Shown here: in pieces, positions 1-49,160 of the stretch
How positions within the stretch are numbered: the first letter of the stretch is position 1
How the letters are laid out: the number at the start of each line of letters is the position of its first letter
Assembly (NCBI GenBank): GCA_028705955.1
Contig: JAQWCN010000002.1
Location: 1-49,160, forward strand
DNA: 49,160 nt
Source: Eubacteriaceae bacterium
Lineage (GTDB): Bacteria > Bacillota > Clostridia > Eubacteriales > Eubacteriaceae
Reading direction: 5' to 3'
The notes under the pieces: model-generated
What the model was told of the DNA's origin: nothing
Seen by the model: the letters and a program-made list of their open reading frames with translations, nothing else
Databases searched by the model: none
Position numbers and translations under genes: made by a program

Positions 1-1009
1 CTGATACCAAATGGCGTTTATTGGAAGTGGCATAGATGAGTACATTTTCAGGATTGTCTTCCAGTGATCCTTCCAGAATATTTTTAAACAGCTTAAAATC
101 GCTTTCTTTATCATCAAAGGATAAATCGTCAACAAATAGAATAAAGGGATAAGGCCTGTCTTTAATCTGGGAAATGATTGAGGGAAGTTTTTCAATTTGT
201 TCTTTTTTAAATTCAATCATCCGGAGTTTAGTGCCTTTAAAAGTTTCCAATAAGGCTTTAACCATTGTGGATTTTCCTGTCCCCATATCCCCTTTGAGCA
301 AAACATTCAATCCGGTGTAATGCTTAATAAATGCAGCGGTATTTGTGATCAGCGCATTTTTTTGACGATCATTGCCAATAATGGTATCCATTGTTTTATA
401 AGTGCGGGAGGGAATAGAAACTAAATTGCCGCTCAGGTTGATTTTAAAACTCGTGTTATTCTCGAAAAGGCCAAGGCCATTTTCGCGAATGTATCGGTTA
501 ATGGCATGAAAGACAGTGGATAAATCTCCAGTCTTAAAGGCTGCTGCAATGGTGTCATGGGGAGGCATGGGAAAGAAAATAGTAATATCGAATATATTAT
601 TATCATCCAGTCCAGTTTGATCTAAAAACTGTTTCCAGTTAAAATGGTATAAATCATTTAATATTTGGATATCCGTTTCCATGCTCTTATAAAAAGGATG
701 TTTATCTGAGACGATTCCCCTTTCAAAGAGTAAAGTCAGAGGATTTTCATTGGAAACAATTTCCGAAATAATATAATCTTTCCATGGCGTTTTGGCGTAT
801 TGAAAAGCTTCATTTTTTTTAAAACTGTAGGCCAATAACTTTGCTTTAAGCTGAAAATAAAGATCCTGGCATACAACCGTGTCCTCAGTCTGATACGTGG
901 ACATCAAATCCCTGAAGGTGGTAAGGATGGGATGGTGTAAAAGGCTTCTGTAAAAAGAAAGCGAACCACACTGGGGAATACGTAAAGATAATTTGTTTTT
1001 GGATTCCAT
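1..1009 (-). CDS. DUF815-type AAA ATPase, truncated by window start
   Basis: Reverse-strand reading frame with Walker A NVLLKGDMGTGKSTMVKALLE and a Walker B-like FILFVDDLSFDD; start at about 1009 (or 1030). Confidence 0.8.
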   Translation of the reverse strand, partial: MESKNKLSLRIPQCGSLSFYRSLLHHPILTTFRDLMSTYQTEDTVVCQDLYFQLKAKLLAYSFKKNEAFQYAKTPWKDYIISEIVSNENPLTLLFERGIVSDKHPFYKSMETDIQILNDLYHFNWKQFLDQTGLDDNNIFDITIFFPMPPHDTIAAAFKTGDLSTVFHAINRYIRENGLGLFENNTSFKINLSGNLVSIPSRTYKTMDTIIGNDRQKNALITNTAAFIKHYTGLNVLLKGDMGTGKSTMVKALLETFKGTKLRMIEFKKEQIEKLPSIISQIKDRPYPFILFVDDLSFDDKESDFKLFKNILEGSLEDNPENVLIYATSNKRHLVS

Positions 1010-1113
1010 CGTTTTTCCTTCTTTGTTCATTTTTTCTTAGTATATCACAAATCTATTTTTTACCGATAATCTTAATAAATATATACAAAATGTAACAAAT
1101 CGTAACAAAAAAA

Positions 1114-1142
1114 TTGAGTATTTTTTGAGCTCATGTTATAAT
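1114..1142 (+). promoter_or_regulatory. sigma-A-like promoter (TTGAGT-N17-TATAAT) for the M23 peptidase gene
   Basis: TTGAGT at 1114-1119, TATAAT at 1137-1142, 17-bp spacing. Confidence 0.6.
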
Positions 1143-1183
1143 TTATCATTATAATGAAAAGATTATGCTTTCGGGAGGGAAAG

Positions 1184-2593
1184 ATGGCTCTGAAAACAAA
1201 AAAGCACTTTAGGGAAAAAGAGATGAAAAAGAAAGGATTAGCCCGACGGTCAGCCGGTATCATTTTGGCAGCCTTTATTGTCATGGGCGCTTCGTGTGTG
1301 GCACGGGCGCAGACCAAAGGATATGACGTTATTGTAAATGGTCAAAGCATTGGCTGTGTCAGAAATGCATCGGTGGTTGAAGAAGCGATGGCAGACCTCA
1401 ACCGTACGGTACAATTTGTAACAGGCAAAGATAATGCCTACATTGCCGATGAGGTGGTTTTAAAACCCGTTATTGATACGGGAGCCAAGATGGATATGAC
1501 AGAAGTTAGTGACGCATTTAAAAGTGACGGATTAAATGTGAAACTCAAAGGGGCAGTGATAAATATTGATGGGCAGAATGTGGCCCATGTGGCATCCGAG
1601 GAGCAAGCAAATCAAATTCTTAATGATTATAAAAACCAGTTTGCAACTGTAGAGGGTGCTTCGGTCAAAGATTGCCGGTTCAAAGAAAAAGTTGCAGTTC
1701 AAGAAGAATCGACGGATTTGGTAAAAAGTGGGGATTATCATCAGGCAATGGATACGCTCCAAAATGGCGGCAGTGTTGTGACACAGAATACCGTGTCAAA
1801 GGACGAGGCAGGAGACATTTCCCAGGTGGCGGCCAACAATGGAATGACGGTAGAGACCTTGTCAAAACTCAATGAGGATAAAGATTTATCCGCCCTCAAT
1901 GAAGGAGATGTGATTACAACCACCCAGTCCAAACCGGCGCTTACGGTTTCAACGACTGTCGAAAAGCAGTATTCAGAAGAAATTCCATTTGAAACAGAAG
2001 AACAGCAGGACGATAGTCTCACGGCGGGAAAAGAAGAAATCATACAGGCCGGCGAAAAAGGGTCAAAGGATGTGGATGCACTGATCACCTATGAAAATGG
2101 GCAGGAAGTGGCCAAAACAATCCAATCTGAAAATCAGACAAAAGAACCGGTCAAGTGTGTTAAAAAAGTGGGAACTCAGGCGACCGCCACATCATCGGCA
2201 TCTGATCATCCGGCCATTAGCGGCTCCGGGCAATTTATTATGCCGGCAAGCGGAACCATTGGCGATGGCGGAAGCCATGGCCAGACGACAGCCATTGATA
2301 TTATCAATGGTTACGGTACGCCAATATACGCATCGGCGGCCGGGACGGTGACCATGGCAACAAATTACGATTGGGGTGGTTATGGCTGCTGTGTTCAAAT
2401 TGATCACGGCAACGGCTATTCAACACTGTATGGACACATGAGCGCCGTCGGTGTAGCTGAAGGTCAGAGCGTTACTCAGGGGCAATGTATTGGAGAAATG
2501 GGCAGTACCGGGGATTCAACCTGTAACCATTGTCATTTTGAAATTCGGTACAATGGAGCGCGGCAAAATGTTCAAAATTATTTGAACTTTTAG
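1184..2593 (+). CDS. Secreted M23-family peptidoglycan peptidase with LysM-like and G5-like regions
   Basis: Signal-like N-terminus, LysM-like segment, C-terminal YGTPIYASAAGTV...YGHMS...HCHFEI M23 motifs; SD gggaggg before ATG 1184. Confidence 0.85.
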   Translation: MALKTKKHFREKEMKKKGLARRSAGIILAAFIVMGASCVARAQTKGYDVIVNGQSIGCVRNASVVEEAMADLNRTVQFVTGKDNAYIADEVVLKPVIDTGAKMDMTEVSDAFKSDGLNVKLKGAVINIDGQNVAHVASEEQANQILNDYKNQFATVEGASVKDCRFKEKVAVQEESTDLVKSGDYHQAMDTLQNGGSVVTQNTVSKDEAGDISQVAANNGMTVETLSKLNEDKDLSALNEGDVITTTQSKPALTVSTTVEKQYSEEIPFETEEQQDDSLTAGKEEIIQAGEKGSKDVDALITYENGQEVAKTIQSENQTKEPVKCVKKVGTQATATSSASDHPAISGSGQFIMPASGTIGDGGSHGQTTAIDIINGYGTPIYASAAGTVTMATNYDWGGYGCCVQIDHGNGYSTLYGHMSAVGVAEGQSVTQGQCIGEMGSTGDSTCNHCHFEIRYNGARQNVQNYLNF

Positions 2594-2678
2594 GCGTTTT
2601 TTAAGTAATTAGAAGATTACTTTGATATAATAGGGTCATCAGAGAGATCTGGTGGCTCTTTTTAATGGAGGAAGTCAT

Positions 2679-3344
2679 TTGGTAAAAAAGGAAAAGCAAA
2701 GTGCATTTGACCGGTGTATGAATTATTTATCGTACCGGGACAGGTCTGAATCTGAAATGCGCTTATATCTGGAAAAAAAGAATTATCCGGAGCAAACGAT
2801 TGAAGAAACAATGGATAAACTCAAGTATTATGGGTATATCAATGATGCCAATTTTGTGAAACATGTCTGTGAAGCTAATAAACAGGGAAAATGCTTCGGA
2901 AGACGAAGAATATTGCAGCAGCTTCGGCAAAAAGGCATTACAAAGAATAACCTGGCATTGGTTGATGATTTTTTTTCACCAGAAGCGGAAGAAAAATGCT
3001 GTGAACGCCAATTTGAATGGGCACAAAAAAAATATGCCGGAGAGCCGGTTGTGAAGCAAAAACAAAAAATCAGTGCGTACTTGGCCCGAAGGGGTTATAC
3101 GTTTGATATGATCCGTCCTTTTCTCAACGGATTAAAGGATACAGCGAAGGACACAGACCATAACAATGATGGGGAATCTGATGAACAGCTTGCCCGTTAT
3201 TACCAAAAATACTATCGGATGCAATCCCGGAAGGGCTACGAAGGCTGGGAGCTTAAACAACGGATTATTCGCAATTTATTGTCCAGAGGCTTTGACCGGG
3301 AAAGGGTTCGCACTATTGTAGAATCAGAAGAAAAGATACAATAA
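2679..3344 (+). CDS. recX: RecX-family regulatory protein
   Basis: RecX-like repeats (YLSYRDRSESEMRLYLEKKNYPEQTIEETMDKLKYYGYINDANF); TTG start at 2679 after GGAGG. Confidence 0.8.
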   Translation: MVKKEKQSAFDRCMNYLSYRDRSESEMRLYLEKKNYPEQTIEETMDKLKYYGYINDANFVKHVCEANKQGKCFGRRRILQQLRQKGITKNNLALVDDFFSPEAEEKCCERQFEWAQKKYAGEPVVKQKQKISAYLARRGYTFDMIRPFLNGLKDTAKDTDHNNDGESDEQLARYYQKYYRMQSRKGYEGWELKQRIIRNLLSRGFDRERVRTIVESEEKIQ

Positions 3345-3363
3345 ACAGGAGGGAAAAAGAAGA

Positions 3364-4311
3364 ATGAAAATTGTGATTATGGAACCGTTAGGCATTACCC
3401 ACGATTCATTTCTAGCATTAACGATGCTTTTAAAGGCAGATGGCCATGATATAAAAGCATATAATGATCGTGCCAAAACAGAAGAGGAATTGGTCGGAAG
3501 AGTTAAAGATGCGGACGTCATTATTTTGGCGAATCAGCCTTTGAAAAAGAATGTGATTGATCAATGCAGCCAGTTAAAGATGGTGGACATCGCTTTTACG
3601 GGAACAGATCATGTCGATATTGATTGTTTAAGACAACGCAATATTATGATTTGTAATGCAGCGGGTTATTCCACCAACGCAGTGGCGGAACTCGCTTTTG
3701 GATTGGCGATTGATTTATATCGTTCGATTCCGGTTTGCAATGAAACGATCAGAAAAGGATCCAGTGAATACAAAATAGGGAATGAAATCAGTGGAAAAAC
3801 CTTTGGAATTATTGGTACTGGGGCCATTGGTTTACGGGTTGCAGAACTGGCAAAGGCGTTTGGATGCCAGTTGCTGGCTTACAGCCGGCACGTTCGTCAG
3901 GAAGGGGTCGCTATGGGGATTACCTATAAATCCCTGGAGGATGTCTTATCTGAAAGTGATATCGTATCCCTTCATCTTCCTTTGACAAATGATACAAAAG
4001 GATTGATTGGTAAAAAAGAAATCGCTTGTATGAAGGCGAGCGCTGTGTTGATCAATACAGCCAGGGGCGGTGTGGTTGATTATGGGGCACTGGCAGAGGC
4101 CCTTAATCAAGAAGCTATTGCTGGAGCAGGAATCGATGTTTTTGAACAGGAACCCCCTTTGCCCAAAGATCATCCCCTGCTTTCTGCTAAAAATACAGTG
4201 TTGACGCCCCATGTTGCTTTTGCGACAAAGGAATCGTTATACAAACGTGCGGCCATCGTTTTTGAAAATGTACGGTGCTGGTTGATCAACGAACCCCAAA
4301 ACATTGTTTGA
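3364..4311 (+). CDS. D-isomer-specific 2-hydroxyacid dehydrogenase
   Basis: GIIGTGAIGLRVAELAKAFG Rossmann motif; NTARGGVVDYGALAEAL; catalytic HVAFAT. Confidence 0.9.
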   Translation: MKIVIMEPLGITHDSFLALTMLLKADGHDIKAYNDRAKTEEELVGRVKDADVIILANQPLKKNVIDQCSQLKMVDIAFTGTDHVDIDCLRQRNIMICNAAGYSTNAVAELAFGLAIDLYRSIPVCNETIRKGSSEYKIGNEISGKTFGIIGTGAIGLRVAELAKAFGCQLLAYSRHVRQEGVAMGITYKSLEDVLSESDIVSLHLPLTNDTKGLIGKKEIACMKASAVLINTARGGVVDYGALAEALNQEAIAGAGIDVFEQEPPLPKDHPLLSAKNTVLTPHVAFATKESLYKRAAIVFENVRCWLINEPQNIV

Positions 4312-4334
4312 CTTTTAAAGCGTGGTGAAAAACA

Positions 4335-5057
4335 ATGCTGAATGAAAAAATAACAGATAACACACCAATGGTAGAAGTTCTTGAAGAGGTGGATCCTGAT
4401 ATTTTAAAAGAGTGTACACAACAGGGTGAAGATCCTCAAAAAATGGCGCAAACCCTGATCAGTGAGCTTTTTGATTTGCAAAATACGTATCGCTCGGCGA
4501 TTAAAGAAGTCAGCACAAAGCTGGAAATTCTTAATGATGAATTTCAAAATACCCATGAGCGCAACCCCATCCATTCGATGTCATCCCGGGTCAAATCACC
4601 CAAGAGCATCGTTGAAAAACTAAAGCGGAAGGGTCATGATGTCACCTGTGAATCAGCCATTAAATATTTGGATGATATTGCGGGGGTCCGGATCATTTGT
4701 CCTTATATCGAGGACATTTATACCATTAAAAATTTATTGAAATCTCAGGATGATATCGATCTGATTCGTGTGACAGATTATATTGCCAATCCGAAACCCA
4801 ATGGGTACCGGAGTCTTCACTTAATTGTTCGTTTACCTGTCTTTTTCTCCGATCACAAAGAATTGGTCAAAGTTGAAGTGCAGATTCGAACGATCGCAAT
4901 GGATTTTTGGGCCAGTCTGGAGCATCAACTGAGATATAAAGCGGCGGATCCGGAAAATGTTCCCAAAGGGGTTTCTCAATCCCTGAAAGAATGTGCCGAT
5001 ACAATTGCAGAAACGGACATGCGGATGCAAGATATTCACAATCAAGTGATTCGCTAA
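4335..5057 (+). CDS. relQ: Small alarmone synthetase, RelQ/YjbM-like (p)ppGpp synthetase
   Basis: RelA/SpoT synthetase motifs DDIAGVRIICPY, KPNGYRSLHLIV, VEVQIRT, MDFWASLEHQLRYK; no hydrolase domain. Confidence 0.85.
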   Translation: MLNEKITDNTPMVEVLEEVDPDILKECTQQGEDPQKMAQTLISELFDLQNTYRSAIKEVSTKLEILNDEFQNTHERNPIHSMSSRVKSPKSIVEKLKRKGHDVTCESAIKYLDDIAGVRIICPYIEDIYTIKNLLKSQDDIDLIRVTDYIANPKPNGYRSLHLIVRLPVFFSDHKELVKVEVQIRTIAMDFWASLEHQLRYKAADPENVPKGVSQSLKECADTIAETDMRMQDIHNQVIR

Positions 5058-5067
5058 TCTGTTCAAT

Positions 5068-5098
5068 AAAAGAGCCCGTCCTCCGGACGGGCTCTTTT
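5068..5098. terminator. Bidirectional intrinsic terminator
   Basis: AAAAGAGCCCGTCC-tcc-GGACGGGCTCTTTT between convergent genes. Confidence 0.9.
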
Positions 5099-5117
5099 AT
5101 ATTGGAAAAACAAGAAA

Positions 5118-5867
5118 TCAGGGTAAAATGGCCCAGGCACGGACGGGGAGGCCATTGGCTTCGACAATATGCGGGGCGGCGATAACAATCAGAGAACCGG
5201 TGGCTGGGACTTCGTTGAGATGTGCCATGGCCTCCAGCTGAAATTTATTCCGGGCCAGAACAAAGCGTTCAGCCTGGAGATCACCAACAGCAGTGCTGGT
5301 AACAGCGGCATCGGTATCCAGTGTTTCATGGCCGGTGGCAGCAACAGCGCGTTGATCGTATAAAAATTTCAAAACGTCAATCGTCCATCCGGGGAAATGT
5401 TCATTCCCTGCAGCGTCAGCATTGGCCAGCGCTTTGGCATCGGGCCAGCGTTGGCTCCAGTCAGTACGCATGGCAACAAATGCATCCTTAGGGATACAGC
5501 CATGAAGCGTTTCAAAATCCAAAATATCCTGAACGGTAATTTCGTAGTCCGGATTGGTTTTTACTTTTTCACTTAAGTCGATGACGACGAGAGGCAATAC
5601 CGTTTCTTTTAAATCAAAATCACCGGCCAACCGGCCGCCGGGGATAAAGTGGGCCGGGTAATCGATATGTGTCCCCATTTGTCCGGGAAATGTGAACGTT
5701 TGGATACACAGGTTCATGGATTCGTAAGGAACAGCAACATCAGCCAGGGAAAGAACGCCATCAGGCATACCGTCCCAATAGGGACTGGCGTTGTCCAACG
5801 GATGAGTCAGATCAACCCATTTCTTTTTTTTCAGTTCTTCCAGTGTTTGCCAAAGGGATGAAGACAT
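5118..5867 (-). CDS. Cyclase family protein (kynurenine formamidase-like)
   Basis: GQMGTHIDYPAHF metal-binding motif (HxGTHxDxPxH type). Confidence 0.85.
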   Translation of the reverse strand: MSSSLWQTLEELKKKKWVDLTHPLDNASPYWDGMPDGVLSLADVAVPYESMNLCIQTFTFPGQMGTHIDYPAHFIPGGRLAGDFDLKETVLPLVVIDLSEKVKTNPDYEITVQDILDFETLHGCIPKDAFVAMRTDWSQRWPDAKALANADAAGNEHFPGWTIDVLKFLYDQRAVAATGHETLDTDAAVTSTAVGDLQAERFVLARNKFQLEAMAHLNEVPATGSLIVIAAPHIVEANGLPVRAWAILP

Positions 5868-5986
5868 AAAAAAACATCCTTCTACTTATGGGAATTTCAT
5901 ATTTTCTCTATTATAACAGAATTTGATCATCATGAAAGAGAATGTTTGGTGTATAATAGAGGAAAAATCATGGAGGAGTGTGTGAG

Positions 5987-6697
5987 ATGAAATTAACCGT
6001 ATTAGGGAATACTGGCGCTTATCCCGGAGCGGGCGGGGCGTGTTCTGGATATTTACTGGAAGAGGGTCATGATAAAATTGTTTTAGATATGGGAGCGGGA
6101 ACGTTGGCCAATCTTCAGACAGTATGCTCTTTTAAAGCAATCACGGCGATTGTCTTAACCCATCTTCATTGGGATCACGTTTCTGATCTTTATGTTTTGC
6201 AATATGCTTTGGAAATGGCGCATCAGAAAATAACGTTATATGCACCGCAAAATCCGGAAGAAGATTATAAAAGACTGACCCAAATGGACGCGTTTGATGT
6301 TAAACCCATCACGGAAGCGTTAACTTTTTCAATTGGACAACTTAAGTTTTCGTTTTGTGAAATGAAACATCCGGTTCAGGATTTTGCAGTGAAAATTGAT
6401 AATGGAAAGTGGACTTTTATGTATACCGGGGATACAGCACTGTGTGACGCGCTTAAATCGTTCGCGTCGGGGACCCACGCCATGTTATGCGACGCATCGT
6501 TTATAGAAAAAGAAGGAACAGATAAACATCTTTCCGTTTATGAGGCTGTCGATGTGGCCAATGCGGCTGGTGTTCGGCATCTGGTTTTAACGCATTTTCG
6601 TCCGGATGTCAGACCACAAAAATATTTTGAGATTGCCAATGATTTATTTAAAGGAAGAGTATCCAAAGCAGAGATCATGTCAGTTATCAATCTTTAA
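5987..6697 (+). CDS. MBL-fold metallo-hydrolase
   Basis: THLHWDHVSDL motif; YTGDTAL; SD ggagg before ATG 5987. Confidence 0.85.
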   Translation: MKLTVLGNTGAYPGAGGACSGYLLEEGHDKIVLDMGAGTLANLQTVCSFKAITAIVLTHLHWDHVSDLYVLQYALEMAHQKITLYAPQNPEEDYKRLTQMDAFDVKPITEALTFSIGQLKFSFCEMKHPVQDFAVKIDNGKWTFMYTGDTALCDALKSFASGTHAMLCDASFIEKEGTDKHLSVYEAVDVANAAGVRHLVLTHFRPDVRPQKYFEIANDLFKGRVSKAEIMSVINL

Positions 6698-6718
6698 AAA
6701 GGATTCGGGGAGGTGGCA

Positions 6719-9046
6719 ATGAAGCGGCCATTATTATGGGCTCTTGGGGGTATGATTTGTGCGATTTTGCTGGTCGCGTGGCAGGCACCAATGGTTGTTT
6801 GTTTTTTAATACCCGCATTGCTTTTACCACTTCCTTTTGTATTTAGAAAAATTCGATGGGGAAGCATTTTTTTTGTGACCCTTTTTTATTTTGCCGGACT
6901 CTATTCAGCTGCACTCGTGTGGCGGACAGAAACCGTTGCTTCTACTTTTGACAGCAAGCAGGTGAGTGTCATTGGAACGGTTGAAAGTATTCCGGTGGAG
7001 AAGACACGGACAACCAGTTGGGTTCTCAAAATCACTTCGGTTAATGGTCAGCCCATTTCTGGAAAAGTGATGATGACCTGTGCTCACTATAATGAAACCC
7101 TGCAGACGCCAGCCCCGGGAACTGTGATTCATGCGGTGGGGGAGATTTCCCAGGCAGAGAAGAAAAGAAATCCTGGAGGATTCAATTATAATACGTATTT
7201 GAAAGCCCAGGGCATTGCCGGATTGATGTATGTTAAAGAACCTGCCCAATTGACAGAAGGTGGCAGACAGCACGGCTTTTTATACACCCTCGCCAATTGG
7301 CGGATCCATATGACGCAGGTGTGCGATCAAAATTTTGGAGCCGATCAAAGCGCGTTGATCCGGGGGATTTTGTTTGGGGATAAAACCATTGAGAGTGACG
7401 TCAAAACACTATTTACCGATGCAGGTATTTCACATATCATGGCGGTATCCGGGCTCCATGTCGGATATCTTTATGCATTTATTATTGCGATACTGGGTTG
7501 CTTAAAGATTCGGGATGCCAGACAATTGGCTGTACTTTTACCGTGTCTGTTTTTTTATACCGCCCTGACAGGGTTTTCGGCGTCGGTAATCCGGGCCTCC
7601 ATGATGCTCATGGCGTTGGTCTTTGGAAAAGTGACCAAACGCCATTACGACGCATTCTCCGGTTTGTGTCTGGCTGCCGTTCTGATTTTGCTGATTTCTC
7701 CGGCACAGCTTTTTGCGGCGGGGTTTCAACTGAGTTTTGGAGCAGTATTGGGGATTGTGTTATTTAACCGGCCCTTGCTCACGCAATATACAAGAAAAAT
7801 AGGAAATCCGGGACGAATTATTCAGGCGCTGGTCCTTACCGTCTGCGCCATGATTGGGACATTACCGTTTACGTTATATCATTTTCAGACTGTTAATCTG
7901 GTTGCTTTTGCCGCTAACGTCGTTGTTGTCCCGTTGGTTGGTCTGCTATTGATCATGGCTTTTATCAGTGTACCGTTGATGGCGGCTTTCCCTTTTTTAG
8001 CCAGGACGCTGGCTTTTTTACCCAATGCACTGGCTACGGTTGTTCTGTGGCTCACAAAAATTTTCTCGACGTTTAAAATGCTTAACTTCCACAGAGGAGG
8101 GCTCAATGTTCTTGAGGCTGTCTTCATTGCGTTGATCGCTTTTTGGGCGGCAGGATACTTTAATCCGCACCATTTTAAGCAGCAGATTGCCATTTGGTCG
8201 GTGCTGCCGCTTTTGATTGTTGGCTTGGTTGTCATGAATTTATGGCCCAAAGATTTGACCGTGACTTTTTTGGATGTCGGCCAGGGTGACAGCATTCTCA
8301 TCCAAACGCCAAAAGGGGGCAATTATCTCATCGACGGTGGCGGATACCGTCAGTATGGGGAAACATCCGTATCCGATAAGACACCCATCTCTGAAAAAGT
8401 GCTGCTACCGGCGCTGTATTCAAAGGGGATTACACATTTGGACGGTGTTTTTATTTCCCATAATCATGAGGACCATGCCCAGGGAATTGAAGAACTTTTG
8501 ACAGAAATGCCAGTGGATAAAATATATATCAGTACCAAATACAATGGAAATGCCCTGGAAAAACAACAGAAGATTCCAGTGGTTACGTTATCCCGGGGAT
8601 CGACACTTAGGACAGAAGATGGCGTCCGGATGGATGTTTTGTGGCCGACAGAGGAAACGCAAAAAGTACCGGATGATGAACAAAATGAAGCTTCTTTGGT
8701 TATCCGTTTGAGCTACGGAAAGCGGGCCTTTCTTTTCACCGGGGATGCAGGATTAGAAACGGAGCCTCAATTGAATGCAAATCTGATACAATGTGATGTT
8801 GTGAAAATAGGACATCATGGCAGTTCATCCGCGACATCTCCGGCTTTTTTGCGCAGTGCATCCCCGGTGGCTGCTGTCATTTCGGTGGGACAGCATAATA
8901 CTTTTGGGCATCCGACCCAGGAAGTCCTGGAGACGATTGACAACAGTCAGGCAACCTGTTACCGGACAGATCAGGAAGGTGCCGTGGAAATACGAACCAA
9001 TGGCGAGCAGTTATGGGTTCATACCTATCTCGGAGGAAACCAGTGA
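6719..9046 (+). CDS. comEC: ComEC/Rec2 DNA internalisation protein
   Basis: N-terminal DUF4131-like region, ComEC membrane core (GISHIMAVSGLHVGYLYAF) and C-terminal MBL domain (FLDVGQGDSILIQTP, SHNHEDHAQG). Confidence 0.92.
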   Translation: MKRPLLWALGGMICAILLVAWQAPMVVCFLIPALLLPLPFVFRKIRWGSIFFVTLFYFAGLYSAALVWRTETVASTFDSKQVSVIGTVESIPVEKTRTTSWVLKITSVNGQPISGKVMMTCAHYNETLQTPAPGTVIHAVGEISQAEKKRNPGGFNYNTYLKAQGIAGLMYVKEPAQLTEGGRQHGFLYTLANWRIHMTQVCDQNFGADQSALIRGILFGDKTIESDVKTLFTDAGISHIMAVSGLHVGYLYAFIIAILGCLKIRDARQLAVLLPCLFFYTALTGFSASVIRASMMLMALVFGKVTKRHYDAFSGLCLAAVLILLISPAQLFAAGFQLSFGAVLGIVLFNRPLLTQYTRKIGNPGRIIQALVLTVCAMIGTLPFTLYHFQTVNLVAFAANVVVVPLVGLLLIMAFISVPLMAAFPFLARTLAFLPNALATVVLWLTKIFSTFKMLNFHRGGLNVLEAVFIALIAFWAAGYFNPHHFKQQIAIWSVLPLLIVGLVVMNLWPKDLTVTFLDVGQGDSILIQTPKGGNYLIDGGGYRQYGETSVSDKTPISEKVLLPALYSKGITHLDGVFISHNHEDHAQGIEELLTEMPVDKIYISTKYNGNALEKQQKIPVVTLSRGSTLRTEDGVRMDVLWPTEETQKVPDDEQNEASLVIRLSYGKRAFLFTGDAGLETEPQLNANLIQCDVVKIGHHGSSSATSPAFLRSASPVAAVISVGQHNTFGHPTQEVLETIDNSQATCYRTDQEGAVEIRTNGEQLWVHTYLGGNQ

Positions 9047-10065
9047 AATATCAGGAATTAATCAAAAAAATTAAAGCTCAGGATTTAAATGCCGTTTATC
9101 TGTTTACGGGTCCGGAACGCCATATTGCATCAATGATGGAGGAAAGCCTCATTCAAAGCATTATCCCGGAAGGTTTGGAACAAATCAATGTCATGCGTTT
9201 TGAAGATAAAGAGGCAGACATTGCGGACATTACAGGCATTTGCCGTCAGTTGCCCATGATGAGCCCTTATCGCGTGGTGGTGGTAAGGGAAGAGACCGGT
9301 ATTCCCCATACAGCTGATAATACAATCATCCAAAACTTTTGTGACTATTTAAAGGATCCCGAACCGACGACGCTTTTGGTTCTTTACGACAGCAAACCCG
9401 ATAAAAGAAAGAAAATCTACAAATGCTTAAAACAGCAGGCAGCCATCGTAAGTTTTGATAAGCTCAATCAAATTGAGCTGGAAAAATGGATTGGCCGCCG
9501 GTTTCATCAGGCGGGTAAAAAGACAACCCAAAGAGTAATTAACCGATTCCTGGAGAAAACCCGGTATCTGACCAATGAAAGTCAGAATATGGAAATGGTG
9601 GATCATGAGATCGAAAAGCTGATCCATTATGTCGGGGAAAAAGAAATGATTACCCAGGATGATTTGGAGGCGACCCTTCCACCGACCATTGATGATAATA
9701 TTTTTAGAATGATTGATTGCGCTGTGACGGGAAAGATGGATCAGGCCATGCTGATGTTAAAGAATTTTTATTTGGAAGGCGAATCTCCTTTTGGTGTTTT
9801 TGCGCTGCTTGCCGGACAAATTCGTACGATGACCATGGTGAGAATTCTTTCAGAACGCCGGGAATTACCTTCGGTTATTGCCAAAAAAGTGAGCAGACCG
9901 CCTTATGTTGTAAAAAAGATGATGGCCAACAGTCATCATTTTAAAATGGCAAAATTATATCAACTCATTATGACGCTGGGAGATTTGGATATGGCAATGA
10001 AAAATGGGGAGATTGATCCCGAATTGGGATTGGAACGTTTGATGTGGGGGATTAACGACCAATAA
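9043..10065 (+). CDS. holA: DNA polymerase III subunit delta
   Basis: HolA-like N-terminus (VYLFTGPERHIASMMEESLI), position after comEC; GTG start overlaps the comEC stop. Confidence 0.9.
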   Translation: MKYQELIKKIKAQDLNAVYLFTGPERHIASMMEESLIQSIIPEGLEQINVMRFEDKEADIADITGICRQLPMMSPYRVVVVREETGIPHTADNTIIQNFCDYLKDPEPTTLLVLYDSKPDKRKKIYKCLKQQAAIVSFDKLNQIELEKWIGRRFHQAGKKTTQRVINRFLEKTRYLTNESQNMEMVDHEIEKLIHYVGEKEMITQDDLEATLPPTIDDNIFRMIDCAVTGKMDQAMLMLKNFYLEGESPFGVFALLAGQIRTMTMVRILSERRELPSVIAKKVSRPPYVVKKMMANSHHFKMAKLYQLIMTLGDLDMAMKNGEIDPELGLERLMWGINDQ

Positions 10066-10135
10066 AAAAAGACGCACCATATGGTACGTCTGACCCTTGA
10101 GACACGGGTTTGATTGTTGGGGTATAAACGAGAAG

Positions 10136-10402
10136 TTAGGCGGTTACTTGATTAAGAGCTTTTGCCATAGCGCTTTTTTTGCGGGAAGCGACATTCTTAT
10201 GAATGACGTGTTTGGCAACTGCCTTATCCAGACGTTTAGCAGCCAAATTATAAGCTTCCTGTGCTTTTGAAGCATCTCCTTCAATTACAGCAGCGTCAAA
10301 ATGTTTGACCGTTGTCTTAAGATTTGAACGAACTGCTTTATTGCGTATACGGCACTTTTCGTTAGTTTTTGCTCTTTTGATAGCAGATTTAATGTTAGCC
10401 AT
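10136..10402 (-). CDS. rpsT: 30S ribosomal protein S20
   Basis: [33 protein letters not shown]. Confidence 0.97.
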
Positions 10403-10539
10403 TGAGTACCTCCTCATTTATTTATAACATATGAAGTATAACACAGTGAACTTTTCAATACAAGGAAATTCTTGCAAGTTTTTCACAGAATTGTTAAACT
10501 AAATGCAATATACAGAAGAGAAAATTTGAAGGAGAAAGT

Positions 10540-12348
10540 ATGTCATTGACACAACAGGAAAGAACCCGTAATTTTTCAATTATCGCCCATATTGATCATG
10601 GTAAATCAACACTGGCTGACCGGTTGATCGAAAAAACCGGGCTTGTCAGCAAACGGGATATGGAAGATCAGATTTTAGACAATATGGATATAGAACGGGA
10701 GAGAGGCATTACCATAAAACTGCAAGCCATCCGTCTTTTATACAAAGCGGCTGACGGACAGGATTATATATTAAATTTGATTGATACGCCGGGACATGTG
10801 GATTTTACCTATGAAGTTTCCAGAAGTCTTGCAGCATGTGAAGGGGCGATATTGGTGGTGGATGCGTCCCAGGGCATAGAAGCTCAGACGATTGCCAACG
10901 TGTACCTGGCACTGGATAACGATTTGGAAGTCCTGCCGGTAATTAATAAAATTGATTTGCAAAGTGCCCGTCCGGAAGAAGTCAAAGCAGAAATTGAAGA
11001 TGTCATTGGGCTGGATGCTGAAGAAGCGCCACTGATTTCGGCCAAAAATGACATTAATATTGATGCAGTTTTGGAGGATATCGTTAAGAATGTTCCAGCT
11101 CCGACCGGAGATCCCAAAGCGCCGTTAAAGGCATTGATCTTTGATTCCTATTACGATCAGTACCGGGGCGTTATCGCATCGGTCAGAGTGGTGCAGGGAA
11201 CGCTCAAAGCGGGGATGAAAATTCATTTAATGGCCGGTGGAAAAGATTTTGAGGTCGAAGAAGTCGGATTTTTTGAAAATGCATTAATTGCTGGAAAAGT
11301 ATTGACAGCAGGAGACGTGGGATATGTTACAGCCGGCGTTAAAACGGTGGGAGATACACGGGTAGGAGATACCATCACGGAAAGTGCCCGCCCGGCAGAT
11401 CAACCGCTTCCAGGATATAAAAAGATCACCCCCATGGTTTATTGTGGAATCTATCCGGCAGATGGGGCAAAATACGAAGATTTAAAAGACGCGCTGGCCA
11501 AACTTCAGCTGAATGATGCCTCACTTTTGTTTGAAGCAGAAACGTCCATTGCCCTTGGATTTGGATTCCGCTGCGGATTTTTGGGACTCCTTCATATGGA
11601 AATCATTCAAGAAAGACTCGAACGGGAATTTAATCTGGATCTGGTTACGACCGCCCCCAGTGTTATTTATAAAGTGATTAAAACAGATGGAACAAAATCA
11701 TGGGTGGATAACCCAACCAATTTGCCGGAGCCCTCAGAAATCGAGGTAATGGAAGAACCCATCGTCAATGCCACCATTATGGTTCCCAGTGATTACCTGG
11801 GATCTGTCATGGAGTTATGTCAGGAACGGCGGGGAGAATATATCAATATGGATTATATCGAGGAGACCCGGGTTGCACTGCATTATGAGTTACCCTTAAA
11901 CGAAATTATATATGATTTCTTTGATGCGCTTAAATCCAGGACCCGTGGTTATGCCTCTTTAGATTATGAAATCAAAGAATACAGGCCTTCGGATTTGGTG
12001 AAAATGGATATTTTACTCAATGGAGAAATGGTGGATGCCCTTTCATTTATCCTTCATCGGGATAAAGCACCGGTCCGCGGACGGGCCATTGCCAAAAAAT
12101 TAAAAGAAAGTATTCCGAGACAAATGTTTGAAATACCGATACAGGCAGCGATTGGCAATCGCATTATCGCGAGGGAAACCCTTTCGGCATTGAGAAAGGA
12201 TGTATTGGCGAAGTGTTACGGCGGCGATATTTCCAGAAAACGCAAGCTGCTTGAAAAGCAAAAAGAAGGTAAAAAGAGAATGCGCAAAGTGGGATCAGTA
12301 GAGGTGCCTCAGGAAGCGTTTATGGCAGTGCTTAAGCTGGACAGTTAA
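10540..12348 (+). CDS. lepA: Elongation factor 4 (LepA)
   Basis: [49 protein letters not shown]; LepA C-terminal domain. Confidence 0.98.
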
Positions 12349-12413
12349 AGTGTCGACGCAGCGTTGATTGAAAAAACAGAGCGATAGCAGTATGATCAAT
12401 CTGGAGGTGGACA

Positions 12414-13001
12414 ATGAACCCGCAAAAAACAGGAAAACTGATTATGGATCTGCGAAAAGAAAAAGGGTGGACCCAAAAACAATTGGCGGATTGCCTGCAT
12501 TTGAGTGATAAGACGATATCCAAGTGGGAAAGAGGAATCGGATGCCCGGATATTTCATTATTACCAGCGTTGGCCCGGCTGTTTGGCATTGACAGCAGAC
12601 AGCTTTTAGATGGCGAGTTTGTCATCAACGGAGAGGATAGCGACGATATGAAAAAAATACAGTTCTATCGCTGCCCGGACTGCGGCAATATTATTTCCTC
12701 AGTGGGGCCGGCAGAAGTCACATGCTGCGGAAAGATGCTCACAGCATTACCCGTTCAGAAACCGGATCAGCTGCACAATTTGAAGATTGAAACCGTTGAG
12801 GATGAGTGGTATATGACTTGTCCGAATCATCCCATGACAAAGGAGCATTATGTGACATTTATTGCAGCGGCAGGCTGCAATCACATCCATTTGATCAGGA
12901 CGTATCCCGAACAGGAACTATCCGTTCGTTTTCCAAAAAGGAGAAAAATGACCCTTTATTATTGTTGTAATGAACACGGCTTGTATCGTATGGATCTTTA
13001 A
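12414..13001 (+). CDS. XRE-type HTH fused to desulfoferrodoxin-like (Dx + superoxide-reductase-like) domain
   Basis: HTH LRKEKGWTQKQLADCLHLSDKTISKWERG; YRCPDCG...CCGKML (Dx centre) and QLHNLKIE...CPNHPMTKEHYV...CCNEHGLY (SOR centre). Confidence 0.85.
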   Translation: MNPQKTGKLIMDLRKEKGWTQKQLADCLHLSDKTISKWERGIGCPDISLLPALARLFGIDSRQLLDGEFVINGEDSDDMKKIQFYRCPDCGNIISSVGPAEVTCCGKMLTALPVQKPDQLHNLKIETVEDEWYMTCPNHPMTKEHYVTFIAAAGCNHIHLIRTYPEQELSVRFPKRRKMTLYYCCNEHGLYRMDL

Positions 13002-13038
13002 AAAACACCCGACGCAATCAGTTGCGCCGGGTGTTTTT
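13001..13038. terminator. Bidirectional intrinsic terminator
   Basis: aaaaacacccgacgcaa-tca-gttgcgccgggtgttttt between convergent genes. Confidence 0.9.
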
Positions 13039-13061
13039 AGTTAGCGGATCAAAAAAGAGGA

Positions 13062-14447
13062 TTAGAAATCAATTTTCTGAGCAATATAATTGTTCACTTC
13101 AGCAATCGGCATCCGGATTTGTTCCATGGTATCCCGGTCACGAATGGTGACGCAATTGTCATCCAGGGTGTCAAAGTCAACGGTGACACACATGGGTGTT
13201 CCTATTTCGTCCTGTCGGCGGTAACGCTTGCCAATACTGCCGGCTTCATCATAGTCAATATTAAAATCTTTAGCCAGTTCAGCATAAACGTCAGTCGCTT
13301 TGTCGTGGAGTTTTTTGGAAAGCGGAAGCACAGCAGCTTTAAATGCAGATAAATATGGATGCAGTTTCATGACATTACGGGTTTCACCATTTTCCAGTTC
13401 TTCATGTTCGAGAGCATTGCAGAGGAAAGCCAGAAACATCCGGTCAGCGCCCAGGGAGGGTTCAATACAATATGGAATATATTTTTCATTGGTTGAAGGA
13501 TCCTGATAGCGAAGATCTTTCCCCGATTCGTTTTGATGCTGGGTCAAGTCAAAATCAGTCCGGTCAGCAATGCCCCAAAGTTCGCCCCAGCCAAATGGGA
13601 AGAGGTATTCGACATCTGTTGTCGCATTGGAATAATGGGATAATTCTTCTTTTTCATGATCTCTAAACCGCAGGTTTCCTTCTTTCATCCCTAACGAGAA
13701 GAGCCATTTGCGGCATTGTTCCTTCCAGAAAGCAAACCATTCTAAATCAGAACCGGGTTCACAGAAGAATTCCAGCTCCATTTGTTCAAATTCACGAATT
13801 CTAAAAATAAAGTTACCCGGGGTAATTTCGTTTCTAAAGGATTTGCCAATTTGTCCAATACCAAATGGAATCTTTTTACGGGTTGTCCGCTGGACATTCT
13901 TAAAGTTGACAAAAATCCCCTGAGCGGTTTCAGGCCGGAGATAAAGTTGGGATGTACTGTCTTCAGTAACCCCCTGAAACGTTTTGAACATCAGATTAAA
14001 CTGACGGATTTCAGTGAAATCGGTCGCGCCACAATCCGGGCAGGCGATATTGTTATCTTTAATGAAAGCTTCCATCTTTTCGTTGGACCATCCATCGACA
14101 ACGACATCTTCCCCTTTTTTATGGAAATAATCTTCAATCAATTTATCAGCCCGGAAACGGGATTGACATTTTTTGCAGTCCATTAAAGGATCATTAAACC
14201 CACCGACATGACCAGATGCGACCCAGGTTCTGGGATTCATTAAAATGGCAGCATCCAGGCCAACATTGTAAGGAGATTCTTGAATAAACTTTTTCCACCA
14301 GGCGCGTTTAACATTATTTTTCATTTCGACGCCGATGGGCCCATAATCCCAACTATTTGCAAGGCCGTCATAGATTTCTGATCCGGGGAAAACAATCCCC
14401 CGCATCTTGGCCAAACTAACTATTTCATTCATCGTGAAACTTGACAT
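13062..14447 (-). CDS. glyQS: Glycyl-tRNA synthetase (alpha2 type)
   Basis: Class II motifs [48 protein letters not shown]. Confidence 0.96.
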
Positions 14448-14549
14448 GTCATTCCTCCTAATATAATCAATACTCATCATTTTAACACAGAATGCAGATG
14501 GATGTACATAGAATATATGATTAAATAAGGTCAGGAAATTACTTGAGAT

Positions 14550-14588
14550 TTTACTTAACGTTAACGGTTTTAAGTGTTAGAATTAACG
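14550..14588 (+). promoter_or_regulatory. Candidate PhoP/PhoB-like box upstream of Na/Pi cotransporter
   Basis: TTTACT (14550), TTAACG (14561) and TTAACG (14583) fall on an 11-bp grid; one further TTAACG at 14555. Confidence 0.35.
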
Positions 14589-14652
14589 TGGAGAATATTT
14601 GAGAACAATTGATAATTAATAAAACGGAAGCAAGAGCTGAGGAGAAAATTTA

Positions 14653-16368
14653 ATGACTTTTACAATGTGCGTTGGTCTGTTTGGTGGTTTAGGGTTATTC
14701 ATCTACGGAATGCATATCATGAGCGAAAGCTTAAAGATTATTGCTGGAAGTCGGATGAAACATCTGTTGGAAGTATTGACCAATAATCGTTTAAAGGCAA
14801 TTTTAGTCGGGATTGTCGTTACGATTATGGTTCAAAGCTCCAGCACGACAACGGTCATGGTTGTCGGATTCGTCAACGCGTCGCTGATGACATTGACCCA
14901 GGCGGCGGGGATCATTTTGGGAGCCAATATCGGGACGACGGTGATGGCGCAGTTAATCGCCTTTAACGTTGATGCAATCGCGCCGTTATTTATTGGAATC
15001 GGGACGTTTATGGCGCTTTTTGGAAAGAAAAAGAGTACCCGGGATGTCGGCAGCATTGTATTGGGATTTGGTATTATTTTCTTTGGAATCAGCACAATGA
15101 GCACAACAATGGAACCCCTTAAAGACAGTGATGTGTTTAAAAACTGGTTAATAACGTATGGAAAGAATCCTTTCCTGGGGTTATTAATTGGGACGGTGAT
15201 TACCGGCATTATGCAAAGTTCAGGGGCAACATTGGGAATGCTTCAGGCGTTGGCCATCTCCGGGGTTTTTTCTCAGGTCGGGGGAACAGATGCCATTCAA
15301 ATCTGCATTCCAATGATGATCGGAACCAATATCGGGACGTGTGTCACAGCATTATTATCCAGCATTGGCACCTCGACTGCAGCGAAAAACGCAGCATTTA
15401 TCCATTTGTTTGTCAACATTTTTGGTGCTGTTTGGGTGATGGTTTTATTAGGGATTATGGATGCAACGACAACCGTAAACCCGATTTACGAATTTTTGGT
15501 CAGCATTTCCGGGACCATGACGAATGATGCTGGTCAAAGTGTTCCCAACATCGCAAGACAGATAGCCATGTCCCACACGATGTTTAATGTGTGTAACACC
15601 ATTGTTTTATATCCCATTATTGACAAGTTTGTGGCGCTATTGGAGAAGAAATTTCCAACAACGGCAGAAGAAAAGGGACTGCAATTGGATGACCGGCTGC
15701 TCAATAACCCATCGGTTGCTATTGGTCAGGTAAGCCGTGAAATTATTCACATGGGAGAAATGTCTTCAAAGAATTTTAAAAAATCCTGTGTGGCTATCAT
15801 GGATAATGATGAACAGGCCATCGAAAATGTTTTTGAACGGGAAGAACGTATTGATGATTTTGAACATGGACTGATCGATTTTTCGGTCAGGCTGTCCAAT
15901 ATGAATTTGTCCCAGAAAGAAAACGACCGGGTTGCTTTTTTCCTGCAGGGAGCTCATGATTTGGAAAGAATAGGGGATCATGCAGAAAATATTGCCGAGT
16001 TGGCTCAAATGAAAATTCGTGAAAAAATTACCCTTAGCGGCCTGGCTGAAAAAGAAATGCAGCAATTGATTCAACTGAGCAAACAGTTGATCGATGATGT
16101 GGTCGAAATGTTAAAAACGGAAGACGAAGCGCTCTGCCGGAAAGTACTGGACGAAGAGGAAGAAACGGATAGATTAACCGAGGAATATAAAAATACGCAC
16201 ATTAAGCGTCTGACTTCCGGGGATTGTACCGCTTATGGTGGGGTTATATTCCTGGACTTATTGGCCAATCTTGAAAGAGTGGGAGACCATTCCGCCAATA
16301 TTGCCAAAGAAATTATGGATATGAAAAAATCAAAATCTGTCAATAAAATTGAGGAGGTCATTTACTGA
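14653..16368 (+). CDS. Na/Pi cotransporter family protein with C-terminal PhoU-like domain
   Basis: Duplicated MVQSSSTTTVMVVGF / GIMQSSGATLGML motifs and PhoU-like helical C-terminus. Confidence 0.92.
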   Translation: MTFTMCVGLFGGLGLFIYGMHIMSESLKIIAGSRMKHLLEVLTNNRLKAILVGIVVTIMVQSSSTTTVMVVGFVNASLMTLTQAAGIILGANIGTTVMAQLIAFNVDAIAPLFIGIGTFMALFGKKKSTRDVGSIVLGFGIIFFGISTMSTTMEPLKDSDVFKNWLITYGKNPFLGLLIGTVITGIMQSSGATLGMLQALAISGVFSQVGGTDAIQICIPMMIGTNIGTCVTALLSSIGTSTAAKNAAFIHLFVNIFGAVWVMVLLGIMDATTTVNPIYEFLVSISGTMTNDAGQSVPNIARQIAMSHTMFNVCNTIVLYPIIDKFVALLEKKFPTTAEEKGLQLDDRLLNNPSVAIGQVSREIIHMGEMSSKNFKKSCVAIMDNDEQAIENVFEREERIDDFEHGLIDFSVRLSNMNLSQKENDRVAFFLQGAHDLERIGDHAENIAELAQMKIREKITLSGLAEKEMQQLIQLSKQLIDDVVEMLKTEDEALCRKVLDEEEETDRLTEEYKNTHIKRLTSGDCTAYGGVIFLDLLANLERVGDHSANIAKEIMDMKKSKSVNKIEEVIY

Positions 16369-17291
16369 TGAAAGTAGATGTAATGATTATTGGCGGTGGA
16401 CCAGCAGGCTTATCGGCGGGGTTGTACGCAGCCAGAGGAATGTTGGATACTGTCATCATTGAAAATGGCGGCATGGGAGGACAAATTGCCACAACAGACG
16501 CAGTCGAAAATTATCCAGGAGCGACTCCCGATGTGACCGGGCCTCAGCTGGCTCAGAGAATGCGGGAACAATGTCTTCAATTTGGGGTTACCTTTCAAAC
16601 CGAAGCCTTTAAAGGATTTGAGAAAAAGGGGCAAACCATTGCCGTGACGACAGATCATGGAGTCCACGAAACAAAAACACTGATTATTGCCACGGGTGCT
16701 CAGCCCAGAAAATTGGGATGCAAGGGAGAAGATGAACATCGGGGGATGGGTGTATCTTATTGCGCTACTTGTGATGCGAATTTTTTCAGAAACCGGCACG
16801 TTGCGGTGGTCGGCGGTGGGGATACTGCCATTGAAGAAGCGCTGTACCTTACAAAATTTGCTTCAAAGGTCACTGTGATTCACAGAAGGGATCAGTTGCG
16901 GGCAACAAGAATTTTGGCTGACCGGGCTAAAAGCAATGCGAAACTCGATATCGTCTGGGACAGTGTGGTTGAAGAGGTCGCCGGCGACGGCATTGTACAA
17001 AGCGTATGGCTTAAAAATGTCAAAACTGGAAAAATTACAGAAATGCCTGTGGATGGGGTCTTTATGTTTGTTGGTCAGGCACCGCAAACCCAGCAGGTTG
17101 CCAATCAATTGACGGTGGACAGCCGCGGTTATCTGGTGACAGATGCAAATATGCATACGAATATAGATGGTGTATTTGCCGCTGGGGATGTCCGGGAAAA
17201 ATCACTTCGTCAGGCCGTAACGGCAGCAGGGGATGGAGCGATTGCCGGAGTTCAGGCCATCCGGTATATCGAAAACATGATTGAGGCATAA
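16368..17291 (+). CDS. trxB: Thioredoxin-disulfide reductase
   Basis: GGGPAGLSAGLYAARG; redox motif SYCATCDANFF; GGGDTAIEEALYL. Confidence 0.95.
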   Translation: MKVDVMIIGGGPAGLSAGLYAARGMLDTVIIENGGMGGQIATTDAVENYPGATPDVTGPQLAQRMREQCLQFGVTFQTEAFKGFEKKGQTIAVTTDHGVHETKTLIIATGAQPRKLGCKGEDEHRGMGVSYCATCDANFFRNRHVAVVGGGDTAIEEALYLTKFASKVTVIHRRDQLRATRILADRAKSNAKLDIVWDSVVEEVAGDGIVQSVWLKNVKTGKITEMPVDGVFMFVGQAPQTQQVANQLTVDSRGYLVTDANMHTNIDGVFAAGDVREKSLRQAVTAAGDGAIAGVQAIRYIENMIEA

Positions 17292-17300
17292 GAATATAAA

Positions 17301-17338
17301 AAAACAGGGATTGCAGTTTGTTGCAATCCCTGTTTTTT
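17301..17338. terminator. Intrinsic terminator (bidirectional)
   Basis: aaaacagggattgca-gtttg-ttgcaatccctgtttttt. Confidence 0.9.
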
Positions 17339-17870
17339 ATATGGGATACTTATCATTCAAAAGATCTTCCCATTTTTTCCAGTCCGGCATAAGATTACTG
17401 AGGGCTGCATAAAAACCCATATCATGACTGGGATAACGGAAATGAATCATTTCATGTAAAGCGATATATTCGATACATGGTTTAGGAACTTTAATCAGTT
17501 CAAGGTTTAAAATTAAAATTTTGCTTTTGGGTGAACACGATCCCCAACGGTCCAGCATGCGATAAATGCGCAATTTAGGAAGCATTTTTTTATAAGGCGC
17601 TGCTTTAACCACAGCGTCAGCCAAAATGGGAACAAAAACTTCCCGGGCTTTTTCACGATACCACATATCCAGGATAAAGGCATTTTCTTTTCGGTCTTTG
17701 GAGTCATCGGTATAAAGAACGATGTTACTCCCTTGTAATGTGACATGAGGTTCTTCCTTTGTTGAAATAATGGAAAGTGGATAGTAGCAGCCAAGGTATT
17801 TATGCTTTTCCCCGGTTTCGTAGCGATAGGCTTTTTTGTGTTCTGGAATAATGTTTTGATTGAAATTCAT
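17337..17870 (-). CDS. YgjP-like (DUF45) metallopeptidase
   Basis: DRWGSCSPKSKILILNLELIKVP...ALHEMIHFRYPSHDMGFY (HExxH). Confidence 0.85.
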   Translation of the reverse strand: MNFNQNIIPEHKKAYRYETGEKHKYLGCYYPLSIISTKEEPHVTLQGSNIVLYTDDSKDRKENAFILDMWYREKAREVFVPILADAVVKAAPYKKMLPKLRIYRMLDRWGSCSPKSKILILNLELIKVPKPCIEYIALHEMIHFRYPSHDMGFYAALSNLMPDWKKWEDLLNDKYPI

Positions 17871-17995
17871 GGTGCCGTCCCCCTTATGCTATTATTATAC
17901 TGGTTAATAATTGAAAGTGTGAATATTTTGTTGGCTGTATGGTATAATAATTTGCAATTTGTGAAAAGAATTTGGGTAATAAAGGAGGTTTTCTT

Positions 17996-18766
17996 ATGGA
18001 AACGCATTTAAAAGTCAATCTTTTGACCTATACACCAGAACCGGAAAAAGTTATTTCAGCGGCAGCAAAATTGTGTTATTCCAAAGCAGGGACCCAGGAA
18101 TTAATGGAGGGTCTTACGGATGAAAAAGTTCGAAGCTTTTTGGGGAGATTGATAGATTATGGGCATGCCTCACCCATCGAACATGCCAGTTTTACTTTTG
18201 GAATTGAAGGGGTCAGCCGGGCATTGACGCATCAATTGGTCCGTCATCGTTTAGCCAGTTACAGTCAGAAATCGCAGCGCTATGTTACGGAAGGCCAATT
18301 TGATTATATCGTACCGCCCGAAATCGATAAAAACCCAGCGGCTAAAACCATTTATAAAAAAGCGATGACTGAAGCTCAGGAGAGTTATGATCAGCTGGCT
18401 GATATCTTGACGGAAAGTCACTACAAAACGTTTAGGGCAGAAGGCCTTTCAGAAAAATCGGCCAGATCTAAAGCGGAAAAAAAGAGCATTGAGGATGCCC
18501 GGTTTGTTTTACCCAATGGGTGCGAAACAAAAATTATTGTGACGATGAACGCCCGGGAATTGCTTCATTTCTTCAATAATCGTTGTTGTATGCGGGCACA
18601 GTGGGAAATACGGGATTGTGCGACCCAGATGCTTAAGCTTTGCCGGGAAGTGGCACCTGTCCTCTTCAAACAGGCAGGACCACCGTGTCTGACCGGACCT
18701 TGCCCGGAAGGAGCGATGAGTTGTGGTCAAAGGGATGGCATCCGGGAAAAATTTAAGAACCTTTAA
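17996..18766 (+). CDS. thyX: FAD-dependent thymidylate synthase
   Basis: ThyX motif RHRLASYSQKSQRY; SD aaaggagg upstream. Confidence 0.95.
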   Translation: METHLKVNLLTYTPEPEKVISAAAKLCYSKAGTQELMEGLTDEKVRSFLGRLIDYGHASPIEHASFTFGIEGVSRALTHQLVRHRLASYSQKSQRYVTEGQFDYIVPPEIDKNPAAKTIYKKAMTEAQESYDQLADILTESHYKTFRAEGLSEKSARSKAEKKSIEDARFVLPNGCETKIIVTMNARELLHFFNNRCCMRAQWEIRDCATQMLKLCREVAPVLFKQAGPPCLTGPCPEGAMSCGQRDGIREKFKNL

Positions 18767-18802
18767 AAATGAGGTTGATGAAACAAATTGGGTTTTAAAA
18801 AG

Positions 18803-18843
18803 AAAGATGGACGCTCATTGAAAAATAAGCGTCCATCTTTTTA
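18803..18843. terminator. Intrinsic terminator
   Basis: gatggacgct-cattgaaaaata-agcgtccatcttttt. Confidence 0.85.
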
Positions 18844-19089
18844 TTTTTTAGAATATAATGTTTTAGCGGTCACATGGTTAAGCATTCCCAGTTTTCCAGA
18901 TAAGGCCGAAATAATGTTTTGTGGAGCATCGACGATTAAGCTGATAACAGAAACGCCACGGTCGCGACAGGGAATTCCCATTCGTCCAAGGATATAAGGC
19001 GCGTATGCATGGAGCAGAGCATTGAGTTCTCCCACGATCGAAGGATCTTCAACCATAATGCCAATTTGAGCAATGCGATTATCATCCAT
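18841..19089 (-). CDS. TM1266-family iron-only hydrogenase system regulator
   Basis: Short ACT-like protein IAQIGIMVEDPSIVGELNALLHAYAPYILGRMGIPCRDRGVSVISLIVDAP. Confidence 0.75.
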   Translation of the reverse strand: MDDNRIAQIGIMVEDPSIVGELNALLHAYAPYILGRMGIPCRDRGVSVISLIVDAPQNIISALSGKLGMLNHVTAKTLYSKK

Positions 19090-19093
19090 GGGA

Positions 19094-19573
19094 TTATTCC
19101 GGATAAATCAGATGATCTTCATCAATGTCAGTTAGCACTTCATTTAAATATTTTTTGGATTCGTACTTGGCCATACCGAGGTTCATATCGAGGTAATTGC
19201 CACAATCCCGGGCAGCGGCACCAGGCACATCCCCTTCATAGTCTGCCATAAATTGGAAAAGATCCGTAATCAGTGGAATAACATCTTTTGATGTTAAATC
19301 GCCTTTCATCAGGAGATAAAAACCGGTCCGGCATCCCATTGGACCAAAGTAGACAATCTGGCTGGATAACGAAGGATCATTGCGAAGATAAGTTGCGCCA
19401 AGATGTTCGATGGTGTGACATTCTGCAGTATTCATGACCGGCTCCCGGTTGGGTTCTTTCATACGGATATCAAAGGTGGTAATGCAATCATCGCCACAAT
19501 AGTCTTTTCTGGAAACATAAATGCCCCTTAATAAATTCAGATGATTGACGGTAAAACTTGCAATTTTTTTCAT
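19094..19573 (-). CDS. luxS: S-ribosylhomocysteine lyase (AI-2 synthase)
   Basis: NTAECHTIEHLGATYLRN; GPMGCRTGFYLL. Confidence 0.95.
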   Translation of the reverse strand: MKKIASFTVNHLNLLRGIYVSRKDYCGDDCITTFDIRMKEPNREPVMNTAECHTIEHLGATYLRNDPSLSSQIVYFGPMGCRTGFYLLMKGDLTSKDVIPLITDLFQFMADYEGDVPGAAARDCGNYLDMNLGMAKYESKKYLNEVLTDIDEDHLIYPE

Positions 19574-19638
19574 ATTATCCATAAAGTATAAGGTCCTTTC
19601 ATTATTGTGTTGCCATAAAACCCTGGTTTGGATTTAAG

Positions 19639-20169
19639 TCAGATGTGTTTTAAATACGTGCCAACCGCTTCCAGATAATGCAGCTGGATGTTACCCTGGG
19701 GAAAAATCTGAAAAACAGGATCAAACGCATCGTAAGGAATTGATTTCCGGCCCTCTTTTTTTGCCGCGTCCCAATAGGATTTTAGAATTTGAAAAGGGAG
19801 AAGAAAACAAGTATCCAGCTGTTTAAATAATACAATCAGAAAAGCAAGACCATCCTGTTTTTGAAAAGCGTCCATAAACGCCATTTGATGGGCATGAATA
19901 TTGGCAATGGGAAGTCTTTTTTCATTGGTTTCCTTGGCGTCAAAACAAACAGGAACCCCCTGGACATTACCCATATAATCCACCGTACTTTTTTCTTCAA
20001 AATAGGCCAGTTTAATCGTTCCCCGTTCTTTATCCAGTTCCACTGGTTTGATGGCCGTTGGTAATTTTTGAACGACAGCCAACCCCTGTTCCAGATAAAG
20101 GGTATTTGCCTGGTTAATGAGGTCTTCCAAATAACTTCCGCGAAGTCCCCGGGAATGCCAGTAGCCCAT
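19639..20169 (-). CDS. recU: Holliday junction resolvase RecU
   Basis: RGSYLEDLINQANTLYLEQGLAVVQKLPTAIKPV...KSTVDYMGNVQGVPVCFDAKET. Confidence 0.9.
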   Translation of the reverse strand: MGYWHSRGLRGSYLEDLINQANTLYLEQGLAVVQKLPTAIKPVELDKERGTIKLAYFEEKSTVDYMGNVQGVPVCFDAKETNEKRLPIANIHAHQMAFMDAFQKQDGLAFLIVLFKQLDTCFLLPFQILKSYWDAAKKEGRKSIPYDAFDPVFQIFPQGNIQLHYLEAVGTYLKHI

Positions 20170-21116
20170 TAATAATGGACCCTGTATTCCAGGGCCGTGA
20201 GAATATTTCTAAAATCATCTGGAATCGGAGCCGTCACATCAATTTTTAAATCGGCAATGGCGTAGTGCTGACTGTGCAGTAAAGGATGATCCAGATTGAA
20301 ATCCCGGGTAAATTTCCGGTTGAGCGTAGGATTGCCGTATTTGTAATCCCCCACAATGGGCAGACCTGCCTGAGCCAACTGGACACGGATTTGGTGAGAG
20401 CGGCCGGTATGCAGCCGGACAGATAAAAGCGTTGTCCCATGGCTGTGGGCGATGGGTTTATAATCCAGTTCGGCCAAACTACCCTGTGTATTGGATTCCA
20501 TCTTATTGGCCATATCATTTTTGACAAGATGGTCTTTTAAGTGGCCGGAATGACGGACTTCTCCCTCTACAAGAGCTAAATAGTCTTTGATAACGTGCCG
20601 TTCCCGAATAGCTGCCAGAATTTCCCGTTGAGCAGGATACGTTTTAGGGACCAAAATAATGCCGCTAGTCCCGACATCCAGACGATTGGCTGGAGCGGGA
20701 TGAAAAGTTCCGGCACTGGGAATAACCTGTCGGATTGCATCAGATACAGAAGGTTTTCCACTGGAATCCGGCTGAGTCAGCCATCCGGCAGGTTTATTTA
20801 AAACCAACAGGGTATCATTTGAAAACAGCGGATCCCCAACCATGGCCAAAAGCGGTTTTGCAGAAGAAGGATCAAGAATGGGGACGGCCTTTTTAAGTCC
20901 CCGGAATGCTTGATACGTTTCTTCTGAAAAATAAAAACTTAACTCATCACCCTGACAAACAAGATCAGAAGCGTTAGCTCGTTTACCGTTACGTTTAATT
21001 CGTTTTTTACGCAGCATTTTCTGCATAAATCCCCGGGATGTTTCCGGAAAAAATTTTTGCAGGAACCGGTCCATGCGCTGACCGGATGAATTCTCATCTA
21101 TTATATAATTTATCAT
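20169..21116 (-). CDS. RluA-family pseudouridine synthase
   Basis: PANRLDVGTSGIILVPKT; TGRSHQIRVQLAQAGLPIVGDYKYG; S4-like N-terminus; stop/start overlap with recU. Confidence 0.93.
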   Translation of the reverse strand: MINYIIDENSSGQRMDRFLQKFFPETSRGFMQKMLRKKRIKRNGKRANASDLVCQGDELSFYFSEETYQAFRGLKKAVPILDPSSAKPLLAMVGDPLFSNDTLLVLNKPAGWLTQPDSSGKPSVSDAIRQVIPSAGTFHPAPANRLDVGTSGIILVPKTYPAQREILAAIRERHVIKDYLALVEGEVRHSGHLKDHLVKNDMANKMESNTQGSLAELDYKPIAHSHGTTLLSVRLHTGRSHQIRVQLAQAGLPIVGDYKYGNPTLNRKFTRDFNLDHPLLHSQHYAIADLKIDVTAPIPDDFRNILTALEYRVHY

Positions 21117-21170
21117 AGGTTGATTATAGCATAAACTGCAAGAAGCACCAATGGATAAGAGGGATTTTAA

Positions 21171-22103
21171 TTATTTATGACTGCAGCCCAAAACTTCCCG
21201 CATTTTGTGGGCAGCCATAGCCATAATAGCGGCCCGGCCCGGACCAAGATAAGCCCGGGGATCAAATTGTTCGGGATTTTCTACAAAAAACTGACGGATA
21301 CAAGCAGTCATCACTAAATTCAGATCGGTTTCAAAGTTGATTTTACAGACCCCCAGTTTGGCCGCGTCCCTGAGCATATCCTCGGGGACACCCTGAGCTC
21401 TTTTTATCGCACCCCCGTACTGGTTGCACATCTCCACAAATTCAGTGGGAACAGAAGAAGCCCCGTGAAGCACAAGGGGAAAGCCCGGAAGCAGGGCCGT
21501 GATTTTTTTGAGACGGTCAAAATCAAGCCGGGGAGTATCCTCGAATTTGTAAGGACCGTGTTTAGTACCAATGGCAATAGCTAAAGAATCGACGCCCGTT
21601 CGTTCGACAAATTCTGCGGCCTGCTCCGGATCCGTCATGGTGGCATCCTGGTTGGAAATACTGATGTCATCCTTTTTTCCGGCGAGACGTCCGAGTTCTC
21701 CTTCAACCACAACGCCGTGGTCATGGGCATAACACACAACGCGTCGGGTTAAAGTGATATTTTCTTCAAACGCTAAATTGGAGCCATCAATCATGACGGA
21801 TGTATATCCGCTGTCAACACAATCTTTACAGATTTCATAATTGGCACCATGGTCCAGATGGAGGCAAATAGCGACATCAGTGGTATTGACTGCCGCTTCA
21901 ATCAACTTGGTTAAATAAGCCGGATTAGAATACTGACGCGTTTCATTTGAAACCTGAAGAATAATTGGGGACGCTTCCTTTTGAGCTGCACCAACAATCC
22001 CTTGAATGATTTCCATATTATTGGCGTTAAAAGCGCCGATCGCGTAATGCCCGAGATAAGCTTTTTGAAACATTTCTTTTGATGACACAAGTGGCATACT
22101 CAT
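21171..22103 (-). CDS. fba: Class II fructose-bisphosphate aldolase
   Basis: GAFNANNMEIIQGIVGAA; HLDHGANYEICKDCVDSGYTSVMIDGS; LVLHGASSVP. Confidence 0.95.
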   Translation of the reverse strand: MSMPLVSSKEMFQKAYLGHYAIGAFNANNMEIIQGIVGAAQKEASPIILQVSNETRQYSNPAYLTKLIEAAVNTTDVAICLHLDHGANYEICKDCVDSGYTSVMIDGSNLAFEENITLTRRVVCYAHDHGVVVEGELGRLAGKKDDISISNQDATMTDPEQAAEFVERTGVDSLAIAIGTKHGPYKFEDTPRLDFDRLKKITALLPGFPLVLHGASSVPTEFVEMCNQYGGAIKRAQGVPEDMLRDAAKLGVCKINFETDLNLVMTACIRQFFVENPEQFDPRAYLGPGRAAIMAMAAHKMREVLGCSHK

Positions 22104-22167
22104 TTCCTCCAGTTGTTGTTAATATTGTTATAATTATAACGCATATGAAATGGATGCACAATATAAA

Positions 22168-22203
22168 AAGAACCTTCCACCGCAAAGGAGAAAGGGTCTT
22201 TTA
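22168..22203 (-). terminator. Intrinsic terminator for the downstream-adjacent minus-strand membrane gene
   Basis: On the minus strand AAAAGACCCTTT...AAGGTTCTTTTT. Confidence 0.6.
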
Positions 22204-22222
22204 GCATCAATATAAAAGATGA

Positions 22223-23062
22223 TTATTTGAGATCATCGTCCATCTCGTCTTTGAGTTCCTCCAAATCATCGATGGGGGGATGGGGTTTAGATTTATCATA
22301 AGGTCGGCGCAGTTTTGGCATAAAACGACTGGCAAAGGTATGTTGCCCACGCTTTTTAATATAAATCAGACCAAAAATGGAGAAAATAATGGCTCCGATA
22401 AAATTGACAAAAAGATCTTCCATTGTATCGATCAGGCCGATATCAATATAACCCGCCCAGGATTGACCGTTGATGACAACGCTGTGAATATCCCAATTCA
22501 CCGCGACATTGGCGCCTGTGGGATTAAGGAGAACCGAACTGATAAAGGGAATGATCGTATCCTTTTGCATATCGGTTTTAAAGAGCATATCCATTCCAAA
22601 TTCGAAAAATTCCCACATAACGCCAACTGTCATTGAAAAACAAAATGCAAAAATGGCGACAAACGCAGGGCTTAAATCAAGGGCTATATTTTCATTTTCA
22701 TTTAAGATATCAATCAGGGAGAAGCCGATCGCAGCCATTAAAAAACCATTGAGGGTATGGAGCATCGAGTCCCAATTATCAAAGATCAAATAATAGGATT
22801 GAATTTCACCTAAAATCTCCGCGGAAAAAATAAAAATGACAATGATAATTTCCAAAGTATTTGGAAGTTCAATTTGAAGCTTTTTTTCAATAAAAGAAGG
22901 GATCATAAACAGAATTAAAGTCCATGCACAGAGAAAAACATTATTCCAATCCTGCTGATGAATTTGTACCAACATGACACCAATGACAGCCAAACGTAAG
23001 AAAAAATAAACAAACATTTTAAAGTGATTCATCGATTTGATTTTTTGGATCAATCTGTTCAT
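22223..23062 (-). CDS. YjdF/DUF2238-like multi-pass membrane protein
   Basis: Multiple hydrophobic segments; WDSMLHTLNGFLMAAIGFSLID...VGVMWEFFEFGMDM. Confidence 0.6.
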   Translation of the reverse strand: MNRLIQKIKSMNHFKMFVYFFLRLAVIGVMLVQIHQQDWNNVFLCAWTLILFMIPSFIEKKLQIELPNTLEIIIVIFIFSAEILGEIQSYYLIFDNWDSMLHTLNGFLMAAIGFSLIDILNENENIALDLSPAFVAIFAFCFSMTVGVMWEFFEFGMDMLFKTDMQKDTIIPFISSVLLNPTGANVAVNWDIHSVVINGQSWAGYIDIGLIDTMEDLFVNFIGAIIFSIFGLIYIKKRGQHTFASRFMPKLRRPYDKSKPHPPIDDLEELKDEMDDDLK

Positions 23063-23214
23063 TGTTTTGTACTCCCTTTAGATTATTTTCCCATTCTATC
23101 ATAGATTGAAAAGATAAAAGAAGTTTTTTTACCACTATGGGATAAAAAATGCCACGGTGTAAAAGAAAGGAGGATGATATAATACAAACAGATGTTTCAG
23201 AAGGGAGGGTTATT

Positions 23215-24132
23215 GTGTATAGTTTTGAAGAAATAAAAAAACAACTCAAGATACAATCTGGAGGGAAAAAACCAGTGGTGTCTGTTGCAGCGGCAGCGGA
23301 TGCTGATGTTTTGGAAGCCATAAAAATGATGAATGATGATGGCTTTGGAACAGCAATTCTTGTTGGGGATGCCGATAAAATTGCAACCATTGCCGATGAG
23401 ATTGGATGTAATTTATCAGAAAATACGGTTGTCGATATCAAAGACGGGACCCAAGCGGCCCAGGTTGCTGTGGCCTGCGCCAGAGAGGGACAAGCCGATA
23501 TTGTCATGAAGGGACTTTTACATACCAAGGTTTACCTCAAGGCGATTTTAAACCGGGAATTTGGTTTAAGAACCGGTCAACTTTTGAATGCAGTAACGGC
23601 GTTTGAACTGCCGAATTACAACCGAATGGCCCTGGCAACAGACTGTGGAATGATTATAACGCCAACGCTGGAAGATAAAGTTCAGATGATTGGTAACGCG
23701 ACGCAGTTGGCTAATGCTATGGGGTGTGAACGGCCAAAGGTATCTTGCCTGTCTGCAGTTGAAACGGTCAACAGCAATATGCCAGACGGTTTTGATGCGG
23801 CGGTTCTCTGTAAGATGAACGACCGTGGGCAGATCAAAGGGTGTGTTGTGGACGGTCCCTTATCCATGGATTTATCCATTTCCGAGATGTCAGTCAAACA
23901 TAAAGGATTTCAAAGCCCTGTGGCCGGTCAGGCGGATATTCTATTAATGCCCAATCTCCAGGCCGGAAATATATTCTGGAAAACCATGACTTATCTGGCG
24001 GGGGCAAGAAGTGCTGCAGTGGTCATGGGAGCTGCAAAGCCGGCAGTATTAACATCCCGTTCAGATTCTGCAGAAGCCAAAGCCAACAGCATTGCGATGG
24101 CCATGCTTTTAGCTTTACATCAAAAGGACTGA
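23215..24132 (+). CDS. Phosphate acetyl/butyryltransferase family (phosphotransbutyrylase-like)
   Basis: PTA/PTB-type features: VSVAAAADADVLEAI...GDADKIA...GTQAAQVAVACAREGQADIVMKGLLHTK...LMPNLQAGNIFWKTMTYLAGA; GTG start at 23215. Confidence 0.85.
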   Translation: MYSFEEIKKQLKIQSGGKKPVVSVAAAADADVLEAIKMMNDDGFGTAILVGDADKIATIADEIGCNLSENTVVDIKDGTQAAQVAVACAREGQADIVMKGLLHTKVYLKAILNREFGLRTGQLLNAVTAFELPNYNRMALATDCGMIITPTLEDKVQMIGNATQLANAMGCERPKVSCLSAVETVNSNMPDGFDAAVLCKMNDRGQIKGCVVDGPLSMDLSISEMSVKHKGFQSPVAGQADILLMPNLQAGNIFWKTMTYLAGARSAAVVMGAAKPAVLTSRSDSAEAKANSIAMAMLLALHQKD

Positions 24133-24159
24133 TTCGTGGATCAGCATGAGCAATACATA

Positions 24160-24202
24160 AAAAGACTGTCAATTGAAATCAATCGATTGACAGTCTTTTT
24201 TA
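24160..24202. terminator. Intrinsic terminator
   Basis: aaaagactgtcaat...attgacagtctttttt. Confidence 0.85.
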
Positions 24203-24234
24203 TTTTGACCCAGGTTAGTCAAATTTAATTCATA

Positions 24235-24310
24235 TGGAGCTGAGAGCCGGATTCGAACCGGCGACCTATTGATTACGAATCAATTGCGCTACCAACTGTG
24301 CCATCCCAGC
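24235..24310 (-). tRNA. tRNA-Thr (anticodon CGT), CCA encoded
   Basis: Reverse complement GCTGGGATGGCACAGTTGGTAGCGCAATTGATTCGTAATCAATAGGTCGCCGGTTCGAATCCGGCTCTCAGCTCCA folds as cloverleaf; anticodon loop TTCGTAA. Confidence 0.95.
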
Positions 24311-24459
24311 GTTTTGAACGTAGTGTATTATACCGTTTATGATGAAGCAATGCAAGATAATTTTTGAGACAATTTAATTTTCTTGATATAAAAATTTTTT
24401 TAAAAAAGGGCTGAGATCAATTTATAAATTCTTTATCTTATGATAAAATAATTTTGAAT

Positions 24460-24557
24460 CAAGAGTAGATAAGACGCGTTTTAAGTGTCAAAGGATGGGA
24501 AGTTGCCTTTGAACGAAGTCATCACTGGGATGCGCGGTGTCTTATCGCTTCCGCTTG
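24460..24557 (+). promoter_or_regulatory. Tetrahydrofolate (THF) riboswitch aptamer
   Basis: Matches folT-associated THF riboswitch core: GAGTAGAT, CGCGTT..AAGTG, GGATGGGA, ACGAAG, GCGCGGTG, CCGCTT; stems GATAAGAC/GTCTTATC, CAAAGG/CCTTTG and P1 CAAG/CTTG. Confidence 0.93.
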
Positions 24558-24631
24558 TAAACTCGATCACTTGCCGTTTTCAGAACGTTGGCAAGCCTGC
24601 GGAAGCATTACTTATTTCAATTGGAGGTTAA

Positions 24632-25390
24632 ATGATGAAAAGTAATGCTTTATCCGGTTATTCTATTTCCAATACGCGTCGAATGGTGAGCTGTGCCCTT
24701 CTTATTGCATTGAGTATGGTGCTTAAACTCATTTTTGAAGTGTATATTCCACTGGGCGGATTCCCGTCTTTAAGAATTAATCTGACGTCGATTCCCATTA
24801 TGCTTTCCGGTATTCTTTTTGGACCTGCAGCAGGTTTTAGTGTCGGCGCTATTTCTGATCTGTTGTGTTTTGTGATTAAGCCGAGCGGTCCCTACTTTCC
24901 AGGATTCACACTGGCTTCGGCACTTACAGGGATGATTCCGGGCCTTATGTGGCGGCTGATTAACAAAAGACCCGTTGCACATCTGGAATGGTTCAATTTG
25001 GTGTGTGTGAGTGTTTCAATGGCAATTTGCATTGGACTGGGGGTATTTCAATTCCAGAACGGTGTCGTGACTTACTCAGGAGCAGCGATTCACCCCCTTC
25101 TGATGGCACTTTTCATTGGCTTAATGCTTTTATTTGTTCTGTATCCGGTAATCTTGAGAAAAAGCAGTTGGGAGCTGGTGGATGATCAATTGTTATTTAT
25201 CGTCAGTCTGACGCAGATCATCTGTTCAGTTATTCTCAATACAATCTTTTTGATCATGCTGTATGGACAGACGGCAGCGGTTCTACTCCCTGCACGGGTT
25301 ATTACAAACATTTTTACCATTCCATTGTATACCATTTGTCTGGCCGGTGTCTTGCGGCTGCTCCCCGAAAGCTATAAAGGGATACGATGA
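24632..25390 (+). CDS. folT: Folate ECF transporter S component (FolT-like)
   Basis: S-component pattern (SCALLIALSMVLKLIFEVYIPLGGFPSLRINLTSIPIMLSGILFGPAAGFSVGAISDLL) downstream of the THF riboswitch. Confidence 0.88.
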   Translation: MMKSNALSGYSISNTRRMVSCALLIALSMVLKLIFEVYIPLGGFPSLRINLTSIPIMLSGILFGPAAGFSVGAISDLLCFVIKPSGPYFPGFTLASALTGMIPGLMWRLINKRPVAHLEWFNLVCVSVSMAICIGLGVFQFQNGVVTYSGAAIHPLLMALFIGLMLLFVLYPVILRKSSWELVDDQLLFIVSLTQIICSVILNTIFLIMLYGQTAAVLLPARVITNIFTIPLYTICLAGVLRLLPESYKGIR

Positions 25391-25400
25391 ATTCACTTTT

Positions 25401-25428
25401 GAACCTGTTTTGACAGGTTCTTTTTTTT
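25401..25428 (+). terminator. Intrinsic terminator
   Basis: gaacctgttttgacaggttctttttttt. Confidence 0.9.
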
Positions 25429-25542
25429 ATGTTAAACTTTTTTTATTCTAATTATTATTTCCATTTTTTACTTTTATTTCATAAAGATTTTGCATTTAAA
25501 TTTCTTATTTTCAGAATGGACTGAATTCTACTGGAGGTTCCC

Positions 25543-27297
25543 TTGGAACGTGATGCTTTAAATAAAATGACTGTTGTTAAATTGCGGGATCAGGCTAAAA
25601 GCATGGGCCTGGCTGTCAAGACAAAAATGAAAAAAGATGAGATTATTGCGCTTTTATTATCTGAAAAAAAACCAGATAGCCAAGCAAAACAAAATGATCA
25701 GGAAGTCGAAAAAGAAAAAAAGATCAAAAACCCTAAAAACAGAGAAAAAAAACAGACAGATGGTAAAAATGCGTCCAGAAAAAAAAGAGAACAATCCAAA
25801 AATCATAAAACGGCAGACCAGGAACATAACCATCGTGGCCGCAGAGATGGAAAAAGTGGCTTTGATAACCGCTATGCCAAAATAAAAGATAACATCCAGG
25901 ATGCCATGCCCTACGAAGGTCCGGTGGAAATACTGCCGGAAGGATTTGGATTCATCCGCCGGGGGGAAAAAGAAAAACCCATTTATGTTTCCGCCTCCCA
26001 GGTTCAGAAATTCAAACTGGTTACCGGGGATGTGCTGGGAGGGAAAGTCAGACCGCCAAAATCCGGTGAAAAATACGCAGCCATGTTATTCCTTGAATCT
26101 GTAAATGGGACACAAACATCTGATATTATAGAAAAAATGAATACCCTGATGCAAGCAGAAGACAAAGGGGAAACCGACCGCTATAACAGTACCCAGTGGG
26201 GGATTTTGGATATTAACCCAGAAGGCTTTGGCTTTTTAAGAACCAATAATTATTTATCCGGGGATCAGGATATTTATATTGCAGCAAATCAGATCCGGCG
26301 CTACCGTTTGAGAAGTGGTGACAAAATAGAAGGACGGGTTCGCCGGTCGGCAGAAAATGAAAAATTCGATGCATTGCTTTATGTGGAACGGGTCAATGGC
26401 GATTTACCCGAAACGGTGACGCACCGGCCGCATTTTGAACAGCTGACGCCGATTTTTCCCAACCAGCGGATTACCCTGGAAACGGAAAAAGATGAACTGT
26501 CGGCCCGAATGATTGATTTATTTGCCCCGGTCGGAAGGGGACAGCGGGGGCTCATCGTCGCACCGCCTAAAGCTGGAAAGACAACGCTCCTGAAGGCTAT
26601 CGCCAGAGGCATAACCCGGAATCACCCAGACATTGAACTCATCATTTTGCTGGTGGACGAACGGCCGGAGGAAGTGACGGATATGCGTCGGTCGGTCAAA
26701 GCCGATATTGTTTTTTCCACCTTTGACGAACCGGCGGTAAAACATCTTCAGGCTGCGGAAATGGTTCTGGCCAGGGGAAAACGTCTGGTTGAACAGAATA
26801 AAGACGTGGTTATTCTTGTCGACAGTCTGACACGGCTGACCCGGGGGAACAACCTGGTGATTGAACCGTCAGGACGAACGCTAACCGGGGGATTGGATCC
26901 GGAAAGTCTGTACTTACCAAAGAAGTTCTTTGGCAGCGCCAGAAAAATTGAAAATGGCGGAAGCTTAACGATCCTGGCGACGGCATTGGTCGAAACCGGC
27001 AGCCGAATGGATGATATTATCTATGAAGAATTTAAGGGAACCGGCAACATGGAGCTTCATTTAACCAGAGAATTGAGTGAACGCCGGATTTATCCGGCAA
27101 TTGATCTTCAAAAGAGTGGAACCCGCCGGGAAGATTTGCTGCTTTCAACCGATGAGCAGCGGGTCGCCTTTAATATCAGAAAAACGTACGGGCGAAACGG
27201 CAGGGAAGCAATGACGGAAAAAGTCATTACGCTTCTGGAAAGGACCAGCAGCAATGCAGGATTAATTGGAAAAATTGTAGGAAGCCGGAAAAAATAA
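25543..27297 (+). CDS. rho: Transcription termination factor Rho with duplicated RNA-binding domain
   Basis: Rho ATPase (GRGQRGLIVAPPKAGKTTLLKAIARGI; DSLTRLTRGNN); two N-terminal OB/CSD modules (EGFGFIRR..., EGFGFLRT...). Confidence 0.96.
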   Translation: MERDALNKMTVVKLRDQAKSMGLAVKTKMKKDEIIALLLSEKKPDSQAKQNDQEVEKEKKIKNPKNREKKQTDGKNASRKKREQSKNHKTADQEHNHRGRRDGKSGFDNRYAKIKDNIQDAMPYEGPVEILPEGFGFIRRGEKEKPIYVSASQVQKFKLVTGDVLGGKVRPPKSGEKYAAMLFLESVNGTQTSDIIEKMNTLMQAEDKGETDRYNSTQWGILDINPEGFGFLRTNNYLSGDQDIYIAANQIRRYRLRSGDKIEGRVRRSAENEKFDALLYVERVNGDLPETVTHRPHFEQLTPIFPNQRITLETEKDELSARMIDLFAPVGRGQRGLIVAPPKAGKTTLLKAIARGITRNHPDIELIILLVDERPEEVTDMRRSVKADIVFSTFDEPAVKHLQAAEMVLARGKRLVEQNKDVVILVDSLTRLTRGNNLVIEPSGRTLTGGLDPESLYLPKKFFGSARKIENGGSLTILATALVETGSRMDDIIYEEFKGTGNMELHLTRELSERRIYPAIDLQKSGTRREDLLLSTDEQRVAFNIRKTYGRNGREAMTEKVITLLERTSSNAGLIGKIVGSRKK

Positions 27298-27391
27298 TCT
27301 TGCAACTTACAGGGGATTCTGATATACTAAACCGGTTGAGAAAATAAATTAATAATTTATATAATGATTAAATATGAAAGAGGTGAATTCG

Positions 27392-27601
27392 ATGAAGGAA
27401 GGTATCCACCCAAAATATGGGAAGTCCATTGTAAAATGTGCATGTGGCAATACTTTTGAAACGGGTTCGGTTAAACCGGAACTGAAAGTTGAAATTTGTT
27501 CTGCTTGCCATCCATTCTTTACTGGTAAACAGAAATTGGTCGACACCGGTGGTCGGGTTGAACGATTCAACAGAAAATATGCCAAAAAGGTTCAAAAATA
27601 A
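27392..27601 (+). CDS. rpmE: 50S ribosomal protein L31 (zinc/C+ type)
   Basis: [26 protein letters not shown]...[24 protein letters not shown]. Confidence 0.97.
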
Positions 27602-27626
27602 GTCGGGAATCCCGACTTATTTTTTA
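27600..27626 (+). terminator. Intrinsic terminator
   Basis: aagtcgggaatcccgacttatttttt. Confidence 0.8.
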
Positions 27627-27640
27627 TATGGGGAATTTTT

Positions 27641-28495
27641 ATGGCAAAGACAAATATAAAAATGTGGATGGATAAGGGAACAGCACTTTTAAAAGATCAG
27701 GCAATACCCAATCCCCGTTTTGAAGCGGAGGTGCTCCTGGATGGAATCCTGCACAAGGGAAGAGCCTGGCTTTACGCCCATGGCGATGCGCTGCTCTCCG
27801 AAGCACAGGAAAAACAATATCAGGTGTGGCTCCAAAGAAGAAGTTTGCACGAACCGTTTGCGGTTATTGTGGGATATAAAGAATTCATGGGCATCACCTT
27901 TAAAGTAACACCGGATGTTTTAATCCCCAGGCCGGATACAGAATGTGTTGTGGAATCGGCCCTGGCCCTGCCGCTGGAAAAAAAAGCGAAAGTACTGGAT
28001 TTATGCACCGGGACAGGAGCTATTGGAATCGCTCTGGGTGTTCTGAAGCCTGACTGGCAGATCACATTATCGGATATTTCTCCCCAGGCGCTGAAGGTGG
28101 CAGAAGGCAACGCTGGTTTGAACCACGTTAAAACCCGGATTGTGAATAGTGATTTACTGGATGCTTTTGAAAAAGAAGACCCATTTGATTTAATCATATC
28201 CAATCCGCCCTATATTCCCCATGGGGAGATTTTAAAACTTGAACCGGATGTCAAGGATTATGAACCATGGCTGGCATTGGATGGTGGGGAAACCGGTTTT
28301 GATTTCTACAACCGCCTCATTCCCCAGGCGCAATCCCAACTGAAAAAGGAAGGATGGCTCGTCCTGGAATGCGGTGCGGATCAAGCGGAAGCACTAATAG
28401 AAAAAGTGGAGAGATCGGGATTTGAATCAGGCACCATTATAAAGGATCTTTCTGGAAAAAACAGGGGAATAACGGCAAAGAAACAAAGAATTTGA
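27641..28495 (+). CDS. prmC: Peptide chain release factor N(5)-glutamine methyltransferase
   Basis: VLDLCTGTGAIGIALG; NPPYIP motif. Confidence 0.95.
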   Translation: MAKTNIKMWMDKGTALLKDQAIPNPRFEAEVLLDGILHKGRAWLYAHGDALLSEAQEKQYQVWLQRRSLHEPFAVIVGYKEFMGITFKVTPDVLIPRPDTECVVESALALPLEKKAKVLDLCTGTGAIGIALGVLKPDWQITLSDISPQALKVAEGNAGLNHVKTRIVNSDLLDAFEKEDPFDLIISNPPYIPHGEILKLEPDVKDYEPWLALDGGETGFDFYNRLIPQAQSQLKKEGWLVLECGADQAEALIEKVERSGFESGTIIKDLSGKNRGITAKKQRI

Positions 28496-28564
28496 AGTGA
28501 GCCGATAAGTGTGATAAAATAAAATAAATCACATTGAAAGATAGTATGGAGGTACGAATAATAG

Positions 28565-29122
28565 ATGATTTCAGCAGGAGAGTTTAAAAAAGGAATTACC
28601 TTTGAAATGGACGGCAGTGTATTTCAGGTAGTGGATTTTCAACATGTAAAACCGGGAAAGGGAGCGGCTTTTGTCCGGACAAAAATTAGAAATGTGCTGA
28701 CCGGAGCAGTTGTCGAAAGAACATTTTCACCAACAGAAAAATTCCCCAAGGCTCAGATTGATACCAAAGAAATGCAATACTTATACGCTGATGGCGATCT
28801 GTATTACTTTATGGACCTTGAAAGTTACGAACAAATTCCATTGGAAAAGAGCAAGGTAGAAGATGCTCTTCAATTTTTAAAAGAAAATGACAATGCCACC
28901 ATTCGTTTCTTTAAAGGAGAAGCCTTCGAAGTGAATGCGCCAAACTTTGTCGAATTAAAAGTGACAAAGACCGAACCTGGTTTCAAAGGGGATACCGCAA
29001 CAGGCGCCAATAAGCCGGCCATTGTTGAAACAGGAGCAACCATTACGGTGCCGTTGTTTGTCGATCAAGGGGATACCATCCGTGTCGACACACGTACGGG
29101 CGAATACATGGAACGGGTATAA
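28565..29122 (+). CDS. efp: Elongation factor P
   Basis: [43 protein letters not shown]. Confidence 0.98.
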
Positions 29123-29125
29123 GCA

Positions 29126-29578
29126 ATGAAATATATTGGAGAAAAAGTCGCGTATATCAAAGGACTTGCTGAAGGAATGAAATTAGATACGGCTTCTGAT
29201 GAAGGAAAAATTTTAAATCAGGTTCTTGAAGTTTTGGGTGACATCACGGATGCACTTGATGGTCTGACAGAAGCCCATGATGAACTCCAGAGTTATGTCG
29301 AAATGATCGATGACGACATGACTGATCTGGAAGACTACCTGGTGGATGAAGATGAAGCGTATGTATCGGATGACGATGACGATGACGATGATGATGATGA
29401 TTTATATGAAGTTATTTGTCCAAATTGTGGTGCCGAATACCTCACAGATTTTGAATCTTTCGAAGAAGACGATGTGATTTGTCCTGAATGCGGTGAAAAA
29501 TTCGTTTTGGAAGAAAGGGTCGTGGATCAGCTTAACCATGCGGAAGAATGTCAGTGTGGGGACAAACACGATAAATAG
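29126..29578 (+). CDS. CD1247-N-domain-like protein with poly-Asp tract and C-terminal zinc ribbon
   Basis: MKYIGEKVAYIKGLAEGMKLDTASDEGKILNQVLEVLGDI; DDDDDDDDDDD; CPNCG...CPECG. Confidence 0.75.
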   Translation: MKYIGEKVAYIKGLAEGMKLDTASDEGKILNQVLEVLGDITDALDGLTEAHDELQSYVEMIDDDMTDLEDYLVDEDEAYVSDDDDDDDDDDDLYEVICPNCGAEYLTDFESFEEDDVICPECGEKFVLEERVVDQLNHAEECQCGDKHDK

Positions 29579-29587
29579 GTAAAACTT

Positions 29588-29932
29588 ATGGAAGAAAATG
29601 CATCCAATGCAATGAATGAAATTTCGAACGAAATGATTTGTTCAATTGCAAGCCTGGCAGCGCTTGGCGTAAACGGCATCGAAAAAATGTTTATGCGGAT
29701 TTCCGATGAAATCTTAGATGCAATTTATCCTTCGGCTGTTTCCAAGGGCGTTAAAGTGGTGAGTTATGAAGATGGTTATGAAATAGATCTTCATGTGATA
29801 ACCAGTTTGGGAATCAATATTCCGGAAGTTGGAGCACAGGTTCAGCAAAAAGTTAAAGAATCTGTTGAAATCATGGCGGGTAAGCCAGTTTCAAAAGTCA
29901 ATATCCATGTCAAAGGATGTGGAAAATATTAA
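29588..29932 (+). CDS. Asp23/Gls24 family envelope stress response protein
   Basis: Asp23-like SIASLAALGVNGIEKM...GYEIDLHVITSLGINIPEVGAQVQQKVKESVEIMAGKPVSKVNIHVKG. Confidence 0.85.
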   Translation: MEENASNAMNEISNEMICSIASLAALGVNGIEKMFMRISDEILDAIYPSAVSKGVKVVSYEDGYEIDLHVITSLGINIPEVGAQVQQKVKESVEIMAGKPVSKVNIHVKGCGKY

Positions 29933-29941
29933 TAAAGAAAG

Positions 29942-29967
29942 GGGCCGCGGTTTTCTGCGGCCTTTTT
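29942..29967 (+). terminator. Intrinsic terminator
   Basis: ggccgcggttttctgcggccttttt. Confidence 0.75.
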
Positions 29968-29979
29968 AATGGTTAAAAT

Positions 29980-30465
29980 ATGAAAATGTCAAAAGAACAA
30001 AAAAAAGGCAGAAGAAGAGAACGGGAACGGGCCTTCCGCGCTATTTTCCAAATGGGTTTTCATCAGGATTCTGACGAACTCGTCCAGGGCATTGATCAGG
30101 TTCTGGAAGGAGATGCGGGATTTGAAGAAGAGGATGAAAGCAACGGATATGCAAGGCTGTTGGCCACAACGGTTCTGGACCATACCGGGGACATCGATCA
30201 AATGCTTTCACAATATCTTCGTAAAGACTGGCATTTGGACCGGATTCCCAGCGCAGAAAAAGCCATTTTGAGATTGTCAACGGCCGAAATGATCTATTTA
30301 AAAATGCCCAAGGAAATTGCAATTAATGAAGCGGTGGAACTGGCTAAACAATATGGCAATGATGAGGCACCGAATTATATTAACGGTATCTTAAATCATT
30401 TGGCAAAGGATAATCAGCCGATGCCGGTGCCCGAAGGATCAGAAAAAAATGATTCTGGGAATTGA
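29980..30465 (+). CDS. nusB: Transcription antitermination factor NusB
   Basis: RRRERERAFRAIFQM...EKAILRLSTAEMIYLKMPKEIAINEAVELAKQYGNDEAPNYINGILNHLA. Confidence 0.93.
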   Translation: MKMSKEQKKGRRRERERAFRAIFQMGFHQDSDELVQGIDQVLEGDAGFEEEDESNGYARLLATTVLDHTGDIDQMLSQYLRKDWHLDRIPSAEKAILRLSTAEMIYLKMPKEIAINEAVELAKQYGNDEAPNYINGILNHLAKDNQPMPVPEGSEKNDSGN

Positions 30466-31411
30466 TACCAGCAATTACACAACCTCTGTCGCCCTGTGTG
30501 ATGCTCAGGGAAAGCTTATTGGCGAAAAAAGAAAAATACTGGATGTCCGCCCCGGGGAAAGAGGACTTCGGCAATCAGAAGCCGTTTTTCAGCACGTCAA
30601 AAATTTGCCCGTGTTGGTCAAAGCCCTTTGCAAAGAATATCCCCTTTCTGAAAAGCTTAAAGCGGTTGGCGTTTCTGTACAGCCCCGGCCGGAAGCGTCT
30701 TCTTATATGCCGGTTTTCAGAGTTGGGCAGGGTGCAGCGGAAATTTTGGCACAAACCCATGACGTTCCGCTTTTTTCTTTTAGTCATCAGGAAAACCATA
30801 TCCGCAGTGCGATGGTCGGGCAGGTTTCAACCCGTGCAGAATGGCACTATCCCATCCTGGCCGTTCATTTTTCTGGAGGTACTTCAGAAATAGTGCTCGT
30901 CAAACCGAACACAACGGGATTTGATTGTAAAATTGTAGGCAAAACCCTGGATTTGAATGCGGGCCAATTGGTTGACCGGATTGGTGTGGCTTTGGGATTG
31001 AAATTTCCGGCAGGCCGGGAGCTTGAAAAAATGGCCTTGTTGGCCAGAGCGCATCATTGTATTATTCCAACCCGGGTTGAAAAAGGAGATTTCCATTTTG
31101 CAGGGCAGGAAAACAAGGCCAAGGCAATGCTCGTCGAAGGGGGTGATGCCGCCGAAGTGGCATACGGCATCTTTGCATCCATCGGCCGAACCCTCTCCAG
31201 GGCGCTGGAATATCTTTGTGGAGAAACAAAAGCCCGGACGGTTCTTTTTTCCGGAGGGGTCATGGCGAACAGCATTGTGCGGGAAACGGCCGTAAAACGT
31301 TTGGAACGAAAGGCCGATTGCTTTTTTGCCGATCCATGTTATGCAACAGATAATGCAGTTGGATGCACATTGTTGGCCTGGGAAGCCTGGAAAGGGAATC
31401 CCCGTGATTAA
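30449..31411 (+). CDS. TsaD/Kae1-like paralogue ('O-sialoglycoprotein endopeptidase' family)
   Basis: GIDTSNYTTSVAL, GERGLRQSEAVFQHVKNLP, SHQENHIRSAM, LFSGGVMANSIVR; divergent from canonical TsaD. Confidence 0.8.
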   Translation: MILGIDTSNYTTSVALCDAQGKLIGEKRKILDVRPGERGLRQSEAVFQHVKNLPVLVKALCKEYPLSEKLKAVGVSVQPRPEASSYMPVFRVGQGAAEILAQTHDVPLFSFSHQENHIRSAMVGQVSTRAEWHYPILAVHFSGGTSEIVLVKPNTTGFDCKIVGKTLDLNAGQLVDRIGVALGLKFPAGRELEKMALLARAHHCIIPTRVEKGDFHFAGQENKAKAMLVEGGDAAEVAYGIFASIGRTLSRALEYLCGETKARTVLFSGGVMANSIVRETAVKRLERKADCFFADPCYATDNAVGCTLLAWEAWKGNPRD

Positions 31412-32633
31412 TCATTCATTATCAGTCACCGAGCTTAACCGGTTTATCAAAACCCTGGTGTCAAATAACAGTGTCTTAAAACACCTTAGCGTGGAAGGCG
31501 AAATTTCAAATTTTAAGCAGCAGTCATCGGGACATCTTTATTTTCATTTGAAGGATGAAGAAGGACGGATTGCCTGCGTGATGTTTAAAAGTGATGCCCG
31601 GAAACTTCAGCTGCTGCCTTCAGACGGAATGCATGTGATTGTCCGGGGACGGGTGGATCTTTACGAACGTTCAGGGCAGCTTCAACTGTATGTTCAATCC
31701 ATTGCTCCAGTTGGAATGGGGGATCTGTACCAGGCTTTTGAAACGATGAAGCGAAGATTAGAAGCCAGAGGATGGTTTAAAACAGATCAAAAAAAGGCCC
31801 TTCCGGAAACCATCAATACAGTTGGTATTGTAACGTCGCCCACAGGCGCGGCGATCCACGATCTCATGACCGTGATTCACCGCAGGGATCCCAGTATAAA
31901 AATTTTACTGGCGCCCGCGCTGGTCCAGGGAGAACAGGCAGCCGCATCGATTGCCTCGGCAGTTCAAACCCTCGATGCGAGGGGAGATTGTGATGTGGTG
32001 ATCGTTGGCCGGGGCGGTGGATCCATGGAAGACTTGTGGGCATTTAATGAAATGTCGGTGGCAAAAGCCGTTCATTTGGCCGGGACGCCGGTTGTTTCTG
32101 CGGTTGGCCACGAAACCGATTTTACGATTTGCGATTTCACTGCGGATATTCGGGCAGCGACTCCATCTGAAGCCGGGGAACTGGTTTCAGAAGACAAACA
32201 GGTTCGTCAGCTCGCCCTTGAAACGCTGAATGATCAATTGATCATGGACATGGAAGCGATCCTTTTTGACTTGAGGAATCAATTGGAAACGCGTATTCAA
32301 AATCTGGAAAACGCCAGCCCTCAAAATGCGATCCGACAAGATAACATCACGGTGGATCATTTGGAAGATCGGTTAAAGACAGTGCTGGTCCATCAATTGA
32401 AATCTGAAAAGCAAAACGTAAAGGCAATGGGTGAGCATTTGACAATTCTAAATCCGCAAAATGTCTTAAAGAGGGGTTATGCTTTGGTCGAGGGAAAAGA
32501 TGGATCCATTATTGAGAACACCCGGCGTGCGAGGGAAGCGGGAGAACTCATGCTTTGTTTTAAAGACGGCAGCGTCGAGGCAGAAGTGAAACAGGAGGAA
32601 TCATGGCAACGCGAAAATATAAAACCAAAATGA
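31404..32633 (+). CDS. xseA: Exodeoxyribonuclease VII large subunit
   Basis: LSVTELNRFIKTLVSNNSVLKHLSVEGEISNFKQQSSGHLYFHLKD; VGRGGGSMEDLWAFNE; GTG start overlaps upstream stop. Confidence 0.97.
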   Translation: MINHSLSVTELNRFIKTLVSNNSVLKHLSVEGEISNFKQQSSGHLYFHLKDEEGRIACVMFKSDARKLQLLPSDGMHVIVRGRVDLYERSGQLQLYVQSIAPVGMGDLYQAFETMKRRLEARGWFKTDQKKALPETINTVGIVTSPTGAAIHDLMTVIHRRDPSIKILLAPALVQGEQAAASIASAVQTLDARGDCDVVIVGRGGGSMEDLWAFNEMSVAKAVHLAGTPVVSAVGHETDFTICDFTADIRAATPSEAGELVSEDKQVRQLALETLNDQLIMDMEAILFDLRNQLETRIQNLENASPQNAIRQDNITVDHLEDRLKTVLVHQLKSEKQNVKAMGEHLTILNPQNVLKRGYALVEGKDGSIIENTRRAREAGELMLCFKDGSVEAEVKQEESWQRENIKPK

Positions 32634-32821
32634 ACCGGCTGAAATCCATCGTTGAGACAATGGAAAAAGGGGATTTGGAACTGGAAAAAGCGATGGCATA
32701 TTTTGAAGAAGGAATGGCCCTTGTGGGAGAGTGCCAAAAGGATTTGGACCGGGCTGAGGAAAAAGTAACAATCTTGACACAAGAAGGAGAAAAAATCTTT
32801 GAAGGGGAAGATGATGACTGA
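32603..32821 (+). CDS. xseB: Exodeoxyribonuclease VII small subunit
   Basis: RLKSIVETMEKGDLELEKAMAYFEEGMALVGECQKDLDRAEEKV. Confidence 0.93.
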   Translation: MATRKYKTKMNRLKSIVETMEKGDLELEKAMAYFEEGMALVGECQKDLDRAEEKVTILTQEGEKIFEGEDDD

Positions 32822-33716
32822 TATAAAAGAACAACTCAAAAGCATGGCCGAAACGGTCGAGGGGGAATTGACCGAATGTTTTGAACGGCCTTTTGATGCA
32901 CCGGACATTATTATTAGCGCAATGAAATACAGCCTTTTTGCCGGAGGAAAAAGACTCCGTCCTATTTTGATGAAAGAAACCTGCAAAATGATGGGAGGCT
33001 GTCCCGACGATGCAACAAAAATGGCCTGCGCCATCGAAATGATTCATACATATTCGTTAATTCACGATGATTTGCCAGCCATGGATGACGATGAACTGCG
33101 CCGCGGCAAGCCGACCAATCACATGGTCTACGGCGAAAATATTGCCGTTTTGGCCGGAGATGCGCTTCTTAATTTTGCGACAGAAATTGGTTTGGAAGGC
33201 ATAGCAGAAGTTCCAAAAGAAAAAACAGCGGCTGCGATTAAAGCGATGACTATTTTGATGACCGCATCCGGGGTCAATGGCATGATCGGCGGACAAACCG
33301 GGGATTTGCTGTGTGAGGAAGATCAGGAAATCAACGAAGAAAAAATTCGTTACATTCATGCCCATAAAACGGCGGCCCTGCTCACGGCGGCCATCGTGTG
33401 TGGAGCGACCATTGCCCAGGCATCAGAATCGGATATTGCAGCATTGACAGAATACGGCCTGGATATAGGCATGGCTTTTCAGATTGCCGATGATATATTG
33501 GATGTGACAAGCAGTACAAAAGTTTTGGGAAAACCGGTGGGGAGCGACGTTAAAAATCATAAATCGACGTTTGTGTCTCTTTACGGATTGGTCTCTGCCC
33601 AGGAAAAAGTCAGGGAATTCAGGGACCACGCCCTTGCAGCGCTTAAGACGCTGCCCGTGGATACCCAATTTTTAACGGATATTGCCAACTACATCTGCAA
33701 CCGGGCATTAGATTAA
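32811..33716 (+). CDS. ispA: Polyprenyl (farnesyl/geranyl) diphosphate synthase
   Basis: GGKRLRPIL; DDLPAMDDDELRRGKPTNH; FQIADDILDV. Confidence 0.95.
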   Translation: MMTDIKEQLKSMAETVEGELTECFERPFDAPDIIISAMKYSLFAGGKRLRPILMKETCKMMGGCPDDATKMACAIEMIHTYSLIHDDLPAMDDDELRRGKPTNHMVYGENIAVLAGDALLNFATEIGLEGIAEVPKEKTAAAIKAMTILMTASGVNGMIGGQTGDLLCEEDQEINEEKIRYIHAHKTAALLTAAIVCGATIAQASESDIAALTEYGLDIGMAFQIADDILDVTSSTKVLGKPVGSDVKNHKSTFVSLYGLVSAQEKVREFRDHALAALKTLPVDTQFLTDIANYICNRALD

Positions 33717-33787
33717 TGAGTTTCAATAATTGAAATCCTATTCAGCATCGGATATAATAGAGATAACTTACAATTGGAGGATGGATA

Positions 33788-35575
33788 ATGGACTTTCAAA
33801 AATTCTATCAGGGAAAAGCGTTTGAAGTTTATCAATATTTGGGAGCACATCCCAGTGGAAAGGGATTTGTTTTCCGGACGTTTGCGCCCAGGGCAGAAGC
33901 GATATCTGTGATTGGTGAGTGGAACGACTGGGAAGGACAGCCGATGCAGAAAGTCTACGACGGTAATTTCTGGGAATGCGTTATTCCGGAAGCAAAATCT
34001 GGAATGATGTATAAATATCGGATACATGGTGCCGACGACCGGGTATTGGATCATTGCGACCCGTATGGGTTTATGATGGAAAAACGTCCGGGAAATGCCT
34101 CGATCATATGGGATATCACACAGTTTCAATTTAAAGATAAAAAATGGCTGGCCGGACGGACCGATGGAAAACAAGGCCCCTTAAACATATACGAAATGCA
34201 TTTTGGATCCTGGCGGCGCAAATCAGAAGATGTGGATGATTGGTACGGCTACGACGAAATGGCAGACCTGCTCATTCCTTATCTCAAACAACAGGGCTAC
34301 AATTATATTGAGATTATGCCTTTGGCCGAACATCCCTGTGATGAGTCCTGGGGCTATCAAAATACCGGGTTTTTCAGTCCAACATCGCGCTATGGCACAC
34401 CGACAGAACTCATGGACTTTATCGATACCTGTCATCAAGCCGAAATAGGGGTCATTATGGATTTTGTGCCGGTTCATTTTGCCGTGGATGATTATGCACT
34501 CTGGCATTACGACGGAACAGCACTTTATGCCTATCCCAGCAGTGACGTGGGGGTCAGCGAGTGGGGAAGCTGCAATTTTATGCACTCCCGCCCCGATGTC
34601 CGGAGTTTTCTTCAATCTTCGGCAAACTACTGGCTTGAAATGTATCATTTCGACGGCCTTCGGATGGATGCGGTCAGCAATTTGATCTACTGGCAGGGAG
34701 ATGAAAGCCGGGGAGAAAATGCCGATGCGATCGCATTCTTAAAAAATATGAATGCCGGATTAAAAAAAGCGCATCCGACAGCTATTCTGGCGGCGGAAGA
34801 TTCCACCACCTATTCAGGAGTGACCAAAAGCATCCGTGAAGGAGGCTTGGGCTTTGATTATAAATGGGATATGGGATGGATGCACGATACCCTTGAACTC
34901 TTTCAAGTGGCTCCGGAATACCGCACAAGAGATTATCATAAACTCACGTTTTCGATGCAGTATTTTTACAATGAAAACTATCTGCTTCCTTTTTCCCACG
35001 ATGAGGGCGTTCATGGCAAGGCAACGATTGCTCAAAAAATGAACGGGGATTACGAACAGAAATTTCCCCAGGCCCGGACCCTTTATGTGTATATGATGAC
35101 CCATCCTGGAAAGAAACTGAACTTCATGGGAAATGAGTTTGCCCAGCTGCGGGAATGGGATGAAAGCCGGGAACAAGACTGGATGCTGTTGGATTATCCT
35201 CTTCACGATGGCTTTAGACAATTTATGGCCGATCTCAACCAGATTTACTTAAAATACCCTGCATTGTGGAAAGAAGATTATAATGCCCACGGGTTTAAAT
35301 GGCTCGATTGTCAATCCGACAGTCGGTGTATTTATGCCTTCGAACGCATAGCGGCAACAGAGAAACTATTGGTTATTCTCAACTTATCCGATAAAAAGCA
35401 AGCGTATTACAAGCTGACGATCCCCGATGGCAGTAAGCTTAAATTGTTAATTGATACGGATACAGAGTGTTATGGAGGGGCCATAAAAAATCCCCAGCAA
35501 ATACTCACATTAAAAAATGGAATGGCAGAATTGTTGTTGTCCCCATTTTCAGCCAGAATTTATAAAATAATATAA
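33788..35575 (+). CDS. glgB: 1,4-alpha-glucan branching enzyme (GH13)
   Basis: CBM48-like N-terminus, GYNYIEIMPLAEHPCDESWGYQ, GLRMDAVSNLIYW, AEDSTTYSGVT, LPFSHDEGVHGK. Confidence 0.95.
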   Translation: MDFQKFYQGKAFEVYQYLGAHPSGKGFVFRTFAPRAEAISVIGEWNDWEGQPMQKVYDGNFWECVIPEAKSGMMYKYRIHGADDRVLDHCDPYGFMMEKRPGNASIIWDITQFQFKDKKWLAGRTDGKQGPLNIYEMHFGSWRRKSEDVDDWYGYDEMADLLIPYLKQQGYNYIEIMPLAEHPCDESWGYQNTGFFSPTSRYGTPTELMDFIDTCHQAEIGVIMDFVPVHFAVDDYALWHYDGTALYAYPSSDVGVSEWGSCNFMHSRPDVRSFLQSSANYWLEMYHFDGLRMDAVSNLIYWQGDESRGENADAIAFLKNMNAGLKKAHPTAILAAEDSTTYSGVTKSIREGGLGFDYKWDMGWMHDTLELFQVAPEYRTRDYHKLTFSMQYFYNENYLLPFSHDEGVHGKATIAQKMNGDYEQKFPQARTLYVYMMTHPGKKLNFMGNEFAQLREWDESREQDWMLLDYPLHDGFRQFMADLNQIYLKYPALWKEDYNAHGFKWLDCQSDSRCIYAFERIAATEKLLVILNLSDKKQAYYKLTIPDGSKLKLLIDTDTECYGGAIKNPQQILTLKNGMAELLLSPFSARIYKII

Positions 35576-35576
35576 A

Positions 35577-35610
35577 AAAGAGAGCAGGACAGTTGTCCTG
35601 CTCTCTTTTT
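35577..35610. terminator. Bidirectional intrinsic terminator
   Basis: aaaaagagagcaggac-agtt-gtcctgctctcttttt. Confidence 0.92.
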
Positions 35611-35620
35611 AGTGCGATTT

Positions 35621-36085
35621 TTATTTTTTATGGGTTTCACCAAAGGTAATGATTTTAGTCATCAGAGAAAATTCCCGTTCGTGCTGACCGGTTAAATTGA
35701 GAAAACCGATCAGGGCTTCCAAACCAGTGGCATAGCGATAATCCATTTTATCCGCGTTTTTAGGTGGGGTACTCCGGGTATTTCTTCCCCGGCGGACAAT
35801 GCCTTTTTCTTCTTCAGTCAACTGATCATCAAGAATCCGCAAGGCGCTGGCCTGGGCATTGGCCTTAACAAAGTGCACAGAAATGTGGGTCAAGTGATTA
35901 ACATTTTGAATGCCTTGACTGATTAAATATTTGCGGACAAAGGCAGAATAAACAGCATCGCCAATAAAAGCAAGGGTTAGCGGGTTTAAGGCCCGGGCTT
36001 CAGATGATGTATAAATCTTGTTTAAAAGGTTCTGGGTTTGCTGTTCAGAATCAATGGGATCTACAGTATTCACGCTTTCTTCCAT
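35621..36085 (-). CDS. mrnC: Mini-ribonuclease III
   Basis: ALNPLTLAFIGDAVYSAFVRKYLISQG; RRGRNTRSTPPKNADKMDYRYATGLEALIGFL; follows cysS. Confidence 0.93.
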   Translation of the reverse strand: MEESVNTVDPIDSEQQTQNLLNKIYTSSEARALNPLTLAFIGDAVYSAFVRKYLISQGIQNVNHLTHISVHFVKANAQASALRILDDQLTEEEKGIVRRGRNTRSTPPKNADKMDYRYATGLEALIGFLNLTGQHEREFSLMTKIITFGETHKK

Positions 36086-37467
36086 TTAACACCTTCCCGG
36101 GTATCTTCCAGAATAATGCCGCGGTTTAACAGATCATCGCGAATGGCATCAGCCAATTTAAAATCTTTTGCCTTCCGGGCTTCCAGGCGTTTCTGGATTA
36201 GAGCTTCCACTTCGGCGGCCAGATCATCCTGTTTTTCCTTTTGCGCCAGGCCAATGACACCGGTCAATTCGTTAAATAAATCCAGAGTGGTCTGAACGCA
36301 GACTTTTGAGGATGCGTCATTCAGGAAAGAATTGGCACTGCGCACCAGTTCAAAAATAGCGGAGATGCCATCCGCAGTGTTCAAATCATCATTCATTGCG
36401 GTGATAAATTGATCCTTGAATTTGGGCAGATCCTGAAGCCAGGCTGATTCCTGGGGAGACGGGTCGGTGGTTGCGGTATGATCAATTAAATATTCCATCT
36501 GATATTTGGCGTTGTAAAGACGTTCCAGTGCGTTTTGTGCCTGACCCAAAAGGGCATCGGAAAAATTAACCGGACTGCGGTAATGGGCCATGAGCATAAA
36601 CATCCGGACCACTTCCAGGTCGTAATGTTTGGCAATATCCCGGACGGTAAAAAAGTTCCCCTTGGATTTAGACATCTTTTCGTTATTAATATTAATATAG
36701 CCGTTGTGAACCCAATAATGGGCAAAAGGACACCCGCAGGAACCTTCGGATTGGGCAATTTCGTTTTCGTGGTGGGGGAAGATCAAGTCCTGACCGCCGC
36801 CGTGAATATCGATGGTTTCACCCAAAAATTTCCGGCTCATGGCCGAACATTCAATGTGCCAGCCCGGGCGCCCTTTGCCCCAGGGGCTTTCCCAAAAAGG
36901 TTCGCCGGGTTTGGCCTTTTTCCACAGAGCAAAATCCAGGGGACTGCGCTTTTCGTCGTTCACATCAATCCGGGCGCCTGCTTCCAGGTCGTCAATATTC
37001 TGGCCGGAAAGTTTTCCGTACTGCGGAAAGTTTTCAACCTGATAATAAACATTGCCATCCACGTTATAAGCCAGGCCCTTATCTTCCAGTGTTTTGACCA
37101 TGGTAATGATTTCCGGAATGGTATCAGAAACCCGGGGATGTACACTGGCCCGGTGAATACCCAGGGCATCGGCGTCTTTAAAATATTCCGCAATATATTT
37201 ATCGGCGACGGCTTTGGCGGAAATGCCTTCCTCGTGGCTGCGATTGATGATTTTATCATCGACATCTGTAAAATTTTGGACAAAAGTTACGTCGTAGCCA
37301 GTATATTCTAAGAAACGGCGTAAAACATCAAAGACAATAAATGGTCTTGCATTACCAATGTGAAAATAATTATAGACCGTTGGACCACAGGAATACATCC
37401 GGACTTTGCCCGGTTCAATCGGGACAAATTCCTCTTTTTTTTGGGTCAGCGTATTATATAATTTCAT
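36070..37467 (-). CDS. cysS: Cysteinyl-tRNA synthetase
   Basis: RMYSCGPTVYNYFHIGNARPFIVFDVLRRFL; KMSKSKGNFFTVRDI. Confidence 0.97.
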   Translation of the reverse strand: MKLYNTLTQKKEEFVPIEPGKVRMYSCGPTVYNYFHIGNARPFIVFDVLRRFLEYTGYDVTFVQNFTDVDDKIINRSHEEGISAKAVADKYIAEYFKDADALGIHRASVHPRVSDTIPEIITMVKTLEDKGLAYNVDGNVYYQVENFPQYGKLSGQNIDDLEAGARIDVNDEKRSPLDFALWKKAKPGEPFWESPWGKGRPGWHIECSAMSRKFLGETIDIHGGGQDLIFPHHENEIAQSEGSCGCPFAHYWVHNGYININNEKMSKSKGNFFTVRDIAKHYDLEVVRMFMLMAHYRSPVNFSDALLGQAQNALERLYNAKYQMEYLIDHTATTDPSPQESAWLQDLPKFKDQFITAMNDDLNTADGISAIFELVRSANSFLNDASSKVCVQTTLDLFNELTGVIGLAQKEKQDDLAAEVEALIQKRLEARKAKDFKLADAIRDDLLNRGIILEDTREGVKWKKA

Positions 37468-37623
37468 CTGTATCGGAACTCCTTTGTTTTTTCTGTTTAA
37501 ATTGTTTTTCATTATAGCATATCCGCCAGTTTTTTTCAGTAAGAAGAATCAAAACAGTTTAACTTGTGACAGTAAAGTGATATAATAAAACAAATTTGCA
37601 AACATTAGAAATGAGGTATCAAA

Positions 37624-37908
37624 GTGGAAGATAATAAAAGAAAGGATCTGGCCAGGGCACTTCTGGCTATCCAAAGTGAACAGGAATGCTATGACCTGCT
37701 GGACGATATGTGTACGATCAAGGAAGTGGAGGACATGTCCAATCGTTTTTATATTGCCCGTTTATTATCAGAAGGGAAAACCTTTATCGATGTTGAAAAG
37801 AAAACGGGAGCCAGTTCGGCCACAATCAGCCGTGTTAATCGTTGTTTAAAACATGGCTGTGGGTACAGACTGGTTATCGACCGTATTGCGGAACAGGAGG
37901 ATTCTTAA
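37624..37908 (+). CDS. YerC/YecD-family TrpR-related protein
   Basis: ARALLAIQSEQECYDLLDDMCTIKEVEDMSNRFYIARLLSEGKTFIDVEKKTGASSATISRVNRCL. Confidence 0.9.
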   Translation: MEDNKRKDLARALLAIQSEQECYDLLDDMCTIKEVEDMSNRFYIARLLSEGKTFIDVEKKTGASSATISRVNRCLKHGCGYRLVIDRIAEQEDS

Positions 37909-39126
37909 ATGAGAAAATTTTATAAATCCCATAAACTGGATAATGTCTGTTACGATATCCGGGGACCGGTGGTTGATGAAGCCAATAAAATGGAACAGGA
38001 AGGCGTAGATATTATCATGCTCAATACGGGCAACCCTCCTGTTTTTCAGGTCAATGCACCGGATGAAGTGATCCGGGATGTCAGAACCAATTTGAGATCA
38101 TCAGAAGGGTACTGCCATTCAAAAGGGATATTTCCTGCCCGCAAAGCTATCGTTCAATATTATCAAACCAAAGGGCTGATGGATATTGACGAAGAAGATG
38201 TTTATATCGGCAATGGCTCCAGCGAACTAATTCAGTTTTGTATGTCCGCTTTGCTGGATAATGATGATGAAATTCTGATTCCAACGCCGGATTATCCCTT
38301 GTGGACAGCCAGTGCCACCCTGGCCGGCGGCAAAGTGGTTCATTACTTGTGCGACGAAGCGTCTGACTGGTATCCGGATCTGGAAGATATCCGCAGTAAG
38401 ATCACGCCCAAAACAAAAGGAATTGTCGTCATCAATCCAAACAATCCAACCGGGGCGGTTTATCCCAAAGAAATTTTAGAAGGTATTGTGAAAATTGCGG
38501 TGGAAAATCAGCTGATTATTTTTGCAGACGAAATTTATGATCATATTATCTATGATGACCGTCCTTACTATCACATGGCGTTGCTGACCAATGAAACACT
38601 GGTGGTCACGTTGAACGGCTTGTCCAAAAGTCACCGGGTTCCCGGATTCAGAGTAGGCTGGATGGTTTTATCCGGAAACCGGGAAATTGCCAGGGATTAT
38701 ATCGAAGGCATTGATATTCTTACGACCATGCGGCTGTGTGCCAATGTGCCGGCACAGCATGCCATTCAAACATCCCTTGGGGGATATCAGAGCATTTCGG
38801 ATCTGGTGAATCCCGGCGGCCGGCTGCATGAACAGCGGGATATTATCTACAACCGGGTCAACCAGATCCCGGGCTTATCCTGTGTCGAACCAGCAGGAGC
38901 TTTATACGCTTTTGTCAAAATCGATGCGTCCCGGTTTAATATTACGGATGATACCCAGTTTGCCCTCGATTTCTTAAAGCGGGAAAAGGTGCTGGTGGTC
39001 CAGGGAACTGGATTTAACTGGCCGGAACAAGACCATTTCAGAATTGTCTTTTTACCGGAACCCGTGCAGCTCACAGAAACGATGGATCGACTGGAACATT
39101 TCATGGCCCATTATCTGCAAGAATAA
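37909..39126 (+). CDS. Class I/II PLP-dependent aminotransferase (AlaT-like)
   Basis: INPNNPTGAVYPKEIL; FADEIYDHIIYDD; NGLSKSHRVPGFRVGW. Confidence 0.93.
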   Translation: MRKFYKSHKLDNVCYDIRGPVVDEANKMEQEGVDIIMLNTGNPPVFQVNAPDEVIRDVRTNLRSSEGYCHSKGIFPARKAIVQYYQTKGLMDIDEEDVYIGNGSSELIQFCMSALLDNDDEILIPTPDYPLWTASATLAGGKVVHYLCDEASDWYPDLEDIRSKITPKTKGIVVINPNNPTGAVYPKEILEGIVKIAVENQLIIFADEIYDHIIYDDRPYYHMALLTNETLVVTLNGLSKSHRVPGFRVGWMVLSGNREIARDYIEGIDILTTMRLCANVPAQHAIQTSLGGYQSISDLVNPGGRLHEQRDIIYNRVNQIPGLSCVEPAGALYAFVKIDASRFNITDDTQFALDFLKREKVLVVQGTGFNWPEQDHFRIVFLPEPVQLTETMDRLEHFMAHYLQE

Positions 39127-39127
39127 A

Positions 39128-39409
39128 ATGAAAAAGAAGTTGTTAAGAGATAAGGCCGGGGGAATTGTTGCCGGTGTCTGTCAGGGCTTGGGAACGCATT
39201 TTAATTTGCCGCCCTGGCTGTTCCGGGTTGCTTTTATCATCCCGGCCCTTCCTTTTGTTCTTAATACCGCTTCAACCGTATTGTCTTTCGTGGTTTATCT
39301 TGTATTGGCCATGATCATGAAAGATAAAAGCAAAATAGCGGAAGATGATAAAAAAATAGTGGATACAGAATATGAAGTTGTGGATGATAGTAAGGAAGAA
39401 AAGACATGA
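39128..39409 (+). CDS. PspC domain protein
   Basis: KKLLRDKAGGIVAGVCQGLGTHFNLPPWLFRVAFII. Confidence 0.85.
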   Translation: MKKKLLRDKAGGIVAGVCQGLGTHFNLPPWLFRVAFIIPALPFVLNTASTVLSFVVYLVLAMIMKDKSKIAEDDKKIVDTEYEVVDDSKEEKT

Positions 39410-39873
39410 AATGGCAATATAAAACAACAACACCGGAAGCGACCCGCCATCTGGGAGAAAAGCTGGGGCATATTTTCAAACCGCTTTCCGGCATTGTTTA
39501 CTTAACAGGAGATTTAGGAGCAGGAAAAACAGCCATAACACAAGGGATTGTAAAAGGAATGGGCATAACGGCCCAAGTGACCAGTCCCACATTTGCGCTG
39601 GTTAACGAATATGGGGATAAATCGATCAAGGTCGTCCATATGGATTTGTACCGTCTTTTGGATTTTGATGAACTGGAAGAAATTGGCTTTGACGATTTCT
39701 TGCGGGATGGCAGCATTATTCTGGTGGAATGGCCGGATCTCTTAATTGAAAACCGCTATGAACCCCTGGCAGCGTTGTCCTTATCCAGGGTAGAAGGCGA
39801 AGACGACAGCCGGATCATCAATCTTAAAACAGAGGACGCATCGCTAATTGAAAGGGTGAAGCAGCTTGGATAA
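39406..39873 (+). CDS. tsaE: tRNA threonylcarbamoyladenosine biosynthesis ATPase TsaE
   Basis: YLTGDLGAGKTAITQGIVKGMGI; VTSPTFALVNEY; MDLYRL. Confidence 0.95.
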   Translation: MKWQYKTTTPEATRHLGEKLGHIFKPLSGIVYLTGDLGAGKTAITQGIVKGMGITAQVTSPTFALVNEYGDKSIKVVHMDLYRLLDFDELEEIGFDDFLRDGSIILVEWPDLLIENRYEPLAALSLSRVEGEDDSRIINLKTEDASLIERVKQLG

Positions 39874-40576
39874 CAAGAACAGGCAGCGCCGGTTTATCAG
39901 CGCCGTGATTCCAGCGGCAGGCCAGGGGACCCGAATGGGAACCTCCCTCAACAAACAATACTTGACATTAGCGGGCAAACCCATTTTGGCTTATACCATT
40001 GATGTTTTTGAAAGATGCCCACTGGTTAATGAGATTGTTGTGGTCATTAATCCGAATGAACAGGAAATCTTTAAACGGCAAATTTTAAACCGGGGTCATT
40101 ATAAAAAAGTGAACATTGCGTTTGGGGGAAGAAGTCGTCAGGAATCCGTTTACCGGGGACTTCAAAAAGTCAATACACAGTGCCAGATGGTCTTGATCCA
40201 CGATGGGGCACGGCCTTTAATCGATGGGGATCTCATTTTACGCTGCATTTACGAAACCATTAAACATCATGCGACCATTGTTGCGGTTCCAGCCAAAAAC
40301 ACCATAAAAGTTGTCAACAGCCAGCTGGGAGTGGAATACACCCCCAACCGCAAATTGCTCTACGAAGTTCAAACACCCCAGACTTTCGATTTTGATTTGA
40401 TTATGAAAGCTCATGAACAGGCGATAGAGGAGCATGCAGAAGTGACGGATGACGCCGCTTTGGTGGAGCGGATGGGGGAAAAGGTTACCGTGGTTAAAGG
40501 ACATTATAATAATATCAAAATCACCACACCGGAAGATTTAATGATTGCCAACTCGATCATCACGGTCAAACAATGA
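39866..40576 (+). CDS. ispD: 2-C-methyl-D-erythritol 4-phosphate cytidylyltransferase
   Basis: AVIPAAGQGTRMGTSLNKQYLTLAGKPILAYTI; IHDGARPLI; TPEDLMIA. Confidence 0.95.
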   Translation: MDNKNRQRRFISAVIPAAGQGTRMGTSLNKQYLTLAGKPILAYTIDVFERCPLVNEIVVVINPNEQEIFKRQILNRGHYKKVNIAFGGRSRQESVYRGLQKVNTQCQMVLIHDGARPLIDGDLILRCIYETIKHHATIVAVPAKNTIKVVNSQLGVEYTPNRKLLYEVQTPQTFDFDLIMKAHEQAIEEHAEVTDDAALVERMGEKVTVVKGHYNNIKITTPEDLMIANSIITVKQ

Positions 40577-40654
40577 CGGAGGCTCACCCCGGAAGAATAC
40601 ACAAAGGCAAGCCTTTGCGTTAATGAAGACTTTATCATCAATTGAAGGCCGGGC

Positions 40655-40684
40655 TTTACAGTTCAGTCCAAAAAAGATTATAAT
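40655..40684 (+). promoter_or_regulatory. sigma-A-like promoter for the aco-like operon
   Basis: TTTACA (40655-40660) - N18 - TATAAT (40679-40684). Confidence 0.65.
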
Positions 40685-40747
40685 ACATACAAGTAAACCA
40701 GGAACGAAAATACATGACGATCATGTAAACAATGGAGGATGTGTATC

Positions 40748-41707
40748 ATGGAACAAAAAGAAGAATTATTGGCAAAGATGTATTATCGAATGAATCAGGC
40801 CCGTTTTTTTGAAGAAAAGGTCAGCTGGTTCAACTCAAAAGGAAAAATAAATGGTTCCGTTCATCTTGCGATAGGCCAGGAAGCATCATCTGTTGCGTCG
40901 TGCCTGGCGCTGGACGAAAAGGATTTTATCACGATGACGCACCGTTGTCACGCACAAGCCATCGGACAGGGAATGGATGTTAAAAAAATGATGGCAGAAT
41001 TGTTGGGCAAAGAGACAGGCTATTGTCAGGGAAAGGGCGGTTCGCTGCATTTGTCCAACATGGCAGATCACAATGTGGGGTCCAATGATGTTCCAGGCAT
41101 GGGTTATAATCTGGCCTGTGGCATTGCTCTGGCCCAAATGCTTCAGAAAACCGGCAATATTGTCCTGTGTTTTGGCGGGGATGGTTCAACCAATGAAGGG
41201 GATTTTCACGAGGCGCTCAACCTCGCATCGGTTAAACAATTGCCGGTTATTTTCTTTATTGAAAATAATTATTACAGTGTGTCGACAGCCATTGAAGATC
41301 ATATGAAGGTTGAAAGCATTACGGATCGTGCGGCAGCGTATGAAATTCCTGCCGTTTCGATTGACGGCAACGATGCCCTTGAAGTGTATGACGCAACCCA
41401 AAAAGCAGCGGAATTTGTTCGAAGCGGAGAAGGCCCCATGCTTATCGAATCCTGTACATACCGGATGTGTGGCCATGACAGTTCGGATCTTCAATTGTAC
41501 CGTTCCAAGGAAGAAATGGAGGAATGGAGTCAGTACGATCCAATCGCTAACTTAAAAAATCAGTTAAAAGAAGATCAGTTGATGACGGATGAAGTTTTAA
41601 GACAATTGGAAGAAAACGCAAAACGCAGCGTAAATGAAGCAGCGGATTTTGCTGAAAATGCGCCGGAACCTTCGCTGGAAGCCGTTTTAGACAGCGTATA
41701 TGCATAG
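40748..41707 (+). CDS. ThDP-dependent 2-oxoacid/acetoin dehydrogenase E1 alpha-like
   Basis: THRCHAQAIGQG, YCQGKGGSLHLS, ThDP motif GGDGSTNEGDFHEALNLASVKQLPVIFFIENN; SD ggagg. Confidence 0.9.
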   Translation: MEQKEELLAKMYYRMNQARFFEEKVSWFNSKGKINGSVHLAIGQEASSVASCLALDEKDFITMTHRCHAQAIGQGMDVKKMMAELLGKETGYCQGKGGSLHLSNMADHNVGSNDVPGMGYNLACGIALAQMLQKTGNIVLCFGGDGSTNEGDFHEALNLASVKQLPVIFFIENNYYSVSTAIEDHMKVESITDRAAAYEIPAVSIDGNDALEVYDATQKAAEFVRSGEGPMLIESCTYRMCGHDSSDLQLYRSKEEMEEWSQYDPIANLKNQLKEDQLMTDEVLRQLEENAKRSVNEAADFAENAPEPSLEAVLDSVYA

Positions 41708-41725
41708 GAAGGGAATGAAAAGGAC

Positions 41726-42715
41726 ATGGATGTAAAAGAACTGACTTACAAAGAAGCGTTAAGACAGGCTTTAAAAGAAGAAATGACCACAGATGAATCG
41801 GTCATCCTTCTGGGCGAAGATATTGGAGAATATGGCGGAGCCTGTGGAATAACGCTGGGATTGATTGAAGAATTCGGAAAAGAAAGAGTGATGGATACGC
41901 CTGCTTCAGAATCGGCAATCGTTGGTTGCGGGATTGGTGCCGCAATGGCCGGGATGCGTCCGGTTTGTGAGCTGGCATCAATGGATCAGGCGGCCATGGC
42001 TTTTGGAGAACTTTTAAATAGTGCTTCCAGATCATTTTATTTATCCGGTGGAACCGTAAAAGTCCCCATGGTCATTATGATTCCTTCCGGTTTTGGCAAA
42101 GGGGTTTCCCAAAACGGACAGAGTCTGGAATCAATCTTTGCTCAAATTCCGGGTTTAAAAGTAATCGCACCCTCCACACCGGCCCAGGCCAAGGGGATGC
42201 TTAAGGCTGCGATTCGGGACGATAATCCCGTCATTTTGTTGGAAAACCGGAGCCTTATGAATATGAAAGGGCCGGTTCCGGAGACAGATAGCTATATTCT
42301 TCGTTTGGGCAAAAGCTATATCGAACGGGAAGGCAAAGATTTGACCCTGGTTTCCTGGGGAGCTTCCCTGGTCAATGCGATTGAAGCAGCTGATTATCTG
42401 GCAGATGAAAACATCGATGTGGCCGTTATTAATCCCATGACCCTTCGTCCCATGTTTATGGATCAGATTTTTGATTCGGTCAAAGAAACCGGACGGTTGC
42501 TCATTGTTCATGATGGCAACAAAACAGGCGGGATTGGTGCGGAAATATCAGCCAGGGTTGCGGAAGGGGATTGCTTTGATTATTTAGAAGCACCCATCGC
42601 CAGATTGGGCGGGCTGGATGTTCCTATCCCCTATAACCGCAATCTGGAATCCGTGATCACACCACAAAAAGAAGACATTATCCAGGCCGTATACAGTGTA
42701 CTGGGTTTGAATTAA
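41726..42715 (+). CDS. 2-oxoacid/acetoin dehydrogenase E1 beta-like, with the AQHSQSLE motif changed to SQNGQSLE
   Basis: LLGEDIGEYGG, PASESAIVGCGIGAAMAGMRPV, IPGLKVIAPSTPAQAKGMLKAAIRDDNPV. Confidence 0.9.
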   Translation: MDVKELTYKEALRQALKEEMTTDESVILLGEDIGEYGGACGITLGLIEEFGKERVMDTPASESAIVGCGIGAAMAGMRPVCELASMDQAAMAFGELLNSASRSFYLSGGTVKVPMVIMIPSGFGKGVSQNGQSLESIFAQIPGLKVIAPSTPAQAKGMLKAAIRDDNPVILLENRSLMNMKGPVPETDSYILRLGKSYIEREGKDLTLVSWGASLVNAIEAADYLADENIDVAVINPMTLRPMFMDQIFDSVKETGRLLIVHDGNKTGGIGAEISARVAEGDCFDYLEAPIARLGGLDVPIPYNRNLESVITPQKEDIIQAVYSVLGLN

Positions 42716-42729
42716 GAACGGAGTAGAAA

Positions 42730-44547
42730 ATGGCTATGAATGTAGTATTGCCGGATATGGGAAAGGGTATGGCAACAGGAATCATAACCCGGTGGTTTAA
42801 AAACGAAGGAGAACGGATTCGCCGGGGGGAAGCCCTGTATGAAGTGCGATTTGATTCCGGAAAAGTAAAAGTATCTGCGAACGCCTCAGGATATTTGCTT
42901 CAGATTAAACAAAAAGAAGGCAAAGCGATCACATCAGAAGATGTACTGGGTATTATTGGAGATACCGAAGAAATAGTAGAAAAGAACAAAGCAGATGCGG
43001 ACGAAATCATTAATCAGGACGAAAGATTGTCCATCCGTGGATTTAATAACGGAAACCATCAGGTTTTTGATGGTAACGGAAGGTCTGTTCGCGCAACACC
43101 GGCAGCCAGAAGATACGCAAGGGAACAAGGTGTAAATCTGGACGAATTGGTTGGCTGCGGGCTTGGTGCTGGAGGCCGGATTTTGCCAAAAGATATTGAC
43201 CGTTTTCTGGAACAGAAAAAAATCTTTGAAAAATTTCAGAATGAAAAGAAAAAGAACGAAGAATCCAAAGATTCCATTACAAAAGTAGAAGAAAAAAAGA
43301 TTTTGGAATCAGAACCTCAAACGAAGACTGAAACGGTACCAGAAGAGAAAAAACCTGAAACGCTAAGAGATGAATGCCAACCGGAAACATCCGAAACCGA
43401 AACACCAATAGAAGAAAGCGCATCCGCACCGCAGGAAGAACCAGAAATAGCCCCAACACCGATCGCACTTCCAAAACATAAAGAGATCAATATCTCACCG
43501 CTTGCGGAAGCAATGGCGGCCGAAAATGATATTGATATTCATCACATTAAAACGGGGACGGGCCCGGGCGGAAAAATTGTCAAAAGCGATATCCAAAAAA
43601 TAATGGCAGACCAGAAGCAAGATCAACCAGAAGCAACCGAATCTCAGCTTTCCCTGGCAATGGAAGAATCCATTGTCCCTGCAAAACCTGTCGAAGTCGA
43701 AACGGAAGAAACCCCTTTGGAAGAAACGGAAACAGCTCAGGAAAGGGAGGATTTACCCGTTGAAACTCAGGAACCGGATCCCGTTGTAGAAGAAACTCTT
43801 CCTGAACCGGAAGAAACAGAAATAACAGAAAACGAATCCGAAAAGTCCGAAGATGATCAGGATGATTTAACAACATTGGAAGCCGTCACGGCACATCATT
43901 CACAAACTGACAAAGCCGTGTCATGCGAAAGCCCTGTCGGAACAGAAAATCCCAGTAATACGACGACGCTGTCAGTCGAAGTGGACGTTACAGAACTGCG
44001 GGCCTATCGCAAAAAAGTATCCGGACCGATCGAAAAGGAAACCGGGCTGCGTTGTGCCTATACGGATTTTCTCATTCAGGCGCTGGCCAAAACACTGGCA
44101 GCGTGCCCAAAATTAGTCAAGGGCTCCGCGCAGGACATCAATATCGCATTGATGGTTAAAAGTGATGATGGTTTGGTGACCCCGGTGTTCAGGAAAACCG
44201 ATACCATGGCGTTGAGTCAGATTGTTGTCAAGCGCTGTGATTTTATGAAAGGGATTCGGTGCAACCGGTTCTCAAAGCAGGATTTTGAAGGTGCGTCCTT
44301 TAAAATTATGAATTTGGGAATGTACCATATCCACCATTTTGCATTACCGGTTGTCAGTGGAGATTGCCCCGTGTTGTGTGTGGGAGCGATTGAAGACCGG
44401 TTGCGTTATATTAAGGGAGAAGCGACACGCCGAAAAGTGATGACTGTAACCTTGTGCCTGAATGCCGGGACCGATGGCGGGGTCAATGGCGCAGAATTCT
44501 TGAAAAAATTACGGGATTTTATGGAAAATCCAACGGCATCATTTTAA
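42730..44547 (+). CDS. Dihydrolipoamide acyltransferase (E2)-like protein: one degenerate lipoyl domain, two PSBDs, one degenerate catalytic domain
   Basis: Lipoyl-fold VVLPDMGKGMATGIITRWFKNEGERIRRGEALYEVRFDSGKVKVSANASG; PSBDs RATPAARRYAREQGVNLDELVGCGLGAGGRILPKDI and ISPLAEAMAAENDIDIHHIKTGTGPGGKIVKSDI; E2 core TLSVEVDVTELRAYRKK...YTDFLIQALA. Confidence 0.9.
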   Translation: MAMNVVLPDMGKGMATGIITRWFKNEGERIRRGEALYEVRFDSGKVKVSANASGYLLQIKQKEGKAITSEDVLGIIGDTEEIVEKNKADADEIINQDERLSIRGFNNGNHQVFDGNGRSVRATPAARRYAREQGVNLDELVGCGLGAGGRILPKDIDRFLEQKKIFEKFQNEKKKNEESKDSITKVEEKKILESEPQTKTETVPEEKKPETLRDECQPETSETETPIEESASAPQEEPEIAPTPIALPKHKEINISPLAEAMAAENDIDIHHIKTGTGPGGKIVKSDIQKIMADQKQDQPEATESQLSLAMEESIVPAKPVEVETEETPLEETETAQEREDLPVETQEPDPVVEETLPEPEETEITENESEKSEDDQDDLTTLEAVTAHHSQTDKAVSCESPVGTENPSNTTTLSVEVDVTELRAYRKKVSGPIEKETGLRCAYTDFLIQALAKTLAACPKLVKGSAQDINIALMVKSDDGLVTPVFRKTDTMALSQIVVKRCDFMKGIRCNRFSKQDFEGASFKIMNLGMYHIHHFALPVVSGDCPVLCVGAIEDRLRYIKGEATRRKVMTVTLCLNAGTDGGVNGAEFLKKLRDFMENPTASF

Positions 44548-44573
44548 GTGAAGTCATAAAAGGAGTGTGAAAG

Positions 44574-45971
44574 ATGAATCGAACCGATAAACCTGAATTG
44601 GAAAACTATGAGCTTATCGTTTTGGGCGGCGGAATCGCTGGGATTACCGCAGCAATCCTTGCGGCCAAACAAGGAAAAACCACCGCTTTAATCTGCAACC
44701 AGGTTGGAGGAAACTATGTGTACAACGGGTGCCTGGATGCCCGTTATCTTTATGAAAATGCCAAAACCATCCGGCATTGTATCAATGCAAAAGAGAGAGG
44801 TATTGTTCTGGGAAGTTTGAGTTTGGATATGGAAAAGATGATGCAGGATAAAAACAAGCATCTGGTCTATACCGAATTTGAGATGGAAAAAGAGCTTTCC
44901 GAAGCAGGCGTCAGAGTCTTTGAAGGTGTTGGACGGCCCATGCCCAACGGGATGATCGACGTGATGGATTCCCATAAAGAACAACGCCGTTTAAAGTGGC
45001 AAAAACTGATCATCGCGACGGGAGCCAAATCTGTCCACCGGGATGTTTTTAAAGGATTTGACAGCGTATTAACAGACGAAGATATTCTTAATCTGGATTA
45101 TGTTCCTCAGGAACTCACCATTCTGGGAGAAGGCGCCAATGCCTGCGAAATTGCGTCTATCTATGCCGTTATGGGATCCCGGGTGACCATTATTTCAGAC
45201 AAAACGGCCCTTTTGGAAGGGCTGGATGCCCAAATCATTGGTCGCTTGGAAGAACAGATGAAAAAAAGAGGAATCCAGATTTATTACAAAGCACAGCCAG
45301 TGGATTTGTATAAAGATTCTCTGGGCAGCATTCATATCGAAGTGGACCGGGAAGACCACAAACGGGAAACCATTATCAGCTCCGATATTTATATTGCCTC
45401 CCAGCGTTCCGGCAATTTTGCCGGATTGGATGCCCTGAGACTCAATACCGATAACGGAAAAATCGCCGTCAATGATTTTGGGGAAACATCGGTTCAAAAT
45501 GTGTACGCCGCGGGAGAAGTGACCCCAGCGTGTACAACGGCAGATCAAAGCGTTGCAATGGCCCGGATGGTCGTCCATAACAGCGTGGACGAAGAGGATC
45601 CCTGGCAGTGCAGTCACTTTAGCATCCCCACCTGTATTCACACCTTTCCTGAGATTGCCAGTATTGGACTGGATACCAAAACGGCCAGTCAATTTTATGA
45701 AGATGTCCGAATTGGTCTGGCACCCCTTGGTGCCGATGTTGGCGATCTCTTTGTAGAAGATAAACAAGGCTTTGTAAAAGTGCTTGTCGATGGCCAGTAT
45801 TTTGAAATTTTGGGTGTTCATATTATTGGAGAAAATGCATCCGAACTCATTGGACAGGCGCAGGCCATTATGGCCACCGAAGGAACAGCGCTGGATGCCT
45901 TAAAATTGGTTCATCCTCATCCCAGCCTCTCACAGGCCTTACAAAACGCATTAGAAAAAATCGAAAAATAA
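44574..45971 (+). CDS. Dihydrolipoamide dehydrogenase (E3)-like flavoprotein lacking the CxxxxC disulfide
   Basis: FAD motif IVLGGGIAGITAAILAAKQGKTTALI; NAD(P) motif ILGEGANACEIASIYAVMGSRVTII; GGNYVYNGC in place of GGTCLNRGC; C-terminal HPHPSLSQA. Confidence 0.9.
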   Translation: MNRTDKPELENYELIVLGGGIAGITAAILAAKQGKTTALICNQVGGNYVYNGCLDARYLYENAKTIRHCINAKERGIVLGSLSLDMEKMMQDKNKHLVYTEFEMEKELSEAGVRVFEGVGRPMPNGMIDVMDSHKEQRRLKWQKLIIATGAKSVHRDVFKGFDSVLTDEDILNLDYVPQELTILGEGANACEIASIYAVMGSRVTIISDKTALLEGLDAQIIGRLEEQMKKRGIQIYYKAQPVDLYKDSLGSIHIEVDREDHKRETIISSDIYIASQRSGNFAGLDALRLNTDNGKIAVNDFGETSVQNVYAAGEVTPACTTADQSVAMARMVVHNSVDEEDPWQCSHFSIPTCIHTFPEIASIGLDTKTASQFYEDVRIGLAPLGADVGDLFVEDKQGFVKVLVDGQYFEILGVHIIGENASELIGQAQAIMATEGTALDALKLVHPHPSLSQALQNALEKIEK

Positions 45972-45986
45972 AAATCGGGAGAAAGC

Positions 45987-47525
45987 ATGTCAGAAAGAGA
46001 AACCATTGTAATTGTTGATTTTGGCGCCCAATACAATCAATTGATTGCCCGCCGGGTCAGAGAGGAAAAAGTATATTCTGTTGTCGTCCCATTTGACGTT
46101 AAAGCAGACCGCATCAGAAAGATCAATCCAAAAGGAATTATTTTCACAGGAGGCCCAGCCAGTGTCCACGATGAAGGCGCCCCCCTGTGTGATCCGGAAA
46201 TTTATCATCTGGGAATCCCTGTGCTGGGAATCTGCTACGGTGCCCAGCTCATGGCCGAACAACTTGGCGGAAAAACGGCCCAGGCCTCAATCAGGGAATA
46301 CGGGAAAAGAAAAATCCAGATTAAGAAACAATCACCCCTGCTTCAGGATGTCACCGATCATTCCGTCTGCTGGATGAGCCATACCTACTACATCGCAAAC
46401 CCACCAGAAGGTTTTGAGATCACCGCGCAAACTGAAACCTGCCCGGTTGCCGCCATGGAAAATGAAGGCCGGCAGTTGTACGCCGTGCAATACCATCCCG
46501 AAGTGGAACATACCGAATGCGGAAGAGAAATTATTCATAACTTTCTTTATTCCATTTGTGGCTGTACCGGAGATTGGACCATGTCCAATTTTATTGAAGA
46601 ACAAATCAAAGCCATCCGGGAAGAAGTTGGCGATAAAAAAGTCCTCTGCGCTTTAAGTGGTGGCGTCGATTCTTCGGTGGCAGCCACACTCATGCACCGG
46701 GCAGTTGGCAATCAGCTCACATGCATTTTTGTCGATCATGGTCTGCTGCGTAAAGACGAAGGAGACCAGGTTGAGGCGATTTTTAAACATCGTTTTAAAA
46801 TGAATTTTATCCGGGTCAACTGTGCAGACCGCTTTTTGGGTAAACTTGCCGGAGTAAGCGATCCCGAAACAAAACGTAAAATTATTGGAGAAGAGTTTAT
46901 CCGGGTCTTTGAAGAAGAATCCAATAAACTATCCGATATGGATTTTCTGCTTCAGGGAACCATCTACCCGGATGTGATCGAAAGCGGCGCCAAGAAAAAT
47001 GCCGCAGTGATCAAAAGTCATCATAATGTAGGTGGTTTGCCGGAAGATGTGGACTTTACCCTGATCGAACCGCTTCGCAATCTGTTTAAAGATGAAGTGC
47101 GTCATTTGGGGGAAGAACTCGAGCTGGATCACGATTTGGTTTGGCGTCAGCCCTTCCCGGGACCGGGCCTGGCTATTCGTGTGATGGGGGAAGTTACCGA
47201 ACCCAAACTGGCCATTTTAAGAGAAGCAGACTACGTTTTTCGGGATGAAATTGCCAAAGCGGGTCTGGATGAAAAAATCTGGCAATATTTTGCAGTGCTG
47301 CCGGGAAACCGCAGTGTGGGCGTCATGGGAGACGAACGTACCTATGATTACACCATTGGTCTGCGGGCCGTTACCTCGGTGGATGGCATGACCTCCGATT
47401 GGGCAAGAATTCCGTTTAACGTTATGGAATCTATCTCAACCCGGATCGTTAACGAAGTTCCCCATGTTAACCGGATCGTTTATGATGTAACGAGTAAACC
47501 CCCGTCAACGATTGAGTGGGAATAA
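45987..47525 (+). CDS. guaA: GMP synthase (glutamine-hydrolysing)
   Basis: [66 protein letters not shown]. Confidence 0.98.
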
Positions 47526-47540
47526 AACAAAAAGCCTTGA

Positions 47541-47573
47541 AGGGGCTGTCGCACTGCGACAGTCCCTTTTTTA
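47541..47573 (+). terminator. Intrinsic terminator after guaA
   Basis: aggggctgtcgca-ctgcgacagtcccttttttatt. Confidence 0.9.
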
Positions 47574-47703
47574 TTGGGATGAGCAAAAGCTTACGTTTAA
47601 ATCAGTGAAAACAATATTATGGCAGGAAAAAATTCTGTGTTTGAAAAGATCAAAAGGTTAAAGAAAAAACTGGAGAATAAAGCAAATGTATAGAATAGCG
47701 TTT

Positions 47704-47740
47704 GAACCGATTAGTTTTAGAACTGACCGGTTTTTTATTG
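47704..47740 (+). terminator. Terminator-like hairpin downstream of a small ORF
   Basis: aaccgattagtt-ttag-aactgaccggttttttatt (stem with one internal mismatch and a U-tract). Confidence 0.6.
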
Positions 47741-47858
47741 TGTTTTGTGAGGGATCGCGCACCGCGTTGGAGCGGGAAGATTAGGAGAGCGTCAAGGTTT
47801 TGTAAAGTTTTAGTTTATAATAATATATAAATGAAAATAAATGAAAGAGGATGAACCG

Positions 47859-48716
47859 ATGGACTATACAATCTCTCCCTTAAAACTCGAAGCCTTTCAA
47901 CAATACTGTATCGACCAGGAAAAATCGGAGGCGACCATTCAAAAATATGTTTATAATATAAAAAATTTTTCCAGATATCTAAAAGACCGGGCATTTTCCA
48001 AAGCAAACTTGATTGCATACCGGGCAGAACAGCGTAACCATTACAAGGCCAAGACAGTCAATGGCAGAATATGCGCGATCAATGCATATCTCACCTTTAT
48101 CAACCGGCAGGAGCTCAAGCTAAAATTATTATCCATCCAGCACCAGGTTTTTGCAGATGTCCATCGGGAAATGACAAAGCGGGACTATAAGCGGTTGGTC
48201 GAAGCGGCCAAAACACTGCCACACAGCCGTCTCTATTATTTAATTCAAACCTTGGGGGCAACGGGTATCCGGGTTTCTGAACTCCGCTTTATCACCGTGG
48301 CAGCGGTTCGCCGGGGCATCGTCGATATTTCGATGAAAGGGAAGGAGCGGACCATTATCATTCCACGGGCATTGTGTGCTCTGCTTAAAAAGTATATCGC
48401 GGAGCAAAAAATAAAAAAAGGACCTCTCTTTATCACCCGGTCAGGCCGGCCGGTGGACCGCTCCAATGTTCATCATGCCTTAAAAAAATTGTGCACCAAG
48501 GCAAAAGTGGATCCTCAAAAAGTTTTTCCCCACAATTTCAGACATCTTTTCGCCCGGTGTTTTTACGCGGTTCATAAGGATATTGGGCGTCTGGCCGATT
48601 TGCTGGGCCACAGCAGCATCGAAACCACCCGGATTTATATTGCGGTCAGTTCCCAAAGATTCGATAAAATTTTTTTAAAAATGAAAATGATCGATCAAAG
48701 TGCACAAGGATTATAA
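47859..48716 (+). CDS. Tyrosine-type site-specific recombinase/integrase
   Basis: Catalytic motifs TGIRVSEL (R), HNFRHLFA (HxxR), LLGHSSIETTRIYIAV (H...Y). Confidence 0.92.
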   Translation: MDYTISPLKLEAFQQYCIDQEKSEATIQKYVYNIKNFSRYLKDRAFSKANLIAYRAEQRNHYKAKTVNGRICAINAYLTFINRQELKLKLLSIQHQVFADVHREMTKRDYKRLVEAAKTLPHSRLYYLIQTLGATGIRVSELRFITVAAVRRGIVDISMKGKERTIIIPRALCALLKKYIAEQKIKKGPLFITRSGRPVDRSNVHHALKKLCTKAKVDPQKVFPHNFRHLFARCFYAVHKDIGRLADLLGHSSIETTRIYIAVSSQRFDKIFLKMKMIDQSAQGL

Positions 48717-48721
48717 AAAAC

Positions 48722-48747
48722 CACCACAGACTTATCGTTCTGTGGTG
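48722..48747. repeat. Inverted recombination-site-like repeat, left copy
   Basis: CACCACAGA-CTTATCGT-TCTGTGGTG: 9-bp palindromic arms around an 8-bp asymmetric spacer. Confidence 0.75.
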
Positions 48748-48787
48748 ACGGAATGGCTTAAAAGGAAATTTAAGACAAAAAAATAAA

Positions 48788-48806
48788 GCCTGTAAAAATA
48801 ACAGGC
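48788..48806 (-). terminator. Terminator-like hairpin reading on the minus strand
   Basis: GCCTGT-aaaaata-ACAGGC preceded by an A-rich tract on plus (U-tract on minus). Confidence 0.6.
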
Positions 48807-48815
48807 GCAAAAAAT

Positions 48816-48852
48816 AGACCTGTAATACTTTTAATTGAAAACAGGTCTTTTT
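48816..48852 (+). terminator. Intrinsic terminator reading on the plus strand
   Basis: AGACCTGT...ACAGGTCTTTTT. Confidence 0.75.
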
Positions 48853-48896
48853 CTATTTAAAAAAATGGTGATTACGATGATATCGGGTCATTACTC

Positions 48897-48925
48897 TTGA
48901 TTTTTGAATTTTTTATGTTTATAAT
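48897..48925 (+). promoter_or_regulatory. Strong sigma-A-like promoter inside the candidate invertible segment
   Basis: TTGATT (48897-48902) - N17 - TATAAT (48920-48925). Confidence 0.7.
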
Positions 48926-48976
48926 AATAAAAAGATACACGAATTAGAGCAAATGCAGCAGAATGCAGGTTTATTC

Positions 48977-49002
48977 CACCACAGAACGATAATTCCGTGG
49001 TG
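48977..49002. repeat. Inverted recombination-site-like repeat, right copy
   Basis: CACCACAGAACGATAATTCCGTGGTG; its reverse complement matches the left copy at 24 of 26 positions. Confidence 0.75.
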
Positions 49003-49069
49003 ACTTACCGGCTGTATTAGTCAAAACCTGGGTAATCATTCTGTTAGATTCAAAATTAAAGGTGAAAAA

Positions 49070-49160
49070 ATGACTTTTGGAGAACGATTGAGTGTTGCAA
49101 GAAAAGCGCAGCATGTAACTCAAAAACAATTGGCAGACCGCATTGGTGTGAGCCGGGGCG
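49070..49160 (+). CDS. XRE-family HTH transcriptional regulator, truncated by window end
   Basis: MTFGERLSVARKAQHVTQKQLADRIGVSRG HTH signature. Confidence 0.85.
   Translation, partial: MTFGERLSVARKAQHVTQKQLADRIGVSRG

Follow-up and report, generated by a model that had tools for sequence, protein, structure and literature searches.

A THF-I riboswitch leader upstream of folT with a predicted translational sequestor helix that reaches into the first codons of the transporter gene

The window, by which we mean the whole stretch of 49,160 nucleotides analyzed here, carries a gene for a folate-family ECF transporter S component, folT, preceded by a riboswitch aptamer of the THF-I (tetrahydrofolate) class. 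The features on which the argument depends are the following:

24421–24449, plus strand: possible extended −10 promoter, TTTATA-17-TAAAAT, with TG ahead of the −10
24459–24558, plus strand: THF-I riboswitch aptamer (RF01831)
24497–24502, plus strand: L3 loop, GGGAAG
24547–24554, plus strand: J2/1-P1 3′ strand GCUUCCGC, the aptamer switching strand, complementary to 24599–24606
24570–24595, plus strand: linker hairpin, CUUGCC...GGCAAG
24599–24606, plus strand: antisequestor 3′ strand GCGGAAGC, which pairs with 24547–24554
24603–24613, plus strand: sequestor 5′ strand AAGCAUUACUU
24623–24627, plus strand: Shine-Dalgarno sequence (SD), GGAGG
24632–25390, plus strand: folT
24635–24637, plus strand: probable folT start codon, ATG
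24640–24650, plus strand: sequestor 3′ strand AAGUAAUGCUU, within folT codons 2–6 (+6 to +16)
25401–25420, plus strand: intrinsic terminator 3′ of folT

The identification of folT, which provides the folate-gene linkage of the aptamer, comes from a TIGR04518 match of 117 bits against a cut-off of 60, and the terminator behind the gene (an 8-bp stem followed by T8) suggests that folT is transcribed as a single gene. The next gene is rho (window 25543–27297), which has a long Lys/Glu-rich insertion behind its N-terminal domain. A tRNA-Thr(CGT) gene (window 24235–24310, minus strand) lies on the strand opposite to the riboswitch, between it and a phosphate butyryltransferase-like gene. From the candidate promoter, transcription would possibly start just 5′ of the aptamer; this site was identified by a consensus scan only, which returned 6 extended −10-type sites in the region against 3.9 expected.

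The first-pass annotation had placed a THF riboswitch at 24460–24557, and a covariance-model search bore this out, with an RF01831 match at 24459–24558 that scored 64.3 bits (E = 2.1e-12, gathering score 36) and covered model positions 1–99 of 99. This is the single copy of RF01831 in the assembly, which is ~88% complete. In the THF-I class, J2/1 and L3 are known to form a pseudoknot, and the ligand site relevant to control lies within it (PMC9881143). In the window, GGAAG in L3 (24498–24502) can pair with CUUCC in J2/1 (24548–24552), a pseudoknot recognized here by complementarity only, with a compensatory change in one relative (L032, described below). We infer from these features that the aptamer is a ligand-responsive THF-I riboswitch that binds THF.

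Two in-frame ATG codons, at 24632 and 24635, could serve as the start of folT. The second is probably the one used, because the corresponding codon is the start in relatives that share this leader, with a conserved MKSNA N-terminus, and because its spacing from the SD is better (7 versus 4 nt). From ATG 24635, codons 2–5 read AAA AGT AAT GCT (K-S-N-A).

Downstream of the aptamer, two helices can form that overlap in one strand. The antisequestor joins GCTTCCGC at 24547–24554 to GCGGAAGC at 24599–24606 (8/8 Watson-Crick), and the sequestor joins AAGCATTACTT at 24603–24613 to AAGTAATGCTT at 24640–24650 (11/11 Watson-Crick); both complementarities, as well as the sharing of AAGC (24603–24606) between them, had been proposed in the first-pass annotation and were confirmed in the sequence. 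The two antisequestor strands are joined up by the linker hairpin, which was predicted in every fold run. The further proposal that the helices exclude each other, one of them closing off the start region, is supported by this overlap and by the conservation of both helices across the family along with the shared switching strand. The sequestor had also been said to enclose the SD and the ATG: its loop does hold GGAGG and the start, and it is the position of the start that needs correction, from 24632 to, probably, 24635.

Taking the window sequence alone, dinucleotide shuffles of the linker gave p = 0.013 for the antisequestor and p = 0.003 for the sequestor, the latter being the lowest value possible with 300 shuffles; folding of the whole region was only mildly unusual (z about −2). 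The leader strand paired best with the folT start window (−18.1 kcal/mol), compared with a mean of −8.9 and a best of −15.4 for 192 other windows along the gene. The shuffles and this gene-wide scan, together with the slid-register and swap controls given below, rule out a chance match as the source of the pairing.

We consider it very probable that this riboswitch represses translation of folT, acting as a translational OFF switch. Without THF, GCUUCCGC would pair with GCGGAAGC, and the antisequestor would break the top of the sequestor and leave the start region available. With THF bound, the L3 pseudoknot and P1 would retain J2/1, and GCGGAAGC would be released; the freed AAGCAUUACUU would then pair with codons 2–6, and the loop closed by the sequestor, within the 30S footprint, would contain both the SD and the AUG. 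Since the CUUCC of J2/1 is common to the L3 pseudoknot and the core of the antisequestor, ligand binding should free GCGGAAGC and thereby permit the coding-arm helix. This need of the pseudoknot for the antisequestor's CUUCC, along with the fit to feedback on a folate transporter, points to THF as the signal for off, and the level of control would be translational. Shut-off would come about through a structured start region that excludes the 30S subunit, not through base-pairing of the SD. The 30S subunit covers a stretch of mRNA that includes positions +6 to +16 from the start, and because the 3′ arm of the sequestor falls within this stretch, it could block initiation despite an unpaired SD.

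Relatives of the leader were collected in a survey of RF01831 in 100 genomes, the window's own included, from which 91 leaders (labelled L) were extracted. RF01831 was present in 82 of the 100 genomes, and in 61 of 67 in the order. Within the window's family, window-type folT leaders occur in six of nine genera (g1, g3, g4, g6, g7 and g8); the folT leaders of g5 and g9 resemble anti-SD hairpins, and in g2 the sole RF01831 match precedes folE. Family f3 has window-type leaders in g11, g21 and g24 and the same layout with a different sequence in g15, g19 and g25, and families f2, f4 and f5 mostly have other arrangements. The coding-arm sequestor is absent in L062, L029 and L033, which belong to the same order, and L091 and L058 gave no pairing signal at the start window. 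A module search with a narrow pattern, which misses variants, matched 6 of 388 class genomes, all from two families of one order, the window's own and another; the reversed-pattern control gave no matches. Two variants were seen in passing. In genus g12 (L058, L060, L033 and L055), GUAUUACUC, which follows the antisequestor, seems to have as its partner not codons but the SD together with the nucleotides immediately 5′ of the start codon. In L042, where J2/1 reads GCAUCC, the antisequestor no longer has its GGAA, and a shifted antisequestor pairing on the P1 strand, GCUUGU/ACAAGC, seems to take its place.

THF-I sites also precede folE in g2, g3 and g6, with PF01227 confirming folE for L036 and L075. 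In these folE leaders (L036–L039, L046, L057, L072 and L075–L082), the same switching strand forms the 5′ arm of an intrinsic terminator, with a stem of 11–16 pairs and a T-run at its end; the stem in g3 nearly matches the folT sequestor (GGAAGCATTGCTTAA / TTGAGTAATGCTTTT). That an identical GGAAGC strand opens a stem ending in a T-run within the same family, with stems almost as in folT, raises the question of whether the switch ahead of folT likewise acts on transcription, either with the coding-arm hairpin as a terminator or through early termination within folT when translation fails to start. We judge this unlikely, given that the loop of the sequestor contains the SD and the start codon, that the stem in the window is followed by UUUAUCC, and that a terminator scan between the aptamer and folT found no intrinsic terminator. 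For want of a U-run, the window hairpin was rejected as a terminator.

Conservation of the pairing was examined in an alignment of 19 distinct gap-free leader blocks, anchored by sequence and start codon and not by complementarity. Across these leaders, 94.7% of cells were paired in the antisequestor and 93.3% in the sequestor, compared with 35–55% when the partner was slid by 1–3 columns. Covariation in related folT leaders had been put forward in the first-pass annotation as a check; the pairing is kept, also where whole strands have been replaced, but true double changes in the 19 alignable leaders are few, with two in the sequestor and none in the antisequestor (shuffle control for double changes, only 26/500). 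Lineages unrelated in sequence retain the sequestor pairing as GGGGUUU/AAACCCC (L088/L090), GGAGCUU/AAGCUC (L017) and UGUUGU/ACAACA (L032). In a swap test of 21 leaders, native sequestor pairs totaled −286 kcal/mol versus −227 (sd 12) for swapped ones (permutation p = 5e-5); the value was again p = 5e-5 with one leader per genus and p = 0.008 for 11 divergent, hand-picked leaders, and the antisequestor gave p = 5.5e-4, all of these tests treating genera as exchangeable and leaving ancestry uncorrected. L032 further displays a three-way change, in which U to C in J2/1 is accompanied by A to G both in L3 and in the antisequestor, as predicted for mutually exclusive partners of J2/1.

The coding arm leaves a mark on codon choice as well. 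Among the 19 distinct leaders, folT codons 2–5 show nearly no synonymous change (AAA 17/18, AGT 19/19, AAT 18/18 and GCT 16/16), and the lone exception, AAG in L027, has a corresponding U to C change in the opposite strand. The commonest codon averages 0.50 at 52 further conserved positions in these genes, none of which uses a single codon throughout. This comparison accounts for ancestry, since the two sets of codons have a common history. It could be argued that MKSNA is instead kept for the protein or for initiation, for example through a preference for certain start-proximal codons, and that the complementarity to the leader is secondary; the high conservation of MKSNA and the small number of double changes among the 19 leaders would fit such a cause. 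We find this quite improbable. The Ser, Asn and Ala codons lack synonymous variation while other conserved codons vary, and this codon freeze disfavors a protein-level cause; moreover, lineages with other N-termini (MSNPG, MNRAS and MKTTT) still pair with their own leaders, and FolT proteins of the same family that have other platforms (L003, L009 and L073) lack MKSNA. The codon freeze and the pairing kept in replaced strands are stronger evidence than the double changes, and they support the view that requirements of the RNA determine the first residues of FolT.

With the 3′ strand of the aptamer blocked in the folding model of the window, the antisequestor fell from 1.00 to 0.00 and the sequestor rose from 0.00 to 0.91. 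For transcripts ending at 24651–24665, the two states lie ≤1 kcal/mol apart in the model; when the RNA extends to at least 24675, a −13.7 kcal/mol hairpin between the SD and downstream codons appears in the antisequestor state, and the predicted ON state would not be open once codons to about 14 are included. Such an SD-burying hairpin is not seen in the predicted folds of most relatives. Equilibrium energies, the outcome of which depends on the 3′ end chosen, were not decisive as proof of switching. In the predicted sequestered state the SD is unpaired at about 0.88 and its accessibility is no lower, as it sits in the loop of the sequestor; an SD that is itself base-paired in the OFF state, a common but not required trait of such switches, is thus not what is found here. 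Genes of uptake and synthesis would be expected to be repressed by their end product, and the opposite direction of control, with THF switching folT on, is extremely improbable, since the later hairpin that hides the SD in the antisequestor state of the window model, and that would speak for it, is absent from most relatives, and since in the folE leaders, which have the matching geometry, ligand would release a terminator.

The riboswitch class is already known, and the window adds a further member to it, in itself a modest find. Like other THF-I riboswitches, it has a full-length aptamer above the gathering cut-off, an association with folT as the controlled gene and a possible J2/1-L3 pseudoknot (PMC9881143), and it differs in that its platform uses folT codons 2–6 as a sequestor arm. 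An anti-SD hairpin seems to be used instead by many relatives in the class, for example L003, where CUCCUUUGUAGC / GCUGCAAAGGAG was recognized by eye. With the THF-II riboswitch (folE motif), the window shares the ligand class and a translational OFF logic (PMC6800512, PMC9881143); the THF-II aptamer is a different one, and its RBS is part of P1, whereas the platform in the window is separate. As in the add adenine riboswitch of Vibrio vulnificus, alternative helices would decide whether the SD and start codon can be reached (PMC5847336), but there the ligand opens the start region, while here it would close it, and the aptamers are distinct. Platforms of the coding-arm type may have been described earlier in the THF-I literature.

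In g3 and g6, the aptamer before folT shares 82–89% identity with the one before folE, which fits a duplication. We give about even chances to the broader proposal that one switching module was duplicated in the family and serves before folE as the 5′ arm of a terminator and before folT as a sequestor, the 3′ arm of which is formed by the first codons, so that MKSNA would be dictated by the RNA. The sister leaders of folT and folE, with their nearly equal strands, offer a natural series for following shifts between translational and transcriptional output. For folT itself, the comparative evidence makes the case that part of the riboswitch platform lies in the coding sequence and holds codons 2–5 of the transporter fixed.
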